A stretch of 49,093 nt of DNA from Brevundimonas sp. (lineage in GTDB: Bacteria > Pseudomonadota > Alphaproteobacteria > Caulobacterales > Caulobacteraceae), in NCBI RefSeq assembly GCF_024711105.1, contig NZ_JANJTL010000123.1:1-49093 (forward strand), given 5' to 3'. A model generated the notes under the pieces. It searched no databases, was not told where the DNA came from, and was given only the letters and a program-made list of their open reading frames with translations. Each line of letters opens with the position of its first letter. Position 1 is the stretch's first letter. The position numbers were made by a program, and so were the translations under genes. Below are positions 1 through 49,093 of this stretch, one piece after another.

Positions 1-438
1 CTGGGACGCATCCGGCTGCCAGCCCAGCAGGGCCAGGAGCGCGACCGCCACCGCCCACGGCCACCCCCGGCCACGCGTCTCCGAGGCGAAGCCCACCGCC
101 GCCGCGGGCAACAGCAGCATCGCCATGTTGACGTAGACCGGTCCCACCGCGACCCAGCGGTGCACGCCGTCCTGTCCCGTCACGAACAGTGTGGCCCCGA
201 CCCCCAGGAGCGCCACCGGCAGGGCGATGAGTGCGGCTCTCGGCGGCGTGAACATCGCCAGGCCCGCCGCCAGCGCCCCGCCGACCGCCCAGGCCGCGAG
301 GTTCCGGCCCCACAATCCCGCCGGCACGCCGCTGCCCGCGCAGATCAGCGCCCCCAGTCCCACCGTCGCCAGCGAAAGCACGGCGAACGCCAAGAGCAGC
401 CGCCATGCTCCGTTAGACCGTCCGCTTTCCGCATTCAT
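1..438 (-). CDS. Multi-pass membrane protein, C-terminus cut by window edge
   Basis: This frame is absent from the ORF track because it has no stop inside the window. Reading the minus strand from the ATG at 438 gives 146 codons with no stop, beginning MNAESGRSNGAW. At least four hydrophobic stretches are visible (near residues 13-33, 46-62, 66-84 and 103-117), plus another near 125-140. A polar loop GQDGVHRWVAVGP lies between segments three and four. I do not recognise the family. The protein would sit in the inner membrane. It is divergent from kynA with about 97 bp between the two starts. The plus-strand ORFs over this stretch (160-615, 191-526) look like shadows. Confidence 0.7.
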   Translation of the reverse strand, partial: MNAESGRSNGAWRLLLAFAVLSLATVGLGALICAGSGVPAGLWGRNLAAWAVGGALAAGLAMFTPPRAALIALPVALLGVGATLFVTGQDGVHRWVAVGPVYVNMAMLLLPAAAVGFASETRGRGWPWAVAVALLALLGWQPDASQ

Positions 439-535
439 GCCTGCGCCTCCCGCACCCGCAGGGACCTTAGGTCAAGCGTTGGGGCCGTCCACACAGGGTG
501 TGTGCAGGCTGCGCCATTTCGCCTAAACGAGCGGC

Positions 536-1324
536 ATGAGCGACATGACCTACGCCCGCTACCTGACGCTGGATCAGGTGCTGACGGCGCAGAATCCGCT
601 GAGCGACCAGCATGACGAGATGCTGTTCGTCATCATCCACCAGACCAAGGAGCTGTGGCTCAAGCAGATCCTGCACGAGATCGGCCTGGCCAAGCGGCTG
701 ATCCGCCGAGGCGACCTGGTCCCGGCCTACAAGTCCCTGGCGCGGGTGAGCCGGATCCAAGCGGTGATGACCCAGAGCTGGGACATCCTGTCGACGATGA
801 CACCGGCGGACTATCTCAAGTTCCGCGACCGGCTGGGCGCCTCCTCGGGTTTCCAGAGCGACCAGTTCCGCAAGCTGGAATACCTGCTGGGGCTCAAGGA
901 CCGCGCCTTCCTGCGCCATCACGAGGACCGCCCCGCCGCCCACGCCGGCCTGGTCGAGGCGCTCGAGCAGCCCAGCCTCTATGACGACGCGCTGCATCAG
1001 CTCGCCGCCCACGGCGTGGAGGTGCCGCCCGACGTGCTGAACCGCGATGTGACCGAACGCTACCAGCCGCACCCAGGCGTCGAGGCCGCCTGGCTTACCG
1101 TCTATCGCGACACCACACGCCACTGGGACCTGTACCAGCTGGCCGAAAAGCTGGTGGACCTCGACGACGCCCTGATCACCTGGCGGCACAAGCACGTCCT
1201 GACCGTCGAGCGTATCATCGGCATGAAGACGGGCACCGGCGGCACTCCGGGCGTGGCCTATCTGGCCAAGACGCTCGAGCGCCGCTGCTTCCCCGAGCTC
1301 TGGTCCCTGAGGACGGCGCTTTGA
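536..1324 (+). CDS. kynA: Tryptophan 2,3-dioxygenase
   Basis: Heme enzyme of the cytosol that opens the indole ring of L-tryptophan to give N-formylkynurenine, the first step of the kynurenine pathway. At 262 aa it has the usual bacterial length. The N-terminus TYARYLTLDQVLTAQ, the block DEMLFVIIHQTKELWLKQ (the active-site His region) and GASSGFQSDQFRKLEYLLG are all hallmarks of the family. A C-terminal GTGGTPGVAYL segment forms the substrate loop. The stop overlaps the TTG start of the next gene (TTGA), which implies translational coupling in a three-gene operon. No formamidase (kynB) gene lies in the window. Confidence 0.96.
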   Translation: MSDMTYARYLTLDQVLTAQNPLSDQHDEMLFVIIHQTKELWLKQILHEIGLAKRLIRRGDLVPAYKSLARVSRIQAVMTQSWDILSTMTPADYLKFRDRLGASSGFQSDQFRKLEYLLGLKDRAFLRHHEDRPAAHAGLVEALEQPSLYDDALHQLAAHGVEVPPDVLNRDVTERYQPHPGVEAAWLTVYRDTTRHWDLYQLAEKLVDLDDALITWRHKHVLTVERIIGMKTGTGGTPGVAYLAKTLERRCFPELWSLRTAL

Positions 1325-2499
1325 GCTTCAAGCGACTGTTCTCGAAGGCGCTCGCCGCTGCGCCGGGCCGGCTGCATTTCGCCGCCCACAGCCATCACCT
1401 GTGGCCCGACGCCAGCTTCGACGGCCACATGCAGGCCTGGACCGACGGGATCGAGCTGGCTGACACCAAGTGGGACAAGGTCTTCTCCGAGGTCATCCCG
1501 GAGGCGCAAGGCCACGTCTGCCGCGAGCTCGGCCTGCCGAACCCTGCGGAAATCGTCTTCTCGTCGAACACCCACGACTTCCTGATCCGCCTCCTGTCCG
1601 CCTTGCCGGGGCGGCCCGTGCGCGTGCTGACCACCGACGGGGAGTTCCACTCCCTGCGCCGCCAGGCCGCGCGCTGGGAGGAGGCCGGTGACGCCGTCGT
1701 CACCCGCGTTCCGCTTGAGCCGCGCGACACGCTCGCCGACCGCTTCCTGGCCGAGGCCGGGAAGGGCGGTCACGACCTGATCGTCGTCAGCCACGTCTTC
1801 TTCCGAGCCGGCCTGATCTTCGAGCGCGTCGCCGAGCTCGCCGCCCTGGCCCGGCCCGAGGGCCCCTGGGTGCTACTCGACGGCTACCACGGCTTCATGG
1901 CGGTCGAGACCGACCTCAGCCCGGCGGCCGACCGGCTCTTCTACGTCGGCGGCGGCTACAAATACGCCATGGCCGGCGAGGGCGCGGCCTTCCTGCGCGC
2001 GCCGCGCGGCTTCGGCGAGCGGCCCGTCCTGACCGGCTGGTTCGCCGAGTTCGGCGACCTCCAGGGCCCGCCCGGCGGCGTCGGCTACACCACCGACGGC
2101 GGCAGGTTCTGGGGCGCGACCTTCGATCCCTCCGGCCTCTATCGCTTCAACGCCGTGCGCCGGATGCTGGACGCCGAGGGCCTGACCACCGCCGCCGTCT
2201 CGGCCCACGCCGATGGCCTGATGGCCCGCTTCGAGCAGGCGGTCCGCTCAGGCGAGGCCGGGCCGCTGGCGGACGCCGAGATTCTCAATCCCACCGGCCC
2301 CGGGCCCCACGCCCGCTTCCTGGCGCTGCGCCATCCGCAGGCGCAGGGCTGGAAGAAGACGCTGCTGGCCCACGGCGTGGTCACCGACGTGCGCGACGAC
2401 GTCATCCGCTTCGGCTTCGGCCTCTATCAGGACGCGGCCGACGTAGCCGCCCTGACCGCCGCCTGCCGGCGCGTCCTCACTCAAGGAGATCCCCGATGA
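1321..2499 (+). CDS. kynU: Kynureninase-like PLP enzyme (aminotransferase class V fold)
   Basis: A 392-aa fold-type I PLP protein. LLDGYHGF carries the Asp that would contact the pyridine nitrogen, and GGGYKYAMAGEG carries the likely Schiff-base Lys. SSNTHDFL resembles the phosphate-binding region. In this position the obvious role is cleavage of kynurenine to anthranilate and alanine. The sequence is however not a textbook KynU: HFAAHSHHLWP replaces the usual N-terminal block, so another class V activity is possible. The start is TTG at 1321 inside the kynA stop, and the end overlaps the next gene by ATGA. The symbol rests mainly on fold plus operon context. Confidence 0.72.
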   Translation: MSFKRLFSKALAAAPGRLHFAAHSHHLWPDASFDGHMQAWTDGIELADTKWDKVFSEVIPEAQGHVCRELGLPNPAEIVFSSNTHDFLIRLLSALPGRPVRVLTTDGEFHSLRRQAARWEEAGDAVVTRVPLEPRDTLADRFLAEAGKGGHDLIVVSHVFFRAGLIFERVAELAALARPEGPWVLLDGYHGFMAVETDLSPAADRLFYVGGGYKYAMAGEGAAFLRAPRGFGERPVLTGWFAEFGDLQGPPGGVGYTTDGGRFWGATFDPSGLYRFNAVRRMLDAEGLTTAAVSAHADGLMARFEQAVRSGEAGPLADAEILNPTGPGPHARFLALRHPQAQGWKKTLLAHGVVTDVRDDVIRFGFGLYQDAADVAALTAACRRVLTQGDPR

Positions 2500-3932
2500 C
2501 CGAACGCCACGCCAACCTCATCGGCGGCGAGTGGGTCGAGGCCGGCGACTGGTCCGAGAACTGCAGCCCGTCGGACCTGTCTGACGTCATCGGCCTCTAC
2601 GCGCAGGGCTCGGCCGAGGACGTCGACCGCGCCGTCCAGTCCGCCCGCGCGGCGCTTCCGGCCTGGTCGCGCGATCCGCAAGCGCGCGGCGACGTGCTCG
2701 ACCGCGTCGGTGACCGGTTGATGGCCGCCCGGGACGAGCTCGGCGAACTCCTGGCCCGCGAGGAGGGCAAGACCCTGGCCGAGGGCAAGGGCGAGGTCGA
2801 ACGCGCCGCGCGCATCTTCAAATTCTTCGCCGGGGAGCCCCTGCGCTCGGGCGGCGAGCTCATCCCCGGCGCCCGTCCCGGCGTCGCGGTCGAGGCCCGG
2901 CGCGAGCCCGTCGGCGTGGTCGGCCTGATCACCCCCTGGAACTTCCCCATCGCCATCCCGGCCTGGAAGGCGGCCCCGGCGCTGGCCTACGGCAACACGG
3001 TGGTGATGAAGCCCGCCGACCTCGTCCCGGCCTCGGCCTGGGCGCTCGCTCGGATCCTCCACGAGGCCGGCGCGCCCGCCGGGGTGTTCAACCTGGTCAT
3101 GGGCCGGGGCTCCAGGGTCGGCGAGGCCCTGCTCACCCATCCGGGGATCGACGCCATCAGCTTCACCGGCAGCCAGGGCGTCGGCGGCCGCGTGGCCCAG
3201 GCCTGCGCGTCCGGCCTCAAGCGCTTCCAGCTCGAGATGGGCGGCAAGAACCCTCTGGTGGTCCTCGCTGACGCCGACCTCGACGCCGCCGTGGAGGCCG
3301 CGGTCAACGGCGCCTTCTTCGCCACCGGACAGCGCTGCACGGCCTCGTCGCGCCTCATCGTCGAAAAGGCGATCTACGCCCCGTTCGTCGACAAGGTCGC
3401 CGCGCGCATGAAGGGCCTGAAGGTCGGCCACGCGCTCGACCCGGCCACGAACATCGGCCCGGTCGTCTCCGACAGCCAGCTGAAGCAGGACCTCGACTAT
3501 GTCGATATCGGCTGCCGCGAGGGGGCCCGCCTCGTCGCCGGCGGCGAACGGCTGAACCTGGACAAGGACGGCTACTACCTGTCGCCCGCCCTCTTCGCCG
3601 ACGCCTCCAACGACATGCGGATCGCCCGCGAGGAAATCTTCGGACCGGTCGCGGTGGCCATCGCGGCGGACAATCCCGACCACGCGCTCCAGCTCGCCAA
3701 CGACACCGAGTTCGGCCTGTCGGCCGGCGTCTTCACCACCTCGCTGAAGCAGGCTGAGCGCTTCAAGCGCGAGCTGCAGGCGGGCATGGTCATGGTCAAT
3801 CTGCCGACCGCCGGCGTCGACCTCAACGCCCCCTTCGGCGGCACCAAGGGCTCAAGCTTCGGCCCGCGCGAGCAGGGCCCCTACGCGCGCGAGTTCTATA
3901 CGAAGATCAAGACGGCCTATGTGTCGGCCTAG
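2496..3932 (+). CDS. NAD(P)-dependent aldehyde dehydrogenase, ketoglutarate-semialdehyde-DH-like
   Basis: A 478-aa ALDH superfamily enzyme. Visible motifs are PWNFPIAIPAWK (cofactor site), FTGS, the general-base block ELEMGGKNP-like (QLEMGGKNPLVV), GQRCTASSR with the catalytic Cys, and EEIFGPV. The C-terminal PFGGTKGSSFGPREQGPYA is typical of the alpha-ketoglutarate semialdehyde dehydrogenase (YcbD/GucD-like) branch. It overlaps kynU by ATGA and is surely co-transcribed. The substrate in this operon is unknown: kynurenine to anthranilate needs no aldehyde oxidation, so it may act on a side product or a downstream intermediate. Confidence 0.9.
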   Translation: MTERHANLIGGEWVEAGDWSENCSPSDLSDVIGLYAQGSAEDVDRAVQSARAALPAWSRDPQARGDVLDRVGDRLMAARDELGELLAREEGKTLAEGKGEVERAARIFKFFAGEPLRSGGELIPGARPGVAVEARREPVGVVGLITPWNFPIAIPAWKAAPALAYGNTVVMKPADLVPASAWALARILHEAGAPAGVFNLVMGRGSRVGEALLTHPGIDAISFTGSQGVGGRVAQACASGLKRFQLEMGGKNPLVVLADADLDAAVEAAVNGAFFATGQRCTASSRLIVEKAIYAPFVDKVAARMKGLKVGHALDPATNIGPVVSDSQLKQDLDYVDIGCREGARLVAGGERLNLDKDGYYLSPALFADASNDMRIAREEIFGPVAVAIAADNPDHALQLANDTEFGLSAGVFTTSLKQAERFKRELQAGMVMVNLPTAGVDLNAPFGGTKGSSFGPREQGPYAREFYTKIKTAYVSA

Positions 3933-4004
3933 GGCGTAGGGCTTGGATGGTAGGGCTTGGGGGGCCGGCCGCTGTGCGGCGCTTCGCTAAGCCCTAAGCC
4001 CTAG
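3929..4004. repeat. Inverted repeat between convergent genes, built of TAGGGCTT units
   Basis: The left arm CTAGGGCGTAGGGCTTGG (3929-3946) matches the reverse complement of the right arm CTAAGCCCTAAGCCCTAG (3987-4004) at 16 of 18 positions. A third TAGGGCTTGG copy lies at 3951-3960. The left arm overlaps the stop codon of the aldehyde dehydrogenase gene and the right arm contains the stop codon of the entericidin gene. It can form a large stem-loop between convergent genes, so a bidirectional terminator or transcription barrier is plausible. There is no T-tract. Confidence 0.6.
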
Positions 4005-4138
4005 TTCCGCACATCCTCCGCCGTCTCGGCGACCGCCTCGCCTGCGGCCTCGACGTCGCGGCCGATGCCGGCGACGGTGTTGCAGGCCGAGACCAGTAAC
4101 GCCGACGCGGCGGCGGCGAGAACCAGGATCTTGCGCAT
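4001..4138 (-). CDS. Entericidin-family small lipoprotein, copy 1
   Basis: Too short for the ORF track. Reads MRKILVLAAAASALLVSACNTVAG..., 45 aa, with a lipobox LVSAC and the CNTVAGIGRDV core characteristic of entericidin A/B-type membrane lipoproteins. After signal peptidase II cleavage only about 27 residues remain, mostly an Ala/Glu/Val amphipathic segment. A clear ribosome site (GGAGGAC) precedes the ATG, and an exact EcfG promoter lies just upstream. A close paralogue is at 5465-5602. Family members are stress-induced envelope lipoproteins (bacteriolytic in E. coli); here the function is inferred. Confidence 0.88.
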   Translation of the reverse strand: MRKILVLAAAASALLVSACNTVAGIGRDVEAAGEAVAETAEDVRN

Positions 4139-4163
4139 GGGATGTCCTCCGTAAGGCTGGAAT

Positions 4164-4188
4164 AACGGCCAAGCTTAGCCGCGGTTCC
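4164..4188 (-). promoter_or_regulatory. EcfG-type promoter for entericidin copy 1
   Basis: On the minus strand, GGAAC (4188-4184), 16 nt, CGTT (4167-4164). This matches the alphaproteobacterial general-stress sigma consensus exactly. The -10 ends 26 nt before the ATG of the entericidin gene. Confidence 0.82.
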
Positions 4189-4203
4189 GGTCCCGGAGAA
4201 GCG

Positions 4204-4737
4204 TCAGGCGCCCTGCCCGCCCGCGGCGATGTCGCGGCAGGCCGTGACGAAGTTCGCCAGGGTCTCGGCGTCCGGCGCCTCATAGGGGCCGGCCTGCTGC
4301 GTCCCGTAGAGCGCCGAGATGTCCTCCGTCCGCGGCAGCCGGTCCAGCAGCATGGGATCGATGGCGGCTTCCGCGCGCACGCCCAGTCCCTCGGCCAGGG
4401 TGTCCGCGACCAGGCCGAAGGCCTCGTTGTCGACGCCCAGCGTCAGCCGCTCCTCGCTGCCGATCACGGTGAAGCCGGGCACGTTCACGGTCATCCGCGC
4501 CGGCGCCGACAGGCACGCCATGTGGAACACCTGGTTGTCGGCCTGATCCAGCAGCATCAGGGCCGAACCCTCGCCGCTCGCGATCGGCTCCCAGCGCAGA
4601 TGGGGCGCCTCGGGCGCGGCGGGAGTCTCCGGGGCGGGCGGCGCTTCGGGCGTGTCCTCGGCCCGGTCACAGCCGGTCAGCACCACGGTGGCGGCGAAGA
4701 AGGCGGCGAAGGTCCGGGCGAAATCGCGAGCGCTCAT
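4204..4737 (-). CDS. Envelope lipoprotein, function unknown
   Basis: A 177-aa protein with a signal peptide (hydrophobic residues about 8-20) ending in lipobox VLTGC, followed by a Pro/Ala/Glu-rich linker (about 25-46). The soluble domain from about residue 47 holds a GEGSALMLLDQADNQ stretch and two cysteines (MACLSAP and VTACRDIA) that could pair in the periplasm. I do not recognise the domain. A one-mismatch EcfG-like element (GTAAC-N16-CGTT, minus strand 4772-4748) lies upstream, with its -10 only 11 nt from the start. Stress regulation is therefore possible but weak. Confidence 0.75.
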   Translation of the reverse strand: MSARDFARTFAAFFAATVVLTGCDRAEDTPEAPPAPETPAAPEAPHLRWEPIASGEGSALMLLDQADNQVFHMACLSAPARMTVNVPGFTVIGSEERLTLGVDNEAFGLVADTLAEGLGVRAEAAIDPMLLDRLPRTEDISALYGTQQAGPYEAPDAETLANFVTACRDIAAGGQGA

Positions 4738-4852
4738 GGCGCTTCATAACGCGAACGCGGGCCATTGGTTACCCAAGGCTTAACGCCTGGAGAGAAGCAG
4801 GGTTAAGGCGCCGCGCAGGAGGGGAATCCGGCGCGTGTCGCCCCAATGTCTG

Positions 4853-4931
4853 ACCACGCCCTCATCTCCCGCGCAGGCCTGCGGCTTCGCCTCCGGCGCG
4901 CGGGGCCCTCTTCTCCCCTGACGGGGAGAAG
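4853..4931 (+). repeat. Left inverted repeat of the DUF559 cassette
   Basis: Runs from ACCACGCCCTCATCTCCCGC to the near-palindrome TTCTCCCCTGACGGGGAGAA. It aligns with the reverse complement of 5301-5377 along its full length, with substitutions and two one-base gaps concentrated in the middle. The inner palindrome can form a hairpin alone. Confidence 0.8.
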
Positions 4932-4945
4932 GTTAGCGTCACCGT

Positions 4946-5293
4946 ATGGTGGGGGGACGGATCAGTCGGGCTCGCGAGCTTCGACGGGAGCAAACGGCGG
5001 CCGAGCGCAGGCTTTGGTCCTGCCTTCGCGACCGTGGCCTTGGCGGGTACCGCTGGAAGCGGCAGGTCCCCATTCCGCCGTACTACGTCGACTTCCTCTC
5101 TCCTCAGATCGGTCTAGTCATCGAGGTAGACGGCGGACAACACTCGGCAGATACCCTCCGGGACGCACGCCGCACCGCGGACCTTCATGCCCGCGGCCTG
5201 CACGTCATCCGCTTCTGGAACTACGAGATCATGGAGGATCTCGACGCCGTCTGCCGCACGGTGCTCGCGGCCTGCAAACGTCTCGACCATTAA
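4946..5293 (+). CDS. DUF559 / Vsr-like endonuclease-domain protein
   Basis: A 115-aa protein of the DUF559 family, a PD-(D/E)XK-like fold related to very-short-patch repair (Vsr) endonucleases. The core is YYVDFLSPQIGLVIEVDGGQH, where the D and the E-x-D of VIEVDG would bind metal. It is followed by the typical (D)..R...L...G..VIRFWNYEIMEDLDAV ending. The N-terminal RARELRREQTAAERRLWSCLRD is the standard helix of the family. The ATG at 4946 is 15 nt inside the left repeat, and the ORF stops 8 nt before the right repeat. The biological role of the family is not established. Confidence 0.9.
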   Translation: MVGGRISRARELRREQTAAERRLWSCLRDRGLGGYRWKRQVPIPPYYVDFLSPQIGLVIEVDGGQHSADTLRDARRTADLHARGLHVIRFWNYEIMEDLDAVCRTVLAACKRLDH

Positions 5294-5300
5294 GCGAACT

Positions 5301-5377
5301 CTTCTCCCCGTCAGGGGAGAAGAAGGCTCCGCGCACCGGAGCGCAGCGAAGGTCTGCGCGGAAGATGAGGGCGTGGT
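5301..5377 (-). repeat. Right inverted repeat of the DUF559 cassette
   Basis: Begins CTTCTCCCCGTCAGGGGAGAAG, the exact reverse complement of the left inner palindrome, and ends AGATGAGGGCGTGGT, the exact reverse complement of the left outer end. The middle diverges slightly. Confidence 0.8.
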
Positions 5378-5410
5378 GCGACCTCGCCAAGCCACCGCGC
5401 CAGCGGCCCC

Positions 5411-5442
5411 AAACGAAAAAGGCCCCGCCGAAAGGCGGGGCC
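5411..5442 (-). terminator. Rho-independent terminator of the entericidin copy 2 transcript
   Basis: On the minus strand a 9-bp GC stem GGCCCCGCC/GGCGGGGCC with a four-base loop (5442-5421) is followed by CCTTTTTCGTTT. It lies about 22 nt after the entericidin stop, so it ends that gene and possibly the nepR-ecfG-phyK operon. Confidence 0.85.
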
Positions 5443-5464
5443 TGATCTGTGTCCTGACGAAGCC

Positions 5465-5602
5465 CTAGTTGGCCGCGTCCTGGGCGGTTTCCTCGACCGC
5501 CTCGCCGGCGGCTTGGACGTCGCGGCCGGCGCCGGCGACGGTGTTGCAGGCGGCCACGGCCAGGGCGGCAGCGGCGGCCATGAAAACAAACGCTTTGCGC
5601 AT
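5465..5602 (-). CDS. Entericidin-family small lipoprotein, copy 2
   Basis: Absent from the ORF track. Reads MRKAFVFMAAAAALAVAACNTVAG..., 45 aa, the same length as copy 1 at 4001-4138. The two share MRK, the lipobox Cys, CNTVAG.GRDV.AAGEAV and ETA.D, so they are recent or strongly conserved paralogues. The mature peptide is only about 27 residues behind the lipid-modified Cys. It sits immediately after phyK (47 nt) and before a strong terminator. An EcfG-like promoter with one mismatch (GGAAC-N16-CATT) overlaps the 3' end of phyK, so it could be read alone or as the last cistron of the GSR operon. Confidence 0.88.
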   Translation of the reverse strand: MRKAFVFMAAAAALAVAACNTVAGAGRDVQAAGEAVEETAQDAAN

Positions 5603-5643
5603 CGGTCGATCCTTTGCAGTTTGGGGAGGTCTGCGTCTCAGGA

Positions 5644-5668
5644 AATGCCTAGGCGGCGCCTTGGTTCC
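5644..5668 (-). promoter_or_regulatory. Possible EcfG-type promoter for entericidin copy 2 (one mismatch)
   Basis: On the minus strand, GGAAC (5668-5664), 16 nt, CATT (5647-5644). One -10 base departs from CGTT. Most of it overlaps the last codons of phyK. The -10 ends 42 nt before the entericidin ATG. Confidence 0.5.
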
Positions 5669-7373
5669 GGTCCGCCTCCGCCCCGGCCGTCGGCTCGGGG
5701 GCTTCGATCTCCGGGGAGGGGAAGGTGAGGCGGGCCAGCACGCCGCCCGCCTCGCCGGACAGAATCTCGGCGCGCCCCCTTAACTGGCGCGCGAAGGCGG
5801 TCATCAGGGTCTGGCCCACGCCGCCTTGACCGTCGACGGGGCCGGGGCCGTCGTCCTCGACCTCCAGCACGCTGTCCTCCTCGCCCCGGCGGAACCTCAC
5901 CTGGAGCAGGCCGCCGCGGCCGGCGAAGGCGTGCTTCTGGGCGTTGGAGATGGCCTCGACCGCCCACAGGGCGATCGGCGCCAGCTTGTCGGGATCCACG
6001 ACGAGGGCGTCGGCTTCGACGCGGGTCTCCACCGCGGGGCCCCGGCCGCTGTCCTGGGCGATCAGCTGGCCGACCAGGTCTTCCAGAAACTGGCCGACGT
6101 CCACCCGCTTGAGGTTCTCGGACTGGTAGAGCGCCCGATAGATCAGCGCGAGCGCGGTGATCCTCTGGCGGGTGTCATTCATGGCCAGGCGGGCGGCGGG
6201 GTCCTTCAGCGCCCGCTGCTGCATGTTGAGCAAGGACGTGATGACCTGCAGGTTGTTCTTCACCCGGTGATGGATCTCGCGCATCAGCCGGTCCTTCTCG
6301 TCGAGCGACTCGCGAAGCGAGGCGTCTCGGGCGACGATGGTGTCGACCATGTGATCCAGGGTGCGGCCCAGGCTGCGGATCTCCGCTGGGCCGTGCCGGG
6401 CCTGGACCGGACGCACGTTGAATCGTCCCTTGGCGTAGATGGCCGCGATCCGCTCCAGATAGAGCAGCCAGCGCACCACCACCCGCTCGGTCACCACCAG
6501 GACGAACAGCAGCGCCAGGCACCAGGTCAGCAGCGGCAGATAGAAGACCCCGGCTGCGTTACCGACAGCCCAGGCGACCAGGCCCTGGCTCGGGATCGAC
6601 AGCACCACCTGGACGTCCCCGTCGGCGAACGGTGAGGCCGTGACGATGCGGCGGTCGCCGCGCGCGTCGACGATGTCGGTCAGCTCCGACCTCAGGCTCG
6701 TTTGCGGCACGCGCCCTTCGGGAAAGGCCTGCCGATCGGTCGCCGTGAGGATGATCCCGTTGGCGTCGACGAGGGCCACCTGGGAGTCTTCCAGGGTCAC
6801 GCCCACGGGACGCTGGGGAGTCACGTCCTCCAGCGGCATCACGGCCAGGAAGACGCCGTCGAACGCGCCCATCGGCCGTTCCGAACGGATGGCCGCCAGC
6901 AGGGCGGGGTTCTCGGAGAAGACTCCGTCGGGCGCGCGCGAGATGACCAGACTCTCGCCGTTCCGGATCCGCTGGAACCACGGCTGGTTGATCAGGGCGT
7001 CGGCGGCCCTCACGTCGCCGGAGGCGCAGGTGACCCGTCCGTTGCGTCCCAGATGGACCAGGGCGTCGTAGGCCTCCAGATCCTGAACCAGCTGCCTCAG
7101 GCGCGGCACGCAGTAGAGGCCGATGGTCTCGGGCCTCAGGGTGCGCAGCATGATCACCGCGCCGTCGATCCGCATCTGGGCGTCGGCGGCGCTGGCGCGC
7201 GCGGCGCGCACCAGCTCCGTGCGGGTCCGCTCCACCTCGTTGTCATAGGCCGTGCGGGATTGAAGGGCGCTCAGCACCAGGATGGGGGCCAGCGCCAGGC
7301 CAAGGGCCACGCCGAGCCGGAAGCGGATGCCCTGAACCCCGGCGCCGAGCCTGAGCTTGCGCCAGGCGAGCAC
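5649..7373 (-). CDS. phyK: GSR sensor histidine kinase (HisKA_2 type), PhyK
   Basis: A 574-aa inner-membrane kinase expected to phosphorylate PhyR. TM1 is near residues 20-40 and TM2 near 270-300, enclosing a periplasmic sensor of about 230 residues of Cache/CHASE type. A HAMP-like linker (about 300-350) leads to the HisKA_2 phosphoacceptor block MREIHHRVKNNLQVI with its His near 370. A divergent HATPase follows with N-box EAISNAQKHAF and DDGPGP. It starts 2 nt after the ecfG stop, the same order as the Caulobacter nepR-sigT-phyK locus. The sensed signal cannot be read from the sequence. Confidence 0.92.
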   Translation of the reverse strand: MLAWRKLRLGAGVQGIRFRLGVALGLALAPILVLSALQSRTAYDNEVERTRTELVRAARASAADAQMRIDGAVIMLRTLRPETIGLYCVPRLRQLVQDLEAYDALVHLGRNGRVTCASGDVRAADALINQPWFQRIRNGESLVISRAPDGVFSENPALLAAIRSERPMGAFDGVFLAVMPLEDVTPQRPVGVTLEDSQVALVDANGIILTATDRQAFPEGRVPQTSLRSELTDIVDARGDRRIVTASPFADGDVQVVLSIPSQGLVAWAVGNAAGVFYLPLLTWCLALLFVLVVTERVVVRWLLYLERIAAIYAKGRFNVRPVQARHGPAEIRSLGRTLDHMVDTIVARDASLRESLDEKDRLMREIHHRVKNNLQVITSLLNMQQRALKDPAARLAMNDTRQRITALALIYRALYQSENLKRVDVGQFLEDLVGQLIAQDSGRGPAVETRVEADALVVDPDKLAPIALWAVEAISNAQKHAFAGRGGLLQVRFRRGEEDSVLEVEDDGPGPVDGQGGVGQTLMTAFARQLRGRAEILSGEAGGVLARLTFPSPEIEAPEPTAGAEADRNQGAA

Positions 7374-7375
7374 GG

Positions 7376-7978
7376 TCAGCGCGGTCCGCTTAGCCGATCC
7401 GCCTCTGCGAGGATGGCCCCCATGGCGTCTCCGGCGGCGCGGCCGTCCTGACGGTATTGCCCGCCTTCCAGCGTCGCCTGCAGCGCGCGGCGTGCACGGC
7501 TGACGCGGCTCTTCACCGTGCCGACGGCGCAGTGGCAGATTTCGGCGGCCTCTTCATAGGCGAAGCCGCCGGCGCCAACGAGCACCAGGGCTTCCCGCTG
7601 TTCCGGCGGCAGCTCCTGAAGCGCGCGGCGCAACTCGTCCAGGGCAAGCGGCGCGGACGGGTCGTCCACGGCCACCAGCGTCCGCTCGGCGGCCTCCTGG
7701 TCCAGCTGGGACTGCCGCCAGGACCGGCGCTTCTCGGAATAGAACTGGTTGCGCAGGATCATGAAGGTCCAGGCCTTCATGTTGGTGCCCATCTGGAAGC
7801 TGGCCCGCGCATCCCACGCCTTCATCATGGCGTCCTGCGCCAGATCGTCGGCGGCGGTGGCGTCACCGGTCAGGGTCCGGGCGAAGGCGCGCAGATGCGG
7901 AATGAGGGTGACCAGCTCTTTCTTGAAAGCCGTATCTTCATCCTCTGAGCGCTCCGGTCGGGTCCGGGCCTCGCTCAT
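7376..7978 (-). CDS. ecfG: General stress response ECF sigma factor EcfG (SigT-like)
   Basis: A 200-aa ECF15-type sigma factor that directs RNA polymerase to GGAAC-N16/17-CGTT promoters. Region 2 lies at about residues 22-90 (LIPHLRAFARTLTGD, DDLAQDAMMKAWDAR, FMILRNQFYSEKRR). Region 4 is at about 115-170 (ALQELPPEQREALVLVGAGG, EEAAEICHCAVGTVKSRVSRAR). A roughly 25-residue C-terminal extension follows. Its ATG overlaps the nepR stop (ATGA), which fits the stoichiometric sigma/anti-sigma arrangement. EcfG is held by NepR until phospho-PhyR removes it. At least eight likely targets lie within 7 kb. Confidence 0.96.
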   Translation of the reverse strand: MSEARTRPERSEDEDTAFKKELVTLIPHLRAFARTLTGDATAADDLAQDAMMKAWDARASFQMGTNMKAWTFMILRNQFYSEKRRSWRQSQLDQEAAERTLVAVDDPSAPLALDELRRALQELPPEQREALVLVGAGGFAYEEAAEICHCAVGTVKSRVSRARRALQATLEGGQYRQDGRAAGDAMGAILAEADRLSGPR

Positions 7979-8187
7979 GCGCCGCCCTTCTTGCGCTCGT
8001 CGGCCTTCTGCAGGATCGCGAGAAATTCGTCGGGGACCGGCTCGCTCACGACCTCGTCGAACAGGGTCCGAAGGCGCACGCCGATCGCCTGCTGACGGAG
8101 GCGGGCTTCCGCCATGTCGGGCTCACGTCGGGATTGCACGTCCGCTGGTCTCCGGCCGGAGCCACGTTTTTCGTTCATATCAAACAC
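7975..8187 (-). CDS. nepR: Anti-sigma factor NepR
   Basis: A 70-aa protein with the short NepR helix pair: IGVRLRTLFDEVVSEPVPDEFLAILQKAD (about residues 35-63) carries the conserved VPDEFL.LL-like core, flanked by charged, disordered ends. NepR binds EcfG in unstressed cells and is taken up by the sigma-like domain of phosphorylated PhyR. An alternative ATG at 8178 would shorten it by three residues. An exact EcfG promoter 37 nt upstream predicts autoregulation of nepR-ecfG-phyK. Confidence 0.93.
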   Translation of the reverse strand: MFDMNEKRGSGRRPADVQSRREPDMAEARLRQQAIGVRLRTLFDEVVSEPVPDEFLAILQKADERKKGGA

Positions 8188-8223
8188 AGACGCCCCGTTT
8201 TGCCCCGCCGCAACTGACCGAGA

Positions 8224-8248
8224 AACGCCGGGGGGTTGCCGGGGTTCC
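8224..8248 (-). promoter_or_regulatory. EcfG promoter of the nepR-ecfG-phyK operon
   Basis: On the minus strand, GGAAC (8248-8244), 16 nt, CGTT (8227-8224), exact consensus. The -10 ends 37 nt before the nepR start. It is back to back with the phyR promoter, with 42 bp between the two -35 elements. Confidence 0.9.
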
Positions 8249-8290
8249 GGGATTGCTGCGATTTAATGTGCAGCTTGGCCGCGTGTCGAG

Positions 8291-8315
8291 GGAACCGGTC
8301 GCGACCATAGCCGTT
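8291..8315 (+). promoter_or_regulatory. EcfG promoter of phyR
   Basis: GGAAC (8291-8295), 16 nt, CGTT (8312-8315), exact consensus. The -10 ends 54 nt before the phyR ATG. This gives positive feedback on the anti-anti-sigma factor. Confidence 0.9.
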
Positions 8316-8369
8316 TCACGAGACGATCGGGTCCCGCGCGGGCCTGCACACTGCTGTCGGGGATTTCAT

Positions 8370-9161
8370 ATGAGTCTTGTGGCCAAGCTGGCTCCGCACC
8401 TGCCCTACGTCCGCCGCTATGCGCGGGCGCTCACGGGGGACCAGGCCTCGGGTGACAATTATGTCCGCGCCGCGCTCGAAGCCGTCGCGGCCGGCGAAGT
8501 TCAGCTGAAGGAATCGGTCACGCCGCGCGTGGCGCTGTATCAGGTCTTCCACGCCATCTGGGGCACCACCGGGGCCCAGCTCGAGATGGAGGCGGCCAAC
8601 GCCGGCGACGATCCCAGCCGCCGGCTGCTGCGCATTCCGCCGCGCTCGCGCCAAGCCTTCCTGCTGACCGCGCTGGAAGGATTCACGCCCAGCGAATCCG
8701 CCCAGATTCTCGGCGGCGAAGTGTCCGAGGTCGAACAGCTGATCGCCGAGGCGCAGGCCGAGATCGACGCCGAACTGGCTACCGACGTCCTCATCATCGA
8801 GGATGAGGCCGTCATCTCCGCCGACATCGAGGCGCTGGTGCGCGAACTCGGCCATCGGGTCGTGGCCGTCACCACCACCCGCACGGAGGCCGTGGACGCC
8901 GTCGCCGAGGAGCGGCCGGGTCTGATCCTCGCTGACATCCAGCTGGCCGACGGGTCCTCGGGCATCGATGCGGTCAAGGACATCCTCAAGCGCTACGACG
9001 TGCCGGTGATCTTCATCACCGCCTTCCCCGAGCGCCTCCTGACCGGCGAGCGGCCCGAGCCGACCTTCCTCATCACCAAGCCGTTCCAGCCCGACAATGT
9101 TAAGGCGGCGATCGGCCAGGCCCTGTTCTTCCATCCGGCGCGCGAGCGCGTCGCGGCCTAG
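8370..9161 (+). CDS. phyR: Anti-anti-sigma response regulator PhyR
   Basis: A 263-aa protein. The N-terminal sigma-like domain (about 1-125: MSLVAKLAPHLPYVRRYARALTGD, LLRIPPRSRQAFLLTALEGF) mimics an ECF sigma factor and sequesters NepR. The C-terminal receiver (about 138-258) holds DVLIIEDEAVIS, the phospho-acceptor Asp in LILADIQLADGSSG, and ITKPFQP with the conserved Lys. The ORF track extends this frame to 7749 (470 aa). I reject that, because the extra 207 residues run through the divergent ecfG/nepR genes and the family starts at MSL. A terminator follows 25 nt after the stop. Confidence 0.96.
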   Translation: MSLVAKLAPHLPYVRRYARALTGDQASGDNYVRAALEAVAAGEVQLKESVTPRVALYQVFHAIWGTTGAQLEMEAANAGDDPSRRLLRIPPRSRQAFLLTALEGFTPSESAQILGGEVSEVEQLIAEAQAEIDAELATDVLIIEDEAVISADIEALVRELGHRVVAVTTTRTEAVDAVAEERPGLILADIQLADGSSGIDAVKDILKRYDVPVIFITAFPERLLTGERPEPTFLITKPFQPDNVKAAIGQALFFHPARERVAA

Positions 9162-9185
9162 GCCAGGCAGGGATCGCAAACGAAG

Positions 9186-9217
9186 AGGGCGGCTCGTTCG
9201 AGCCGCCCTTTTTCTTG
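9186..9217 (+). terminator. Rho-independent terminator of phyR
   Basis: AGGGCGGCTC GTTC GAGCCGCCCT forms a 10-bp stem with a four-base loop, followed by TTTTCTTG. Confidence 0.9.
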
Positions 9218-9229
9218 CCTTGGGTCTCG

Positions 9230-9514
9230 TCAGGGCGTGCCCGGCTCTTCGGGCGGTTGCTGACCGGGCGGCGACTGCCGCGCATAATCGCCTTCCGGCA
9301 TGTCGAACGGCTCGGCGTCGGTCGCCTGGCGTGCATTGTGCTGTTCGACGTTCTGGTGGTTGAACAGATAGACCACCGCCATCGCCAGTCCGGACAGGAC
9401 GACGGCCACCACCAGCACCGCCAGGACGGGCAGGCCCCTGCGCCCCTGCTTGGCGCGGTCTTCCGAGACCACGCGCGGCTCGGCGGGAGTGTCGTTCATG
9501 GGGTCGTGGGTCAT
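9230..9514 (-). CDS. Small single-pass membrane protein of the GSR island
   Basis: A 94-aa protein with a basic cytoplasmic N-terminus (EDRAKQGRRG), one TM helix near residues 29-50 (LPVLAVLVVAVVLSGLAMAVVYLF) and a polar, proline-rich tail of about 44 residues ending PPGQQPPEEPGTP. I do not recognise the family. ATGs at 9514 and 9499 are both possible and neither has a strong ribosome site; the longer is given. An exact EcfG promoter (N17) ends 40 nt upstream, so it is a predicted stress-regulon member. It converges on the phyR terminator. Confidence 0.75.
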   Translation of the reverse strand: MTHDPMNDTPAEPRVVSEDRAKQGRRGLPVLAVLVVAVVLSGLAMAVVYLFNHQNVEQHNARQATDAEPFDMPEGDYARQSPPGQQPPEEPGTP

Positions 9515-9553
9515 GGAGCGCCTGCGGTCATCAGCTTTGCGTCAGGCCCTACC

Positions 9554-9579
9554 AACGCCCGGAAATCCGCCGCCGTTCC
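9554..9579 (-). promoter_or_regulatory. EcfG promoter for the small membrane protein
   Basis: On the minus strand, GGAAC (9579-9575), 17 nt, CGTT (9557-9554). It diverges from the sRNA promoter at 9618-9642. Confidence 0.78.
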
Positions 9580-9617
9580 GAATTCCGCGGACGCGCGAAA
9601 AAAAGTTGGACCTGCCC

Positions 9618-9642
9618 GGAACCGAACTTCGGGAACGCCGTT
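9618..9642 (+). promoter_or_regulatory. EcfG promoter of the putative sRNA
   Basis: GGAAC (9618-9622), 16 nt, CGTT (9639-9642), exact consensus. No ORF of credible size follows before the terminator at 9734-9760, so its product should be a short RNA. Confidence 0.82.
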
Positions 9643-9649
9643 TCTAAGC

Positions 9650-9760
9650 TTGCGGAGGCGGCGACGCCCCCCCGACTTGAGGCTGATTAGTTTCAGCCTG
9701 CCGCCTCCGCGCTCTATTTCTCGATGAACTGACGGGCCCCTTGCGGGGCCCTTCTTTTTT
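9650..9760 (+). ncRNA. Putative EcfG-dependent small RNA, GsrN-like
   Basis: A transcript of about 110 nt is predicted from the EcfG promoter at 9618-9642 to the terminator at 9734-9760; the exact 5' end is estimated from -10 spacing. The outer stem GCGGAGGCGG (9652-9661)/CCGCCTCCGC (9701-9710) is a perfect 10 bp. It encloses an unpaired run of seven C (9667-9673) and a hairpin AGGCTGA/TCAGCCT (9680-9699). Caulobacter GsrN is, from memory, a SigT-controlled sRNA with an exposed 5' C-rich loop that pairs with G-rich mRNA leaders such as katG. Shared regulon, location and C-loop suggest a homologue, but sequence homology was not tested. Confidence 0.7.
9734..9760 (+). terminator. Rho-independent terminator of the putative sRNA
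   Basis: GGGCCCC TTGC GGGGCCC followed by TTCTTTTTT. This is the most T-rich tail in the region. Confidence 0.9.
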
Positions 9761-9765
9761 GCCCG

Positions 9766-10218
9766 TCAGGCGCCGGGCGCCGCCTCGATCAGCAGCTCCA
9801 CCCGGCGGCGCACCGGCTCGGCCACGCCGCCCTGGACCGCGCCGTCCTCGCCGGCCGCCATCACCTCGAACACCGGCGCGGGCCAGCCCTCGGCCGCCAG
9901 GGCCTCGGTCACCGCCATCGCGCGCCGCTCCGACAGCGTCAGGTTCCTCGTCGCCCCGCCCGAGGCGCTCGCCAGGCCCACGACCTGGACCCGCCGGATC
10001 TCGCAGCCGCTAAGCCTCTGCGCCGTCGTGGCGATCAGCTCGCGCGCCGGCCCCGTAAGGCTCGCATTCCCTTCATCGAAATAGACCGGCAGCGTCGTCG
10101 CCACGCAGACCGCCGGCTCGGCCACCAGTTCGCTTCTGTCCCGAAACAGGCTCCGGGTCGTGTCGCACCCGGCCAGCCCCATCGCCGCGACCAGCGCAGC
10201 TCCCACCATCACCCTCAC
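9766..10218 (-). CDS. OmpA-like (peptidoglycan-associating) lipoprotein
   Basis: About 150 aa. Signal peptide with lipobox GLAGC, then a C-terminal OmpA-type domain (LPVYFDEGNASLT, VQVVGLASASGGATRNLTLSERRAMAVTEAL, VRRRVELLI) that in the family binds peptidoglycan. The track starts at a TTG (10236), but GGAGGG at 10230-10225 is well placed (6 nt) for a GTG at 10218, which gives a better signal peptide; that start is used. The usual D of the peptidoglycan-binding GH.D motif is not obvious, so wall binding may be weak. It follows the glycine-zipper gene but is separated from it by a hairpin. Confidence 0.8.
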   Translation of the reverse strand: MRVMVGAALVAAMGLAGCDTTRSLFRDRSELVAEPAVCVATTLPVYFDEGNASLTGPARELIATTAQRLSGCEIRRVQVVGLASASGGATRNLTLSERRAMAVTEALAAEGWPAPVFEVMAAGEDGAVQGGVAEPVRRRVELLIEAAPGA

Positions 10219-10240
10219 GTCCAGCCCTCCAAGCAAGACA

Positions 10241-10272
10241 AAGGGCGGCCCGCCTCGCGACGAACCGCCCTT
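10241..10272 (-). terminator. Hairpin after the glycine-zipper lipoprotein gene
   Basis: On the minus strand AAGGGCGG ... CCGCCCTT (8 bp, 16-nt loop) followed by TGTCTTG. The weak T-tract suggests partial read-through into the OmpA-like gene is possible. Confidence 0.55.
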
Positions 10273-10290
10273 CCTCCGAGCCTTCCGGCC

Positions 10291-10620
10291 CTAGTTCCGC
10301 CGCGTCCCGTCTTCCCAGTAGCAGTCGCCTTCCGGGTAGCAGTAGTAGTACCGGCCATAGCGGCTGTCCCACTGGCGAGACAGGTTGCGGGCTTCGCGGT
10401 CCTGTTGCGAACCGCGGACGGCCCCGGCGATGCCGCCGACGACGGCGCCGATGGCGGCCCCGCGTCCGGCGTTGCCGTCGCCGACGTTATTGCCGATCAC
10501 GGCGCCCGCGAGGGCCCCGAGGGCGGCGCCGCCGGCGGCGTTACGCTCAACATTACCCGTCGAGGTACAGGCGCCGGCCACAAGAGCGGCGCCCGCGACG
10601 GCCACAAAAACCTTCTTCAT
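10291..10620 (-). CDS. Glycine-zipper lipoprotein (YMGG/17-kDa antigen-like)
   Basis: A 109-aa protein. Signal peptide with lipobox VAGAC (Cys18), then a glycine-zipper region from about residue 30 to 70 (GGAALGALAGAVIGNNVGDGNAGRGAAIGAVVGGIAGAV), as in YMGG-like and rickettsial 17-kDa-antigen families. The C-terminus is Tyr/Cys rich (YGRYYYCYPEGDCYW). It should be an outer-membrane or periplasmic lipoprotein that may oligomerise in the membrane. An exact EcfG promoter lies upstream with its -10 33 nt from the ATG, so it is a predicted envelope-stress member of the regulon. Confidence 0.86.
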   Translation of the reverse strand: MKKVFVAVAGAALVAGACTSTGNVERNAAGGAALGALAGAVIGNNVGDGNAGRGAAIGAVVGGIAGAVRGSQQDREARNLSRQWDSRYGRYYYCYPEGDCYWEDGTRRN

Positions 10621-10652
10621 GAGATCGTCTCCCTATTCGCTCCCCAGGCGAG

Positions 10653-10677
10653 AACGCTGGATTGCGGCCACGGTTCC
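10653..10677 (-). promoter_or_regulatory. EcfG promoter for the glycine-zipper lipoprotein
   Basis: On the minus strand, GGAAC (10677-10673), 16 nt, CGTT (10656-10653), exact consensus. Confidence 0.82.
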
Positions 10678-10765
10678 CTGACTATCACTCCGGCCAAGGT
10701 TGCGTTAACCTTTTCGGCGGCCTCGCCTGCGTGGGCGTGGCGGGTGAGTTCAAGGGGGCTTGAGT

Positions 10766-11113
10766 ATGGCTGACGACGGAGAACACGGGGGACGTCCCGC
10801 GTGGGAACGCGGCCGGCGCAGAAGCGGCGGTAATCCTCTGGTTGGGCTGATTGTGACCCTGCTGGCGCTGTTCGGTGCCCTGACGGCGGGTCTCGGGATC
10901 GCCGAGCGCTCGGTCGGCGCGGCGGGTGATCGGATCGACGGCTGGATTTCCACTGCGTGGAACACGGTCACCGGCGCGGCTGACGACGTAGACGAGGAAG
11001 CTGCCGCGGCGGCCGAGGAGGTGGTCGAGGAATCCGGCGAGGCTGTCCAGCAGGCTGGCCAAGCCGTGGAAGGCGCCGCCGACGAGGCCGCCGAAAACCT
11101 CGCTCGCGACTAG
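10766..11113 (+). CDS. Membrane-anchored Ala/Glu-rich helical protein
   Basis: A 115-aa protein with a charged N-terminus (about 1-25, rich in Arg), one TM helix at about 27-48 (VGLIVTLLALFGALTAGLGIA) and a long acidic Ala/Glu helix (about 75-115: DDVDEEAAAAAEEVVEESGEAV...). The tail resembles the amphipathic repeats of YtxH/CsbD-like stress proteins, but I cannot assign a family. ATG 10766 is preceded by AAGGGGG; the TTG two codons upstream used by the track is less likely. No EcfG box is seen before it, although it lies inside the GSR island. Confidence 0.72.
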   Translation: MADDGEHGGRPAWERGRRRSGGNPLVGLIVTLLALFGALTAGLGIAERSVGAAGDRIDGWISTAWNTVTGAADDVDEEAAAAAEEVVEESGEAVQQAGQAVEGAADEAAENLARD

Positions 11114-11135
11114 GCCCCTGTCGGCCTGAGCCGCC

Positions 11136-11160
11136 GGAACCTCAGGCTTCGCCATTCGTT
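11136..11160 (+). promoter_or_regulatory. EcfG promoter of the lipid-kinase operon, giving a leaderless mRNA
   Basis: GGAAC (11136-11140), 16 nt, CGTT (11157-11160), exact consensus. The -10 ends only 8 nt before the ATG at 11169, so transcription should start at or within a base or two of the start codon. Confidence 0.8.
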
Positions 11161-11168
11161 CGGGCGAC

Positions 11169-12080
11169 ATGGACCTCAGCCCAACGTCCGAGCCTCGGGC
11201 GCTGACCCCTCATGCGCGGCTCGACCGGATCGAGGTCATCGTCAACCCGAAGTCGGGCAGCGTCTCCGCGACCGCGGCCGAGGAGCTTGCGGCCGTCCTC
11301 GACGAGCTCGGTCTGAAGGCCAACATCCACATCTTCGAGGGCGGCCGTCTTACGTCCCTGCTCGATCAGGTTTTCGGCGCTGAGCCGGATCTGGTCATCG
11401 TGCTGGCGGGCGACGGGACCGTGCGGGCCGTCGCGGCCCGCGCTGGACCGACGGGTCCGCTGATCGCGCCCTTGCCTGGCGGCACCATGAACATGCTGCC
11501 CAAGGCGGTCTACGGCGTGACGGACTGGAAGGAGGCGCTGGGCAAGGCGTTGTCTAGGGGATGCGAGCAGCCCATTCCCGGCGGCCGCGTCGGCGAGGAG
11601 CCCTTCTACTGTGCGGCTATTCTCGGCTCGCCCGCGCTCTGGGCGCCGGCGCGCGAAGCCATCCGGGAAGGCAAGGCGCGCCTGGCCTGGCTCTACGGGC
11701 GCCGCGCCCTGAAGCGGGCCTTCTCGGGGCGGGTGCGATTCCGGCTGGACCGCGGACCGCTCCGCCGCGCCGAAGCGCTCGTCCTGATCACTCCCCTGAT
11801 CTCGACGGCCGTGGAGAAAGCCGATGGCCTCGAGGCCGCCGTCATGACGCCGGCGCGGGCCGGCGAGGCGTTCCGCATGGCCGCCCGTGCGCTGTTCGCG
11901 GACTGGCGCAGCGATCCGGCCGTGGCGACCCAGGTGGCCCGGCGCGTACACGCCTGGGCGGGGTCTCGAATTCCGGCCATCCTTGACGGCGAGACCATTC
12001 GTCTGGACGATTTCGCCGAAGTGACCTTCGAGCCTGTCGCCTTCCGCGCGCTCGCACCGCCACCGGAGCCGACAGTTTGA
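11169..12080 (+). CDS. Diacylglycerol/lipid kinase family protein
   Basis: A 303-aa cytosolic or membrane-associated kinase of the DAGK_cat/LCB5 superfamily. It shows IEVIVNPKSGS (about 20-30), VLAGDGTVRAVA (nucleotide loop, near 78-90) and LPGGTMNMLPKA (near 99-111). The family phosphorylates diacylglycerol, sphingoid bases or related lipids; the substrate is not deducible. The ATG lies 8 nt from the -10 of an exact EcfG promoter with no ribosome site, consistent with leaderless translation. The stop overlaps the TTG of the following phosphoesterase (TTGA), so the two form a stress-induced pair that could phosphorylate and turn over a lipid or signalling phosphate. Confidence 0.87.
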   Translation: MDLSPTSEPRALTPHARLDRIEVIVNPKSGSVSATAAEELAAVLDELGLKANIHIFEGGRLTSLLDQVFGAEPDLVIVLAGDGTVRAVAARAGPTGPLIAPLPGGTMNMLPKAVYGVTDWKEALGKALSRGCEQPIPGGRVGEEPFYCAAILGSPALWAPAREAIREGKARLAWLYGRRALKRAFSGRVRFRLDRGPLRRAEALVLITPLISTAVEKADGLEAAVMTPARAGEAFRMAARALFADWRSDPAVATQVARRVHAWAGSRIPAILDGETIRLDDFAEVTFEPVAFRALAPPPEPTV

Positions 12081-12868
12081 TCGGACGCATCTACCAGCTT
12101 TCGGACATCCATTTCGGGGTCGAGAACAAGGCTGCGGTGGAGGCCGCGCTCGCCCACTGTCACGAGACGCCGCCTGACCTGGTGCTGATCACCGGGGACA
12201 TCACCCAGCAGGGATTCAGGGATGAGTTCGAGGCAGCGGCGCGCTGGATCAAGGCGATGCCGGAACCGGTCTTCGTCACGGTCGGCAATCACGACGTCCC
12301 CTACTGGAACGCCTATGACCGGCTGTTCCAGCCATGGAAGCGGTTCGAGACCTCGACCGGCCACCCGGCCCACGACCATCAGTTCGAGACCGATAAGCTG
12401 ATGGTGCGGGGCGTGACCACCGCCCGCGGCTGGCAGGCCCGGCTGAACTGGTCCAAGGGCGTGATCGATCTGGATCAGACCCGCCGCGCGGCGGAGGCTC
12501 TCGCCGCCACCCCGCGGGACCACCTACGCATCCTGGCCTGCCATCATCCGCTCATCGAGATGATCGGCGCGCCCATGACCGGCGAGGTGAAGCGGGGGCG
12601 GGCGGCGGCCGAGATTTTCGCCGGGGCCGGCGTCGACATCATCGCCAGCGGGCACGTCCACGTGCCATTCGCCCTGCCGATCGGTGTCGGCGACCACCGC
12701 TGCTATGCGGTCGGGTGCGGAACGCTGTCGGTGCGGGAGCGTGGCATGGCCCCGAGCTTCAACTGCATCACCTGGAGCGAAGCCGAGATTTGCGTGACGG
12801 CGCTGGCCTGGACCGGCTCTCGGTTCGAGGCGCAGCGGACCTGGAATCTCGATCGGCGGGTCGACTAG
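12077..12868 (+). CDS. Calcineurin-like metallophosphoesterase
   Basis: A 263-aa protein with the complete dinuclear-metal motif series: DIHFG (about 9-13), TGDI (near 40), GNHD (near 73), CHHP (near 155) and GHVH (near 194). This places it in the Icc/CpdA-like branch of phosphodiesterases. Start is TTG at 12077, overlapping the lipid-kinase stop, which implies coupled translation. Substrate unknown; context suggests a phospholipid-derived or nucleotide phosphodiester linked to the stress response. Confidence 0.88.
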   Translation: MIGRIYQLSDIHFGVENKAAVEAALAHCHETPPDLVLITGDITQQGFRDEFEAAARWIKAMPEPVFVTVGNHDVPYWNAYDRLFQPWKRFETSTGHPAHDHQFETDKLMVRGVTTARGWQARLNWSKGVIDLDQTRRAAEALAATPRDHLRILACHHPLIEMIGAPMTGEVKRGRAAAEIFAGAGVDIIASGHVHVPFALPIGVGDHRCYAVGCGTLSVRERGMAPSFNCITWSEAEICVTALAWTGSRFEAQRTWNLDRRVD

Positions 12869-12871
12869 TCC

Positions 12872-12908
12872 CAAAGAAAAAGGCCGCGGCCCTGACCGGC
12901 CGCGGCCT
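12872..12908 (-). terminator. Strong terminator after the DUF1328 gene
   Basis: The perfect 11-bp stem AGGCCGCGGCC/GGCCGCGGCCT with a 6-nt loop is followed on the minus strand by TTTTCTTTGGG. It may also act as a weaker terminator for the convergent phosphoesterase operon. Confidence 0.88.
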
Positions 12909-12933
12909 GTATTTCAGCGTGTCTGGTCAGTCG

Positions 12934-13104
12934 CTAGACGCGCGGTCCCCGGAACCTGCCGGCGACCAGCGAGATCACGAACAACACAATGAAGATGATG
13001 AACAGGATCCACGCGATGTCCATCGACAGACCCGCCACTCCGCCGAAGCCGAGAGCCAGGGCGATGAGGGCGATGACCAGAAAAATGACGGCCCAACGCA
13101 GCAT
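12934..13104 (-). CDS. DUF1328 (YtjA-type) small membrane protein
   Basis: Missed by the ORF track. A 56-aa protein beginning [20 protein letters not shown], with two hydrophobic helices (about 4-26 and 30-48) and a basic end GRFRGPRV. These are the length and pattern of the DUF1328/YtjA family of inner-membrane peptides, whose members are often stress-induced but lack a defined function. A good ribosome site (GGAGGAGAAAAG) precedes the ATG, and an exact EcfG promoter lies upstream, just past the sodB stop. Confidence 0.9.
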
Positions 13105-13155
13105 TTCTTTTCTCCTCCAGTTTCGGAAACGCCGCGTCGCGGCATCCGGGAGGGG

Positions 13156-13180
13156 AACGTCGATACGGCAGGGCTGTTCC
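13156..13180 (-). promoter_or_regulatory. EcfG promoter of the DUF1328 gene
   Basis: On the minus strand, GGAAC (13180-13176), 16 nt, CGTT (13159-13156), exact consensus. It sits between the sodB stop (13195) and the DUF1328 start, with a 5' UTR of about 45 nt. Confidence 0.82.
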
Positions 13181-13194
13181 CGCCAAGCTGAAGT

Positions 13195-13815
13195 TTAGCG
13201 GGGCGCCGGATAGGTCCAGCCGGGGGCTGCGGACTGGGCCGCGGAGAGCTGCGAGGCGGCGAAGCGCCAGTTGGCCAGACGGTCGAACCAGGCCTCCAGA
13301 AAGCCTTTCCGGTCCTGCTTGTGGTCCAGGTAGTAGGCGTGCTCCCAGACATCGCAGACGAGAAGGGGAAAGCCCTCGTCCTCGGACAGGGTGTTCATGG
13401 CGTCGTGGGTCGAGGGGACCGCGAGCGCGCCATCCTTGAGCGTGATCCACACCCAGCCTGAGGCGAAGTGGCCAGCGCCTTCGGTGACGAAGTCCTCGCG
13501 CAGCTTGTCCAGTCCGCCGTAGGCCTCGATCAGGCCGGCCAGGTCGCCCGAAGGCGCCTCATGGTCCGGCGCCATGCACTCCCAGAAGAAGCCGTGGTTC
13601 CAGGTCTGGGCGGCGTTGTTGAACAGCTTGCCCGGCCCGGCGTCGCGGATGACCTCCTCAAGCGAGGCAGGCCGGCGGCCTTCCTTCGCAAGCAGATCGT
13701 TGAGGGTGTCGACGTACTTCTTGTGGTGCTTGCCGTGGTGAGTTTCGAGCGTGGTCCGGGACAGGACCGGCTCCAGCGAGGCGTGCGGATAGGGGAGGTC
13801 GGACAGAACGAACAC
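13195..13815 (-). CDS. sodB: Fe/Mn superoxide dismutase
   Basis: A 206-aa cytosolic enzyme converting superoxide to peroxide and oxygen. Metal ligands are visible as His in ETHHGKHHKKYVDTLN, His in NNAAQTWNHGFFW, and Asp/His in CDVWEHAYYLD. AAQTWNH and the overall pattern favour the iron type, but metal choice is not certain. Start is GTG at 13815 with AAGGAG eight bases upstream. It lies 31 bp after the membrane-protein gene at 13846, in what looks like a DUF883-membrane protein-sodB operon driven by an EcfG promoter. That would place superoxide defence under GSR control. Confidence 0.95.
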   Translation of the reverse strand: MFVLSDLPYPHASLEPVLSRTTLETHHGKHHKKYVDTLNDLLAKEGRRPASLEEVIRDAGPGKLFNNAAQTWNHGFFWECMAPDHEAPSGDLAGLIEAYGGLDKLREDFVTEGAGHFASGWVWITLKDGALAVPSTHDAMNTLSEDEGFPLLVCDVWEHAYYLDHKQDRKGFLEAWFDRLANWRFAASQLSAAQSAAPGWTYPAPR

Positions 13816-13845
13816 GGGCTTACTCCTTCGGCGCTTGACTCGAAA

Positions 13846-14244
13846 TCAGCGCCGGGGCCGCCGTGTTCCCCTCGACTTCTCGGTGAAAGCCGCCGCCACC
13901 ATGGTGGCGAGCGCAGGATTCCTCAGGAAGATCCACCCGGCCGCCAGGCCCGCTACCGTGCCCAGGATGGGCCGGGTGCGGAACAGCTGGATGGCGCGAT
14001 CGGTGAGGCCTTCGGGCTCGTCCTCCTCGGCTTGGTCCGGGGCGGCCTTGCCCTTGAGGACAAGGGCGCACACGCCCGCTGCGATCGCGAAGATCAGCGC
14101 GGTCAGGGCCGCCGCCGCGGCCGGGATCAGGACGATGGCGAGGCCGTAGTAGATGGCGAAGCCGAGCGCGACCACGGCCACGCCGACCGAGGCCGTCATG
14201 GCGGCGGTCGACGCCGCCTTGACGACCAGCCCCCGGCCAATCAT
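13846..14244 (-). CDS. Hydrophobic membrane protein, holin-like/Actino-type stress protein
   Basis: A 132-aa protein with three hydrophobic segments: about 12-35 and 36-62, then a shorter one near 93-118 (PILGTVAGLAAGWIFLRNPALATMV). An acidic loop (PDQAEEDEPEG) and a very basic tail (EKSRGTRRPRR) flank the last segment. Proteins of this layout follow DUF883 genes in many genomes and are annotated as phage-holin or YqjE-like; I only assert the layout. Its ATG shares one base with the stop of the DUF883 gene (TGATG), so coupled translation is likely. Confidence 0.75.
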   Translation of the reverse strand: MIGRGLVVKAASTAAMTASVGVAVVALGFAIYYGLAIVLIPAAAAALTALIFAIAAGVCALVLKGKAAPDQAEEDEPEGLTDRAIQLFRTRPILGTVAGLAAGWIFLRNPALATMVAAAFTEKSRGTRRPRR

Positions 14245-14630
14245 CAGCGCCGACCGCCCGCCAGCAGCAGGCCGATGATGACGCCGACGCCCAGCGCGAT
14301 GCCGGTCGATTGCAGGGGACGCTCCTGAACGCGCTCGGACAGGTAGCGCTGATATTCGTCGAAGCGCTCGGAGGCTTCATCGTAGTACTCGCGGCCACGG
14401 ACCTGGGCCTCGTCGTAGTACCGGCGGGCGCGGTCGCGCAGCTCGGCGGTGCGGGCCCGGACGCTCTCGTCGGCCTGGGCGGCAAGGCCGCGCAGGCGCT
14501 CGGCCTCCTCGCGGCCAACGGCCTCGACGTCGTTCTTCAGGTTCTTGAGGTCGCGCTTGACGTTGTCGCGGGCGCGGCTGCGGGGCTCGCCATCGGCGGT
14601 CGCGGCGGTCGCGGCGGGGGCACGGGCCAT
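14244..14630 (-). CDS. DUF883 (ElaB/YqjD-like) membrane-anchored helical protein
   Basis: A 128-aa protein from the ATG at 14630. A long charged helix (about 20-105: RARDNVKRDLKNLKNDVEAV ... YYDEAQVRGREYYDEASERF) ends in a C-terminal TM segment STGIALGVGVIIGLLLAGGRR. This is the DUF883 architecture, where E. coli YqjD and ElaB tether to the inner membrane and bind ribosomes in stationary phase. The track start at 14663 is rejected because GGAG stands 12 nt before the 14630 ATG. An exact EcfG promoter is 53 nt upstream. Confidence 0.87.
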   Translation of the reverse strand: MARAPAATAATADGEPRSRARDNVKRDLKNLKNDVEAVGREEAERLRGLAAQADESVRARTAELRDRARRYYDEAQVRGREYYDEASERFDEYQRYLSERVQERPLQSTGIALGVGVIIGLLLAGGRR

Positions 14631-14682
14631 GTCATTGTCTCCGGCTAAGCTTGTCCACGCCATATGGGCGCATCTCGTTCTG

Positions 14683-14707
14683 AACGCTAGAGGTTAGGCA
14701 GAGTTCC
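14683..14707 (-). promoter_or_regulatory. EcfG promoter of the DUF883-membrane protein-sodB operon
   Basis: On the minus strand, GGAAC (14707-14703), 16 nt, CGTT (14686-14683), exact consensus. The -10 ends 53 nt before the DUF883 ATG. It is the last such site before the aromatic-catabolism genes. Confidence 0.82.
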
Positions 14708-14764
14708 GGTGCGCGCCGGCGACGGTCGCTGGCGCGGGACCCCTCCGGCGCCTATGAGAACCGC

Positions 14765-15451
14765 ATGATCGACTTTCTGTTCCCGCCGGCCGAGCCGGTC
14801 ACCCTGCCGATCCGCGGAGCCAGCGCCCGGCTGCCGGTGCGGCGCATCCTGTGCGTCGGCCAGAACTACGCCGCGCACGCGCGCGAGATGGGGGGCGATC
14901 CGGAGCGGCGGCCGCCGTTCTTCTTCTCCAAGCCGGCCGACGCCCTCGTGCCGCTCGGCGGCCAGGTGCCCTACCCGAGCGAGACGCGGGACCTGCATCA
15001 CGAGGTCGAACTGGTGGTCGCCCTGGGTCATGGGGGGACCGATGTCACGCCCGACGAGGCGCGGTCCATGATCGCCGGCTGGGCCGTCGGGGTCGACCTG
15101 ACCCGGCGCGACATCCAGGCCCAGGCCAAGAAGGACGGCCGGCCCTGGGACGCCGCCAAGGGCTTCGACTTCTCGGCGCCCATCGGCGAGGTGGTCCTGA
15201 AGCGCGACCTGCCCGAGGCGCACGGCGCGATCCGGCTGTCGGTCAACGGCGAGACGCGTCAGGCGGGCGACCTGTCGGACATGATCTGGAGCCCCTTCGA
15301 GGTCGTCGCCCAGGCCTCGCGCCTGTGGCGGCTCATGCCCGGCGACCTGATCTTCACCGGCACGCCCGAGGGCGTCGGGCCGCTGGTCCGCGGCGACGAG
15401 GTGCGCGCCGAGATCGATGGCCTGCCCGCCCTGTCCTTCACGGTGGTCTGA
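14765..15451 (+). CDS. Fumarylacetoacetate hydrolase-family protein
   Basis: A 228-aa FAH-fold hydrolase. Visible motifs are ILCVGQNYAAHAREMG, FFFSKPADALV, the metal ligands in HHEVELVVALG, and IFTGTPEGVGPL. This is the short form typical of fumarylpyruvate/acylpyruvate hydrolases rather than full-length tyrosine-pathway FAH. It cleaves a C-C bond in a 1,3-diketo acid using Mg/Mn. The next gene, a zeta-class isomerase, starts 10 nt later. Together they carry out isomerisation and hydrolysis of maleylpyruvate (gentisate route) or maleylacetoacetate (homogentisate route); the ring-cleaving dioxygenase is not in the window. Confidence 0.9.
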   Translation: MIDFLFPPAEPVTLPIRGASARLPVRRILCVGQNYAAHAREMGGDPERRPPFFFSKPADALVPLGGQVPYPSETRDLHHEVELVVALGHGGTDVTPDEARSMIAGWAVGVDLTRRDIQAQAKKDGRPWDAAKGFDFSAPIGEVVLKRDLPEAHGAIRLSVNGETRQAGDLSDMIWSPFEVVAQASRLWRLMPGDLIFTGTPEGVGPLVRGDEVRAEIDGLPALSFTVV

Positions 15452-15460
15452 GGCGCGAAG

Positions 15461-16090
15461 ATGATCCTGCACGGCTATTGGCGCTCGGGGACGTCCTACC
15501 GGACGCGCATCGCGCTGAACCTCAAGGGCGTGGCCTATGAGCAGCGGACCCACGACCTGCGCCAGGGCGAGCAAAAATCCGAGACCTATCTGGCGCTCAA
15601 TCCGCAGGGACTGGTTCCCGCGCTCGAGCACCAGGGCTGGGTGGTGACCCAGAGTCTGGCGATCCTCGGCTGGCTGGACGAGCGGTTCCCCGAGCCGCCG
15701 CTGCTGCCGCGAACCAGTCCGGAGGACCGGGCCGAGGTGCGCGCCATGGCGACCCTGGTCGCGTGCGACATCCATCCTCTGAACAACCTGAGGGTGCTCA
15801 AGGCGGTGAAGGGCCTGGGCGGCGACACCGACGCCTGGGCCGAGCAGTGGATCCGGCCCGGGTTCGACGCGCTTGAGCGGCTGATCGAACAACGCGGCGG
15901 CGGCTGGAGCTGGGGTGAGGCGCCGACCATCGCCGACTGCTGCCTGATCCCGCAGGTCTATTCAGCACGGCGGTTCAACGTCGATGTGTCGGCCTGGCCC
16001 CTGATCTCGGCGGTCGACGCGAGGGCGCAGCAGCATCCCGCCTTCCAGGACGCCCACCCGGATGTCCAGCCGGACGCGGACGGGGCCTGA
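15461..16090 (+). CDS. maiA: Maleylacetoacetate/maleylpyruvate isomerase (zeta-class GST)
   Basis: A 209-aa GST-fold protein. The zeta-class glutathione motif is present as SGTSYRTRIALNLKG (about 8-22), together with NPQGLVPALE and a C-terminal helical domain with IADCCLIPQVYSARRFNVD. It isomerises the cis double bond of maleylacetoacetate or maleylpyruvate using glutathione. It is probably co-transcribed with the FAH-family gene 10 nt upstream. The choice between tyrosine/homogentisate and gentisate pathways cannot be made here. Confidence 0.88.
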   Translation: MILHGYWRSGTSYRTRIALNLKGVAYEQRTHDLRQGEQKSETYLALNPQGLVPALEHQGWVVTQSLAILGWLDERFPEPPLLPRTSPEDRAEVRAMATLVACDIHPLNNLRVLKAVKGLGGDTDAWAEQWIRPGFDALERLIEQRGGGWSWGEAPTIADCCLIPQVYSARRFNVDVSAWPLISAVDARAQQHPAFQDAHPDVQPDADGA

Positions 16091-16136
16091 GCCCCAAGTC
16101 CCGGGCGCGGCGGTCGGCCCGCCGCGCCTGTCCTCC

Positions 16137-18257
16137 TCAGAAGGTCGTGGTCAGCGACACCCGGAAGGCCCGCGGGGAGCCGGGGGTGATGTTGTTGTTG
16201 CTGTGGGCGGTCGACCAGTAGGTCGCGTCGAACAGGTTCTCGACGTTCATCTGGACCCGCACGCGCGGCGAGACGTCATAGAAGACGGCCGCGTCCACCC
16301 GCGTGAAGCCGGGAAGGGTCACGGCGTTATCGATGCCGGTGAAGACTTCGCCTTGGTGGATCACGCCGAGGCCCGCGGCCCAACGTTCATCGAACTGGTA
16401 CCGGTTCCACAGCGATGCGCTGTGCTCGGGGACCAGCGGCACGGTCCGGCCGGCCGGCGCAGCGGTCGTCGCGCTCGTGATTTCGGCGTCCTGCCAGGCG
16501 TAGCCGCCCATGATCTCCCAGCGGTCGGTGACCCGGCCGCTGATCCCCAGTTCGAGCCCCTCGGTGCGCTGCTCGCCGGTCTGGACGATCACTCCCGGGT
16601 TGGACGGATCGTTCGCCGTCGTGTTGGTGCGCTCTAGGCGGTAGAGGGCGGCCGACAGCATCAGCCCCTCGACGGGCTCCCAGCGCGCGCCGATCTCCTG
16701 GTTGGTGAACTCCTCGGGCTCCAGCGTCAGGGTCGAGGCGGAGAGGGAGGCGAACTGGTCTCCGGACGCAGGCAAGAAGGATCGCGCATAGCTGGCGTAG
16801 AAGCTGAGCGCCTCGGTCGGCTGATAGATCAGGCCCAGGCGTGGCGAGACCATCTCGTCGGTGCGCTCGAATACGGCGCCCGTGCGATTGTTGGTCAGGT
16901 CGAGACCGAAGGAGTCGAAGCGCAGGCCGGCCACGACCTGCCACTGCGGCGTCAACTCGATCTGGTCTTGAACGTAAACGGCGAAGACCGTCGCCTCACC
17001 GTCATTGTCGGCGTCCGAGACGCTCTGCTGGAAGGTGATCGGGGTCCCGAACAGGGTCGGAGAGGCGACCGGCACGGTGATTGAGGTGGCGGTCCCGCCG
17101 AAATAGCCCGTCTCGCGGAAGTTGTGGCTGTCCTGCCGGCCCAGCTCGAAGCCGGCGAGCAGGCGATGGCCGATCGATCCGGTGCGCGTCTCGTAGATGA
17201 AGTCGGTCTGGGTGAAGAGGTTCTGCCGTTCGGTCAGGTTGTTGTAGGCCGAGATCGACACGGTCGTACCGCCGCCGCCGACGGCGCCCGGGAAGACGTT
17301 CTGGTAGAATTTCTCATAGTCGGCGAAGACCGTCCGGTTGCGGATGATCAGTCCGTTCCATCCGACCCACTGGACGCCCGCGCTCAGCCAGTCGACCTCT
17401 GCCGTCGAATAGCTCTGGTCCGGATCGCCGAAGAAGGTCGAGACATCGGTTTCGAGCGGGCGGCCCATGAAGGACGGCACGCCCCGGTCGACGGTGCGGT
17501 CGTCCTCGAAATGCTCATAGGACACCACGAGCGACAGCTGGTCGTTCGGGATGAAGGCCACCGTCGGATTGACGCCCCAGCGCTCCAGCCCGACGAAGTC
17601 GCGATAGCTCTCTGAATCCTCGAACATGAGGTTGAGGCGTCCCGACGCCATCGGGCCCAGCGGCTGGTTCAGGTCCAGCGTCGCGCGGCGATGGTCGAAG
17701 GAGCCAAGCTCAAGCGACAGGCCGCGTTCGACCGACGAGAAGGGCGTCTTGGTCACGCGGTTGATGATCCCGCCGCCGCCGCCACGGCCAAAGATCATGG
17801 CGTTCGGCCCGCGCAGGACTTCGACGCGCTCCAGGTTGTAGAGGTCGCGGAAATACTGGACGTCGTCGCGCACGCCGTCGGTGAAGAAGTCCGCCGTGGT
17901 CGCCTGGCCGCGGATGGTCGGCGCGTCGCGGTGACCCTCGCCCTGGCCCATGGTCACGCCGGGCACGTAGCGGACGACGTCAGCCATGCTGTCCATGGCC
18001 TGGTCCTCGATGGCCTGGCGCGTGACGATGGCGATGGACTGCGGCGTGTCTTCCAGTTCGGTGTCGGTGCGGGTGGCCGTCGCGGTGCTCTCGACTGCAT
18101 AGCCCTCGGCGCGCGCGCGGCCATAGACGGCGACCTCGGCGACCGTTGTGGGCTGGCCGTCCTCGATGTCCCCAGCCTCGTGAGCAAGGACGGGACCCGA
18201 GACGGCGATTCCCGCCGCGGAAACGAGCAGCAGGCGGCGGTACGAAGCGAAATGCAT
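16137..18257 (-). CDS. TonB-dependent siderophore receptor (Fiu/catecholate type)
   Basis: About 706 aa from ATG 18257, which gives a clean signal peptide (RRLLLVSAAGIAVSGPVLA); the track start at 18338 adds 27 unlikely residues. The plug domain holds EDTPQSIAIVTRQ (TonB-box side), YVPGVTMGQGEGHRDAPTIRG and DGVRDDVQYFRDLYNLERVEVLRGPNAMIFGRGGGGG, very close in form to Fiu-type catecholate receptors. A 22-strand barrel follows and ends in a terminal Phe (SLTTTF). It imports ferric siderophore across the outer membrane. An inverted repeat just upstream suggests iron-responsive control. Confidence 0.92.
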   Translation of the reverse strand: MHFASYRRLLLVSAAGIAVSGPVLAHEAGDIEDGQPTTVAEVAVYGRARAEGYAVESTATATRTDTELEDTPQSIAIVTRQAIEDQAMDSMADVVRYVPGVTMGQGEGHRDAPTIRGQATTADFFTDGVRDDVQYFRDLYNLERVEVLRGPNAMIFGRGGGGGIINRVTKTPFSSVERGLSLELGSFDHRRATLDLNQPLGPMASGRLNLMFEDSESYRDFVGLERWGVNPTVAFIPNDQLSLVVSYEHFEDDRTVDRGVPSFMGRPLETDVSTFFGDPDQSYSTAEVDWLSAGVQWVGWNGLIIRNRTVFADYEKFYQNVFPGAVGGGGTTVSISAYNNLTERQNLFTQTDFIYETRTGSIGHRLLAGFELGRQDSHNFRETGYFGGTATSITVPVASPTLFGTPITFQQSVSDADNDGEATVFAVYVQDQIELTPQWQVVAGLRFDSFGLDLTNNRTGAVFERTDEMVSPRLGLIYQPTEALSFYASYARSFLPASGDQFASLSASTLTLEPEEFTNQEIGARWEPVEGLMLSAALYRLERTNTTANDPSNPGVIVQTGEQRTEGLELGISGRVTDRWEIMGGYAWQDAEITSATTAAPAGRTVPLVPEHSASLWNRYQFDERWAAGLGVIHQGEVFTGIDNAVTLPGFTRVDAAVFYDVSPRVRVQMNVENLFDATYWSTAHSNNNITPGSPRAFRVSLTTTF

Positions 18258-18277
18258 ATTCAAAGAACCCGACTTGA

Positions 18278-18306
18278 TTGCGAACGAAAGTGCGAAGCGT
18301 TCGCAA
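18278..18306. promoter_or_regulatory. Inverted repeat upstream of the siderophore receptor, possible Fur-type operator
   Basis: TTGCGAACG (18278-18286) and its exact reverse complement CGTTCGCAA (18298-18306) are separated by 11 nt that contain a further TGCGAAG. It lies 21-49 nt before the receptor ATG, where a repressor would block the promoter. The match to a Fur box is not established; the symmetry itself is exact. Confidence 0.5.
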
Positions 18307-18456
18307 AAGCGGATAGGGGACGCGTGTGGCGCTGTCAACTTGGCCGCGGTCGGGCGGGCCTGCGGGAGGTTAAGCTCCCATAAGGGTTCCGCTCAGCGTC
18401 CCTTAAGGTTTCCGGATCATCATCCTTACCGAGGCTTCCCGCCTGGAGGATGCGCG

Positions 18457-19545
18457 ATGACGCGCCTGGGTTCGGTCACGGCGAACGGGGAAAGACGGAT
18501 CAACCGTCGGCCCGCGAACGACCATGCCGCGCCCGCCGACTACGCCTCGGCGCTGAAGCTCTCGCCCGTGCGCGACGGGGCCTGGACGATCGGCCGGGAC
18601 GGCCGGCGCCGGCTGGACCTGTGCAACGCCGCCGGGAGGGTGGTCATCGGCTGGAACGACCCGCACATCGAGGCGGCGGCGGCCGAGGCGGCGGCCGGGC
18701 TGCACGGCCGGCTGGCCGGGCGGCTTTCGGAGATGACCCCGGGCGCGGACGCCGTGGCCTTCGAGGCGACGGTCGCCTCGGCCATGGCGGCGGTGCTGCT
18801 GGCCGCCAAGACGACCACGGGCCGGGACGGCGCCTATTTCTGCGACGAGGCGGTTTCGGCCTCGGGCGACCTAGAGGGACTGGCCGAGACGCTGGACCGG
18901 CGCGGCGGCGAAATGGCCGCACTGGTCATCCGTCCGCTGGACGCCTCTCCCGCCTTCCTGAAGGCCGTCCGGCGGCTGTCCGACCGGCACGGGGTGGTGC
19001 TGGTGTTCGAGGAGAGCCGCAGCGCGCTGCGGGTGCATCGCGGCGGAGCCCAGGGCCTGTCCGGCGTCACCGCCGACGCCGTGGTCTTCGGCCCGTCCCT
19101 GGCCAACGGCCGGGAGCTTGCGGCCGTCACCGGCCGGATCGAACTGATGTCGGCGATCAGCCGTCAGGGTCCCGCGCCCGATCCGGCCGCCGTCGGGGCG
19201 GCGCTCGCGGTGCTGGACAGGGCCGAGCGCGAGGACCTGGCCCACCGCCTGCAGATCATCGGCGCCGAGATCGCCGCCGAGCTGGAGCAGCGTCTGGTCC
19301 GAACCGGCGCGGACGCCTTCGCGGGGGTCTACGGCGACCCGAGCTGGAGCGTCGTGGCGGGCGATCCCGCCTTTGAGGCCGCGCTGTCGGACGCGCTCGC
19401 CCAGGAAGGGGTGCTGAGCTTCGGCGCCCACACGCCGTCGGCGGCCTGCGGCCCCTCGGAGGTGGCCTATCTGCTAGCGGCCTATGACCGCGCCCTGCCC
19501 CGCGCGGTCGAGCGCGCCCGCTGGTCGGGGCTGCGCGCCGGATGA
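18457..19545 (+). CDS. Class III aminotransferase-like protein lacking catalytic residues
   Basis: A 362-aa protein from ATG 18457, chosen because GGAGG stands 8-12 nt before it; the track start at 18274 runs into the upstream control region. The stretch LVFEESRSALRVHRGGAQGLSGVTADAVVFGPSLANG (about 182-218) is clearly homologous to the glutamate-1-semialdehyde-aminotransferase block (LIFDEV.TGFR...GGAQ...GV.PD...GK..GGG). However the Asp of FDEV is Glu185 and the Schiff-base Lys is Pro213. The PLP phosphate and stacking motifs are also missing. It is probably a non-catalytic paralogue or scaffold. It overlaps the aldo/keto reductase by ATGA. Confidence 0.78.
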   Translation: MTRLGSVTANGERRINRRPANDHAAPADYASALKLSPVRDGAWTIGRDGRRRLDLCNAAGRVVIGWNDPHIEAAAAEAAAGLHGRLAGRLSEMTPGADAVAFEATVASAMAAVLLAAKTTTGRDGAYFCDEAVSASGDLEGLAETLDRRGGEMAALVIRPLDASPAFLKAVRRLSDRHGVVLVFEESRSALRVHRGGAQGLSGVTADAVVFGPSLANGRELAAVTGRIELMSAISRQGPAPDPAAVGAALAVLDRAEREDLAHRLQIIGAEIAAELEQRLVRTGADAFAGVYGDPSWSVVAGDPAFEAALSDALAQEGVLSFGAHTPSAACGPSEVAYLLAAYDRALPRAVERARWSGLRAG

Positions 19546-20441
19546 CCGAACCGCATCGCGCCCGCCTCGGGCTGGGCACGGCCCAGTTCGGCCTCGACTA
19601 CGGCGTGTCGAACACGCGCGGCCGGGTCGGCGAGACCGAGGTCCTGAACATTCTCGACACCGCCGCCATCAACGGAGTGACGCTGGTCGACACGGCGGCG
19701 GCCTATGGCGACGCCGAGCGGGCGCTGGGCCGCAGCTGGCCGTTCCCGAGCCCGTTCCAGGTGGTGACCAAGACCCTGCGCCTGTCCGAGGGGCTGGATC
19801 GCATCGAACACCGCGCGCGCCGCTCGCTGGAGCGGCTGGGCGTGGCGCGGGCGCAGGCGTTGCTGGTGCATTCGGCCGAGGACCTGCACGGCGCCGAGGG
19901 GCGCGCCCTGTGGGCCCGGCTGGAGAAGCTGAAGGGCGAGGGCCTGTTCCAGCAGATCGGCTTTTCCGCCTATGCCGAGGACGACCCGGCCACCCTGGCG
20001 CGGCGCTACAACGCCGATGTCGTGCAGGTTCCGTGCAGCCTGCTGGACCAGCGGCTGGTGCGCGACGGGACGCTCGACCGGCTGGCCAGCCAGGGCGTCG
20101 AGGTGCACCTGCGCTCGGTCTTCCTGCAGGGGCTGCTGTTCCTGGACCGTGAGAACCTGCCGGCGGCCCTGAGCGGGGCCGGACCGCGGCTGTCGCGCAT
20201 CCGCCGGGCGCTGGCGGAAGCCGGCGCCGATCCGCTGCAGGCGGCGCTGGCCTTCGCGCTCGATCGGCCGGAGGCCTCGGCGGCGATCGTGGGGGTGACC
20301 TCGGCGGCGGAACTGCGCGCCATCATCGCCGCCTCGCATCAGCCGAGCCCAAGGCTGGACTGGACGGCCCTGTCGCTCGACGACACGGCCGCCCTGGATC
20401 CCCGGACCTGGGCGGCTGCCTCCGTCAGTAGCGCAGCCTGA
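19542..20441 (+). CDS. Aldo/keto reductase-family protein
   Basis: A 299-aa TIM-barrel oxidoreductase. It has LGLGTAQFGLDYGVSN at the start, VDTAAAYGDAE (the Asp/Tyr part of the active-site tetrad), ALLVHSAEDL (His region) and IVGVTSAAEL near the NADP-binding end. This subgroup (TAQFG.DYG..N) occurs often in surface-sugar and flagellin-glycosylation clusters, but no sugar genes flank it here. Translation is coupled to the aminotransferase-like gene (ATGA), so they probably act together. The 3' end overlaps the convergent btuB gene by 17 bp. Confidence 0.86.
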   Translation: MTEPHRARLGLGTAQFGLDYGVSNTRGRVGETEVLNILDTAAINGVTLVDTAAAYGDAERALGRSWPFPSPFQVVTKTLRLSEGLDRIEHRARRSLERLGVARAQALLVHSAEDLHGAEGRALWARLEKLKGEGLFQQIGFSAYAEDDPATLARRYNADVVQVPCSLLDQRLVRDGTLDRLASQGVEVHLRSVFLQGLLFLDRENLPAALSGAGPRLSRIRRALAEAGADPLQAALAFALDRPEASAAIVGVTSAAELRAIIAASHQPSPRLDWTALSLDDTAALDPRTWAAASVSSAA

Positions 20442-22254
20442 CCCCCGCATAGACGGCGCGTCCGGCCTCTCCGTAGAAGAGCGTCTCCTGATAGGCCGCG
20501 TCCGTCAGGTTCTCGACCCGCAGGGTCAGCTCGGCCTGGTCCGACAGGGCGTAGCCACCGGCGAAACGGCCGATGACGAAGCCCTCGCGCGTCCCGCCGG
20601 CGTCAGCCTGGTCGCTCTCGCCGCGCACCGTCAGGGCCGCCCGCCACGGCCCGCCGGTCCAGCTGACGGTCGCCGAGCCGGAATGCTCGGGCACGCGCAG
20701 CAGGCGGTCGCCGTCCTGGTCCTCCGCATCGGTGAAGGCGTAGGCGGCGCGGATCTCCCACGAGGGCGTGATGGCCCATTCTCCCTCCAGCTCCACTCCG
20801 GTCGAACGGGTGCGCGCGAGGTTCACATAGACGGACTCGAACGTCAGCGGATCGAACAGGAAGGTGATCTCGTCGGTCACCTCCAGCCAGAAGGCGGTGG
20901 CGCGCAGCGAGCGTCCGCCGCCAGAGGAGCGCCACGACAGGCCGAGATCGACACCTTCCGCCCGCTCGGGCCGGAGCACCGGATAGGGCGAAAGCGAGAA
21001 GCAGAAGTCGCAGACGGTCTGGCTGATGGTCGGGGTCTTGAAGCCCTGGCCATAGGCGCCGCTGAGCGTCAGGCCCGGCGCCAGCTCATAGGCGGCCGAC
21101 GCCCGGAGGGTCGTCTCGGCGTCGTATTCGTCCGGGTCGTCCCACCGGACGCTGAGCGAGGCCGACAGCTGCTCGGTCGCCTGCACGCGCGCCACGCCGA
21201 AGGCCGATGTGGCGCCGAGTTCGGCGGCGGTTCCGATCGAGAGGTCGCCCTCGGTATCCTCGCGCTCCAGTCCGACGATCAGGTCGACGGTGTTGTAGAA
21301 GAGAGGCCGTTCCGCCTGCCAGCGTAGGGCCTCGCGCGCGCCGGTGTAGCGCGAGGGGAAAGCGCCGCCGCTGATCGACCGGTCGATGTCCGAGCGGGCC
21401 CAGGTCAGGGCATGCTCGAAGCCGAGCGCGTCGAAGCGGCCGCGCAGGAACCCGGAGGTGCTCTCGGTGTCCGACACCTCGTCCGTGTCGCCGAAGGCGT
21501 AGGTCGGCGGGGGATAGCCGTCGAGTTCGGCGACCGCGTCGTTCCAGCGGACGCGGCCGTCGAGGCTGACGGGGCCAAGGTTGATGCGGCCGCTGGCGCC
21601 GAGCGTCCGGTTCTCGAAGCCGTCGGCCTCGGTGTTCCCGTCGCGGACGTCGGCGCGTGACACGCCATCGGTCTCATAGGCCGAGGCGAACAGGCTGAAG
21701 GCGAAGCGGTCCGAGCGCGTCCCGACGGACGCGGAGCCGCGCAGGGTTCCGAGCGATCCGGCCTCCGCATCCAGGCGCCCGCCGTCGAGCTCGCGGCTGG
21801 TGAAGGCGATCACGCCCCCGATGGCGTCCGAGCCCCACAGCGAGCCCTGTGGTCCGCTGAGCACCTCGATCCGCTCGATATCGCCAAGCTCCAGCGAGGC
21901 GAAGTCGTAGCCGCCGGCCGGCTGGCTCGGATCATTCAGAGGCACGCCGTCGAGCAGGACCAGGGTCTTGTCCTGGCCGGCGCCGCGCAGACGCACCGAG
22001 GTGACGCCGCCGAAGGCGCCCTGGCTGTAGAGGCTGACGCCGGGAATCTCGCCCAGGATGTCGGCGGCCAGGACCGCGCCGCTCTCCTCGATCCGCTCGG
22101 CCTCGATGACGTAGGCGCCGGCCACCTCCGGCTGGGGCGCCTCCAGGCGGGTGGCGGTGACGATGACCTCTCCGACCTCGGTCGGGTCGTCCTCGGCGTG
22201 GGCGGCAAAGGCCAGGGCGCTCGCCGCCGTGGCCAGAAGGATGGCGCGTCTCAT
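20425..22254 (-). CDS. btuB: TonB-dependent vitamin B12 receptor BtuB
   Basis: A 609-aa outer-membrane receptor. Signal peptide MRRAILLATAASALAFAAHA, TonB box EVIVTATR (about 29-36), plug with SLYSQGAFGGVTSVRLRGAGQDKTLVLLDGVPLNDPS and IEVLSGPQGSLWGSDAIGGVI, then a 22-strand barrel ending in VRLRY. Size and plug sequence fit BtuB, and the cobalamin riboswitch in the leader makes the assignment firm. It takes up cobalamin, using TonB energy, into the periplasm. No btuCDF or cobalamin-salvage genes are adjacent in the window. Confidence 0.94.
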   Translation of the reverse strand: MRRAILLATAASALAFAAHAEDDPTEVGEVIVTATRLEAPQPEVAGAYVIEAERIEESGAVLAADILGEIPGVSLYSQGAFGGVTSVRLRGAGQDKTLVLLDGVPLNDPSQPAGGYDFASLELGDIERIEVLSGPQGSLWGSDAIGGVIAFTSRELDGGRLDAEAGSLGTLRGSASVGTRSDRFAFSLFASAYETDGVSRADVRDGNTEADGFENRTLGASGRINLGPVSLDGRVRWNDAVAELDGYPPPTYAFGDTDEVSDTESTSGFLRGRFDALGFEHALTWARSDIDRSISGGAFPSRYTGAREALRWQAERPLFYNTVDLIVGLEREDTEGDLSIGTAAELGATSAFGVARVQATEQLSASLSVRWDDPDEYDAETTLRASAAYELAPGLTLSGAYGQGFKTPTISQTVCDFCFSLSPYPVLRPERAEGVDLGLSWRSSGGGRSLRATAFWLEVTDEITFLFDPLTFESVYVNLARTRSTGVELEGEWAITPSWEIRAAYAFTDAEDQDGDRLLRVPEHSGSATVSWTGGPWRAALTVRGESDQADAGGTREGFVIGRFAGGYALSDQAELTLRVENLTDAAYQETLFYGEAGRAVYAGVRLRY

Positions 22255-22399
22255 GCGCAGTGCTCCGTCGCTGGTCCCGCGGAGCCGCGCGTGGGACCCG
22301 TTCAGCGACAGCGATCGTCCGGGAGTCCGGACGGCGGCCGATCGCGTCGCTGCGACGGAAGGTCCGCGCCCCTATCTGGTCCCGGACCAGGGCGAGCGA

Positions 22400-22500
22400 C
22401 GTGAACGGACAGGCATTCGGACTTGCGGCTCAGTCGAGCCGCCTACCGCTGCGGGCACAGTGGCGGATTTGGACCGCCTTCCCCCGTGCCGTTCGTACTC
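22400..22500 (-). promoter_or_regulatory. Cobalamin riboswitch controlling btuB
   Basis: Reading the minus strand: GAACGGCACGGGGGAAGG, then AAATCCGCCACTGTGCCCGCA, GCGGTAGGCGG, and AAGTCCGAATGCCTG. These are the conserved core and B12-box elements of adenosylcobalamin-type riboswitches in the right order. GAACGG (22494-22489) and CCGTTC (22408-22403) close the P1 helix. Between aptamer and btuB are GGTCC/GGACC pairings (for example 22267-22300) that could hide the ribosome site. High B12 should lower BtuB synthesis. Confidence 0.92.
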
Positions 22501-22534
22501 AGTATCGCAACGCCGCGGTCGAGCGGCAAGCGGC

Positions 22535-23341
22535 CTAGAACCAGCCCAGGCCCATCGCGCCGAGGCCGAGCACGCCGACGACGATCCGCCACCAGGCGAA
22601 GGGGGCGAAGCCGTGGCGGCTGACGAAGTCCAGCATGGTCCTCACCACGAAGGCGCCGCTGATGAAGGAGACGACGAAGCCGATGGCGACGACCTGCAGG
22701 AAGTCGGCGGTCAGGACATCGCGCGTCTCCCACAGGCTGAGCGCGAAGGCCCCCACCATGGTCGGGATGGCCAGGAAGAAGGAGAACTCCGCCGCCGCCC
22801 GCTTGTCGACGCCCGACAGCAGGCCGCCGACGATGGTCGCGCCGGAGCGCGACACGCCCGGGATGATCGAGAGGCACTGGTAGAGGCCGATCAGCGCCGC
22901 CGAGCGGAAGGTCAGGGCCATGGCGTCATGCTCGCGCGGGGCGGGCGCATGGCGCTCAACCAGCAGCAGGGCGACGCCGCCGACAATCAGGCTGATGAAG
23001 ACGAACAGCGAGTTGAACAGGACCGCGAAGAGCACGTCCTTGAGCAGCAGACCGACGACGGCCGAGGGCAGGAAGGCGATGAGCACCGCGATGGCGAAGC
23101 GGCGAGCCGACGGATCCGTCCCGAACAGGCCGAGCAGCACTTTCCACAGGCGCACGAAATAGAGGACGACCACGGCCAGAATGGCGCCCAGCTGGATCAT
23201 GTAGATGAACGGATCCCAGCGCTCGTCCGCGAGGCCCAGCATCTCCTTGGTGATCAGGAGATGGCCAGTGGAGGAGACCGGAATGAACTCGGTCAGTCCC
23301 TCGACAAGACCGAGAATGATGGCCGCGAGCCAGTCCGCCAT
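22535..23341 (-). CDS. uppP: Undecaprenyl-diphosphatase
   Basis: A 268-aa polytopic inner-membrane enzyme (BacA family, about eight helices) that removes a phosphate from undecaprenyl diphosphate to recycle the lipid carrier for peptidoglycan and surface glycans. The two catalytic blocks are EGLTEFIPVSSTGHLLI (about 14-30) and LSIIPGVSRSGATIVGG (about 155-171). Length is normal. It lies 25 bp after the citrate-synthase-like gene on the same strand, with the btuB leader immediately downstream. Confidence 0.96.
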   Translation of the reverse strand: MADWLAAIILGLVEGLTEFIPVSSTGHLLITKEMLGLADERWDPFIYMIQLGAILAVVVLYFVRLWKVLLGLFGTDPSARRFAIAVLIAFLPSAVVGLLLKDVLFAVLFNSLFVFISLIVGGVALLLVERHAPAPREHDAMALTFRSAALIGLYQCLSIIPGVSRSGATIVGGLLSGVDKRAAAEFSFFLAIPTMVGAFALSLWETRDVLTADFLQVVAIGFVVSFISGAFVVRTMLDFVSRHGFAPFAWWRIVVGVLGLGAMGLGWF

Positions 23342-23365
23342 GAACGCGCCTTCGAATACCAGGAA

Positions 23366-24529
23366 TCAGGCCGCGCCGCCGGCAGGACCTGGCCCGACAT
23401 AGCGCAGGCGGGCCCGAGGAGGCGAGCCCGATACCGCCTGTTCCATCGCGTGACCCAGCCAGCCGACCGTGCGGCCGATCGTGAGAAGGGCGAAGGGGGC
23501 CTCGCGAGGCAGGTCCAGCCGCTGGGCGACCAGCGCCAGAGCCAGGTCGAAACAGGGCGCTCGCCCGGTCAAGGATTCGCCGACCCGCGCGATGTCTGCG
23601 AGGGGCGCCGGCAGTCCGGCCGCCTCGATCAGCGCGCGGGCGCGCGGGTCGCCCTCGGGGTGCGCCTCCAGGCCGAAGCCGGGAAGATCGAGTCCCTGCG
23701 ACAGGCGATTGCGGGCGGCGGTTCGGGCGTCGGCCTTCCGGGCCTCCAGGACGAAGCCGGTCACCTGGGCGAGACGGCCGCCCAGCTCGGGGCCTGAAAG
23801 GGCAGCCAGTCCGGCCAGAGCGCAGGCGGAAAGCGAGGCCCCCGCGCCGGCGGCGACGCGGACCGCCAGGGTCGCGGCGTCCGCTTCGTGATCGCAGGCG
23901 AGGACCAGCGCCCGGCGGATCAGATGGGCGCCCTGCTCGGGCGCCTTCCAGGCGCGCGCCAGGCGTTGATGGAGATGCAGGCGCGGTCCCGGTCCGGCGA
24001 TCGAATCGACGAGCTCATTGACCAGCGAGGCCGCCTCGCGGCGCAGCGAAGCGGGCGACCGGCCCGATGAGGCTCCGTCCTCGTCTGCGCGCCGGGACAG
24101 GCAGGCGAAGGCCCGCGCGCGCGGGCCGCCGGGAAACAGGACGTCGATGCGCGGCCGCTGCTCGGCGAACGGGTCTTCCACGCCGCCCCAGAACAGGCGC
24201 GCGGTCTGCTCGAGCGTGGCGTGCTCGGACAGGGCGATGGCGTCCTCGCCGCGATAGGTGAGGGTGTCCTCGCCGACTTGGGTGAGGGCGCTTTCGATCA
24301 AAATCTCGTGGCGCGCGCCGCGGCCGGCCGACGGGGCGGCGCGCACGCCGGAGCGGTCCGCCAGCCGCTGGACATCTCGCGCGTCGTAGAGGCTGCGGCG
24401 GGGATTCTCGGGATCCGGCCGCGCGGTGATGTGGCCTCGGCTGACGTAGGCGTAGAGCGTCTGGCTCTTCACGCCGAGCAGGCGTTCGGCGTCGCCGCGC
24501 CCGATCCAGGTCCGCTCGTGTCCGGTCAT
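23366..24529 (-). CDS. HTH-citrate-synthase-like protein without catalytic histidines
   Basis: A 387-aa protein from ATG 24529. A MerR/excisionase-like HTH (about 7-57: WIGRGDAERLLGVKSQTLYAYVSRG) is followed by a citrate-synthase-fold region (about 75-380) with LVLACDHEADAATLAVRVAAG, GDPRARAL and TIGRTVGWLGHAMEQ. Two active-site histidines of the family are replaced. The usual GP.HGG reads GPELGG (Leu249), and the usual GFGHP.YP.GDPRA reads GFGLEAHPEGDPRA (Leu286). Citrate synthesis is therefore unlikely, and with the HTH a ligand-sensing regulator is an attractive guess. An AATGT/ACATT inverted repeat lies in the divergent control region. Confidence 0.82.
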   Translation of the reverse strand: MTGHERTWIGRGDAERLLGVKSQTLYAYVSRGHITARPDPENPRRSLYDARDVQRLADRSGVRAAPSAGRGARHEILIESALTQVGEDTLTYRGEDAIALSEHATLEQTARLFWGGVEDPFAEQRPRIDVLFPGGPRARAFACLSRRADEDGASSGRSPASLRREAASLVNELVDSIAGPGPRLHLHQRLARAWKAPEQGAHLIRRALVLACDHEADAATLAVRVAAGAGASLSACALAGLAALSGPELGGRLAQVTGFVLEARKADARTAARNRLSQGLDLPGFGLEAHPEGDPRARALIEAAGLPAPLADIARVGESLTGRAPCFDLALALVAQRLDLPREAPFALLTIGRTVGWLGHAMEQAVSGSPPRARLRYVGPGPAGGAA

Positions 24530-24606
24530 GGACGCATGATGGCGCGTCAATGTTGACAAAATGCGGACATTGCCTTGCGCGCGGCCTTTGGTCACAAGGG
24601 GCGCGG

Positions 24607-25581
24607 ATGTCCGACGCCCAGCCCGCCTCCCCGAGCCCCACTGCTCCCGCCGAGGCCGCGCGCCTGACCCACGGCGCCACCAGCCTGTCGGTGGCCGTCG
24701 CGGTCGTCCTGATCGGATTGAAGGTGTTCGCCTGGGCGGCCTCGGGCTCGGTGGCCCTGCTGGCCTCGCTGGTCGACTCGAGCCTCGACCTCGTCGCGTC
24801 GTTGGCCACCTTCTACGCCGTGCGCTGGGCCGCGGCGCCCCCGGACGAGGGCCACCGGTATGGACGCGGCAAGGCCGTGGCCTTCGCCGGCCTGTTGCAG
24901 GCCGGGCTGGTGTTCGCCTCGTCGCTGTTCGTGGGATGGGAGGCGGTGGACCGCATCGTCGAGCCGCGTGAGGTGGCCAATGGCGGCTGGGCCGTGGCGG
25001 TGATGATCGTCTCCATCCTGCTGACGCTGGTTCTGGTGGCCGTGCAGACGCGCGCCATCCGCAAGACCGGCTCGATCGCGGTCAAGGGGGACCGGGCGCA
25101 TTATGCGGCGGATCTCGGCTCGAACGTGGTGGCCCTGGTCGGGGTCGGCTCCGCCGCCCTGCTCGGCGCCGCGCCGCTGGACGCCGCGGCGGGTCTCATC
25201 GTCGCCGTCTGGCTCTTCTGGGGCGCGACCAGCGTGCTCAAGGAGGCGGCCCTGCATCTGCTCGACCGGGCCCTGCCGGCGGCCGATCAGGCCAGGATCC
25301 TGGAACTGGTGCTGGAGGACCCGCGCATTCACGGAGCGCACCAGCTGAGGACGCGCGCGTCCGGCACGGTCTGGCTGATCCAGATGCACGTGGATCTCGA
25401 CCCGTACCTGACACTGGAGGCCGCGCACGAGATCGTGGTGGGCGCCGAACGGCGCATCCTGGCCGCGCATCCCCTGGCGGACATCATCATCCACCCTGAC
25501 CCCAAGGGCCGGGCCGAGCCGCACGGCGGGGCCTTCGGCGAAGGCACGGCCGACGAAACAGAGGCGCCCCCTCGGACGTAG
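24607..25581 (+). CDS. Cation diffusion facilitator (FieF-like) metal exporter
   Basis: A 324-aa inner-membrane transporter from ATG 24607. Six TM helices span about 25-200. Metal-binding acidic/His residues are seen in LVDSSLDLVAS (TM2) and HYAADLGSNVVAL (TM5), as in FieF/YiiP (DSLVD and HxxxD). A cytoplasmic C-terminal domain with RTRASGTVWLIQMHVDLDPYLTLEAAHEI follows. It exports Zn, Fe, Mn or Cd in exchange for protons; specificity is not determined. It is divergent from the HTH-citrate-synthase-like gene, which could regulate it. Confidence 0.9.
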   Translation: MSDAQPASPSPTAPAEAARLTHGATSLSVAVAVVLIGLKVFAWAASGSVALLASLVDSSLDLVASLATFYAVRWAAAPPDEGHRYGRGKAVAFAGLLQAGLVFASSLFVGWEAVDRIVEPREVANGGWAVAVMIVSILLTLVLVAVQTRAIRKTGSIAVKGDRAHYAADLGSNVVALVGVGSAALLGAAPLDAAAGLIVAVWLFWGATSVLKEAALHLLDRALPAADQARILELVLEDPRIHGAHQLRTRASGTVWLIQMHVDLDPYLTLEAAHEIVVGAERRILAAHPLADIIIHPDPKGRAEPHGGAFGEGTADETEAPPRT

Positions 25582-25626
25582 TGAACGGGACCTTAAGCCT
25601 TCGCACGGCAAGGCAGTGCCGACGCC

Positions 25627-26313
25627 ATGACCCAGACCCTCGTCCTGCATCACTTCCCCCTCGACCCGGCCTCGCGCCAGGTCCGGCTGGCGCTGGGCGA
25701 AAAGAAGCTGGCCTTCAGCGAACGGCCCGTTCGCTACTGGGAACACGATCCGGTCTTCCACGCCCTGTCCCCGACCGGTCGGACGCCGGTGCTGGAGATC
25801 GAAGGACCGCAGGGGCGGGTGGTGGTGTGCGAGCTGCTGGCGGTGATGGACTGGGCCGAGACCTTCGGCGGTCGCCCCGTCCTGCTGTCCGCCGATGTGG
25901 CCGAGCGCGCGGAGGCGCTGCGGCTGCGCAGCTGGTTCGACCGCCGCTTCGAGGTCGAGGTCGACGCCCTGATCCTCTACGAGCGGATGGAAAAGCGACT
26001 CCAGCGCCTGGGCCCGCCGGAGGCCGAGCCGCTGAGGCAGGGGCGGGCCGCGCTCAAGGAGCATCTGGCCTATCTCGAGGGCCTGCTGGCGCGGCGCGAC
26101 TGGCTGGCGGGCCGCGATCTAAGCCAGGGCGACCTGGCTGCGGCCTCGCACCTGTCGGTGCTCGACTATTTCGGTGAGGTCTCCTGGGCCAACTGGCCGG
26201 CGCTAAAGACCTGGTACATGCGCATCAAGAGCCGCCCGAGCTTCCGGCCGCTCCTCCAGGACAGACTATCCGGCGTGCCACCGGTCGATCACTACGCCGA
26301 CCTGGATTTCTGA
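25627..26313 (+). CDS. Glutathione S-transferase family protein
   Basis: A 228-aa protein. The thioredoxin-like N-domain ([22 protein letters not shown], then [11 protein letters not shown] and CELLAVMDW at the glutathione site) is followed by an all-helical C-domain with [25 protein letters not shown]. It resembles the GST group common next to queG in Caulobacterales; the substrate is unknown. It starts 45 bp after the CDF gene and ends 28 bp before queG on the same strand, so co-transcription is likely. Confidence 0.88.
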
Positions 26314-26341
26314 AGCTCAGTTCAGGCCGTATAAGGCGCGA

Positions 26342-27406
26342 GTGTACGCCGCCCCCGCCCTTCAAGACCGCACGTCGGACATCCGTCCCGTCCTGCGCGC
26401 GCGCGCAGAGGCGCTGGGGTTCGCCGCCTGCCGGTTCGCCTCGGCGGGCGAGCCGTGGGTGGAGGGCGCGCGGCTGGCGGAATTCGTGGGCGAGGGCCGG
26501 CACGGGACGATGGGCTGGATGGAGACGACGCTGGAGCGCCGGTCGCATCCGCGCGCCATGTGGTCCGACGCGCGGACGGCGATCGTGCTGGGCATGAACT
26601 ATGGGCCCGACGAGGATCCGCGCGCGGCGCTGGAGGACCGGAGCGCGGGCGTCATCTCCTGCTATGCGTGGGGCGACGACTATCACGAGCTGATCAAGGG
26701 CCGGCTGAAGGACCTGGCCGGCATCGTCGCGCGCGAGACGGGCGCGGAGGTGAAGGTCTTCGTCGACACCGCGCCCCTGATGGAAAAGCCGCTGGCCCAG
26801 CGGGCCGGGCTCGGCTGGCAGGGCAAGCACACCAATCTGGTGTCGCGCGAGCATGGCTCGTGGCTGTTCCTGGGCGTCATCCTGTCGGCGGCGGAAATCG
26901 CGCCGGACTCGGCTGAGGCCGATCACTGCGGCTCGTGCCGGGCCTGCCTGGACGCCTGCCCGACGGCGGCCTTCCCGGCGCCGTACCAGCTCGATGCGCG
27001 CCGTTGCCTGTCCTACCTCACGATCGAACACGCGGGCCCGTGGCCGGAGGAGTTCCGGGTGGCCGCGGGCAACCGCATCTACGGCTGCGACGACTGCCTG
27101 GCGGCTTGTCCATGGAACAAGTTCGCCGCCGAGGCGCGGGAGATGCGGCTGCAGGCCCGGCCCGAGCTGAAGGCGCCACGCCTGGCGGAGCTGGCGGCGC
27201 TGGACGATGCGGCCTTTCGCGAGCTGTTCCGCAAGAGCCCGGTCAAGCGCATCGGCCGGGATCGCTTCGTTCGCAACGTGCTCTACGCCGTCGGCAACTC
27301 GGGCGACGCGAGCCTGAAGCCCGTCGCGCTGGCCCGCGCGCAGGACGCCGATCCGGTGGTCCGCGACGCCGCGCTGTGGGCGCTGCAGCGGCTGGAGGCC
27401 GCGTGA
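26342..27406 (+). CDS. queG: Epoxyqueuosine reductase
   Basis: A 354-aa cytosolic cobalamin- and 4Fe-4S-dependent enzyme that reduces epoxyqueuosine to queuosine in tRNA. Two ferredoxin-type clusters are visible: [17 protein letters not shown] (about 198-214) and [26 protein letters not shown] lies between them, and C-terminal HEAT-like repeats ([17 protein letters not shown]) close the protein. Start is GTG at 26342; no better ATG exists upstream in frame. B12 dependence of this enzyme links it functionally to the nearby btuB/riboswitch. It overlaps the following glycosyltransferase by GTGA. Confidence 0.95.
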
Positions 27407-28377
27407 GCGCGCCGGAAGTCTCGGTCATCGTGGTGACCTATGAGAGCGCGCCGGTGCTGAGCCGGTGCCTGGCGCAACTGCGGGCCCAGACCTTTCGCGA
27501 CTTCGAGGTGATCCTGTCCGACAACGGTTCGACCGACGGGGCGGCCAAGGCGGCGGCGCGCGCGGACCCGAGCCTGATCCTGCTGGAGAACGGCGCGAAC
27601 CTGGGCTTCGCCGAGGGCAACAACCGGGCGGCGCGGATCGCGGGCGGGCGATGGCTGGCGCTGCTCAATCCGGACGCCTTCGCCGAGCCCGACTGGCTGG
27701 AGCGGCTGATGGCGGCGACGCGGCGGCATCCGGAGGTGAAGTGCTTCACCTCGCTGCAGTTGGCGGCCGACGATCCGGCGGTGCTGGACGGGGCCGGGGA
27801 CACCATGACGAGCACCGGCCTGCCTTATCGGATGGGTTGGCGGAAACCACGGCCGGATCATATCGCCGAAGGCGAGGTGTTCAGCCCCTGCGGCGCGGCC
27901 ATGCTGATCGAACGGGAGACCTTCCTGGAGCTCGGCGGGTTCGAAGCTCGGTTCTTCAGCTATTGCGAGGATGTCGACCTCGGCTATCGCCTCAGGCTGG
28001 CCGGCGGGCGCACGCGGCTGGTCCCCGATGCGGTGGTCCATCACGTGGGCTCATCAACGCTGGGGGCGCGGTCGGACTTCGCGGTGTTTCACGGCTTCCG
28101 AAATCGCATCTGGTGCTTCGCCAGGAACACTCCGGGGCTGGTGCTGCCCTTCATGGCGGTGGCGCATCTGGTCGCGACCCTGCTGCTGCTGGCCGGCTAC
28201 GTCGCGCGAGGTCAGGCGCGGCCGGCGCTGCGCGGCGTCGCGGCCGCCCTGCCGGAGGTCTGGCGGATGCGGCGTGAGCAGAGGGGCAGGCGCGGCCACG
28301 CGCTGGAGACGCTCGGAGCCATGACCTGGAGTCCGCTGAAGACGATACGGCGGGCGCTGGATATCCGCCCGAGCTAG
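27403..28377 (+). CDS. Family 2 glycosyltransferase (rhamnosyltransferase-like)
   Basis: A 324-aa protein from GTG 27403; the track begins the frame at 26935, inside queG. The GT-A domain has [50 protein letters not shown] (the DXD-like site) and [20 protein letters not shown], typical of rhamnosyltransferase-type GT2 proteins. A C-terminal hydrophobic helix ([21 protein letters not shown]) may anchor it to the inner membrane. The acceptor is unknown. Its stop overlaps the convergent FKBP gene by 4 bp. Confidence 0.9.
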
Positions 28378-28898
28378 GCGCGGGCGCTGGCCGCCTCGCC
28401 GCCGGGGACCTCGGCCACGCCGAGCAGTTCGACGCGGAAGACCAGCACGCTGTGCGGCGGGATCTCGGGCGGGGAGCCCTCGGCCCCGTAGCCCTGCTCG
28501 GGCGGGACGTAGATGAGCCACTCGTCGCCGACGTGCATGTGCGGGATGGCCTCCTGCCAGGCCGGGATCAAGCGGTCCAGCGGCATGGCCGCCGGCACGC
28601 CGCGGCGATAGCTGGAATCGAACACCGTCCCGTCGGTGAGGGCGCCCTCGTAGTTCACGCGCACCAGATCGTTGGAGTCCGGCTGGGGCCCGGACGGATC
28701 GCCCGAACGGACGACTTTGTACTGGACGCCCGACTCCAGGACGTGGACGCCCTCGGCGCGGGCGTTGCTCTCCATGAAGAAGGCCGCGGCGCGCTCGGCC
28801 TCGGAGGTCTCGTCGGGCGCCGCGGCGCCGTTGCACGCCGAAAGCGCCAGGGCCGACAGGCCGGCGGCGAGCAGCGCCCTAGTCGCGCTTGAGAACAT
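28374..28898 (-). CDS. FKBP-type peptidyl-prolyl isomerase lipoprotein
   Basis: A 174-aa protein. Signal peptide with lipobox ALSAC (Cys22), a short helical dimer-like region (about 30-55, AAAFFMESNARAEGV) and an FKBP domain (about 60-162) with VRVNYEGALTDGTVFDSSYRRG, AMPLDRLIPAWQEAI, PPEQGYG and HSVLVFRVELLGV. It assists proline isomerisation of envelope proteins in the periplasm, anchored by lipid. Its start overlaps the end of the threonine ammonia-lyase gene by 20 bp, so the two are co-transcribed though functionally unrelated. Confidence 0.92.
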   Translation of the reverse strand: MFSSATRALLAAGLSALALSACNGAAAPDETSEAERAAAFFMESNARAEGVHVLESGVQYKVVRSGDPSGPQPDSNDLVRVNYEGALTDGTVFDSSYRRGVPAAMPLDRLIPAWQEAIPHMHVGDEWLIYVPPEQGYGAEGSPPEIPPHSVLVFRVELLGVAEVPGGEAASARA

Positions 28899-30081
28899 AG
28901 CCTTTTTCCTCCAAGGCCCGCGCGATCTGCTGGGCGTGCTCGTCGTCGCGCGTCTCGACCTGGATGTCGTATTCCGCGCCTTTGACCGGCACGTCGAGCG
29001 CCAGCCGGTTGTGATGGATGTCGATGATGTTGCCGCCGCGGCGGCCGATGACGGCGGTCATTCCCGCCATCATGCCGGGGCGGTCGTCGCCGATGATGCG
29101 GAAGGTGACCAGCCGGTGCTCGCGCACGAGCTCGCGGTTCAGGACCACGGCCAGGATGCGCGGATCGATGTTGCCGCCGCAGACCACAAGTCCGACCTTC
29201 ATGCCCCTGAAGCGCTCGGGATAGCGCAGCAGGGCCGCAAGCCCGCCCGCGCCCGCGCCTTCGACGACCGTCTTTTCGATCGTCGCATAGAAGGCCACGG
29301 CCTGTTCAAAGTCCGGCTCGTCGACGACCATCACGTCCTCGATCAGCGGATCGCCAAGCGCGAAGGGGATCTCCCCGACCGCCTTGATGGCGATGCCCTC
29401 GGCGATGGTCTGGCCGCCGCACTTCGGCGGCTGGCCGGCCCGGCGGGCCGTGAAGGACGGATACATGGCCGCCTCGACCCCGAAGATGCGGATGTCGGGC
29501 TTCAGCGCCTTGGCCGCGATTGCCGAGCCGGCGATCAGGCCGCCGCCGCCAATCGGGATGATCAGGGCGTCCAGCTCCGGCGCATCCTCAAGGAACTCCA
29601 GCCCGCAGGTGCCCTGGCCGGTAACGATGCCCTCGTCGTCGAAGGCCGAGACGAAGATGTAGTCATGCTCGGCCTGCAAGGCTTTGGCGTGGTTCGTCGC
29701 CTCGGTGAAGTCCAGGCCGTGGATGACGACCTTGCCGCCGTAGCGCTCGGTCTTCTCGATCTTCACGAAGGGCGTGCCCTCCGGCATCACGATGGTGACC
29801 GGGATGCCCAGACGTGAGCCGTGATAGGCCAAGGCCGAGGCGTGGTTGCCGGCCGAGGCGGCGACGACGCCGCGTTTGCGCTCGTCGGCGGTCATCTGCG
29901 ACAGCCGGTTGCAGGCGCCGCGCTCCTTGAAGGAGGACGTGTAGTGGAGGTTTTCGAACTTGAGCCAGACCTCCGCCCCCGTCAGTTCGGACAGCTTGCG
30001 CGAATAGCGGGTCGGAGTGCGGTCGACGTGACCGCGGATGCGTTCGGCGGCGGCCTGGATGTCTGCGAAGGTCACGCTCAT
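28879..30081 (-). CDS. Threonine ammonia-lyase with C-terminal ACT domain
   Basis: A 400-aa PLP enzyme (fold type II) that deaminates threonine to 2-oxobutanoate, the entry to isoleucine synthesis or threonine degradation. The PLP Lys is in YTSSFKERGACNRL (about residue 52), the substrate loop is ASAGNHASALA, and the phosphate-binding glycine loop is IPIGGGGLIAG. A C-terminal ACT domain (about 325-400, LVTFRIIGDDRPGMMAG) gives allosteric control. The single short ACT is typical of the TdcB-like/ilvA alphaproteobacterial form; the symbol is left blank because ilvA and tdcB cannot be told apart here. Confidence 0.93.
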   Translation of the reverse strand: MSVTFADIQAAAERIRGHVDRTPTRYSRKLSELTGAEVWLKFENLHYTSSFKERGACNRLSQMTADERKRGVVAASAGNHASALAYHGSRLGIPVTIVMPEGTPFVKIEKTERYGGKVVIHGLDFTEATNHAKALQAEHDYIFVSAFDDEGIVTGQGTCGLEFLEDAPELDALIIPIGGGGLIAGSAIAAKALKPDIRIFGVEAAMYPSFTARRAGQPPKCGGQTIAEGIAIKAVGEIPFALGDPLIEDVMVVDEPDFEQAVAFYATIEKTVVEGAGAGGLAALLRYPERFRGMKVGLVVCGGNIDPRILAVVLNRELVREHRLVTFRIIGDDRPGMMAGMTAVIGRRGGNIIDIHHNRLALDVPVKGAEYDIQVETRDDEHAQQIARALEEKGYVLKRD

Positions 30082-30212
30082 GGCGGGCGGAACCTAGCAG
30101 GGCGCCGCCAGCGCGCAACGACTGTCTGGAGCCCGGTCCGAGACCGCAACCTTGGCCGTATCCGCCCGTTGAGTCGAAACCTTCGCAGTCTTGGGCTAAA
30201 AGGGATCCCGTC

Positions 30213-30719
30213 ATGAAGAAGCTCGCTCTATCCGCCCTCGCCCTCGGTTCCGCCCTCGCCCTGTCGGCCTGCGGCGGGCCGCCGCCGCCGAACCCGATGA
30301 TCGCGGTCTTCAACGCGACCGACTTCGCCTGGTCGACCATGGCCGGGACCAACGAGATCGAGGGTCAGGTCAGCTATTTCGGCGGGGCCCGGGAATGGAC
30401 CTGCGCCGGCTCGGTCGGCCTGACGCCCGAGACCGCCTGGACCCGCCAGCGGTTCCAGACCCTCTATGGCTCCAGCGAGCGGGCCGCCCTGCCTGCGGCG
30501 GTCGTCCGTGCGCGGACGGTGTCGGAGGCCACGGACGACTATCGGGCCTTCGTGCGCAATACGACCTGCGACCGCTCGGGCCGGTTCAGCTTCGAAGGTC
30601 TGCCCGACGGCGCCTGGTTCGTGATCGCGCCGGTGACGTCCGACGGCGCCGAACCGGTGGTGCTGATGCGCCGGGTCGAGACCCGGGGCGGCCGCGTCAC
30701 GATGGTGACGCTGGACTAG
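30213..30719 (+). CDS. Envelope lipoprotein, function unknown
   Basis: A 168-aa protein with signal peptide MKKLALSALALGSALALSAC, the lipobox Cys at position 20, followed by a proline run (GGPPPPNP). The mature part has a repeated beta-rich pattern with two cysteines (WTCAGSVGL and NTTCDRSG) that could form a disulfide. FSFEGLPDGAWFVIAPV resembles the carboxypeptidase-regulatory-like (beta-sandwich) motif of surface lipoproteins. Family not recognised. Its stop overlaps the convergent pseudogene by 4 bp. Confidence 0.78.
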   Translation: MKKLALSALALGSALALSACGGPPPPNPMIAVFNATDFAWSTMAGTNEIEGQVSYFGGAREWTCAGSVGLTPETAWTRQRFQTLYGSSERAALPAAVVRARTVSEATDDYRAFVRNTTCDRSGRFSFEGLPDGAWFVIAPVTSDGAEPVVLMRRVETRGGRVTMVTLD

Positions 30720-31689
30720 TCGGCAGCCTCGATCTCCACGCCGGCCAACACCAGCGAGGTCCCTTCTATCCGAAAGTCGAGTCGCGCCTCGCCGCCGCTG
30801 GGGCAGCAGTTGCCGTCGCCGTCTCGCCACAGGTGCGTCTGGGCGGTCAGGTCCCGCCAGCGGTAGTCGACGCCCTTCCAGACCCCGAGGCCATCGGGCA
30901 GCTGCGGATCCAGCGTGGCCCACCAGCCGGTGAGCTCGATCTCGGTCAGGCCCTCGGCGTCGACCCGGTAAAGAACGTCTGCATTGTGATCGCCAGTGCC
31001 TCCGTGGCGGCCGGGGACCACGACCAAGTCCCCTGGTCGGTCTCGAACAGGCTCGGCGCCTCGTAGGTGACGCCTTCGTAGGCCCAGCCGACTGGCCGCA
31101 TCTGGCGCCCCTCGACCTCGAAGAGGACGAAGCCCGCCGACAGGCCGTTCGCCTCGGTCACCCCGTCCTGGACCTGCCAGGCCAGCCGACGCTCGCGATC
31201 GAGGTTCAGGAAGCCGGCGACGGGCACGGAGCACTGGTTCAACCCGACCCCGACGCAGGCGTCCGCCAGGCTCGATACCGCAACGCTCTCCGGCATGCCC
31301 TCGGCTAGGCGGACCTCCTCCTGCAGGGCTTCGATGTAATCTTCGTGGAACTGGCGCAGCTCCTCCGCGTCGCGCGGCCGCCGCGTTTCGCCGCCGTCCT
31401 GCCAGTCCCACTCGCCGGCGAGACGGTCGCGTAGCCACTGCCCGTGCTGATGCCGCAGGGTGGTGGGCCGCCCCGCGCGGGCGCTGACTTGCGGCCACAG
31501 CTCCGCCACCTGGCGATCCAGGGCGCGCAGCGTGGAGTCGGCGCAGATCTGCCGCTCGACCGCGTGATCGGCCTCGGCGCAGTCCAGCGCGCCGGCGACA
31601 GCGGCTGAGGACGTTTCCGACTTGGACTGGGCCTCCGCGCCGCATCCGGCCAGAAGGGCGTACAGCATCAGCAAGGACAGTCGGCGCAT
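30716..31689 (-). pseudogene. LprI-like (DUF1311) lipoprotein gene broken by a frameshift
   Basis: Two track ORFs (30946-31701 and 30716-31645) are halves of one gene. The N-part, from ATG 31689 with GGAG upstream, has a lipobox LLAGC and an LprI/DUF1311-type region (LDCAEADHAVERQICADSTLRALDRQVAELW). Near the run of four C at 31030-31033 (plus strand) the meaningful frame switches: GDLVVVPGRHGGTGDHNADVLYRVD continues in the other frame to a sensible C-terminus at 30716. One extra G in the CAGGGGAC run (minus strand) would restore a protein of about 325 aa. It is either a true inactivating mutation, a phase-variable tract or a sequencing error. Confidence 0.72.
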
Positions 31690-31756
31690 CGGCGTCTCCA
31701 TTCCGGAGCAGCCTATGTTGCCACGGCGAGGGCCGCCTACTGACGGAAATCGACGA

Positions 31757-32617
31757 TCAGCCCAGCGTCCGGCGCAAGAAGGCCGTCACGTCCGCCAGCG
31801 TGGAGACGCGTGATCGGAACAGCGGCGAGAAGGCCGCGATCGTCGTGGCGTGGTCGACGCCTGGATAGAGCTCCAGCTCGGCCCGGCCGCCGGCCGCATT
31901 GACCGCCTCAGCGAGCAGTTCGGCGTCTTCGGCGTGCACCGTCTCGTCTCCCGTGCCGTGGCCGAGCCAGAGCGGCGGCGCGTCGGCCGAGGCGAAGGTG
32001 ATCGGCTGGGTCTGGAGCGGGTCGGGGGCCTGGCCGAAGGCGTTGATGCTGGACGCCACGTCGAAGGGGAGAAACTCGTACGGGCCCGAGATGCCGAAGG
32101 CCGCGCGGATCGCATCCGGCGCCCCGGCCGCTCCGAGATAGCGGGGGTCGAGCGCGATCATCATCGCCAGGTGGGCGCCGGCGGAGTGGCCTCCGACCGC
32201 CAGCCGGTCGGGCCGTCCGCCGTGAGCGCCTGCGATCTCCTGCACATGAGCGGTGGCGGCCGCGGCGTCCTCGATGAAGTGCGGAAAGCGGACCGCCGGC
32301 ACCAGCCGGTAGTCGGGCAGGGCGACCAAGAAGCCCTTCGCGGCCAAGGCCTGGGCCGCCCAGCCGTAGTTGTCCTTGGACCCCGAGTTCCAGCCACCGC
32401 CGTAGAAAAAGACGACGACCGGCCAGGTCCCGTCTACGACCGGGGCGTAGAGATCGAGCTTCTGCCGTTCGTGAGCGCCATAGGCGATGTTGGCCGCGAT
32501 GCGCCGCGCGCCGCGGTCCCTCGGCGACAGGGTCTCCATCAGGGCCAGCGGCGAACAGGCGGCCGCCAGCGGCGCGACGGCGCCTGCGGCGAGGGACAGC
32601 AGCGATCTACGGCTCAT
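31757..32617 (-). CDS. Alpha/beta-hydrolase esterase, exported
   Basis: About 286 aa from ATG 32617 (the track start is a TTG two codons earlier). The N-terminus MSRRSLLSLAAGAVAPLAAAC has twin Arg and ends in a lipobox-like LAAAC, so export as a lipoprotein is likely. The hydrolase domain is of the acetylesterase/BD-FAE type: FFYGGGWNSGS (oxyanion hole), VGGHSAGAHLAMM (nucleophile Ser), GTGDETVHAEDA (acid region) and GVDHATTI (His). It probably hydrolyses short-chain esters in the periplasm; the substrate is unknown. Confidence 0.9.
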   Translation of the reverse strand: MSRRSLLSLAAGAVAPLAAACSPLALMETLSPRDRGARRIAANIAYGAHERQKLDLYAPVVDGTWPVVVFFYGGGWNSGSKDNYGWAAQALAAKGFLVALPDYRLVPAVRFPHFIEDAAAATAHVQEIAGAHGGRPDRLAVGGHSAGAHLAMMIALDPRYLGAAGAPDAIRAAFGISGPYEFLPFDVASSINAFGQAPDPLQTQPITFASADAPPLWLGHGTGDETVHAEDAELLAEAVNAAGGRAELELYPGVDHATTIAAFSPLFRSRVSTLADVTAFLRRTLG

Positions 32618-32688
32618 GGGCAAGGCGGCTCTTCCGATGGACGGTGCAGATACGACCCCGACAACCCATCGGCCGCAGTCTTGTTCAC

Positions 32689-33165
32689 TCAGACGCCCGC
32701 GCGGCAGACGACGCTGTCATGGCCGGTGTCGTCGGCAGGCGAGACCTCGAAGACGAGTTCCACGACGGCGCCATCGGTGTTCACCCGCGCCCCGCCGACG
32801 CGGTTCGGCGCGTCGTCCACGCCGCCGAGATCGCCGTCCCACTGCACCGTGCGGTCTTCGGCCAGGGTCATGGAGCCCTCCTGACGGCCCCCGCCCTTGA
32901 GAATGAGGGTGTAGCGGTCGTTGACCACCCCCAGCCGGCCATAGGGCCGCTCGTCCTGATCTCCGCCGGCGAGGACGCAGTCGTATTCCAGCTGCGGAAG
33001 CCGGCCGCGCTCGACCATGCGGGCGACGAGATCGTCGGCTGCCCCCGGCCCGCGCTGCGGCTCCTCCGGTCGGCCGGATTCCGTGGCGCCACGGCCGCCG
33101 AGGTCGCAGCCGGTCAGCGCCAGGACGGCCAGGCCCAGTCCTGCGACGGTCAAGCGGCTGATCAT
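32689..33165 (-). CDS. Envelope lipoprotein, function unknown
   Basis: About 158 aa from ATG 33165 (GGAG eight bases upstream; the track uses a TTG one codon earlier). Signal peptide ISRLTVAGLGLAVLALTGC with a lipobox Cys, then a disordered charged linker (about 22-45). A compact domain follows with YDCVLAGGDQDERPYGRLGVVNDRYTLIL and a closing VVCRAGV, whose two Cys may pair. Family not recognised. It sits alone between the esterase and the ffh leader. Confidence 0.77.
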   Translation of the reverse strand: MISRLTVAGLGLAVLALTGCDLGGRGATESGRPEEPQRGPGAADDLVARMVERGRLPQLEYDCVLAGGDQDERPYGRLGVVNDRYTLILKGGGRQEGSMTLAEDRTVQWDGDLGGVDDAPNRVGGARVNTDGAVVELVFEVSPADDTGHDSVVCRAGV

Positions 33166-33283
33166 CAAGGCGTCTCCTTCCCGGCCGCCAGCTTAGCGGC
33201 CCGCGCCGGGGTCGAGAACTTGATTTCGCCGGGGTTCGGGCGCATAAGCCGCCGCTTCCGGCGCAAGTGAACCCTCGCGCCTC

Positions 33284-33354
33284 CTCCAACACGACCCCAT
33301 CTTCGGATGGCTGAGGTTGGAGAGGACCCCCGTCGACGCGAACGTCCACGGGGG
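33284..33354 (+). promoter_or_regulatory. Structured RNA leader upstream of ffh
   Basis: Two stable hairpins are visible in the 5' leader. The first is CTCCAAC (33284-33290) paired with GTTGGAG (33316-33322), enclosing CCATC-TTCG-GATGG (33297-33310), a UUCG tetraloop. The second is CCCCCGT (33327-33333) with ACGGGGG (33348-33354), continuing as GACG-CGAA-CGTC. Both are followed by GGCTGAGG-like bases. The leader ends 30 nt before the ffh ATG. I vaguely recall a described 'ffh' RNA motif but cannot confirm that it matches. Confidence 0.55.
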
Positions 33355-33384
33355 CTGAGGGCGTTTGGGCCAACAGGAGTAGGC

Positions 33385-34923
33385 ATGTTCGAGGCTCTGA
33401 ACGAGCGGCTGTCAGGCGTCTTCGACCGGATCACCGGCCGCGGCGTGCTGACCGAAGGCGACGTCGATGCGGCGATGCGCGAGGTGCGCGTGGCCCTGCT
33501 CGAGGCCGACGTCGCCCTGCCGGTCGTCAAGGACTTCATCGCCAAGGCGCGCGAGCGCGCGACGGGCGAGGAGGTCATCCGCTCGGTCAAGCCGGCCGAC
33601 CAGGTCATCAAGATCGTCCACGACGGCCTGATCGAGACGCTCGGCGGCGACGAGCCCGAACCGCTGAACCTGAACGCCAATCCGCCGGTGGTCATCCTGA
33701 TGGCCGGCCTGCAGGGGTCGGGCAAGACGACGACCTCGGCCAAGCTGGCGCTGCGGCTGACCAAGGTCGACCGCAAGAAGGTTATGATGGCCTCGCTGGA
33801 CACCCGCCGTCCGGCCGCCATGGAGCAGCTGGCCAAGCTGGGCGAGCAGGTCGGGGTCACCACCCTGCCGATCGTCCAGGGCCAGTCGGCCCCCGACATC
33901 GCGCGCCGCGCCCTGTCCGCCGCCAAGCTGCAGGGCTTCGACGTCCTGATCCTCGACACCGCCGGCCGCACCACGCTCGACGAGGCCCTGATGGCCGAGG
34001 CGGCCGAGATCGCCCAGATCTCGAAGCCGACCGAGACCCTGCTGGTCGCCGACAGCCTGACCGGCCAGGACGCGGTGCGCACCGCGACCGCCTTTAACGA
34101 ACGCCTGCCGCTGACCGGCCTGATCCTGACCCGCGCCGACGGCGACGGGCGCGGCGGGGCCATCCTGTCGATGCGCGCCGTCACCGGCCTGCCGATCAAG
34201 TATCTCGGCTCCGGCGAGACGGTCGAGGCGCTCGACGCCTTCGACGCGCGCCGCGTGGCCGGCCGCATCCTGGGCCAGGGAGACATCGTCGCCCTGGTCG
34301 AAAAGGCAGCCCAGGAACTCGATCAGGCGAAAGCTGAAAAAGCCGCCCGCAAGCTGGCCAAGGGCCAGTTCGATCTCGACGATCTCGCCGCCCAGCTCCA
34401 GCAGATGAAGCGGATGGGCGGCCTGCAGGGCATCATGGGCCTGCTGCCCGGCGTGGCCAAGATGAAGTCCCAGATGGCGGCATCGGGCGTCGACGACCGG
34501 ATGATCGCCCGCCAGGAGGCCATCCTGTCCTCCATGACCAAGGCCGAGCGCAGGAAGCCCGACCTGCTGAACGCCTCGCGCAAGCGCCGCATCGCCGCCG
34601 GCTCGGGCGTCGACGTAGCCGACATCAACCGCCTGCTGAAACAGCACCGCCAGATGGCCGACGCGGTCAAGGCGATGAGCAAGAACGGCGGCAAGGGCTT
34701 CGGCCAGATGGCCCGGATGCTCGGCGGCATGGGCGGCCCCGGCGGGGCGGACCTGGCTCGCCTCAAGGCGCTGGGCGGCGGCAAGCTCGACCCGGCGGCC
34801 TCCGAGATCGACGAAGCGAAACTCCAGGAGGCCATGAGCCGCCTGCAGGGCCTGGGCGCGCCCGGCCAACCCACCCTCCCTGGCGGTCTTCCCGGCCTGC
34901 CCGGATTTCCTCCCAAGAAGTAA
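33385..34923 (+). CDS. ffh: Signal recognition particle protein Ffh
   Basis: A 512-aa SRP54-type GTPase that binds signal sequences of nascent membrane proteins with 4.5S RNA and delivers them to FtsY. N-domain about 1-90. G-domain: MAGLQGSGKTTTSAKLAL (G1, about 107-124), ASLDTRRPAAMEQL, LILDTAGRTTLDE (G3), LILTRADGDGRGG (G4) and LGSGE. The methionine-rich M-domain (about 325-460) has QLQQMKRMGGLQGIMGLLPG and GSGVDVADINRLLKQHRQM, followed by a Gly/Pro tail. The ATG at 33385 has AGGAGT upstream; the longer track start at 33307 would translate the structured leader. Confidence 0.97.
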   Translation: MFEALNERLSGVFDRITGRGVLTEGDVDAAMREVRVALLEADVALPVVKDFIAKARERATGEEVIRSVKPADQVIKIVHDGLIETLGGDEPEPLNLNANPPVVILMAGLQGSGKTTTSAKLALRLTKVDRKKVMMASLDTRRPAAMEQLAKLGEQVGVTTLPIVQGQSAPDIARRALSAAKLQGFDVLILDTAGRTTLDEALMAEAAEIAQISKPTETLLVADSLTGQDAVRTATAFNERLPLTGLILTRADGDGRGGAILSMRAVTGLPIKYLGSGETVEALDAFDARRVAGRILGQGDIVALVEKAAQELDQAKAEKAARKLAKGQFDLDDLAAQLQQMKRMGGLQGIMGLLPGVAKMKSQMAASGVDDRMIARQEAILSSMTKAERRKPDLLNASRKRRIAAGSGVDVADINRLLKQHRQMADAVKAMSKNGGKGFGQMARMLGGMGGPGGADLARLKALGGGKLDPAASEIDEAKLQEAMSRLQGLGAPGQPTLPGGLPGLPGFPPKK

Positions 34924-34945
34924 TCACCCCTAAGGACTGCCTGAA

Positions 34946-35551
34946 ATGCTGAAGATCCGTCTCGCCCGTGGCGGCGCCAAGAAGCGCCCCTACTACTCGA
35001 TCGTCATCGCCGACAGCCGCGCGCCCCGCGACGGCAAGTTCCTCGAGAAGGTCGGCTCCTACAACCCGATGCTGCCGCGCGACGGCGAGCAGAAGCGCGT
35101 CAACCTGAATGTCGAGCGCCTGCAGTACTGGCTGTCCAAGGGCGCTCAGCCGACCGACCGCGTCGCCCGCTTCCTGTCGCAGGACGAGACCTTGGGCCAG
35201 ACCGTGAAGTGGCAGGCCGGCAACAACCCGAATAAGGCCAAGCCGGGCAAGAAGGCCGAGGAACGCGCCGCCGAGCGCGCCCAGCGCGAAGCCGACCGCG
35301 CCGAGGCTGAAGCCGCCGCCAAGGCCGAGGCCGAAGCCGCCCCGCCGCCGGCCGAAGAGCCGGTCGCCGAGGAAGCCCCCGCCGCTGAAGAGGCCGCCCC
35401 GGCCGCCGAGGAAGCCGCTCCGGCCGAAGCCGCCGCCGAAGAGGCCCCGGCCGCTGAAGAGGCTGCTCCGGAAGCCGAAGGCTCCGCCGAGACCGCCGTC
35501 GAAGAGGCTCCGGCTGAAGGCGCCGCCGAGGAAGAGAAGACCGAGGGCTGA
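34946..35551 (+). CDS. rpsP: 30S ribosomal protein S16 with long acidic tail
   Basis: A 201-aa protein. The first ~85 residues are canonical S16 ([40 protein letters not shown]...). From about residue 95 a basic segment ([36 protein letters not shown]) passes into about 80 residues built only of Ala, Glu, Pro, Val and Gly ([13 protein letters not shown] repeats). Bacterial S16 is normally 80-90 aa, and alphaproteobacterial forms are often moderately longer, so this tail is at the extreme. It starts 22 bp after ffh and is part of the ffh-rpsP-rimM operon. Confidence 0.97.
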
Positions 35552-35576
35552 TCCCTCCGTCTTTCTGACGAAGTCG

Positions 35577-35607
35577 AACGGCGGCGCTCCACGTGGGCGC
35601 CGCCGTT
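35577..35607 (+). terminator. Hairpin between rpsP and rimM
   Basis: A perfect 11-bp stem AACGGCGGCGC/GCGCCGCCGTT with a 9-nt loop, followed by CTGCTATC rather than a T-run. It may attenuate transcription or stabilise the rpsP mRNA instead of terminating fully, since rimM begins 16 nt later. Confidence 0.6.
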
Positions 35608-35623
35608 CTGCTATCTGGGCGCC

Positions 35624-36148
35624 ATGAGCACGGACACCCTTATCCTCGTGGGCCAGGTCGGCGGCGCCTTCGGCGTGCGCGGCGAGGTCCGGATCACCAG
35701 CTTCACCGCCGAGCCCATGGCGCTGCTGACCTATGGGCCGCTGCTGAAGGCTGACGGCTCGGTCGCCCTGACGCTGACGGGGGGGCGGCCTGACAAGAAG
35801 GGCGTGGTGGCGCGGGCGAAGGAGATTGCCACCAAGGAGGACGCTGACGCCATGCGGGGCCTCAAGCTCCACGTGCCGCGCGACCGCCTGCCTGAGCCGG
35901 AGGAGGACGAGTTCTACCTCACCGACCTTATCGGACTGGAGATCCGCGACGCGTCGGGCGCGGTGCTCGGCCGGGTGCGGTCGGTCCCGAACTTCGGCGC
36001 CGGCGACATCCTCGAGGTGGCCCCGACCGGCGGGGGCCAGACCTGGTATCTGCCCTTCACCCGCGAGGCCGTGCCCGAACTGCACATCGCCGACGGCTGG
36101 CTGCTGGCCGTGCGGCCCGAAGAGATCGGCGAGCGCGAAGCGGACTGA
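35624..36148 (+). CDS. rimM: 16S rRNA processing / ribosome maturation factor RimM
   Basis: A 174-aa protein with the N-terminal RimM beta-barrel (LILVGQVGGAFGVRGEVRITSFTAEP) and the C-terminal PRC-type barrel (EFYLTDLIGLEIRDASGAVLGRVRSVPNFGAGDILEV, YLPFTREAVPELHIADGWL). It helps assemble the head of the 30S subunit through S19. Position after rpsP is conserved across bacteria. In most genomes trmD and rplS follow; here an unrelated membrane protein gene does. Confidence 0.95.
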   Translation: MSTDTLILVGQVGGAFGVRGEVRITSFTAEPMALLTYGPLLKADGSVALTLTGGRPDKKGVVARAKEIATKEDADAMRGLKLHVPRDRLPEPEEDEFYLTDLIGLEIRDASGAVLGRVRSVPNFGAGDILEVAPTGGGQTWYLPFTREAVPELHIADGWLLAVRPEEIGEREAD

Positions 36149-36244
36149 TCGCTCCGTCCACCACTTTCTTTCGCGGCCAAGCTGAACCCTCGGACTCCAT
36201 AGGTGTTCTCCCCCGGGACAGGGGAAGCGTTCAGGAGCGAGGCC

Positions 36245-36778
36245 ATGAATGACATGCGCGCCCAATCCTATGTCCAACCGGCAAGCGGCCTGGAGCGACC
36301 GTTGCCGCCGCGCCGGGCCTTGCGGCCGCCAAAGCTGGCCGTGCTGGGGGTCGCCGGGGGCGCGCTGTTGATGTTCGGCCTGTCGCTGGTGCGGACCTCC
36401 GATCTCAGGTTTCTGGAAACGGGCGGCGGCATCGAGGCGGCCGACGCGGCCGTGCCCGTCGCCGAGCCGGTGGAGCGCCGGGTCGAGGTGACCCCGGCCG
36501 CCGCCTCCGAGCCTTCCGAGCGCGAGGCGGAGGAGCCCCGGGCCGAGGTTCAGCCCGTGGCGATCACCCGGCCCGAGGTTTCGGAGCCCGCGGAAACTGT
36601 TGAAGCGGGGGCGCCCAGCGAGCCCGCCGAAGCGGAGGTTCGGCTCCAGCCCGCCTCCCTTTCGGAGGCCGAACCGGCCGAACCCGAGCCGGTGGTCGTG
36701 GTCCCCGAACTCCCCGAACCGCCCGCGCCTGTCGCCGTCGAAATTCCGACGATTCAGCCGGTGGCCGCCGAGGGCTAG
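36245..36778 (+). CDS. Membrane-anchored Pro/Glu-rich protein
   Basis: A 177-aa protein from ATG 36245 (GGAGCGAGG upstream; the track start at 36203 is less likely). A basic N-terminus (about 15-33) is followed by one TM helix (AVLGVAGGALLMFGLSLV, about 36-53). The remaining ~120 residues are almost wholly Pro, Glu, Val and Ala with no predicted fold (PVAEPVERRVEVTPAAASEPSE...). The layout resembles a periplasm-spanning linker. It is 32 bp upstream of the large TPR gene and probably forms a unit with it. Family not recognised. Confidence 0.78.
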   Translation: MNDMRAQSYVQPASGLERPLPPRRALRPPKLAVLGVAGGALLMFGLSLVRTSDLRFLETGGGIEAADAAVPVAEPVERRVEVTPAAASEPSEREAEEPRAEVQPVAITRPEVSEPAETVEAGAPSEPAEAEVRLQPASLSEAEPAEPEPVVVVPELPEPPAPVAVEIPTIQPVAAEG

Positions 36779-36810
36779 TTTTAACCCGGCCCTAACCGCG
36801 TCCCTTCACC

Positions 36811-39648
36811 TTGTCCCGGATGGCCGGGGCAGCCCGACAGTCGAGGCGGCGCATCGCGCGCACGACCGCCGCGGTGCTCACCGCCGGCGCGGTGGCGGCT
36901 GCGCCCCTGGATGGCCTGGCTCTGGCGGCGCCCGGCGATCCCATCGACATTCGACTTGGGGTCAACGAGCGCTTTGCGCGCGTGGAGTTCGCGGGCCCCA
37001 TCGGGTCGCGCGCGCGTATTCGCCGCGAGGGAAACACCGTCGTCGTCCGGGTCGGCTCCACCGCCGCGCCGGATGTCGCCCTGCTCAGGGTCAACCCGCC
37101 GCGCGGCGTGGCCTCGGTCGAGACCCGCGCGGTCCAGTCCGCCACGGAAATCGTCCTCACCCTGGCTGACGGCGCCGACGCCCGCTTCGGCCAGGCCGAC
37201 GGCGCGGCCTATGTGAACATCTTCCCGCCCGGCCAGTCGGCCGAGGCGCCGGGCGCGCCCGCCGAGACCGTGGCCGTCGGCGCCGAGGTCCACGGCGGGG
37301 TCCTGACCCTGGACTTCGACTGGCGGACCCCGACGCCGGCGGCGGTGTTCCGGCGCGGCGACGCCGTCTGGGTGGTGTTCGACGCCTCGGCGCGGCTCGA
37401 TCTCGAGACGCCGCCCGACGGGTTGGGTCCGGCCTCCGGCATTCGCTGGGTGCGCGGCGGCGACTTCACCGCGGTACGGATCGCGGTGCGCGAGGACGTC
37501 GCGCCCGTCGCCCGCAGCGAGGGCGGACGCTGGATCGTCACCCTCGGCGGCGAGCCGGCCGCACCCGAAGCCGCCGTGACCCTGGCCCGCGACGACGACA
37601 GCGGCCCGACCGGCATGACCGCGGCCGTGCCCGGAGCCACGCGCGTGCTGTGGATCCAGGACCCCACCATCGGAGACCGCATCGGTGTGGTGACCGCGCG
37701 TGGCCCGTCCAAGGGGCTCGAGCACGCACGCCGGCTCGTCGATCTGACGCTTCTGCCGACGGCGCAGGGGCTGGCCCTGATCGCCTCGGCCGAAGACCTC
37801 CGGGTCGCGGTCGATGGAGACCTGGTTCGGATCGGTCGGCCGGGCGGCCTGCATTTGTCCGCGCCCACCGACGGGCTCCAGCAGGCGGCGCACGCCCCGG
37901 AGGCGCCGCGCGCTGCGCGCCTGCCCGCGTTGATCGACGCCGAATGGGCGGACCTGGGCCAGGCGGACTTCGGCGCCCGCTATCGTCAGCTCCAGACGTC
38001 CGCTGCCGAGGAGATGGCCCAGGGATCCGGCGCGCCTGTCGAGGCCCGGTTGGCCCTGGCGCGATTCCTGGTCGGATCGGGGCTGCACTACGAGGCGATC
38101 GGGGTGATCAACGCCCTGGTCCAGGACGACGAACGCATGGGCGGCCTGGCCGAGGCCCGCGGCCTCAGGGGCGCCGCGCGCGCCGCCATCGGCCGCTTGT
38201 CCGAGGCCCAGGCCGATTTCGCCTCGGGGCCTCTCACCGGCGACACCTCGGCCGCGGTCTGGCGCGGCTATATCGCGTCGCGCCAGGGCGAGTGGGAGGT
38301 GGCGCGCCGCGCCTTCTCCGAGGGCGCCCGCGCCGTCGACGGCTTCCCGGCCGAGTGGCGCACCCGCTTCGCAGTGGCCCACGCCGAGGCCGCGCTCGGG
38401 GTCGGTGACCGGGACGGCGCCCGCGCGCTCATCGACTATGCGCTGAACCATGCCAACGGTCCGCGACAGCTGCTCGAGGTGCGGCTGGTCCAGGCCCGCC
38501 TGCTGGAGGAGTCCGGCGACGCGGCGCGCGCCCAGGCCGTCTATCAGGCCATCGCCCGCGCGCCCTTCGAGGACCTGGCCGTGCCCGCCAGCCTGCACGC
38601 CACCCGACTGGGCCTCGCGGCGGGGAGTCTGACGCCGGCCGAGGCCGTGCGGCGCATGGAGCCGCTGCGCTGGCGCTGGCGCGGTGACGCAGCCGAGCTG
38701 CAGGTGATCCGGACGCTCGGCGGCGTCTATCTGTCCCAGGGCCGCTATCGCGAGGCGCTGGAGGTGCTGCGCGGCGCCGGCACGCGGATGCCGGACCTGC
38801 CACAGGCCGCCGAGCTGCAGGCCGATCTGTCCAACGCATTCCGCGCCCTGTTCCTCGAGGGGGCCGCCGATGGGCTCCAGCCGATCCAGGCGGTGGCCCT
38901 GTTCGAGGATTTCCGTGAGCTCACGCCTCCCGGCGCCGAGGGGGATGACATGGTGCGCCGTCTGTCGCGCCGCCTGGTTGATCTGGACCTGCTCGACCGC
39001 GCAGCGGCCCTGCTCGAATACCAAGTCGAGCACCGGCTCGACGGTGTGGCCAAGGCCAGTGTCGCGACCGACGCGGCGGCCATCCGTCTGATGAACCGCG
39101 AGCCGCAGAAGGCGCTGGAAAACCTCTGGGGCTCCCGCTCGACCCTGTTGCCCACCGCCCTGCAGGCCGAGCGCCGCGCGCTGGAGGCCCGCGCCCTGAT
39201 GATGCTGGGCCGGTACGACCACGCCCTGGAGGTGCTCGCATCCGACGCCAGTCCGGCCGCCCAGGCCGTTCGCGCCGATATCCTTTGGCGCCAGCAGGAC
39301 TGGGCCGGCGCGGCCGCCCTCTACGAGGCCGGCCTCGGAGCGCGCTGGGAGAATGAGACCCGGCTCAGCGCCGCCGAGGAGACCCAGGTCACCCGCGCCG
39401 GCATCGGCTATTCCTTGGCGCGAGAGGCTGCGGCGCTGGCGCGCCTGAACCAGCGGTACGGGCGCTTCATCGAGGAGGCGCGCAGCCCCGCCGCCATGCG
39501 GCTGGCCTTGGCGCCGCGCGAGGATTTCTCAGGGCTCAGGGACGCCGAGCGCCTGGCCCAGAGCGTCGACACCTTCACCGGCTGGGTTTCGCAGGCGCGT
39601 GCCCGCTTCCGCGAACGCACCGAAGAGCCTCGAGCCGAGGCCGCCTAG
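36811..39648 (+). CDS. Large periplasmic TPR protein
   Basis: A 945-aa protein starting at TTG 36811 or ATG 36820; neither has a clear ribosome site. An N-terminal signal sequence (about 14-40, ARTTAAVLTAGAVAAAPLDGLALAAPG) leads to a beta-rich region (about 40-330) with repeated short strands (FARVEFAGPIGSRARIRREG, VEVHGGVLTLDFDWRTP), possibly AMIN-like. From about 380 to 930 there are degenerate TPR-like helices (ALARFLVGSGLHYEAIGVINALVQDD, LSQGRYREALEVLRGAG). It probably scaffolds an envelope complex with its small upstream partner. The minus-strand ORF of 813 aa over the same bases is a GC-driven shadow. Confidence 0.82.
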   Translation: MSRMAGAARQSRRRIARTTAAVLTAGAVAAAPLDGLALAAPGDPIDIRLGVNERFARVEFAGPIGSRARIRREGNTVVVRVGSTAAPDVALLRVNPPRGVASVETRAVQSATEIVLTLADGADARFGQADGAAYVNIFPPGQSAEAPGAPAETVAVGAEVHGGVLTLDFDWRTPTPAAVFRRGDAVWVVFDASARLDLETPPDGLGPASGIRWVRGGDFTAVRIAVREDVAPVARSEGGRWIVTLGGEPAAPEAAVTLARDDDSGPTGMTAAVPGATRVLWIQDPTIGDRIGVVTARGPSKGLEHARRLVDLTLLPTAQGLALIASAEDLRVAVDGDLVRIGRPGGLHLSAPTDGLQQAAHAPEAPRAARLPALIDAEWADLGQADFGARYRQLQTSAAEEMAQGSGAPVEARLALARFLVGSGLHYEAIGVINALVQDDERMGGLAEARGLRGAARAAIGRLSEAQADFASGPLTGDTSAAVWRGYIASRQGEWEVARRAFSEGARAVDGFPAEWRTRFAVAHAEAALGVGDRDGARALIDYALNHANGPRQLLEVRLVQARLLEESGDAARAQAVYQAIARAPFEDLAVPASLHATRLGLAAGSLTPAEAVRRMEPLRWRWRGDAAELQVIRTLGGVYLSQGRYREALEVLRGAGTRMPDLPQAAELQADLSNAFRALFLEGAADGLQPIQAVALFEDFRELTPPGAEGDDMVRRLSRRLVDLDLLDRAAALLEYQVEHRLDGVAKASVATDAAAIRLMNREPQKALENLWGSRSTLLPTALQAERRALEARALMMLGRYDHALEVLASDASPAAQAVRADILWRQQDWAGAAALYEAGLGARWENETRLSAAEETQVTRAGIGYSLAREAAALARLNQRYGRFIEEARSPAAMRLALAPREDFSGLRDAERLAQSVDTFTGWVSQARARFRERTEEPRAEAA

Positions 39649-39658
39649 TCGTCGCGGT

Positions 39659-40928
<1,270 letters not shown>

Positions 40929-41007
40929 GACGGCCTCCGGACCCGAGCCCCACCTTCAGGGCAGATCAGATTACTACGTTAGGCGAAGTTGGTAAACTGA
41001 CCTTACG

Positions 41008-41538
41008 TCAACCTCGGCGGCGATAGCGCCGCACCCAGGCGTCGGCCCAGGAGCCGTCAGCCTGCTCGGTCTGCCAGCGCCAGACTAGGCTGTCCTCGGT
41101 GACCTGCTCCCAAATCATGCGGCGCATGGCCGGCGTCTGGGCGCCGCGCGGCTCGGTGGTGCGCAGCTCGAAGATGTGCGGCTGACCCTCGACCGGTCCG
41201 CCAACGAGGAAGAAGGGCGTGCCGGCGTTGTCGACCCAGGTCTGACGCCACTGGCCGGTCTGCGGGTCATAGACCGACCAGGACGCGCCGACATAGCCGA
41301 TATCGGTCTGCTCGAAGTGCTCGGCGATCACACAGTCGCCGAACTCGTCGCGGGTGATGCGGTTCGTCGCCCGGCCGACGGTTCCGTTCGGATTGTCGAA
41401 CTCCAGGTCCCAGTCGCCGACCCAGAAATCCATCTGGCGGTCCTCCGGCCCCTGGCACGGCGAAGCGGCGGGCGCCTGGGCATGGGCGGCGCCTGCCGTC
41501 AGGGCGAGCGCGGCCAGGGCGGCGGCGGATCGAAACAT
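41008..41538 (-). CDS. Secreted protein, DUF1579-like
   Basis: A 176-aa protein with a signal peptide (MFRSAAALAALALTAGAAHAQ). The mature protein starts near SPCQGPEDRQMDFWVGDWDLEF, a pattern (FWxGxWDxxF) seen in DUF1579 and lipocalin-like secreted proteins. Then comes a run of beta strands (HFEQTDIGYVGASWSVYDPQTGQWRQTWVDNAGTPFFLVGG). A periplasmic binding role is possible, but no ligand can be named. It lies 54 bp after sdhB on the same strand. Confidence 0.8.
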   Translation of the reverse strand: MFRSAAALAALALTAGAAHAQAPAASPCQGPEDRQMDFWVGDWDLEFDNPNGTVGRATNRITRDEFGDCVIAEHFEQTDIGYVGASWSVYDPQTGQWRQTWVDNAGTPFFLVGGPVEGQPHIFELRTTEPRGAQTPAMRRMIWEQVTEDSLVWRWQTEQADGSWADAWVRRYRRRG

Positions 41539-41591
41539 GGGAGCCTCCCTCGGGACGGCTCAGCTTGGCTCAAGCGGCGCGTGGCCGCAAA

Positions 41592-42377
41592 TCAACGTCC
41601 GGCCGCGCGGGCGCCGAGCATCTTCTTGGTCTCGGCGATGGCCTTGGCGGGGTTCAGGCCCTTCGGGCACACCTGGGCGCAGTTCATGATCGTGTGGCAG
41701 CGGTAGAGCTTGAACGGGTCCTCGAGGTTGTCGAGCCGCTTGTCGGTCGCCTCGTCGCGGCTGTCGGCCAGCCAGCGGTAGGCCTGGAGCAGGGCGGCCG
41801 GGCCGAGGAACTTGTCCTGATTCCACCAGGAGCTGGGACAGCCCGTCGAGCAGCAGGCGCACAGGATGCATTCGTACAGGCCGTCGAGCTTCTCGCGGTC
41901 CTTGGGCGACTGAAGGCGCTCCTTCTCGGGATCGGGCTCGTCCGACTGCAGGAAGGGCTCGATCGAGGCGTACTGGTTGTAGAAGCCGGTCAGGTCCGGG
42001 ACCAGGTCGCGCACCACCGGCATATGGGGCAGGGGCGAGATGGTGATGTCGCCGTCGATCTCCTCCCAGCCCTTGGTGCAGGCCAGGGTGTTGCGGCCGC
42101 CGATGTTCATCGAGCAGGAGCCGCAGATGCCTTCCCGGCACGAGCGGCGGAACGACAGGGTCGGATCGATGGTGTTCTTGATGTGGATCAGGGCGTCCAG
42201 GACCATCGGGCCATGGTCCTCGGTCGCCACCTCATAGGTGTCCCAGCGCGGCGTCTCATCCGTCGACGGGTCGTAGCGGTAGATCTTGAAGGTCTTGACC
42301 TTCGACGCGCCTTCGCGAGCGGCCCAGCGCTTGCCGGCCTTGGGTTTGGATCCGCGCGGAAGGGTGAGTTGGACCAT
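41592..42377 (-). CDS. sdhB: Succinate dehydrogenase iron-sulfur subunit
   Basis: A 261-aa subunit of complex II carrying the three Fe-S clusters between the flavoprotein and ubiquinone. The 2Fe-2S motif is [18 protein letters not shown]...LAC, the 4Fe-4S motif [16 protein letters not shown], and the 3Fe-4S motif [21 protein letters not shown]; all Cys are intact. It acts at the cytoplasmic face of the inner membrane. Neither sdhA, sdhC nor sdhD is on either side: HMG-CoA lyase precedes it and a secreted protein follows. Confidence 0.97.
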
Positions 42378-42440
42378 CGGAAAACCTATCGGGGAGACGA
42401 GGTGTTCATGGCGCTCCGCGCCTGCGGACGCAAGAGGGTG

Positions 42441-43358
42441 TCAGGCCTTCGGCCACCCTCCGGCGCGCGACAGGGCCGAGGGCGCCGGCCGCCCCAGCTT
42501 CTCGCCGATCCAGCGGGCCGTCTCGATCAGGGCGTCGAGGTCGTAGCCGGTCTCGAAGCCCGCGCGGTGCAGCATGTAGACCACGTCCTCGGTCGCGACA
42601 TTGCCGGTGGCGCCCGGCGCGAAGGGGCAGCCGCCGATGCCGCCGACCGAGGCGTCGATGAAGTCGATCCCGGCCTCGACTCCGGCGAAGACATTGGCGA
42701 GCGCGGTGTTGCGCGTGTCGTGGAAGTGCAGGCGCAGGGTCACGTCGGGTGCGGCCTTCCTGGCGATCTCGACCTTGCGGCGCACGGCCCAGGGGTCGCC
42801 CACGCCGATCGTGTCGGCCAGGCCGATCTCCTTGACGCCCAGGGCGGCGACGTCGCGGACCAGGGCCTCGACCTGATCGTCGGAGACCTCGCCGTCGAAG
42901 GGACAGCCCCAGACGGTGGAGATGATGGCCGTCACCGACGGGCCCGAGCCCGGGCCGCCGCCCATGTTGTGCGACCGGCCGACGATCTCGGCCAGCATCT
43001 CGACTTGCTGGGCCACGGTCAGGCCCGAGTTCTTGAGCGCGAAGCCGTCCGAGGCGGCGATGGAGACATTGGCCTGATCCACGCCCGTGGCCACCGCCCG
43101 GTCCCAGCCGCGCTGGTTCAGCACCAGGCCGATGCGGGTGACCTCCGACGCGGGCGGCAGGGCGGCCATGACGGCCTCGGCGTCGGCCATCTGCGGCACG
43201 CGGCCCGGGTGGACGAAGGAGACGGTCTCCAGGCGCTTCGCACCGGCGGCTTCCAGCCGGGCGATGAAGGCCACCTTGTCCTCGGTGGAGATCAGGACCT
43301 TCTCGTTCTGCAGGCCGTCGCGCGGGCCGACTTCGACGATCTCGATGAAGCGGCTCAT
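42441..43358 (-). CDS. Hydroxymethylglutaryl-CoA lyase
   Basis: A 305-aa TIM-barrel enzyme from ATG 43358; the track ORF (589 aa) runs on into the shadow of the upstream gene. It cleaves HMG-CoA to acetyl-CoA and acetoacetate in leucine breakdown. Visible motifs are EVGPRDGLQNEK (metal Asp), ETVSFVHPGRVPQMADAE, LHFHDTRNTALANVFAGVEAG (metal His pair) and the signature GGIGGCPFAPGATGNVATED with the catalytic Cys. It overlaps the GT39 gene stop by 4 bp (ATGA). Other leucine-pathway genes are not in the window. Confidence 0.95.
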   Translation of the reverse strand: MSRFIEIVEVGPRDGLQNEKVLISTEDKVAFIARLEAAGAKRLETVSFVHPGRVPQMADAEAVMAALPPASEVTRIGLVLNQRGWDRAVATGVDQANVSIAASDGFALKNSGLTVAQQVEMLAEIVGRSHNMGGGPGSGPSVTAIISTVWGCPFDGEVSDDQVEALVRDVAALGVKEIGLADTIGVGDPWAVRRKVEIARKAAPDVTLRLHFHDTRNTALANVFAGVEAGIDFIDASVGGIGGCPFAPGATGNVATEDVVYMLHRAGFETGYDLDALIETARWIGEKLGRPAPSALSRAGGWPKA

Positions 43359-45025
43359 CGCTCGGCCTCCTCGCGGTAGGGGCCGTAGATGGACAGGCGC
43401 AGCTGGTCGCCGTTGGAATAGTTCAGCCCCTCGATGACCGCGCGCGGGCGGGGCGTCATGGCGAGCGCGGCGGCCTCGGCGGCGAAGGCCTCGGCCTGGG
43501 ACTGATCGACCACGGCGGGCCGCCCGGCGGCGAGGGCCCGGGCCGCGTCGGCGCCGTCGCCAAGCTGGGTGTCGGTGCCGATCAGGAAGACGGCGCTGGG
43601 TTCGGAATAGCCGGCCAGGGTCACGGCTGCCCCGGCCTCGCCGCTCATGGGATGCAGGCCCTCTTCGCGGAGCGCCGCCTCCAGCCGGGGCGCGACCCAA
43701 AGGGGGCCCAGGCCGCTGATCAGCTTGACCAGGGAGGCGTGGGCGAGAACGCCGAAGACCAGGCTGACGACCAGCGCGGTGACCGACATCCGGTTCAGCA
43801 GCATGAAGGCGCCCACCGCCGCCCCGACCAGGGCCAGGGCGATGGTGGCGGCCGCCCAGCTCTGGTCGCCGGGGCCGCCGTACTCGGAGAAGCCATAGAT
43901 CACCAGGGCCGTGACCATCAGCGCCCCGAACGCCATCAGCCCCGCGCCGATGCGGCGGCTGAGCGTGCCCAGCGGCTGGGTCAGGCTGGCGGCCATCAGC
44001 CAGGCCAGGGCGCCGAAGGTCGGCAGGGTGTAGTGCCACAGCTTGGTCGGGAAGAGTTCGAAGGCGACCCAGGTCGGGATCAGCCAGCAAAGGGCGAAGC
44101 GGATGGCCGACTGATTGCGGTGCGCCCAGCCCATGGACAGGCCGGCGGGGATCAGCAGGGTCGCCGGGAACAGAAGCAGCGGCGCGAGCAGCAGATAGTA
44201 GCCCGGCCACCCGCCGTGCCGCTCGTGGCCGCCCACGATCTTGGGGAAGAGGTCACCGCCCAGCGCCGCGCCCCAGAAGGCGCCGTCGGTCTTGACCGTG
44301 ATGGCCAGCGCCCACGGCCCGATGCCGAGCAGCACCAGGGCCAGGCCCCAGCGCCAGCCGAGGCGGCTCATCCAGCGCCACTTCCGGTCCCACAGACCAA
44401 GCGCCACGAGCGTCAGGCCAACGACGAGCGCGATGATCGGTCCCTTGATCAGGACCCCCAGCGCCACGCCGCCCCAGAAGAGCAGCTTGGTTCGCCTGCC
44501 GGGCGGATCGAGTCCGTCCCTCTGGGCGATGTAGAGCCGCGACAGGGCCGCCATGGCGAGCGTCACCGCCCCGCAGAGCATGGCGTCGGTCTTGGCGATC
44601 CCCGCCTCGCTCGACAGCAGGAAGCTGGCCCCCAGGATGGCGCCGGCCAGCACGCCGGTTCGCGCCCCGAACGCCAGCCCCGCGCCCCAGGCGCAGGCCG
44701 CCGCCGCAAGCATTGCCCCCAGCAGGGACGGCACGCGGTAGGGCCGGATGTCCCGATGCTCCACGTCGGACAGCAGGGACACCGAGACCGCCTGTAGCCA
44801 GTGGATGCCGACCGGCTTCTTGTGACGCGGCTGGTCCTGGAAAGAGATGCTGGTGAAGTCCCGCGTCTCCAGCATCTGGGCCGTGGCCTGGGCGAAGCGG
44901 CTCTCGTCACGGTCCAGCGGACCGAGCGTCAGCACGGTCGGCAGGCCGGCGATCAGCGCGATCAGGGCGGCGATGGCCGGGCCCCGCCACCCCTCGAACC
45001 AGCGGTCGTCGATCACGAGCTTCAT
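43355..45025 (-). CDS. GT39/ArnT-like polyprenyl-phosphate sugar transferase
   Basis: About 556 aa from ATG 45025 (the track start at 45043 adds six residues). A polytopic membrane protein with about a dozen helices. The first periplasmic loop has LGPLDRDESRFAQATAQML with the acidic residues of the PMT/ArnT catalytic site, then KKPVGIHWLQAVSVSLL. A soluble C-terminal periplasmic part (about 440-556) follows. ArnT relatives transfer aminoarabinose or other sugars from undecaprenyl phosphate to lipid A or glycans; the sugar here is unknown. It is divergent from the helicase gene with 85 bp between starts. Confidence 0.88.
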   Translation of the reverse strand: MKLVIDDRWFEGWRGPAIAALIALIAGLPTVLTLGPLDRDESRFAQATAQMLETRDFTSISFQDQPRHKKPVGIHWLQAVSVSLLSDVEHRDIRPYRVPSLLGAMLAAAACAWGAGLAFGARTGVLAGAILGASFLLSSEAGIAKTDAMLCGAVTLAMAALSRLYIAQRDGLDPPGRRTKLLFWGGVALGVLIKGPIIALVVGLTLVALGLWDRKWRWMSRLGWRWGLALVLLGIGPWALAITVKTDGAFWGAALGGDLFPKIVGGHERHGGWPGYYLLLAPLLLFPATLLIPAGLSMGWAHRNQSAIRFALCWLIPTWVAFELFPTKLWHYTLPTFGALAWLMAASLTQPLGTLSRRIGAGLMAFGALMVTALVIYGFSEYGGPGDQSWAAATIALALVGAAVGAFMLLNRMSVTALVVSLVFGVLAHASLVKLISGLGPLWVAPRLEAALREEGLHPMSGEAGAAVTLAGYSEPSAVFLIGTDTQLGDGADAARALAAGRPAVVDQSQAEAFAAEAAALAMTPRPRAVIEGLNYSNGDQLRLSIYGPYREEAER

Positions 45026-45110
45026 CGCGCTAGGCAATCCCATGACGCGGACGCGGCGTCCATCCCGCCGAACATATGGAAACGGAACGGGAACATGCTA
45101 TGGGCTCCGG

Positions 45111-47558
45111 GTGTCGCCGCTGCCTCCGCGCTTTCAGGACTGGTTCGCCGCCAAGGGTTGGGCGGCGAGGCGGCATCAGCTGGAGATGGTCGACAAGGGC
45201 CGCGAGGGCCGCGACGTCCTGCTGATCGCGCCGACCGGCGGCGGCAAGACGCTGGGCGGCTTCCTGCCGAGCCTGATTGAACTATCTGAGCGCGGGCCGC
45301 GGAACACCCCGCCAGGCCTGCACACCCTCTATATCTCGCCGCTGAAGGCCCTGGCGGTGGACGTCGAGCGGAACCTGCTCACGCCGGTGCGCGAGATGGG
45401 CCTGCCGGTGCGGATCGAGAGCCGCACCGGGGACACGCCGGTGTCGAAGCGCCAACGCCAGAAGGTCAGCCCCCCGGACATCCTGCTGACCACGCCCGAG
45501 CAGCTGGCCCTGTTCTGCGCCTGGGAGGGCGGGCGCGAGTGGTTCTCCGACCTGCGCTGCGTCATCGTCGACGAGGTTCACGCCATCTGGTCGAGCAAGC
45601 GTGGCGACCTGCTGAACCTCGGCCTGGCGCGGCTGAGCCAGTATGCGCCGATGTGTCGGCGGGTGGGCCTGTCGGCGACGGTGCAGGACCCGGACGCCAT
45701 CCGCCGCTGGCTGAGCCCGCATCCCGGCATGGCCGACCTGGTGCTCGGCGATCCCGGAGCGCCGCCCGTGGTCGAGGTGATGGGGGCGACGGCCAAGACC
45801 ATCCCGTGGAGCGGCTGGACCGCCCAGCACGCCATGGCCGACGTCTATGAGCGCATCAAGCAGAGCCGGCTGGCCCTGATCTTCGTCAACACGCGGTTCC
45901 AGGCCGAGATGGCCTTCCAGACCCTTTGGGAGATGAACGAGGACGATCTTCCGATCGCGCTGCACCACGGCTCGCTGGCTGCGGAACAGCGCCGCAAGGT
46001 CGAAGCGGCCATGGCGCGCGGCCAGCTGCGCGCGGTGGTCTGCACCTCGACGCTCGATCTCGGCATCGACTGGGGCGACGTGGACCTGGTCATCCAGCTG
46101 GCGGCGCCCAAGGGCTCGGCGCGGCTGATCCAGCGCATCGGGCGAGCCAACCACCGGCTGGACGAGCCGAGCCGCGCGCTGCTCGTGCCCGCCCACCGCT
46201 TCGAGGTGCTGGAGTGCGAGGCGGCCAAGGCGGCGGTGGCCGAGAACGACCTCGACGCCGATCCGGCGCGCGCGGGCACGCAGGACATTCTGGCGCAGCA
46301 CGTCATGGGCTGCGCCTGCGCTGAGCCCTTCCTGGCCGATGATCTGTATGCGGAGGTTCGGACGGCGGCGCCCTACGCCGACCTGCCGCGCGAGGACTTC
46401 GACCAGGTCGTCGAGTTCGTCTCGACCGGCGGCTATGCGCTGCGCACCTATGACCGGTTCAAGCGGATCGTGAAGGGCCGCGACGGGCGCTGGAAGGTGC
46501 GCAACGAACAGACGGCCCAGCGCCACCGGATGAACGTTGGGGCCATCGTCGAAATCCCGATGCTCAACATCCGGATCGGCACGGGCAAGCGCGGCGGGCG
46601 CAAGGTCGGCCAGATGGAGGAGAGCTACATCGAGCAGCTCACCGCCGGAGACACCTTCCTGTTTGCGGGCCAGGTCTGGCAGTTCCACACGGTCGAGGGG
46701 ATGGACGCCTGGGTGACGCCCGCGCCGCCGGGCTCCGAGCCCATGGTGCCGAGCTGGGGCGGGTCCAAGTTCGCGCTCTCGACCTACCTGGCCCGACGCG
46801 TGCGCCGCATGATCGCCGACGAGGCCGGCTGGGGCCGCCTGCCCGACGACGTGCAGGAGTGGCTGCACATCCAGAAGATCCGCTCGGTCATCCCGTCGCC
46901 GGACGAGATGCTGGTCGAGACCTTCCGGCGCGGCTCGCGGCACTATCTGGTCTGCTACCCCTTCGACGGGCGGATCAGCCACGGGACCCTGTGCCACCTC
47001 TTGGCGCGGCGGCTGGAGCGGGCGGGGAAGAACCCGCTGGGGTTCGTGGCCAACGACTATGCGCTCGCCATCTGGGCGATGAAGCCGCTAGGCGACCTCG
47101 ACCTCGATGAGCTGTTCCAAGAGGACATGCTCGGCGACGACCTGGAATCCTGGCTGGACGAGAGCGTGATGATGAAGCGCGGCTTCCGTCAGTGCGCGGT
47201 GCTGTCGGGCCTGATCGAGCGCCGCATGCCGGGCCACGAGAAGAGCGGGCGGCAGGTCACCTTCTCGACCGATCTCATCTATGACGTGCTGAGGCGGCAC
47301 CAGCCGGACCACCTGCTGCTGCGCTGCGCGCGGGCGGATGCGGCGTCTGGTCAGCTGGACGTGGCGCGGCTGGCCGGGCTTCTGGCGCGCATCCGGGGAC
47401 GGATCACCCATGCGCCGCTGGCCAAGGTGTCGCCCTTCGCCGTGCCGGTCATGCTGGAGATCGGCCGCGAGCCGGTCGCCGGCGGCGCCTGGGCCGACGC
47501 CGTCATGGAAGAAGCCGCCGAGGAACTGATCGCCGAGGCCATGGAGTTGACAACGTGA
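45111..47558 (+). CDS. Ligase-associated DEXH helicase (Lhr-like)
   Basis: About 815 aa from GTG 45111; the upstream part of the track frame (44847) lies in the divergent gene. It is a superfamily 2 helicase: LLIAPTGGGKTLGGFLP (Walker A), LYISPLKALAVD, CVIVDEVHAIWSSKRG (Walker B DEVH), VGLSATVQDPDAI, IFVNTRFQAEM, STLDLGIDWGDVD and QRIGRANHRLDEPS (motif VI). The C-terminal WH/Lhr-core region contains GAIVEIPMLNIRIGTGKRGG. It matches the 'ligase-associated DNA damage response' helicase class. The stop overlaps pdeM by GTGA. Confidence 0.92.
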   Translation: MSPLPPRFQDWFAAKGWAARRHQLEMVDKGREGRDVLLIAPTGGGKTLGGFLPSLIELSERGPRNTPPGLHTLYISPLKALAVDVERNLLTPVREMGLPVRIESRTGDTPVSKRQRQKVSPPDILLTTPEQLALFCAWEGGREWFSDLRCVIVDEVHAIWSSKRGDLLNLGLARLSQYAPMCRRVGLSATVQDPDAIRRWLSPHPGMADLVLGDPGAPPVVEVMGATAKTIPWSGWTAQHAMADVYERIKQSRLALIFVNTRFQAEMAFQTLWEMNEDDLPIALHHGSLAAEQRRKVEAAMARGQLRAVVCTSTLDLGIDWGDVDLVIQLAAPKGSARLIQRIGRANHRLDEPSRALLVPAHRFEVLECEAAKAAVAENDLDADPARAGTQDILAQHVMGCACAEPFLADDLYAEVRTAAPYADLPREDFDQVVEFVSTGGYALRTYDRFKRIVKGRDGRWKVRNEQTAQRHRMNVGAIVEIPMLNIRIGTGKRGGRKVGQMEESYIEQLTAGDTFLFAGQVWQFHTVEGMDAWVTPAPPGSEPMVPSWGGSKFALSTYLARRVRRMIADEAGWGRLPDDVQEWLHIQKIRSVIPSPDEMLVETFRRGSRHYLVCYPFDGRISHGTLCHLLARRLERAGKNPLGFVANDYALAIWAMKPLGDLDLDELFQEDMLGDDLESWLDESVMMKRGFRQCAVLSGLIERRMPGHEKSGRQVTFSTDLIYDVLRRHQPDHLLLRCARADAASGQLDVARLAGLLARIRGRITHAPLAKVSPFAVPVMLEIGREPVAGGAWADAVMEEAAEELIAEAMELTT

Positions 47559-48292
47559 GCGCCGAACCGATCCAGCCCGAGCCGGGACCCGCGATGCGGC
47601 GCTCGCCCTGTGGCGGCTGCGTGGTCGAGGTCAATGGCGCGGCGGTGACCGCCCGCGCCTCGGGCGCCGTGTGGATCGCGGCCCATGGCGTGCTCGCCGC
47701 CGGCGACCTGCCCTTCGAGAAGGGCTCGGCCTATGGCGTGCGCGGCCAGCTGCTGCCGCCTTACGACACCCTGGCGACGCTAGAGCGACTCGAGACCGAG
47801 GTGGCGGCGACGGGCGCCCGCACCGTGATCCTGATGGGCGACAGCTTCCACGACGCGGGCGGCGAGAGCCGCCTGTCGGCCGAGGTCGTCGCGCGCATCG
47901 AGGCGCTGGCCGCCGGTCGGACGCTGGTCTGGATCGCGGGCAACCACGACGAGGACGCGCCGGTGTCCCTGCCCGGCGAGGCGGCGGCCGAGGTGCGGCT
48001 GGGCCGGCTGATCCTCACGCATGAACCGGCCGAGGACCGCGCGCCGGGCGAGATCTCGGGGCACCTGCATCCGGTCGCGACGGTCGCCCGCTATGGCCAG
48101 CGGGTGCGGCGGCGCTGCTTCCTGACGGACGGCGAGCGGATGATCCTGCCGGCCTTCGGGGCCTATGCGGGCGGGCTGAACGCCGTGGACCGCGCGTTCG
48201 CGGGCCTGTTCGGCCGGCCGCCGACGGCGCTGCTGCTCGGCGAGGGACGGGTCCACGCGGTCAGTTGGGCGCGGCTCAGCCCGGGCCGCTAG
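47555..48292 (+). CDS. pdeM: Ligase-associated DNA damage response endonuclease PdeM
   Basis: A 245-aa calcineurin-like phosphoesterase fold protein of the PdeM family. Metal motifs are VILMGDSFHDAGG (GDxxH/D), VWIAGNHDEDAP (GNHD) and ILTHEP/GEISGHLHPVA (GHxHP). AAHGVLAAGDLPFEKGSAYG at the front is where the family normally has the D-x-H metal site. Start is GTG 47555 inside the helicase stop. PdeM and the Lhr-like helicase co-occur with an ATP-dependent ligase and a beta-lactamase-fold exonuclease in many bacteria; those two are not seen within this window. Confidence 0.9.
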   Translation: MSAEPIQPEPGPAMRRSPCGGCVVEVNGAAVTARASGAVWIAAHGVLAAGDLPFEKGSAYGVRGQLLPPYDTLATLERLETEVAATGARTVILMGDSFHDAGGESRLSAEVVARIEALAAGRTLVWIAGNHDEDAPVSLPGEAAAEVRLGRLILTHEPAEDRAPGEISGHLHPVATVARYGQRVRRRCFLTDGERMILPAFGAYAGGLNAVDRAFAGLFGRPPTALLLGEGRVHAVSWARLSPGR

Positions 48293-49093
48293 TTCCGGCG
48301 GAAATAGGTCGAGGCGGCCCAGCCGGTGACCAGCGCCACCATCACCGACAACAGGCCGTAGAGCCACGGCTGCTGGTGGGCGAAGTCGTGGACGAAGCGC
48401 TCGACGCCGACCTTGCGCACCTCGATGGAGCCGCGCCGCACCGAGATGGCGCGGCCGTTCTGGAACAGCCAGACCTCGGTCTGATACTGGCCCGTGGGCG
48501 CCTCGGCGGGGAGGACGATCTCGGCGCGGAACAGGCCCTGGTCGACGAAGCGGACGCCCTGGGGATCGACCGCGTAGAGGCCATTAGCTTCCTTCAGGCG
48601 GATCACGGCGCGGCGCCAGTCGAGATAGTCCTCGCCCAGCCGGCTGATGACCACGTCGCGCACGCCGTAGAGATTGACCGTCCGCTGCTCCTCCGGCGCG
48701 TCGATGCGCAGGTGGTCGAGCCCGACGCCGAGCCGTCGCAAGACGCCGAAGCCCGCTATGTCCGACAGGGGCCGCGTGGAGGCGGTCATGTAGAAACCCG
48801 GCGCGCCCTCGAACAGCACGGGCCGGCTGTTCAGCCACAGGCCGGCGACGCGGGTCTTGCGGACCAGGCGGACCGGCTGCTCGGGGCCGCGCACCACGAC
48901 GACCACGTCGGCGGGGCTGTCGCCGGGATTGAAAACCGCTCCATAGAGCACGATCGAAGTCCCGGCGTAGCCGGCGTCCACCTCCACCTCGGTCTCGGTC
49001 AGGGCGGCGGAGACGGACGGGCCCGCGGGCGCGACAGCGGTCGGTCGTGCCGGCGCCTGCTCGACGATGGCCGGCGGTTCGGGAGGCGGCGGC
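48289..49093 (-). CDS. TIGR02186-type membrane protein, N-terminus cut by window edge
   Basis: The track begins at an internal GTG (48987), but the frame stays open to the window edge, with PPPPEPPAIVEQAPARPTAVAPAGPSVSAALTETEVEVDAGYAG upstream, so the gene is partial at its 5' end. The extracytoplasmic domain (SIVLYGAVFNPGDSPADVVVVVRGPEQPVRLVRK) fits the conserved TIGR02186 family, and one C-terminal TM helix (WLYGLLSVMVALVTGWAASTYF) ends the protein. Family members usually lie next to a TSUP/TauE-type permease; that gene would be outside the window. It overlaps the pdeM stop by 4 bp. Confidence 0.8.
   Translation of the reverse strand, partial: PPPPEPPAIVEQAPARPTAVAPAGPSVSAALTETEVEVDAGYAGTSIVLYGAVFNPGDSPADVVVVVRGPEQPVRLVRKTRVAGLWLNSRPVLFEGAPGFYMTASTRPLSDIAGFGVLRRLGVGLDHLRIDAPEEQRTVNLYGVRDVVISRLGEDYLDWRRAVIRLKEANGLYAVDPQGVRFVDQGLFRAEIVLPAEAPTGQYQTEVWLFQNGRAISVRRGSIEVRKVGVERFVHDFAHQQPWLYGLLSVMVALVTGWAASTYFRRN

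Follow-up and report, generated by a model that had tools for sequence, protein, structure and literature searches.

The stretch between positions 4853 and 5377 of the window (the whole analysed DNA of 49,093 nucleotides from Brevundimonas sp., contig NZ_JANJTL010000123.1) raises the question of whether a gene of DUF559, a large family of unknown function, is the partner of the repeats that enclose it, as RAYT transposases are the partners of REP elements. The earlier note, made from the sequence alone, had proposed such a unit as possibly undescribed, a PD-(D/E)XK nuclease taking the role of the transposase.

The DUF559 unit of the window and its surroundings

The DUF559 gene (4946-5293, plus strand, stop included) codes for 115 amino acids, which match PF04480 with an E value of 2e-33 and 115 bits, the curated cut-off being 20.6. 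It lies between two triplex-type repeats (TM), one of 79 bp on the left (4853-4931, minus strand) and one of 77 bp on the right (5301-5377, plus strand), which are inverted copies of each other with 88.6 % identity over 79 columns. The left TM, read on the minus strand, consists of a first hairpin (4931-4910), a second hairpin (4904-4868) and the purine tail AGATGAGGGCGTGGT (4867-4853); the right TM consists, on the plus strand, of a first hairpin (5301-5322), a second hairpin (5328-5362) and the same purine tail, AGATGAGGGCGTGGT (5363-5377). Over the outermost 15 bases and over the 22-bp palindromes the two arms are identical. The packaging between inverted repeats of about 78 bp, with identical outer ends and inner palindromes, was thereby confirmed, and no ORF other than DUF559 was needed to account for the interior, as had also been claimed.

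Each arm folded into two hairpins and a free 15-nt tail (z ~ -2.9), the first hairpin being a 9-bp CTTCTCCCC-loop-GGGGAGAAG. The ATG of the gene is 14 nt past the end of the left hairpin, and the right hairpin starts 8 nt past the stop codon. The palindrome pattern, with up to three mismatches allowed, occurred twice in the window (0.05 expected), and two occurrences were reached in none of 100 shuffles. The hairpins of the window copy are inside and the tails outside, an orientation found in a minority (21 of 192) of the arms.

The 2.69-Mb assembly to which the window belongs has four DUF559 genes, three of them flanked by inverted palindromic repeats, with a different repeat variant at each, and the fourth having related repeats on one side. 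The repeat of the window has six further copies in the genome (contigs C136, C142, C64, C124, C150 and C94). Solitary repeats had been suggested as non-autonomous copies; the copies proved to be mostly inverted pairs instead. Each of the six has as its partner a related repeat of a second type, the two lying tail-to-tail and enclosing no gene. A RAYT gene (HUH Y1 transposase, PF01797) was not found in this genome or in 36 of 37 genomes of the genus, one having it, and RAYT was rejected as the mover of the repeats because of this absence.

The neighbouring genes had been assumed to be of the lysR type, which they are not: the gene at 5465-5602 encodes entericidin, and the gene at 4204-4737 had no Pfam match. 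Beside the unit, at 5649-7978, a HisKA_2/HWE histidine kinase and an ECF sigma factor that has PhyR-like sigma domains are found, and this region resembles a locus of the general stress response. Nineteen loci in the same genus share the right flank of the window (kinase and entericidin), and DUF559 was not found at any of them. The comparison with empty orthologous sites that had been envisaged thus yielded 19 relatives without DUF559, but no empty site at base level, the left flank not being syntenic.

The AlphaFold model of the DUF559 protein had a pLDDT of 86, and the closest structures were Neisseria gonorrhoeae NGO0050 (3hrl) and the homing endonuclease I-Bth0305I (3r3p), the latter matched by Foldseek with an E value of 8e-5, a probability of 1.00 and a TM-score of 0.62. 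A profile match to I-Bth0305I had an E value of 0.0022. Vsr itself was a weaker match than these two structures, and the Vsr mismatch endonuclease model TIGR00632 gave 15.9 bits, below its cut-off of 97.85. Fourteen residues, including E20, D49, E60, D62 and H66, were invariant among 53 relatives, as expected for a predicted active nuclease. PADLOC returned weak partial matches only. From the model, the enzyme is most likely a nuclease of the homing-endonuclease (Vsr-like) fold, unrelated to RAYT. Its catalytic-domain fold is shared with the EDxHD (Vsr-like) homing endonuclease I-Bth0305I (3r3p); unlike EDxHD homing endonucleases, DUF559 is not associated with an intron or intein and has multicopy repeats on its two sides instead of occupying a single unique site. 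Escherichia coli YcjD, NGO0050 (3hrl) and Caulobacter VsrA belong to the same Pfam family; none of the three was linked to repeats in the literature searched, although ycjD does adjoin a TM.

The repeats as members of the intrastrand-triplex class

Across species the arms have the same order, a pyrimidine hairpin, an optional second hairpin and a purine tail. The sequence of the tail mirrors that of the pyrimidine arm of the hairpin, with C becoming G and T becoming A or T. This code is that of the purine-motif intrastrand triplex. Mirrored sets of arm and tail include CCTTCTCCC with GGATGAGGG, CCCTCTCCC with GGGTGAGGG, CCTTCCCCC with GGATGGGGG, CCCCTCCC with GGGGAGGG, CCCTCCCCC with GGGTGGGGG and CCCTTCTCCCC with GGGATGAGGGG, and others exist. 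The mirror rule was perfect in 89 % of 192 arms, and on arms where the two could be distinguished a mirror was preferred to a direct copy by 144 to 1. In the right arm of the window (scored as L002 1837-1909) the tail mirrors the hairpin arm at nine of ten positions.

The repeat of the window is thus not undescribed; it belongs to the published intrastrand-triplex class (PIT/boxC/TM). No mover or reader had been known for these repeats. As in the PIT (Hoyne and Maher), boxC and TMECO (Holder 2015) elements, a pyrimidine hairpin with a mirror purine tail lies in an intergenic position. Such repeats were known by 2000 at the latest (Hoyne et al., cited in PMC4666352) and occur in hundreds of genomes including that of E. 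coli K-12, where Holder et al. (2015) described 23 copies with the consensus CCCTCNCCCN3-6GGGNGAGGGN3GGGNGAGGG (PMC4666352). Arms with the CCCTCTCCC hairpin fit this consensus; here, in difference to the published class, a second hairpin is often present between the stem and the tail. Inverted pairs of two types were noted among the E. coli copies, and mobility activities near them were looked for and none found (PMC4666352). Holder et al. (2015) named no partner gene and did not mention DUF559 (PMC4666352), which is linked to the repeats here, and a literature search covering openly accessible papers yielded no paper tying DUF559 to triplex repeats. Matches in Rfam were sub-threshold only, and no GTAG/CGTC tag was consistent by eye at the palindrome ends of the listed arms.

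As to the structure, the G-rich strand might act as a G-quadruplex and not as a triplex, since arms such as GGGAGAGGGTTAGGGTGAGGGG fit a quadruplex motif too. This is unlikely: the mirror is kept at each position, even at single A/T positions and in types whose G-runs are only two bases long, which a quadruplex does not need, and a triplex has been reported in vitro, for the E. coli type only (PMC4666352).

Away from DUF559, the pairs of TM (L005, L006 and L009-L012 in the window's own genome, and those of E. coli) were heterodimers of two repeat types. The E. coli pairs join type A with type B, whereas around DUF559 both arms usually fall into a single class.

Holder's TM number 9 (TMECO; 1351204-1351239) lies 168 bp downstream of the E. 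coli DUF559 gene ycjD (NC_000913.3, 1351407-1351760), and the end of this gene is overlapped by a decayed TM hairpin. A long near-perfect palindrome, CACCTCATTCTGACAAGATTTAATCTTTTGTCAGAATGAGGTG, lies directly upstream of ycjD (L237, approximately 4260-4302). Of 5395 matching E. coli genomes, only 3335 contained most of the fabI-ycjD-sapF region (L237 3100-4700), and in one sampled variant (L242) an efflux-pump cluster adjoins fabI instead. The TM pair in the alx-sstT intergenic region (L240, L243-L246) was partly deleted between two CCCTCTCCC direct repeats in some strains and swapped for a longer unrelated stretch in others; a reading of this polymorphism as an insertion was rejected, as it looks like slippage deletion between the CCCTCTCCC repeats.

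Association of DUF559 genes with the repeats

A flanking inverted repeat was present at 73 % of 79 named DUF559 loci, compared with 0.55 % among 1276 control positions taken from these loci. In the order to which the window belongs, 70 % of 96 DUF559 genes had one, and none of 30 genes encoding ParE toxins, used as an accessory gene of similar size, in the same genomes (Fisher p 6.6e-13). A TM unit was found within 500 bp of 92 % of 168 DUF559 genes, none of the 30 ParE genes and 4.2 % of offset positions, and TM units were found on both sides of 62.5 %, 0 % and 0.2 %, respectively. Run on 1.6 Mb of real DNA, the strict scan for triplex units gave 257 matches, and on the reversed DNA it gave none. 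TM-positive DUF559 loci occurred in Pseudomonadota, Chloroflexota, Myxococcota, Bdellovibrionota, Thermodesulfobacteriota, Methylomirabilota, Planctomycetota, Elusimicrobiota and Fidelibacterota. The earlier note had allowed that the repeats might occur only in the window or have no tie to DUF559 genes; they are found beyond it and are tied to these genes, and related genomes in which the ORF is fixed without the repeats, also named in the note as contrary to its reading, were likewise not seen.

The arrangement was followed in two 0.8-Mb blocks (1.6 Mb) of G083, a complete genome from the Alphaproteobacteria, which was picked for its many DUF559 genes and had 236 TM units in these blocks. Pairs of TM 20-120 bp apart were tail-to-tail in 78 cases, head-to-head in 9 and tandem in 12. 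Only three tail-to-tail pairs had a gap of 250-700 bp, and all three contained DUF559 (gaps 345-378 bp). The gene thus stands in for the short spacer of a TM pair. Four of the five DUF559 matches in the blocks had near TM units on both sides, and one short match had none. At two loci (L146 and L239) two TM pairs, not single TMs, were found on each side of DUF559, and at L146 the spacer of one pair was nearly an inverted copy of that of the other.

Both arms belonged to the same class in 84 of 88 units, chance agreement being 22 %. Arm class also tracked the DUF559 protein tree, with 24 changes compared with a mean of 56 in shuffled data (p 0.001; likewise p 0.001 when restricted to 38 named genomes), a signal partly fed by loci shared by descent.

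The numbers of repeats and of DUF559 genes were correlated among 61 relatives (rho 0.67) and within the genus (0.45). In 349 Pseudomonadota genomes, at least five TM repeats were present in 90 of 106 DUF559-positive genomes, positive meaning a best E value of at most 1e-12 with weaker matches scored as absent, and in 14 of 243 negative ones (odds ratio 92, p 7e-51, Spearman 0.82). Permutation within the 15 families holding both states gave p 5e-5, and the odds ratio for ParE in the same test was 2.0. DUF559 and the triplex repeats thus occur together across many bacteria, which makes DUF559 the prime suspect for the spread of the repeats. Three genomes (G113, G230 and G301) had 62-122 matches to the TM pattern and no strong DUF559 match; they may represent a recent loss of DUF559, a diverged nuclease or a counter-example.

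Mobility, rival explanations and a proposed mechanism

The interpretation given in the earlier note was supported in part. In Sinorhizobium (C101) a unit of the form [TM-TM]-DUF559-[TM-TM] is present between two genes, and at the matching site in Shinella PSBB067 the same two genes are approximately 10 bp apart and the unit is missing; a divergence of approximately 18 % obscures the exact junction and any target duplication. Two genomes of the same genus (G034 and G023) have units with 77 % identity, in which the homology is bounded by the outer TM edges and the flanks are unrelated. On the other side, 26 pairs of related DUF559 units retain both flanks between species, and many units have therefore been inherited in place. 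All Azospirillum plasmids with the region compared carried the unit, and no empty site was found among them. The near-identical units at L103, L104, L107 and L108 (genomes G020, G033, G008 and G011) resembled relocations but were not counted as clean moves, since they lie in a mosaic region with breakpoints at the TM edges. The flank segments at these loci differ between species, each breakpoint falling a few bp at most from an outer TM edge, as would be seen if recombination had joined segments at the repeats.

On these sequence comparisons, a REP/RAYT-like partnership with the unrelated DUF559 nuclease is the most likely explanation, and the idea of a PD-(D/E)XK nuclease replacing the transposase survived every test run. 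The unit of the window is probably the master copy of such a system, in which TM repeats bracket the gene of their partner nuclease, and the short inverted TM pairs without a gene are the non-autonomous form. As in REP/REPIN and RAYT systems, the repeats form inverted palindromic pairs, the gene of the enzyme is bracketed by the same repeats and is often inherited in place, and the type of repeat is matched to the clade of the enzyme; the differences are a PD-(D/E)XK-type nuclease instead of an HUH Y1 transposase, and the triplex-type tail of the repeats. Several points count against the partnership: 14 of 243 genomes without DUF559 have at least five TM repeats, and some of them have dozens; the gene itself is often static, with both flanks kept between species at many loci; the window copy belongs to the minority whose tails point outward; divergence obscures the junction at the one cross-genus empty site; and Holder et al. 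(2015) found no support for a stable triplex in vivo (PMC4666352).

The main rival, which is nevertheless rather unlikely, is that DUF559 is a homing-type passenger which cuts TM pairs lacking it, for example at the spacer that separates the tails, and whose gene is then inserted by recombination, with the TM arms as homology, the TM themselves spreading by another route. The fold shared with I-Bth0305I and the position of the G083 genes, precisely in the place of the short spacer of a TM pair, agree with this. Many TM genomes without DUF559 would then be expected, yet 90 of the 104 TM-rich genomes (at least five repeats) carry it, and no other mover was found, RAYT being absent.

It is improbable that DUF559 is instead a Vsr-like repair nuclease which processes TM structures arisen by chance or otherwise, without mobilising them, so that TM sites persist only where DUF559 resolves them. 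Caulobacter VsrA is damage-inducible and has been proposed as a mismatch-repair nuclease (PMC12907096), and the co-occurrence across genomes would be accounted for, but the bracketing of the gene by type-matched TM repeats and the TM-bounded unit missing in Shinella would be left unexplained. Still less probable is a spread of TM by another transposase or by replication slippage, with DUF559 as incidental cargo between the repeats: slippage can remove TM pairs in E. coli, but DUF559 fills every gene-sized tail-to-tail gap in G083 (3 of 3), and ParE was never so placed (0 of 30) and barely co-occurs with TM. That the association is due to chance or to a detection artefact, for which nothing speaks beyond the G+C-rich sequence, can be practically dismissed in view of the absence of TM calls in reversed DNA, the shuffles, and the ParE and offset controls.

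In the proposed partnership, DUF559 would recognise the folded TM (the hairpin with or without the third strand) in single-stranded DNA, for example during replication, and nick or cut beside it. Repair or template switching could then copy the TM pair to a new site, sometimes with the DUF559 gene in place of the short spacer, and the gene itself would often be inherited in place while the repeats multiply. The stronger form of this proposal, that DUF559 is a dedicated nuclease which recognises triplex-folded single-stranded DNA and drives the amplification of triplex repeats across bacterial phyla, is about evenly balanced between right and wrong. If true, it would represent a repeat-mobilising system with an enzyme chemistry unrelated to RAYT/HUH, and the first enzyme assigned to triplex repeats.

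The link between DUF559 and the triplex repeats gives each of them a testable role, and E. coli ycjD with its TM sites makes it testable in that organism. It also points to DUF559 as a possible natural reader of triplex DNA, and the partnership would be a second, independent solution to the problem solved by REP and RAYT, with a nuclease tied to structured repeats.
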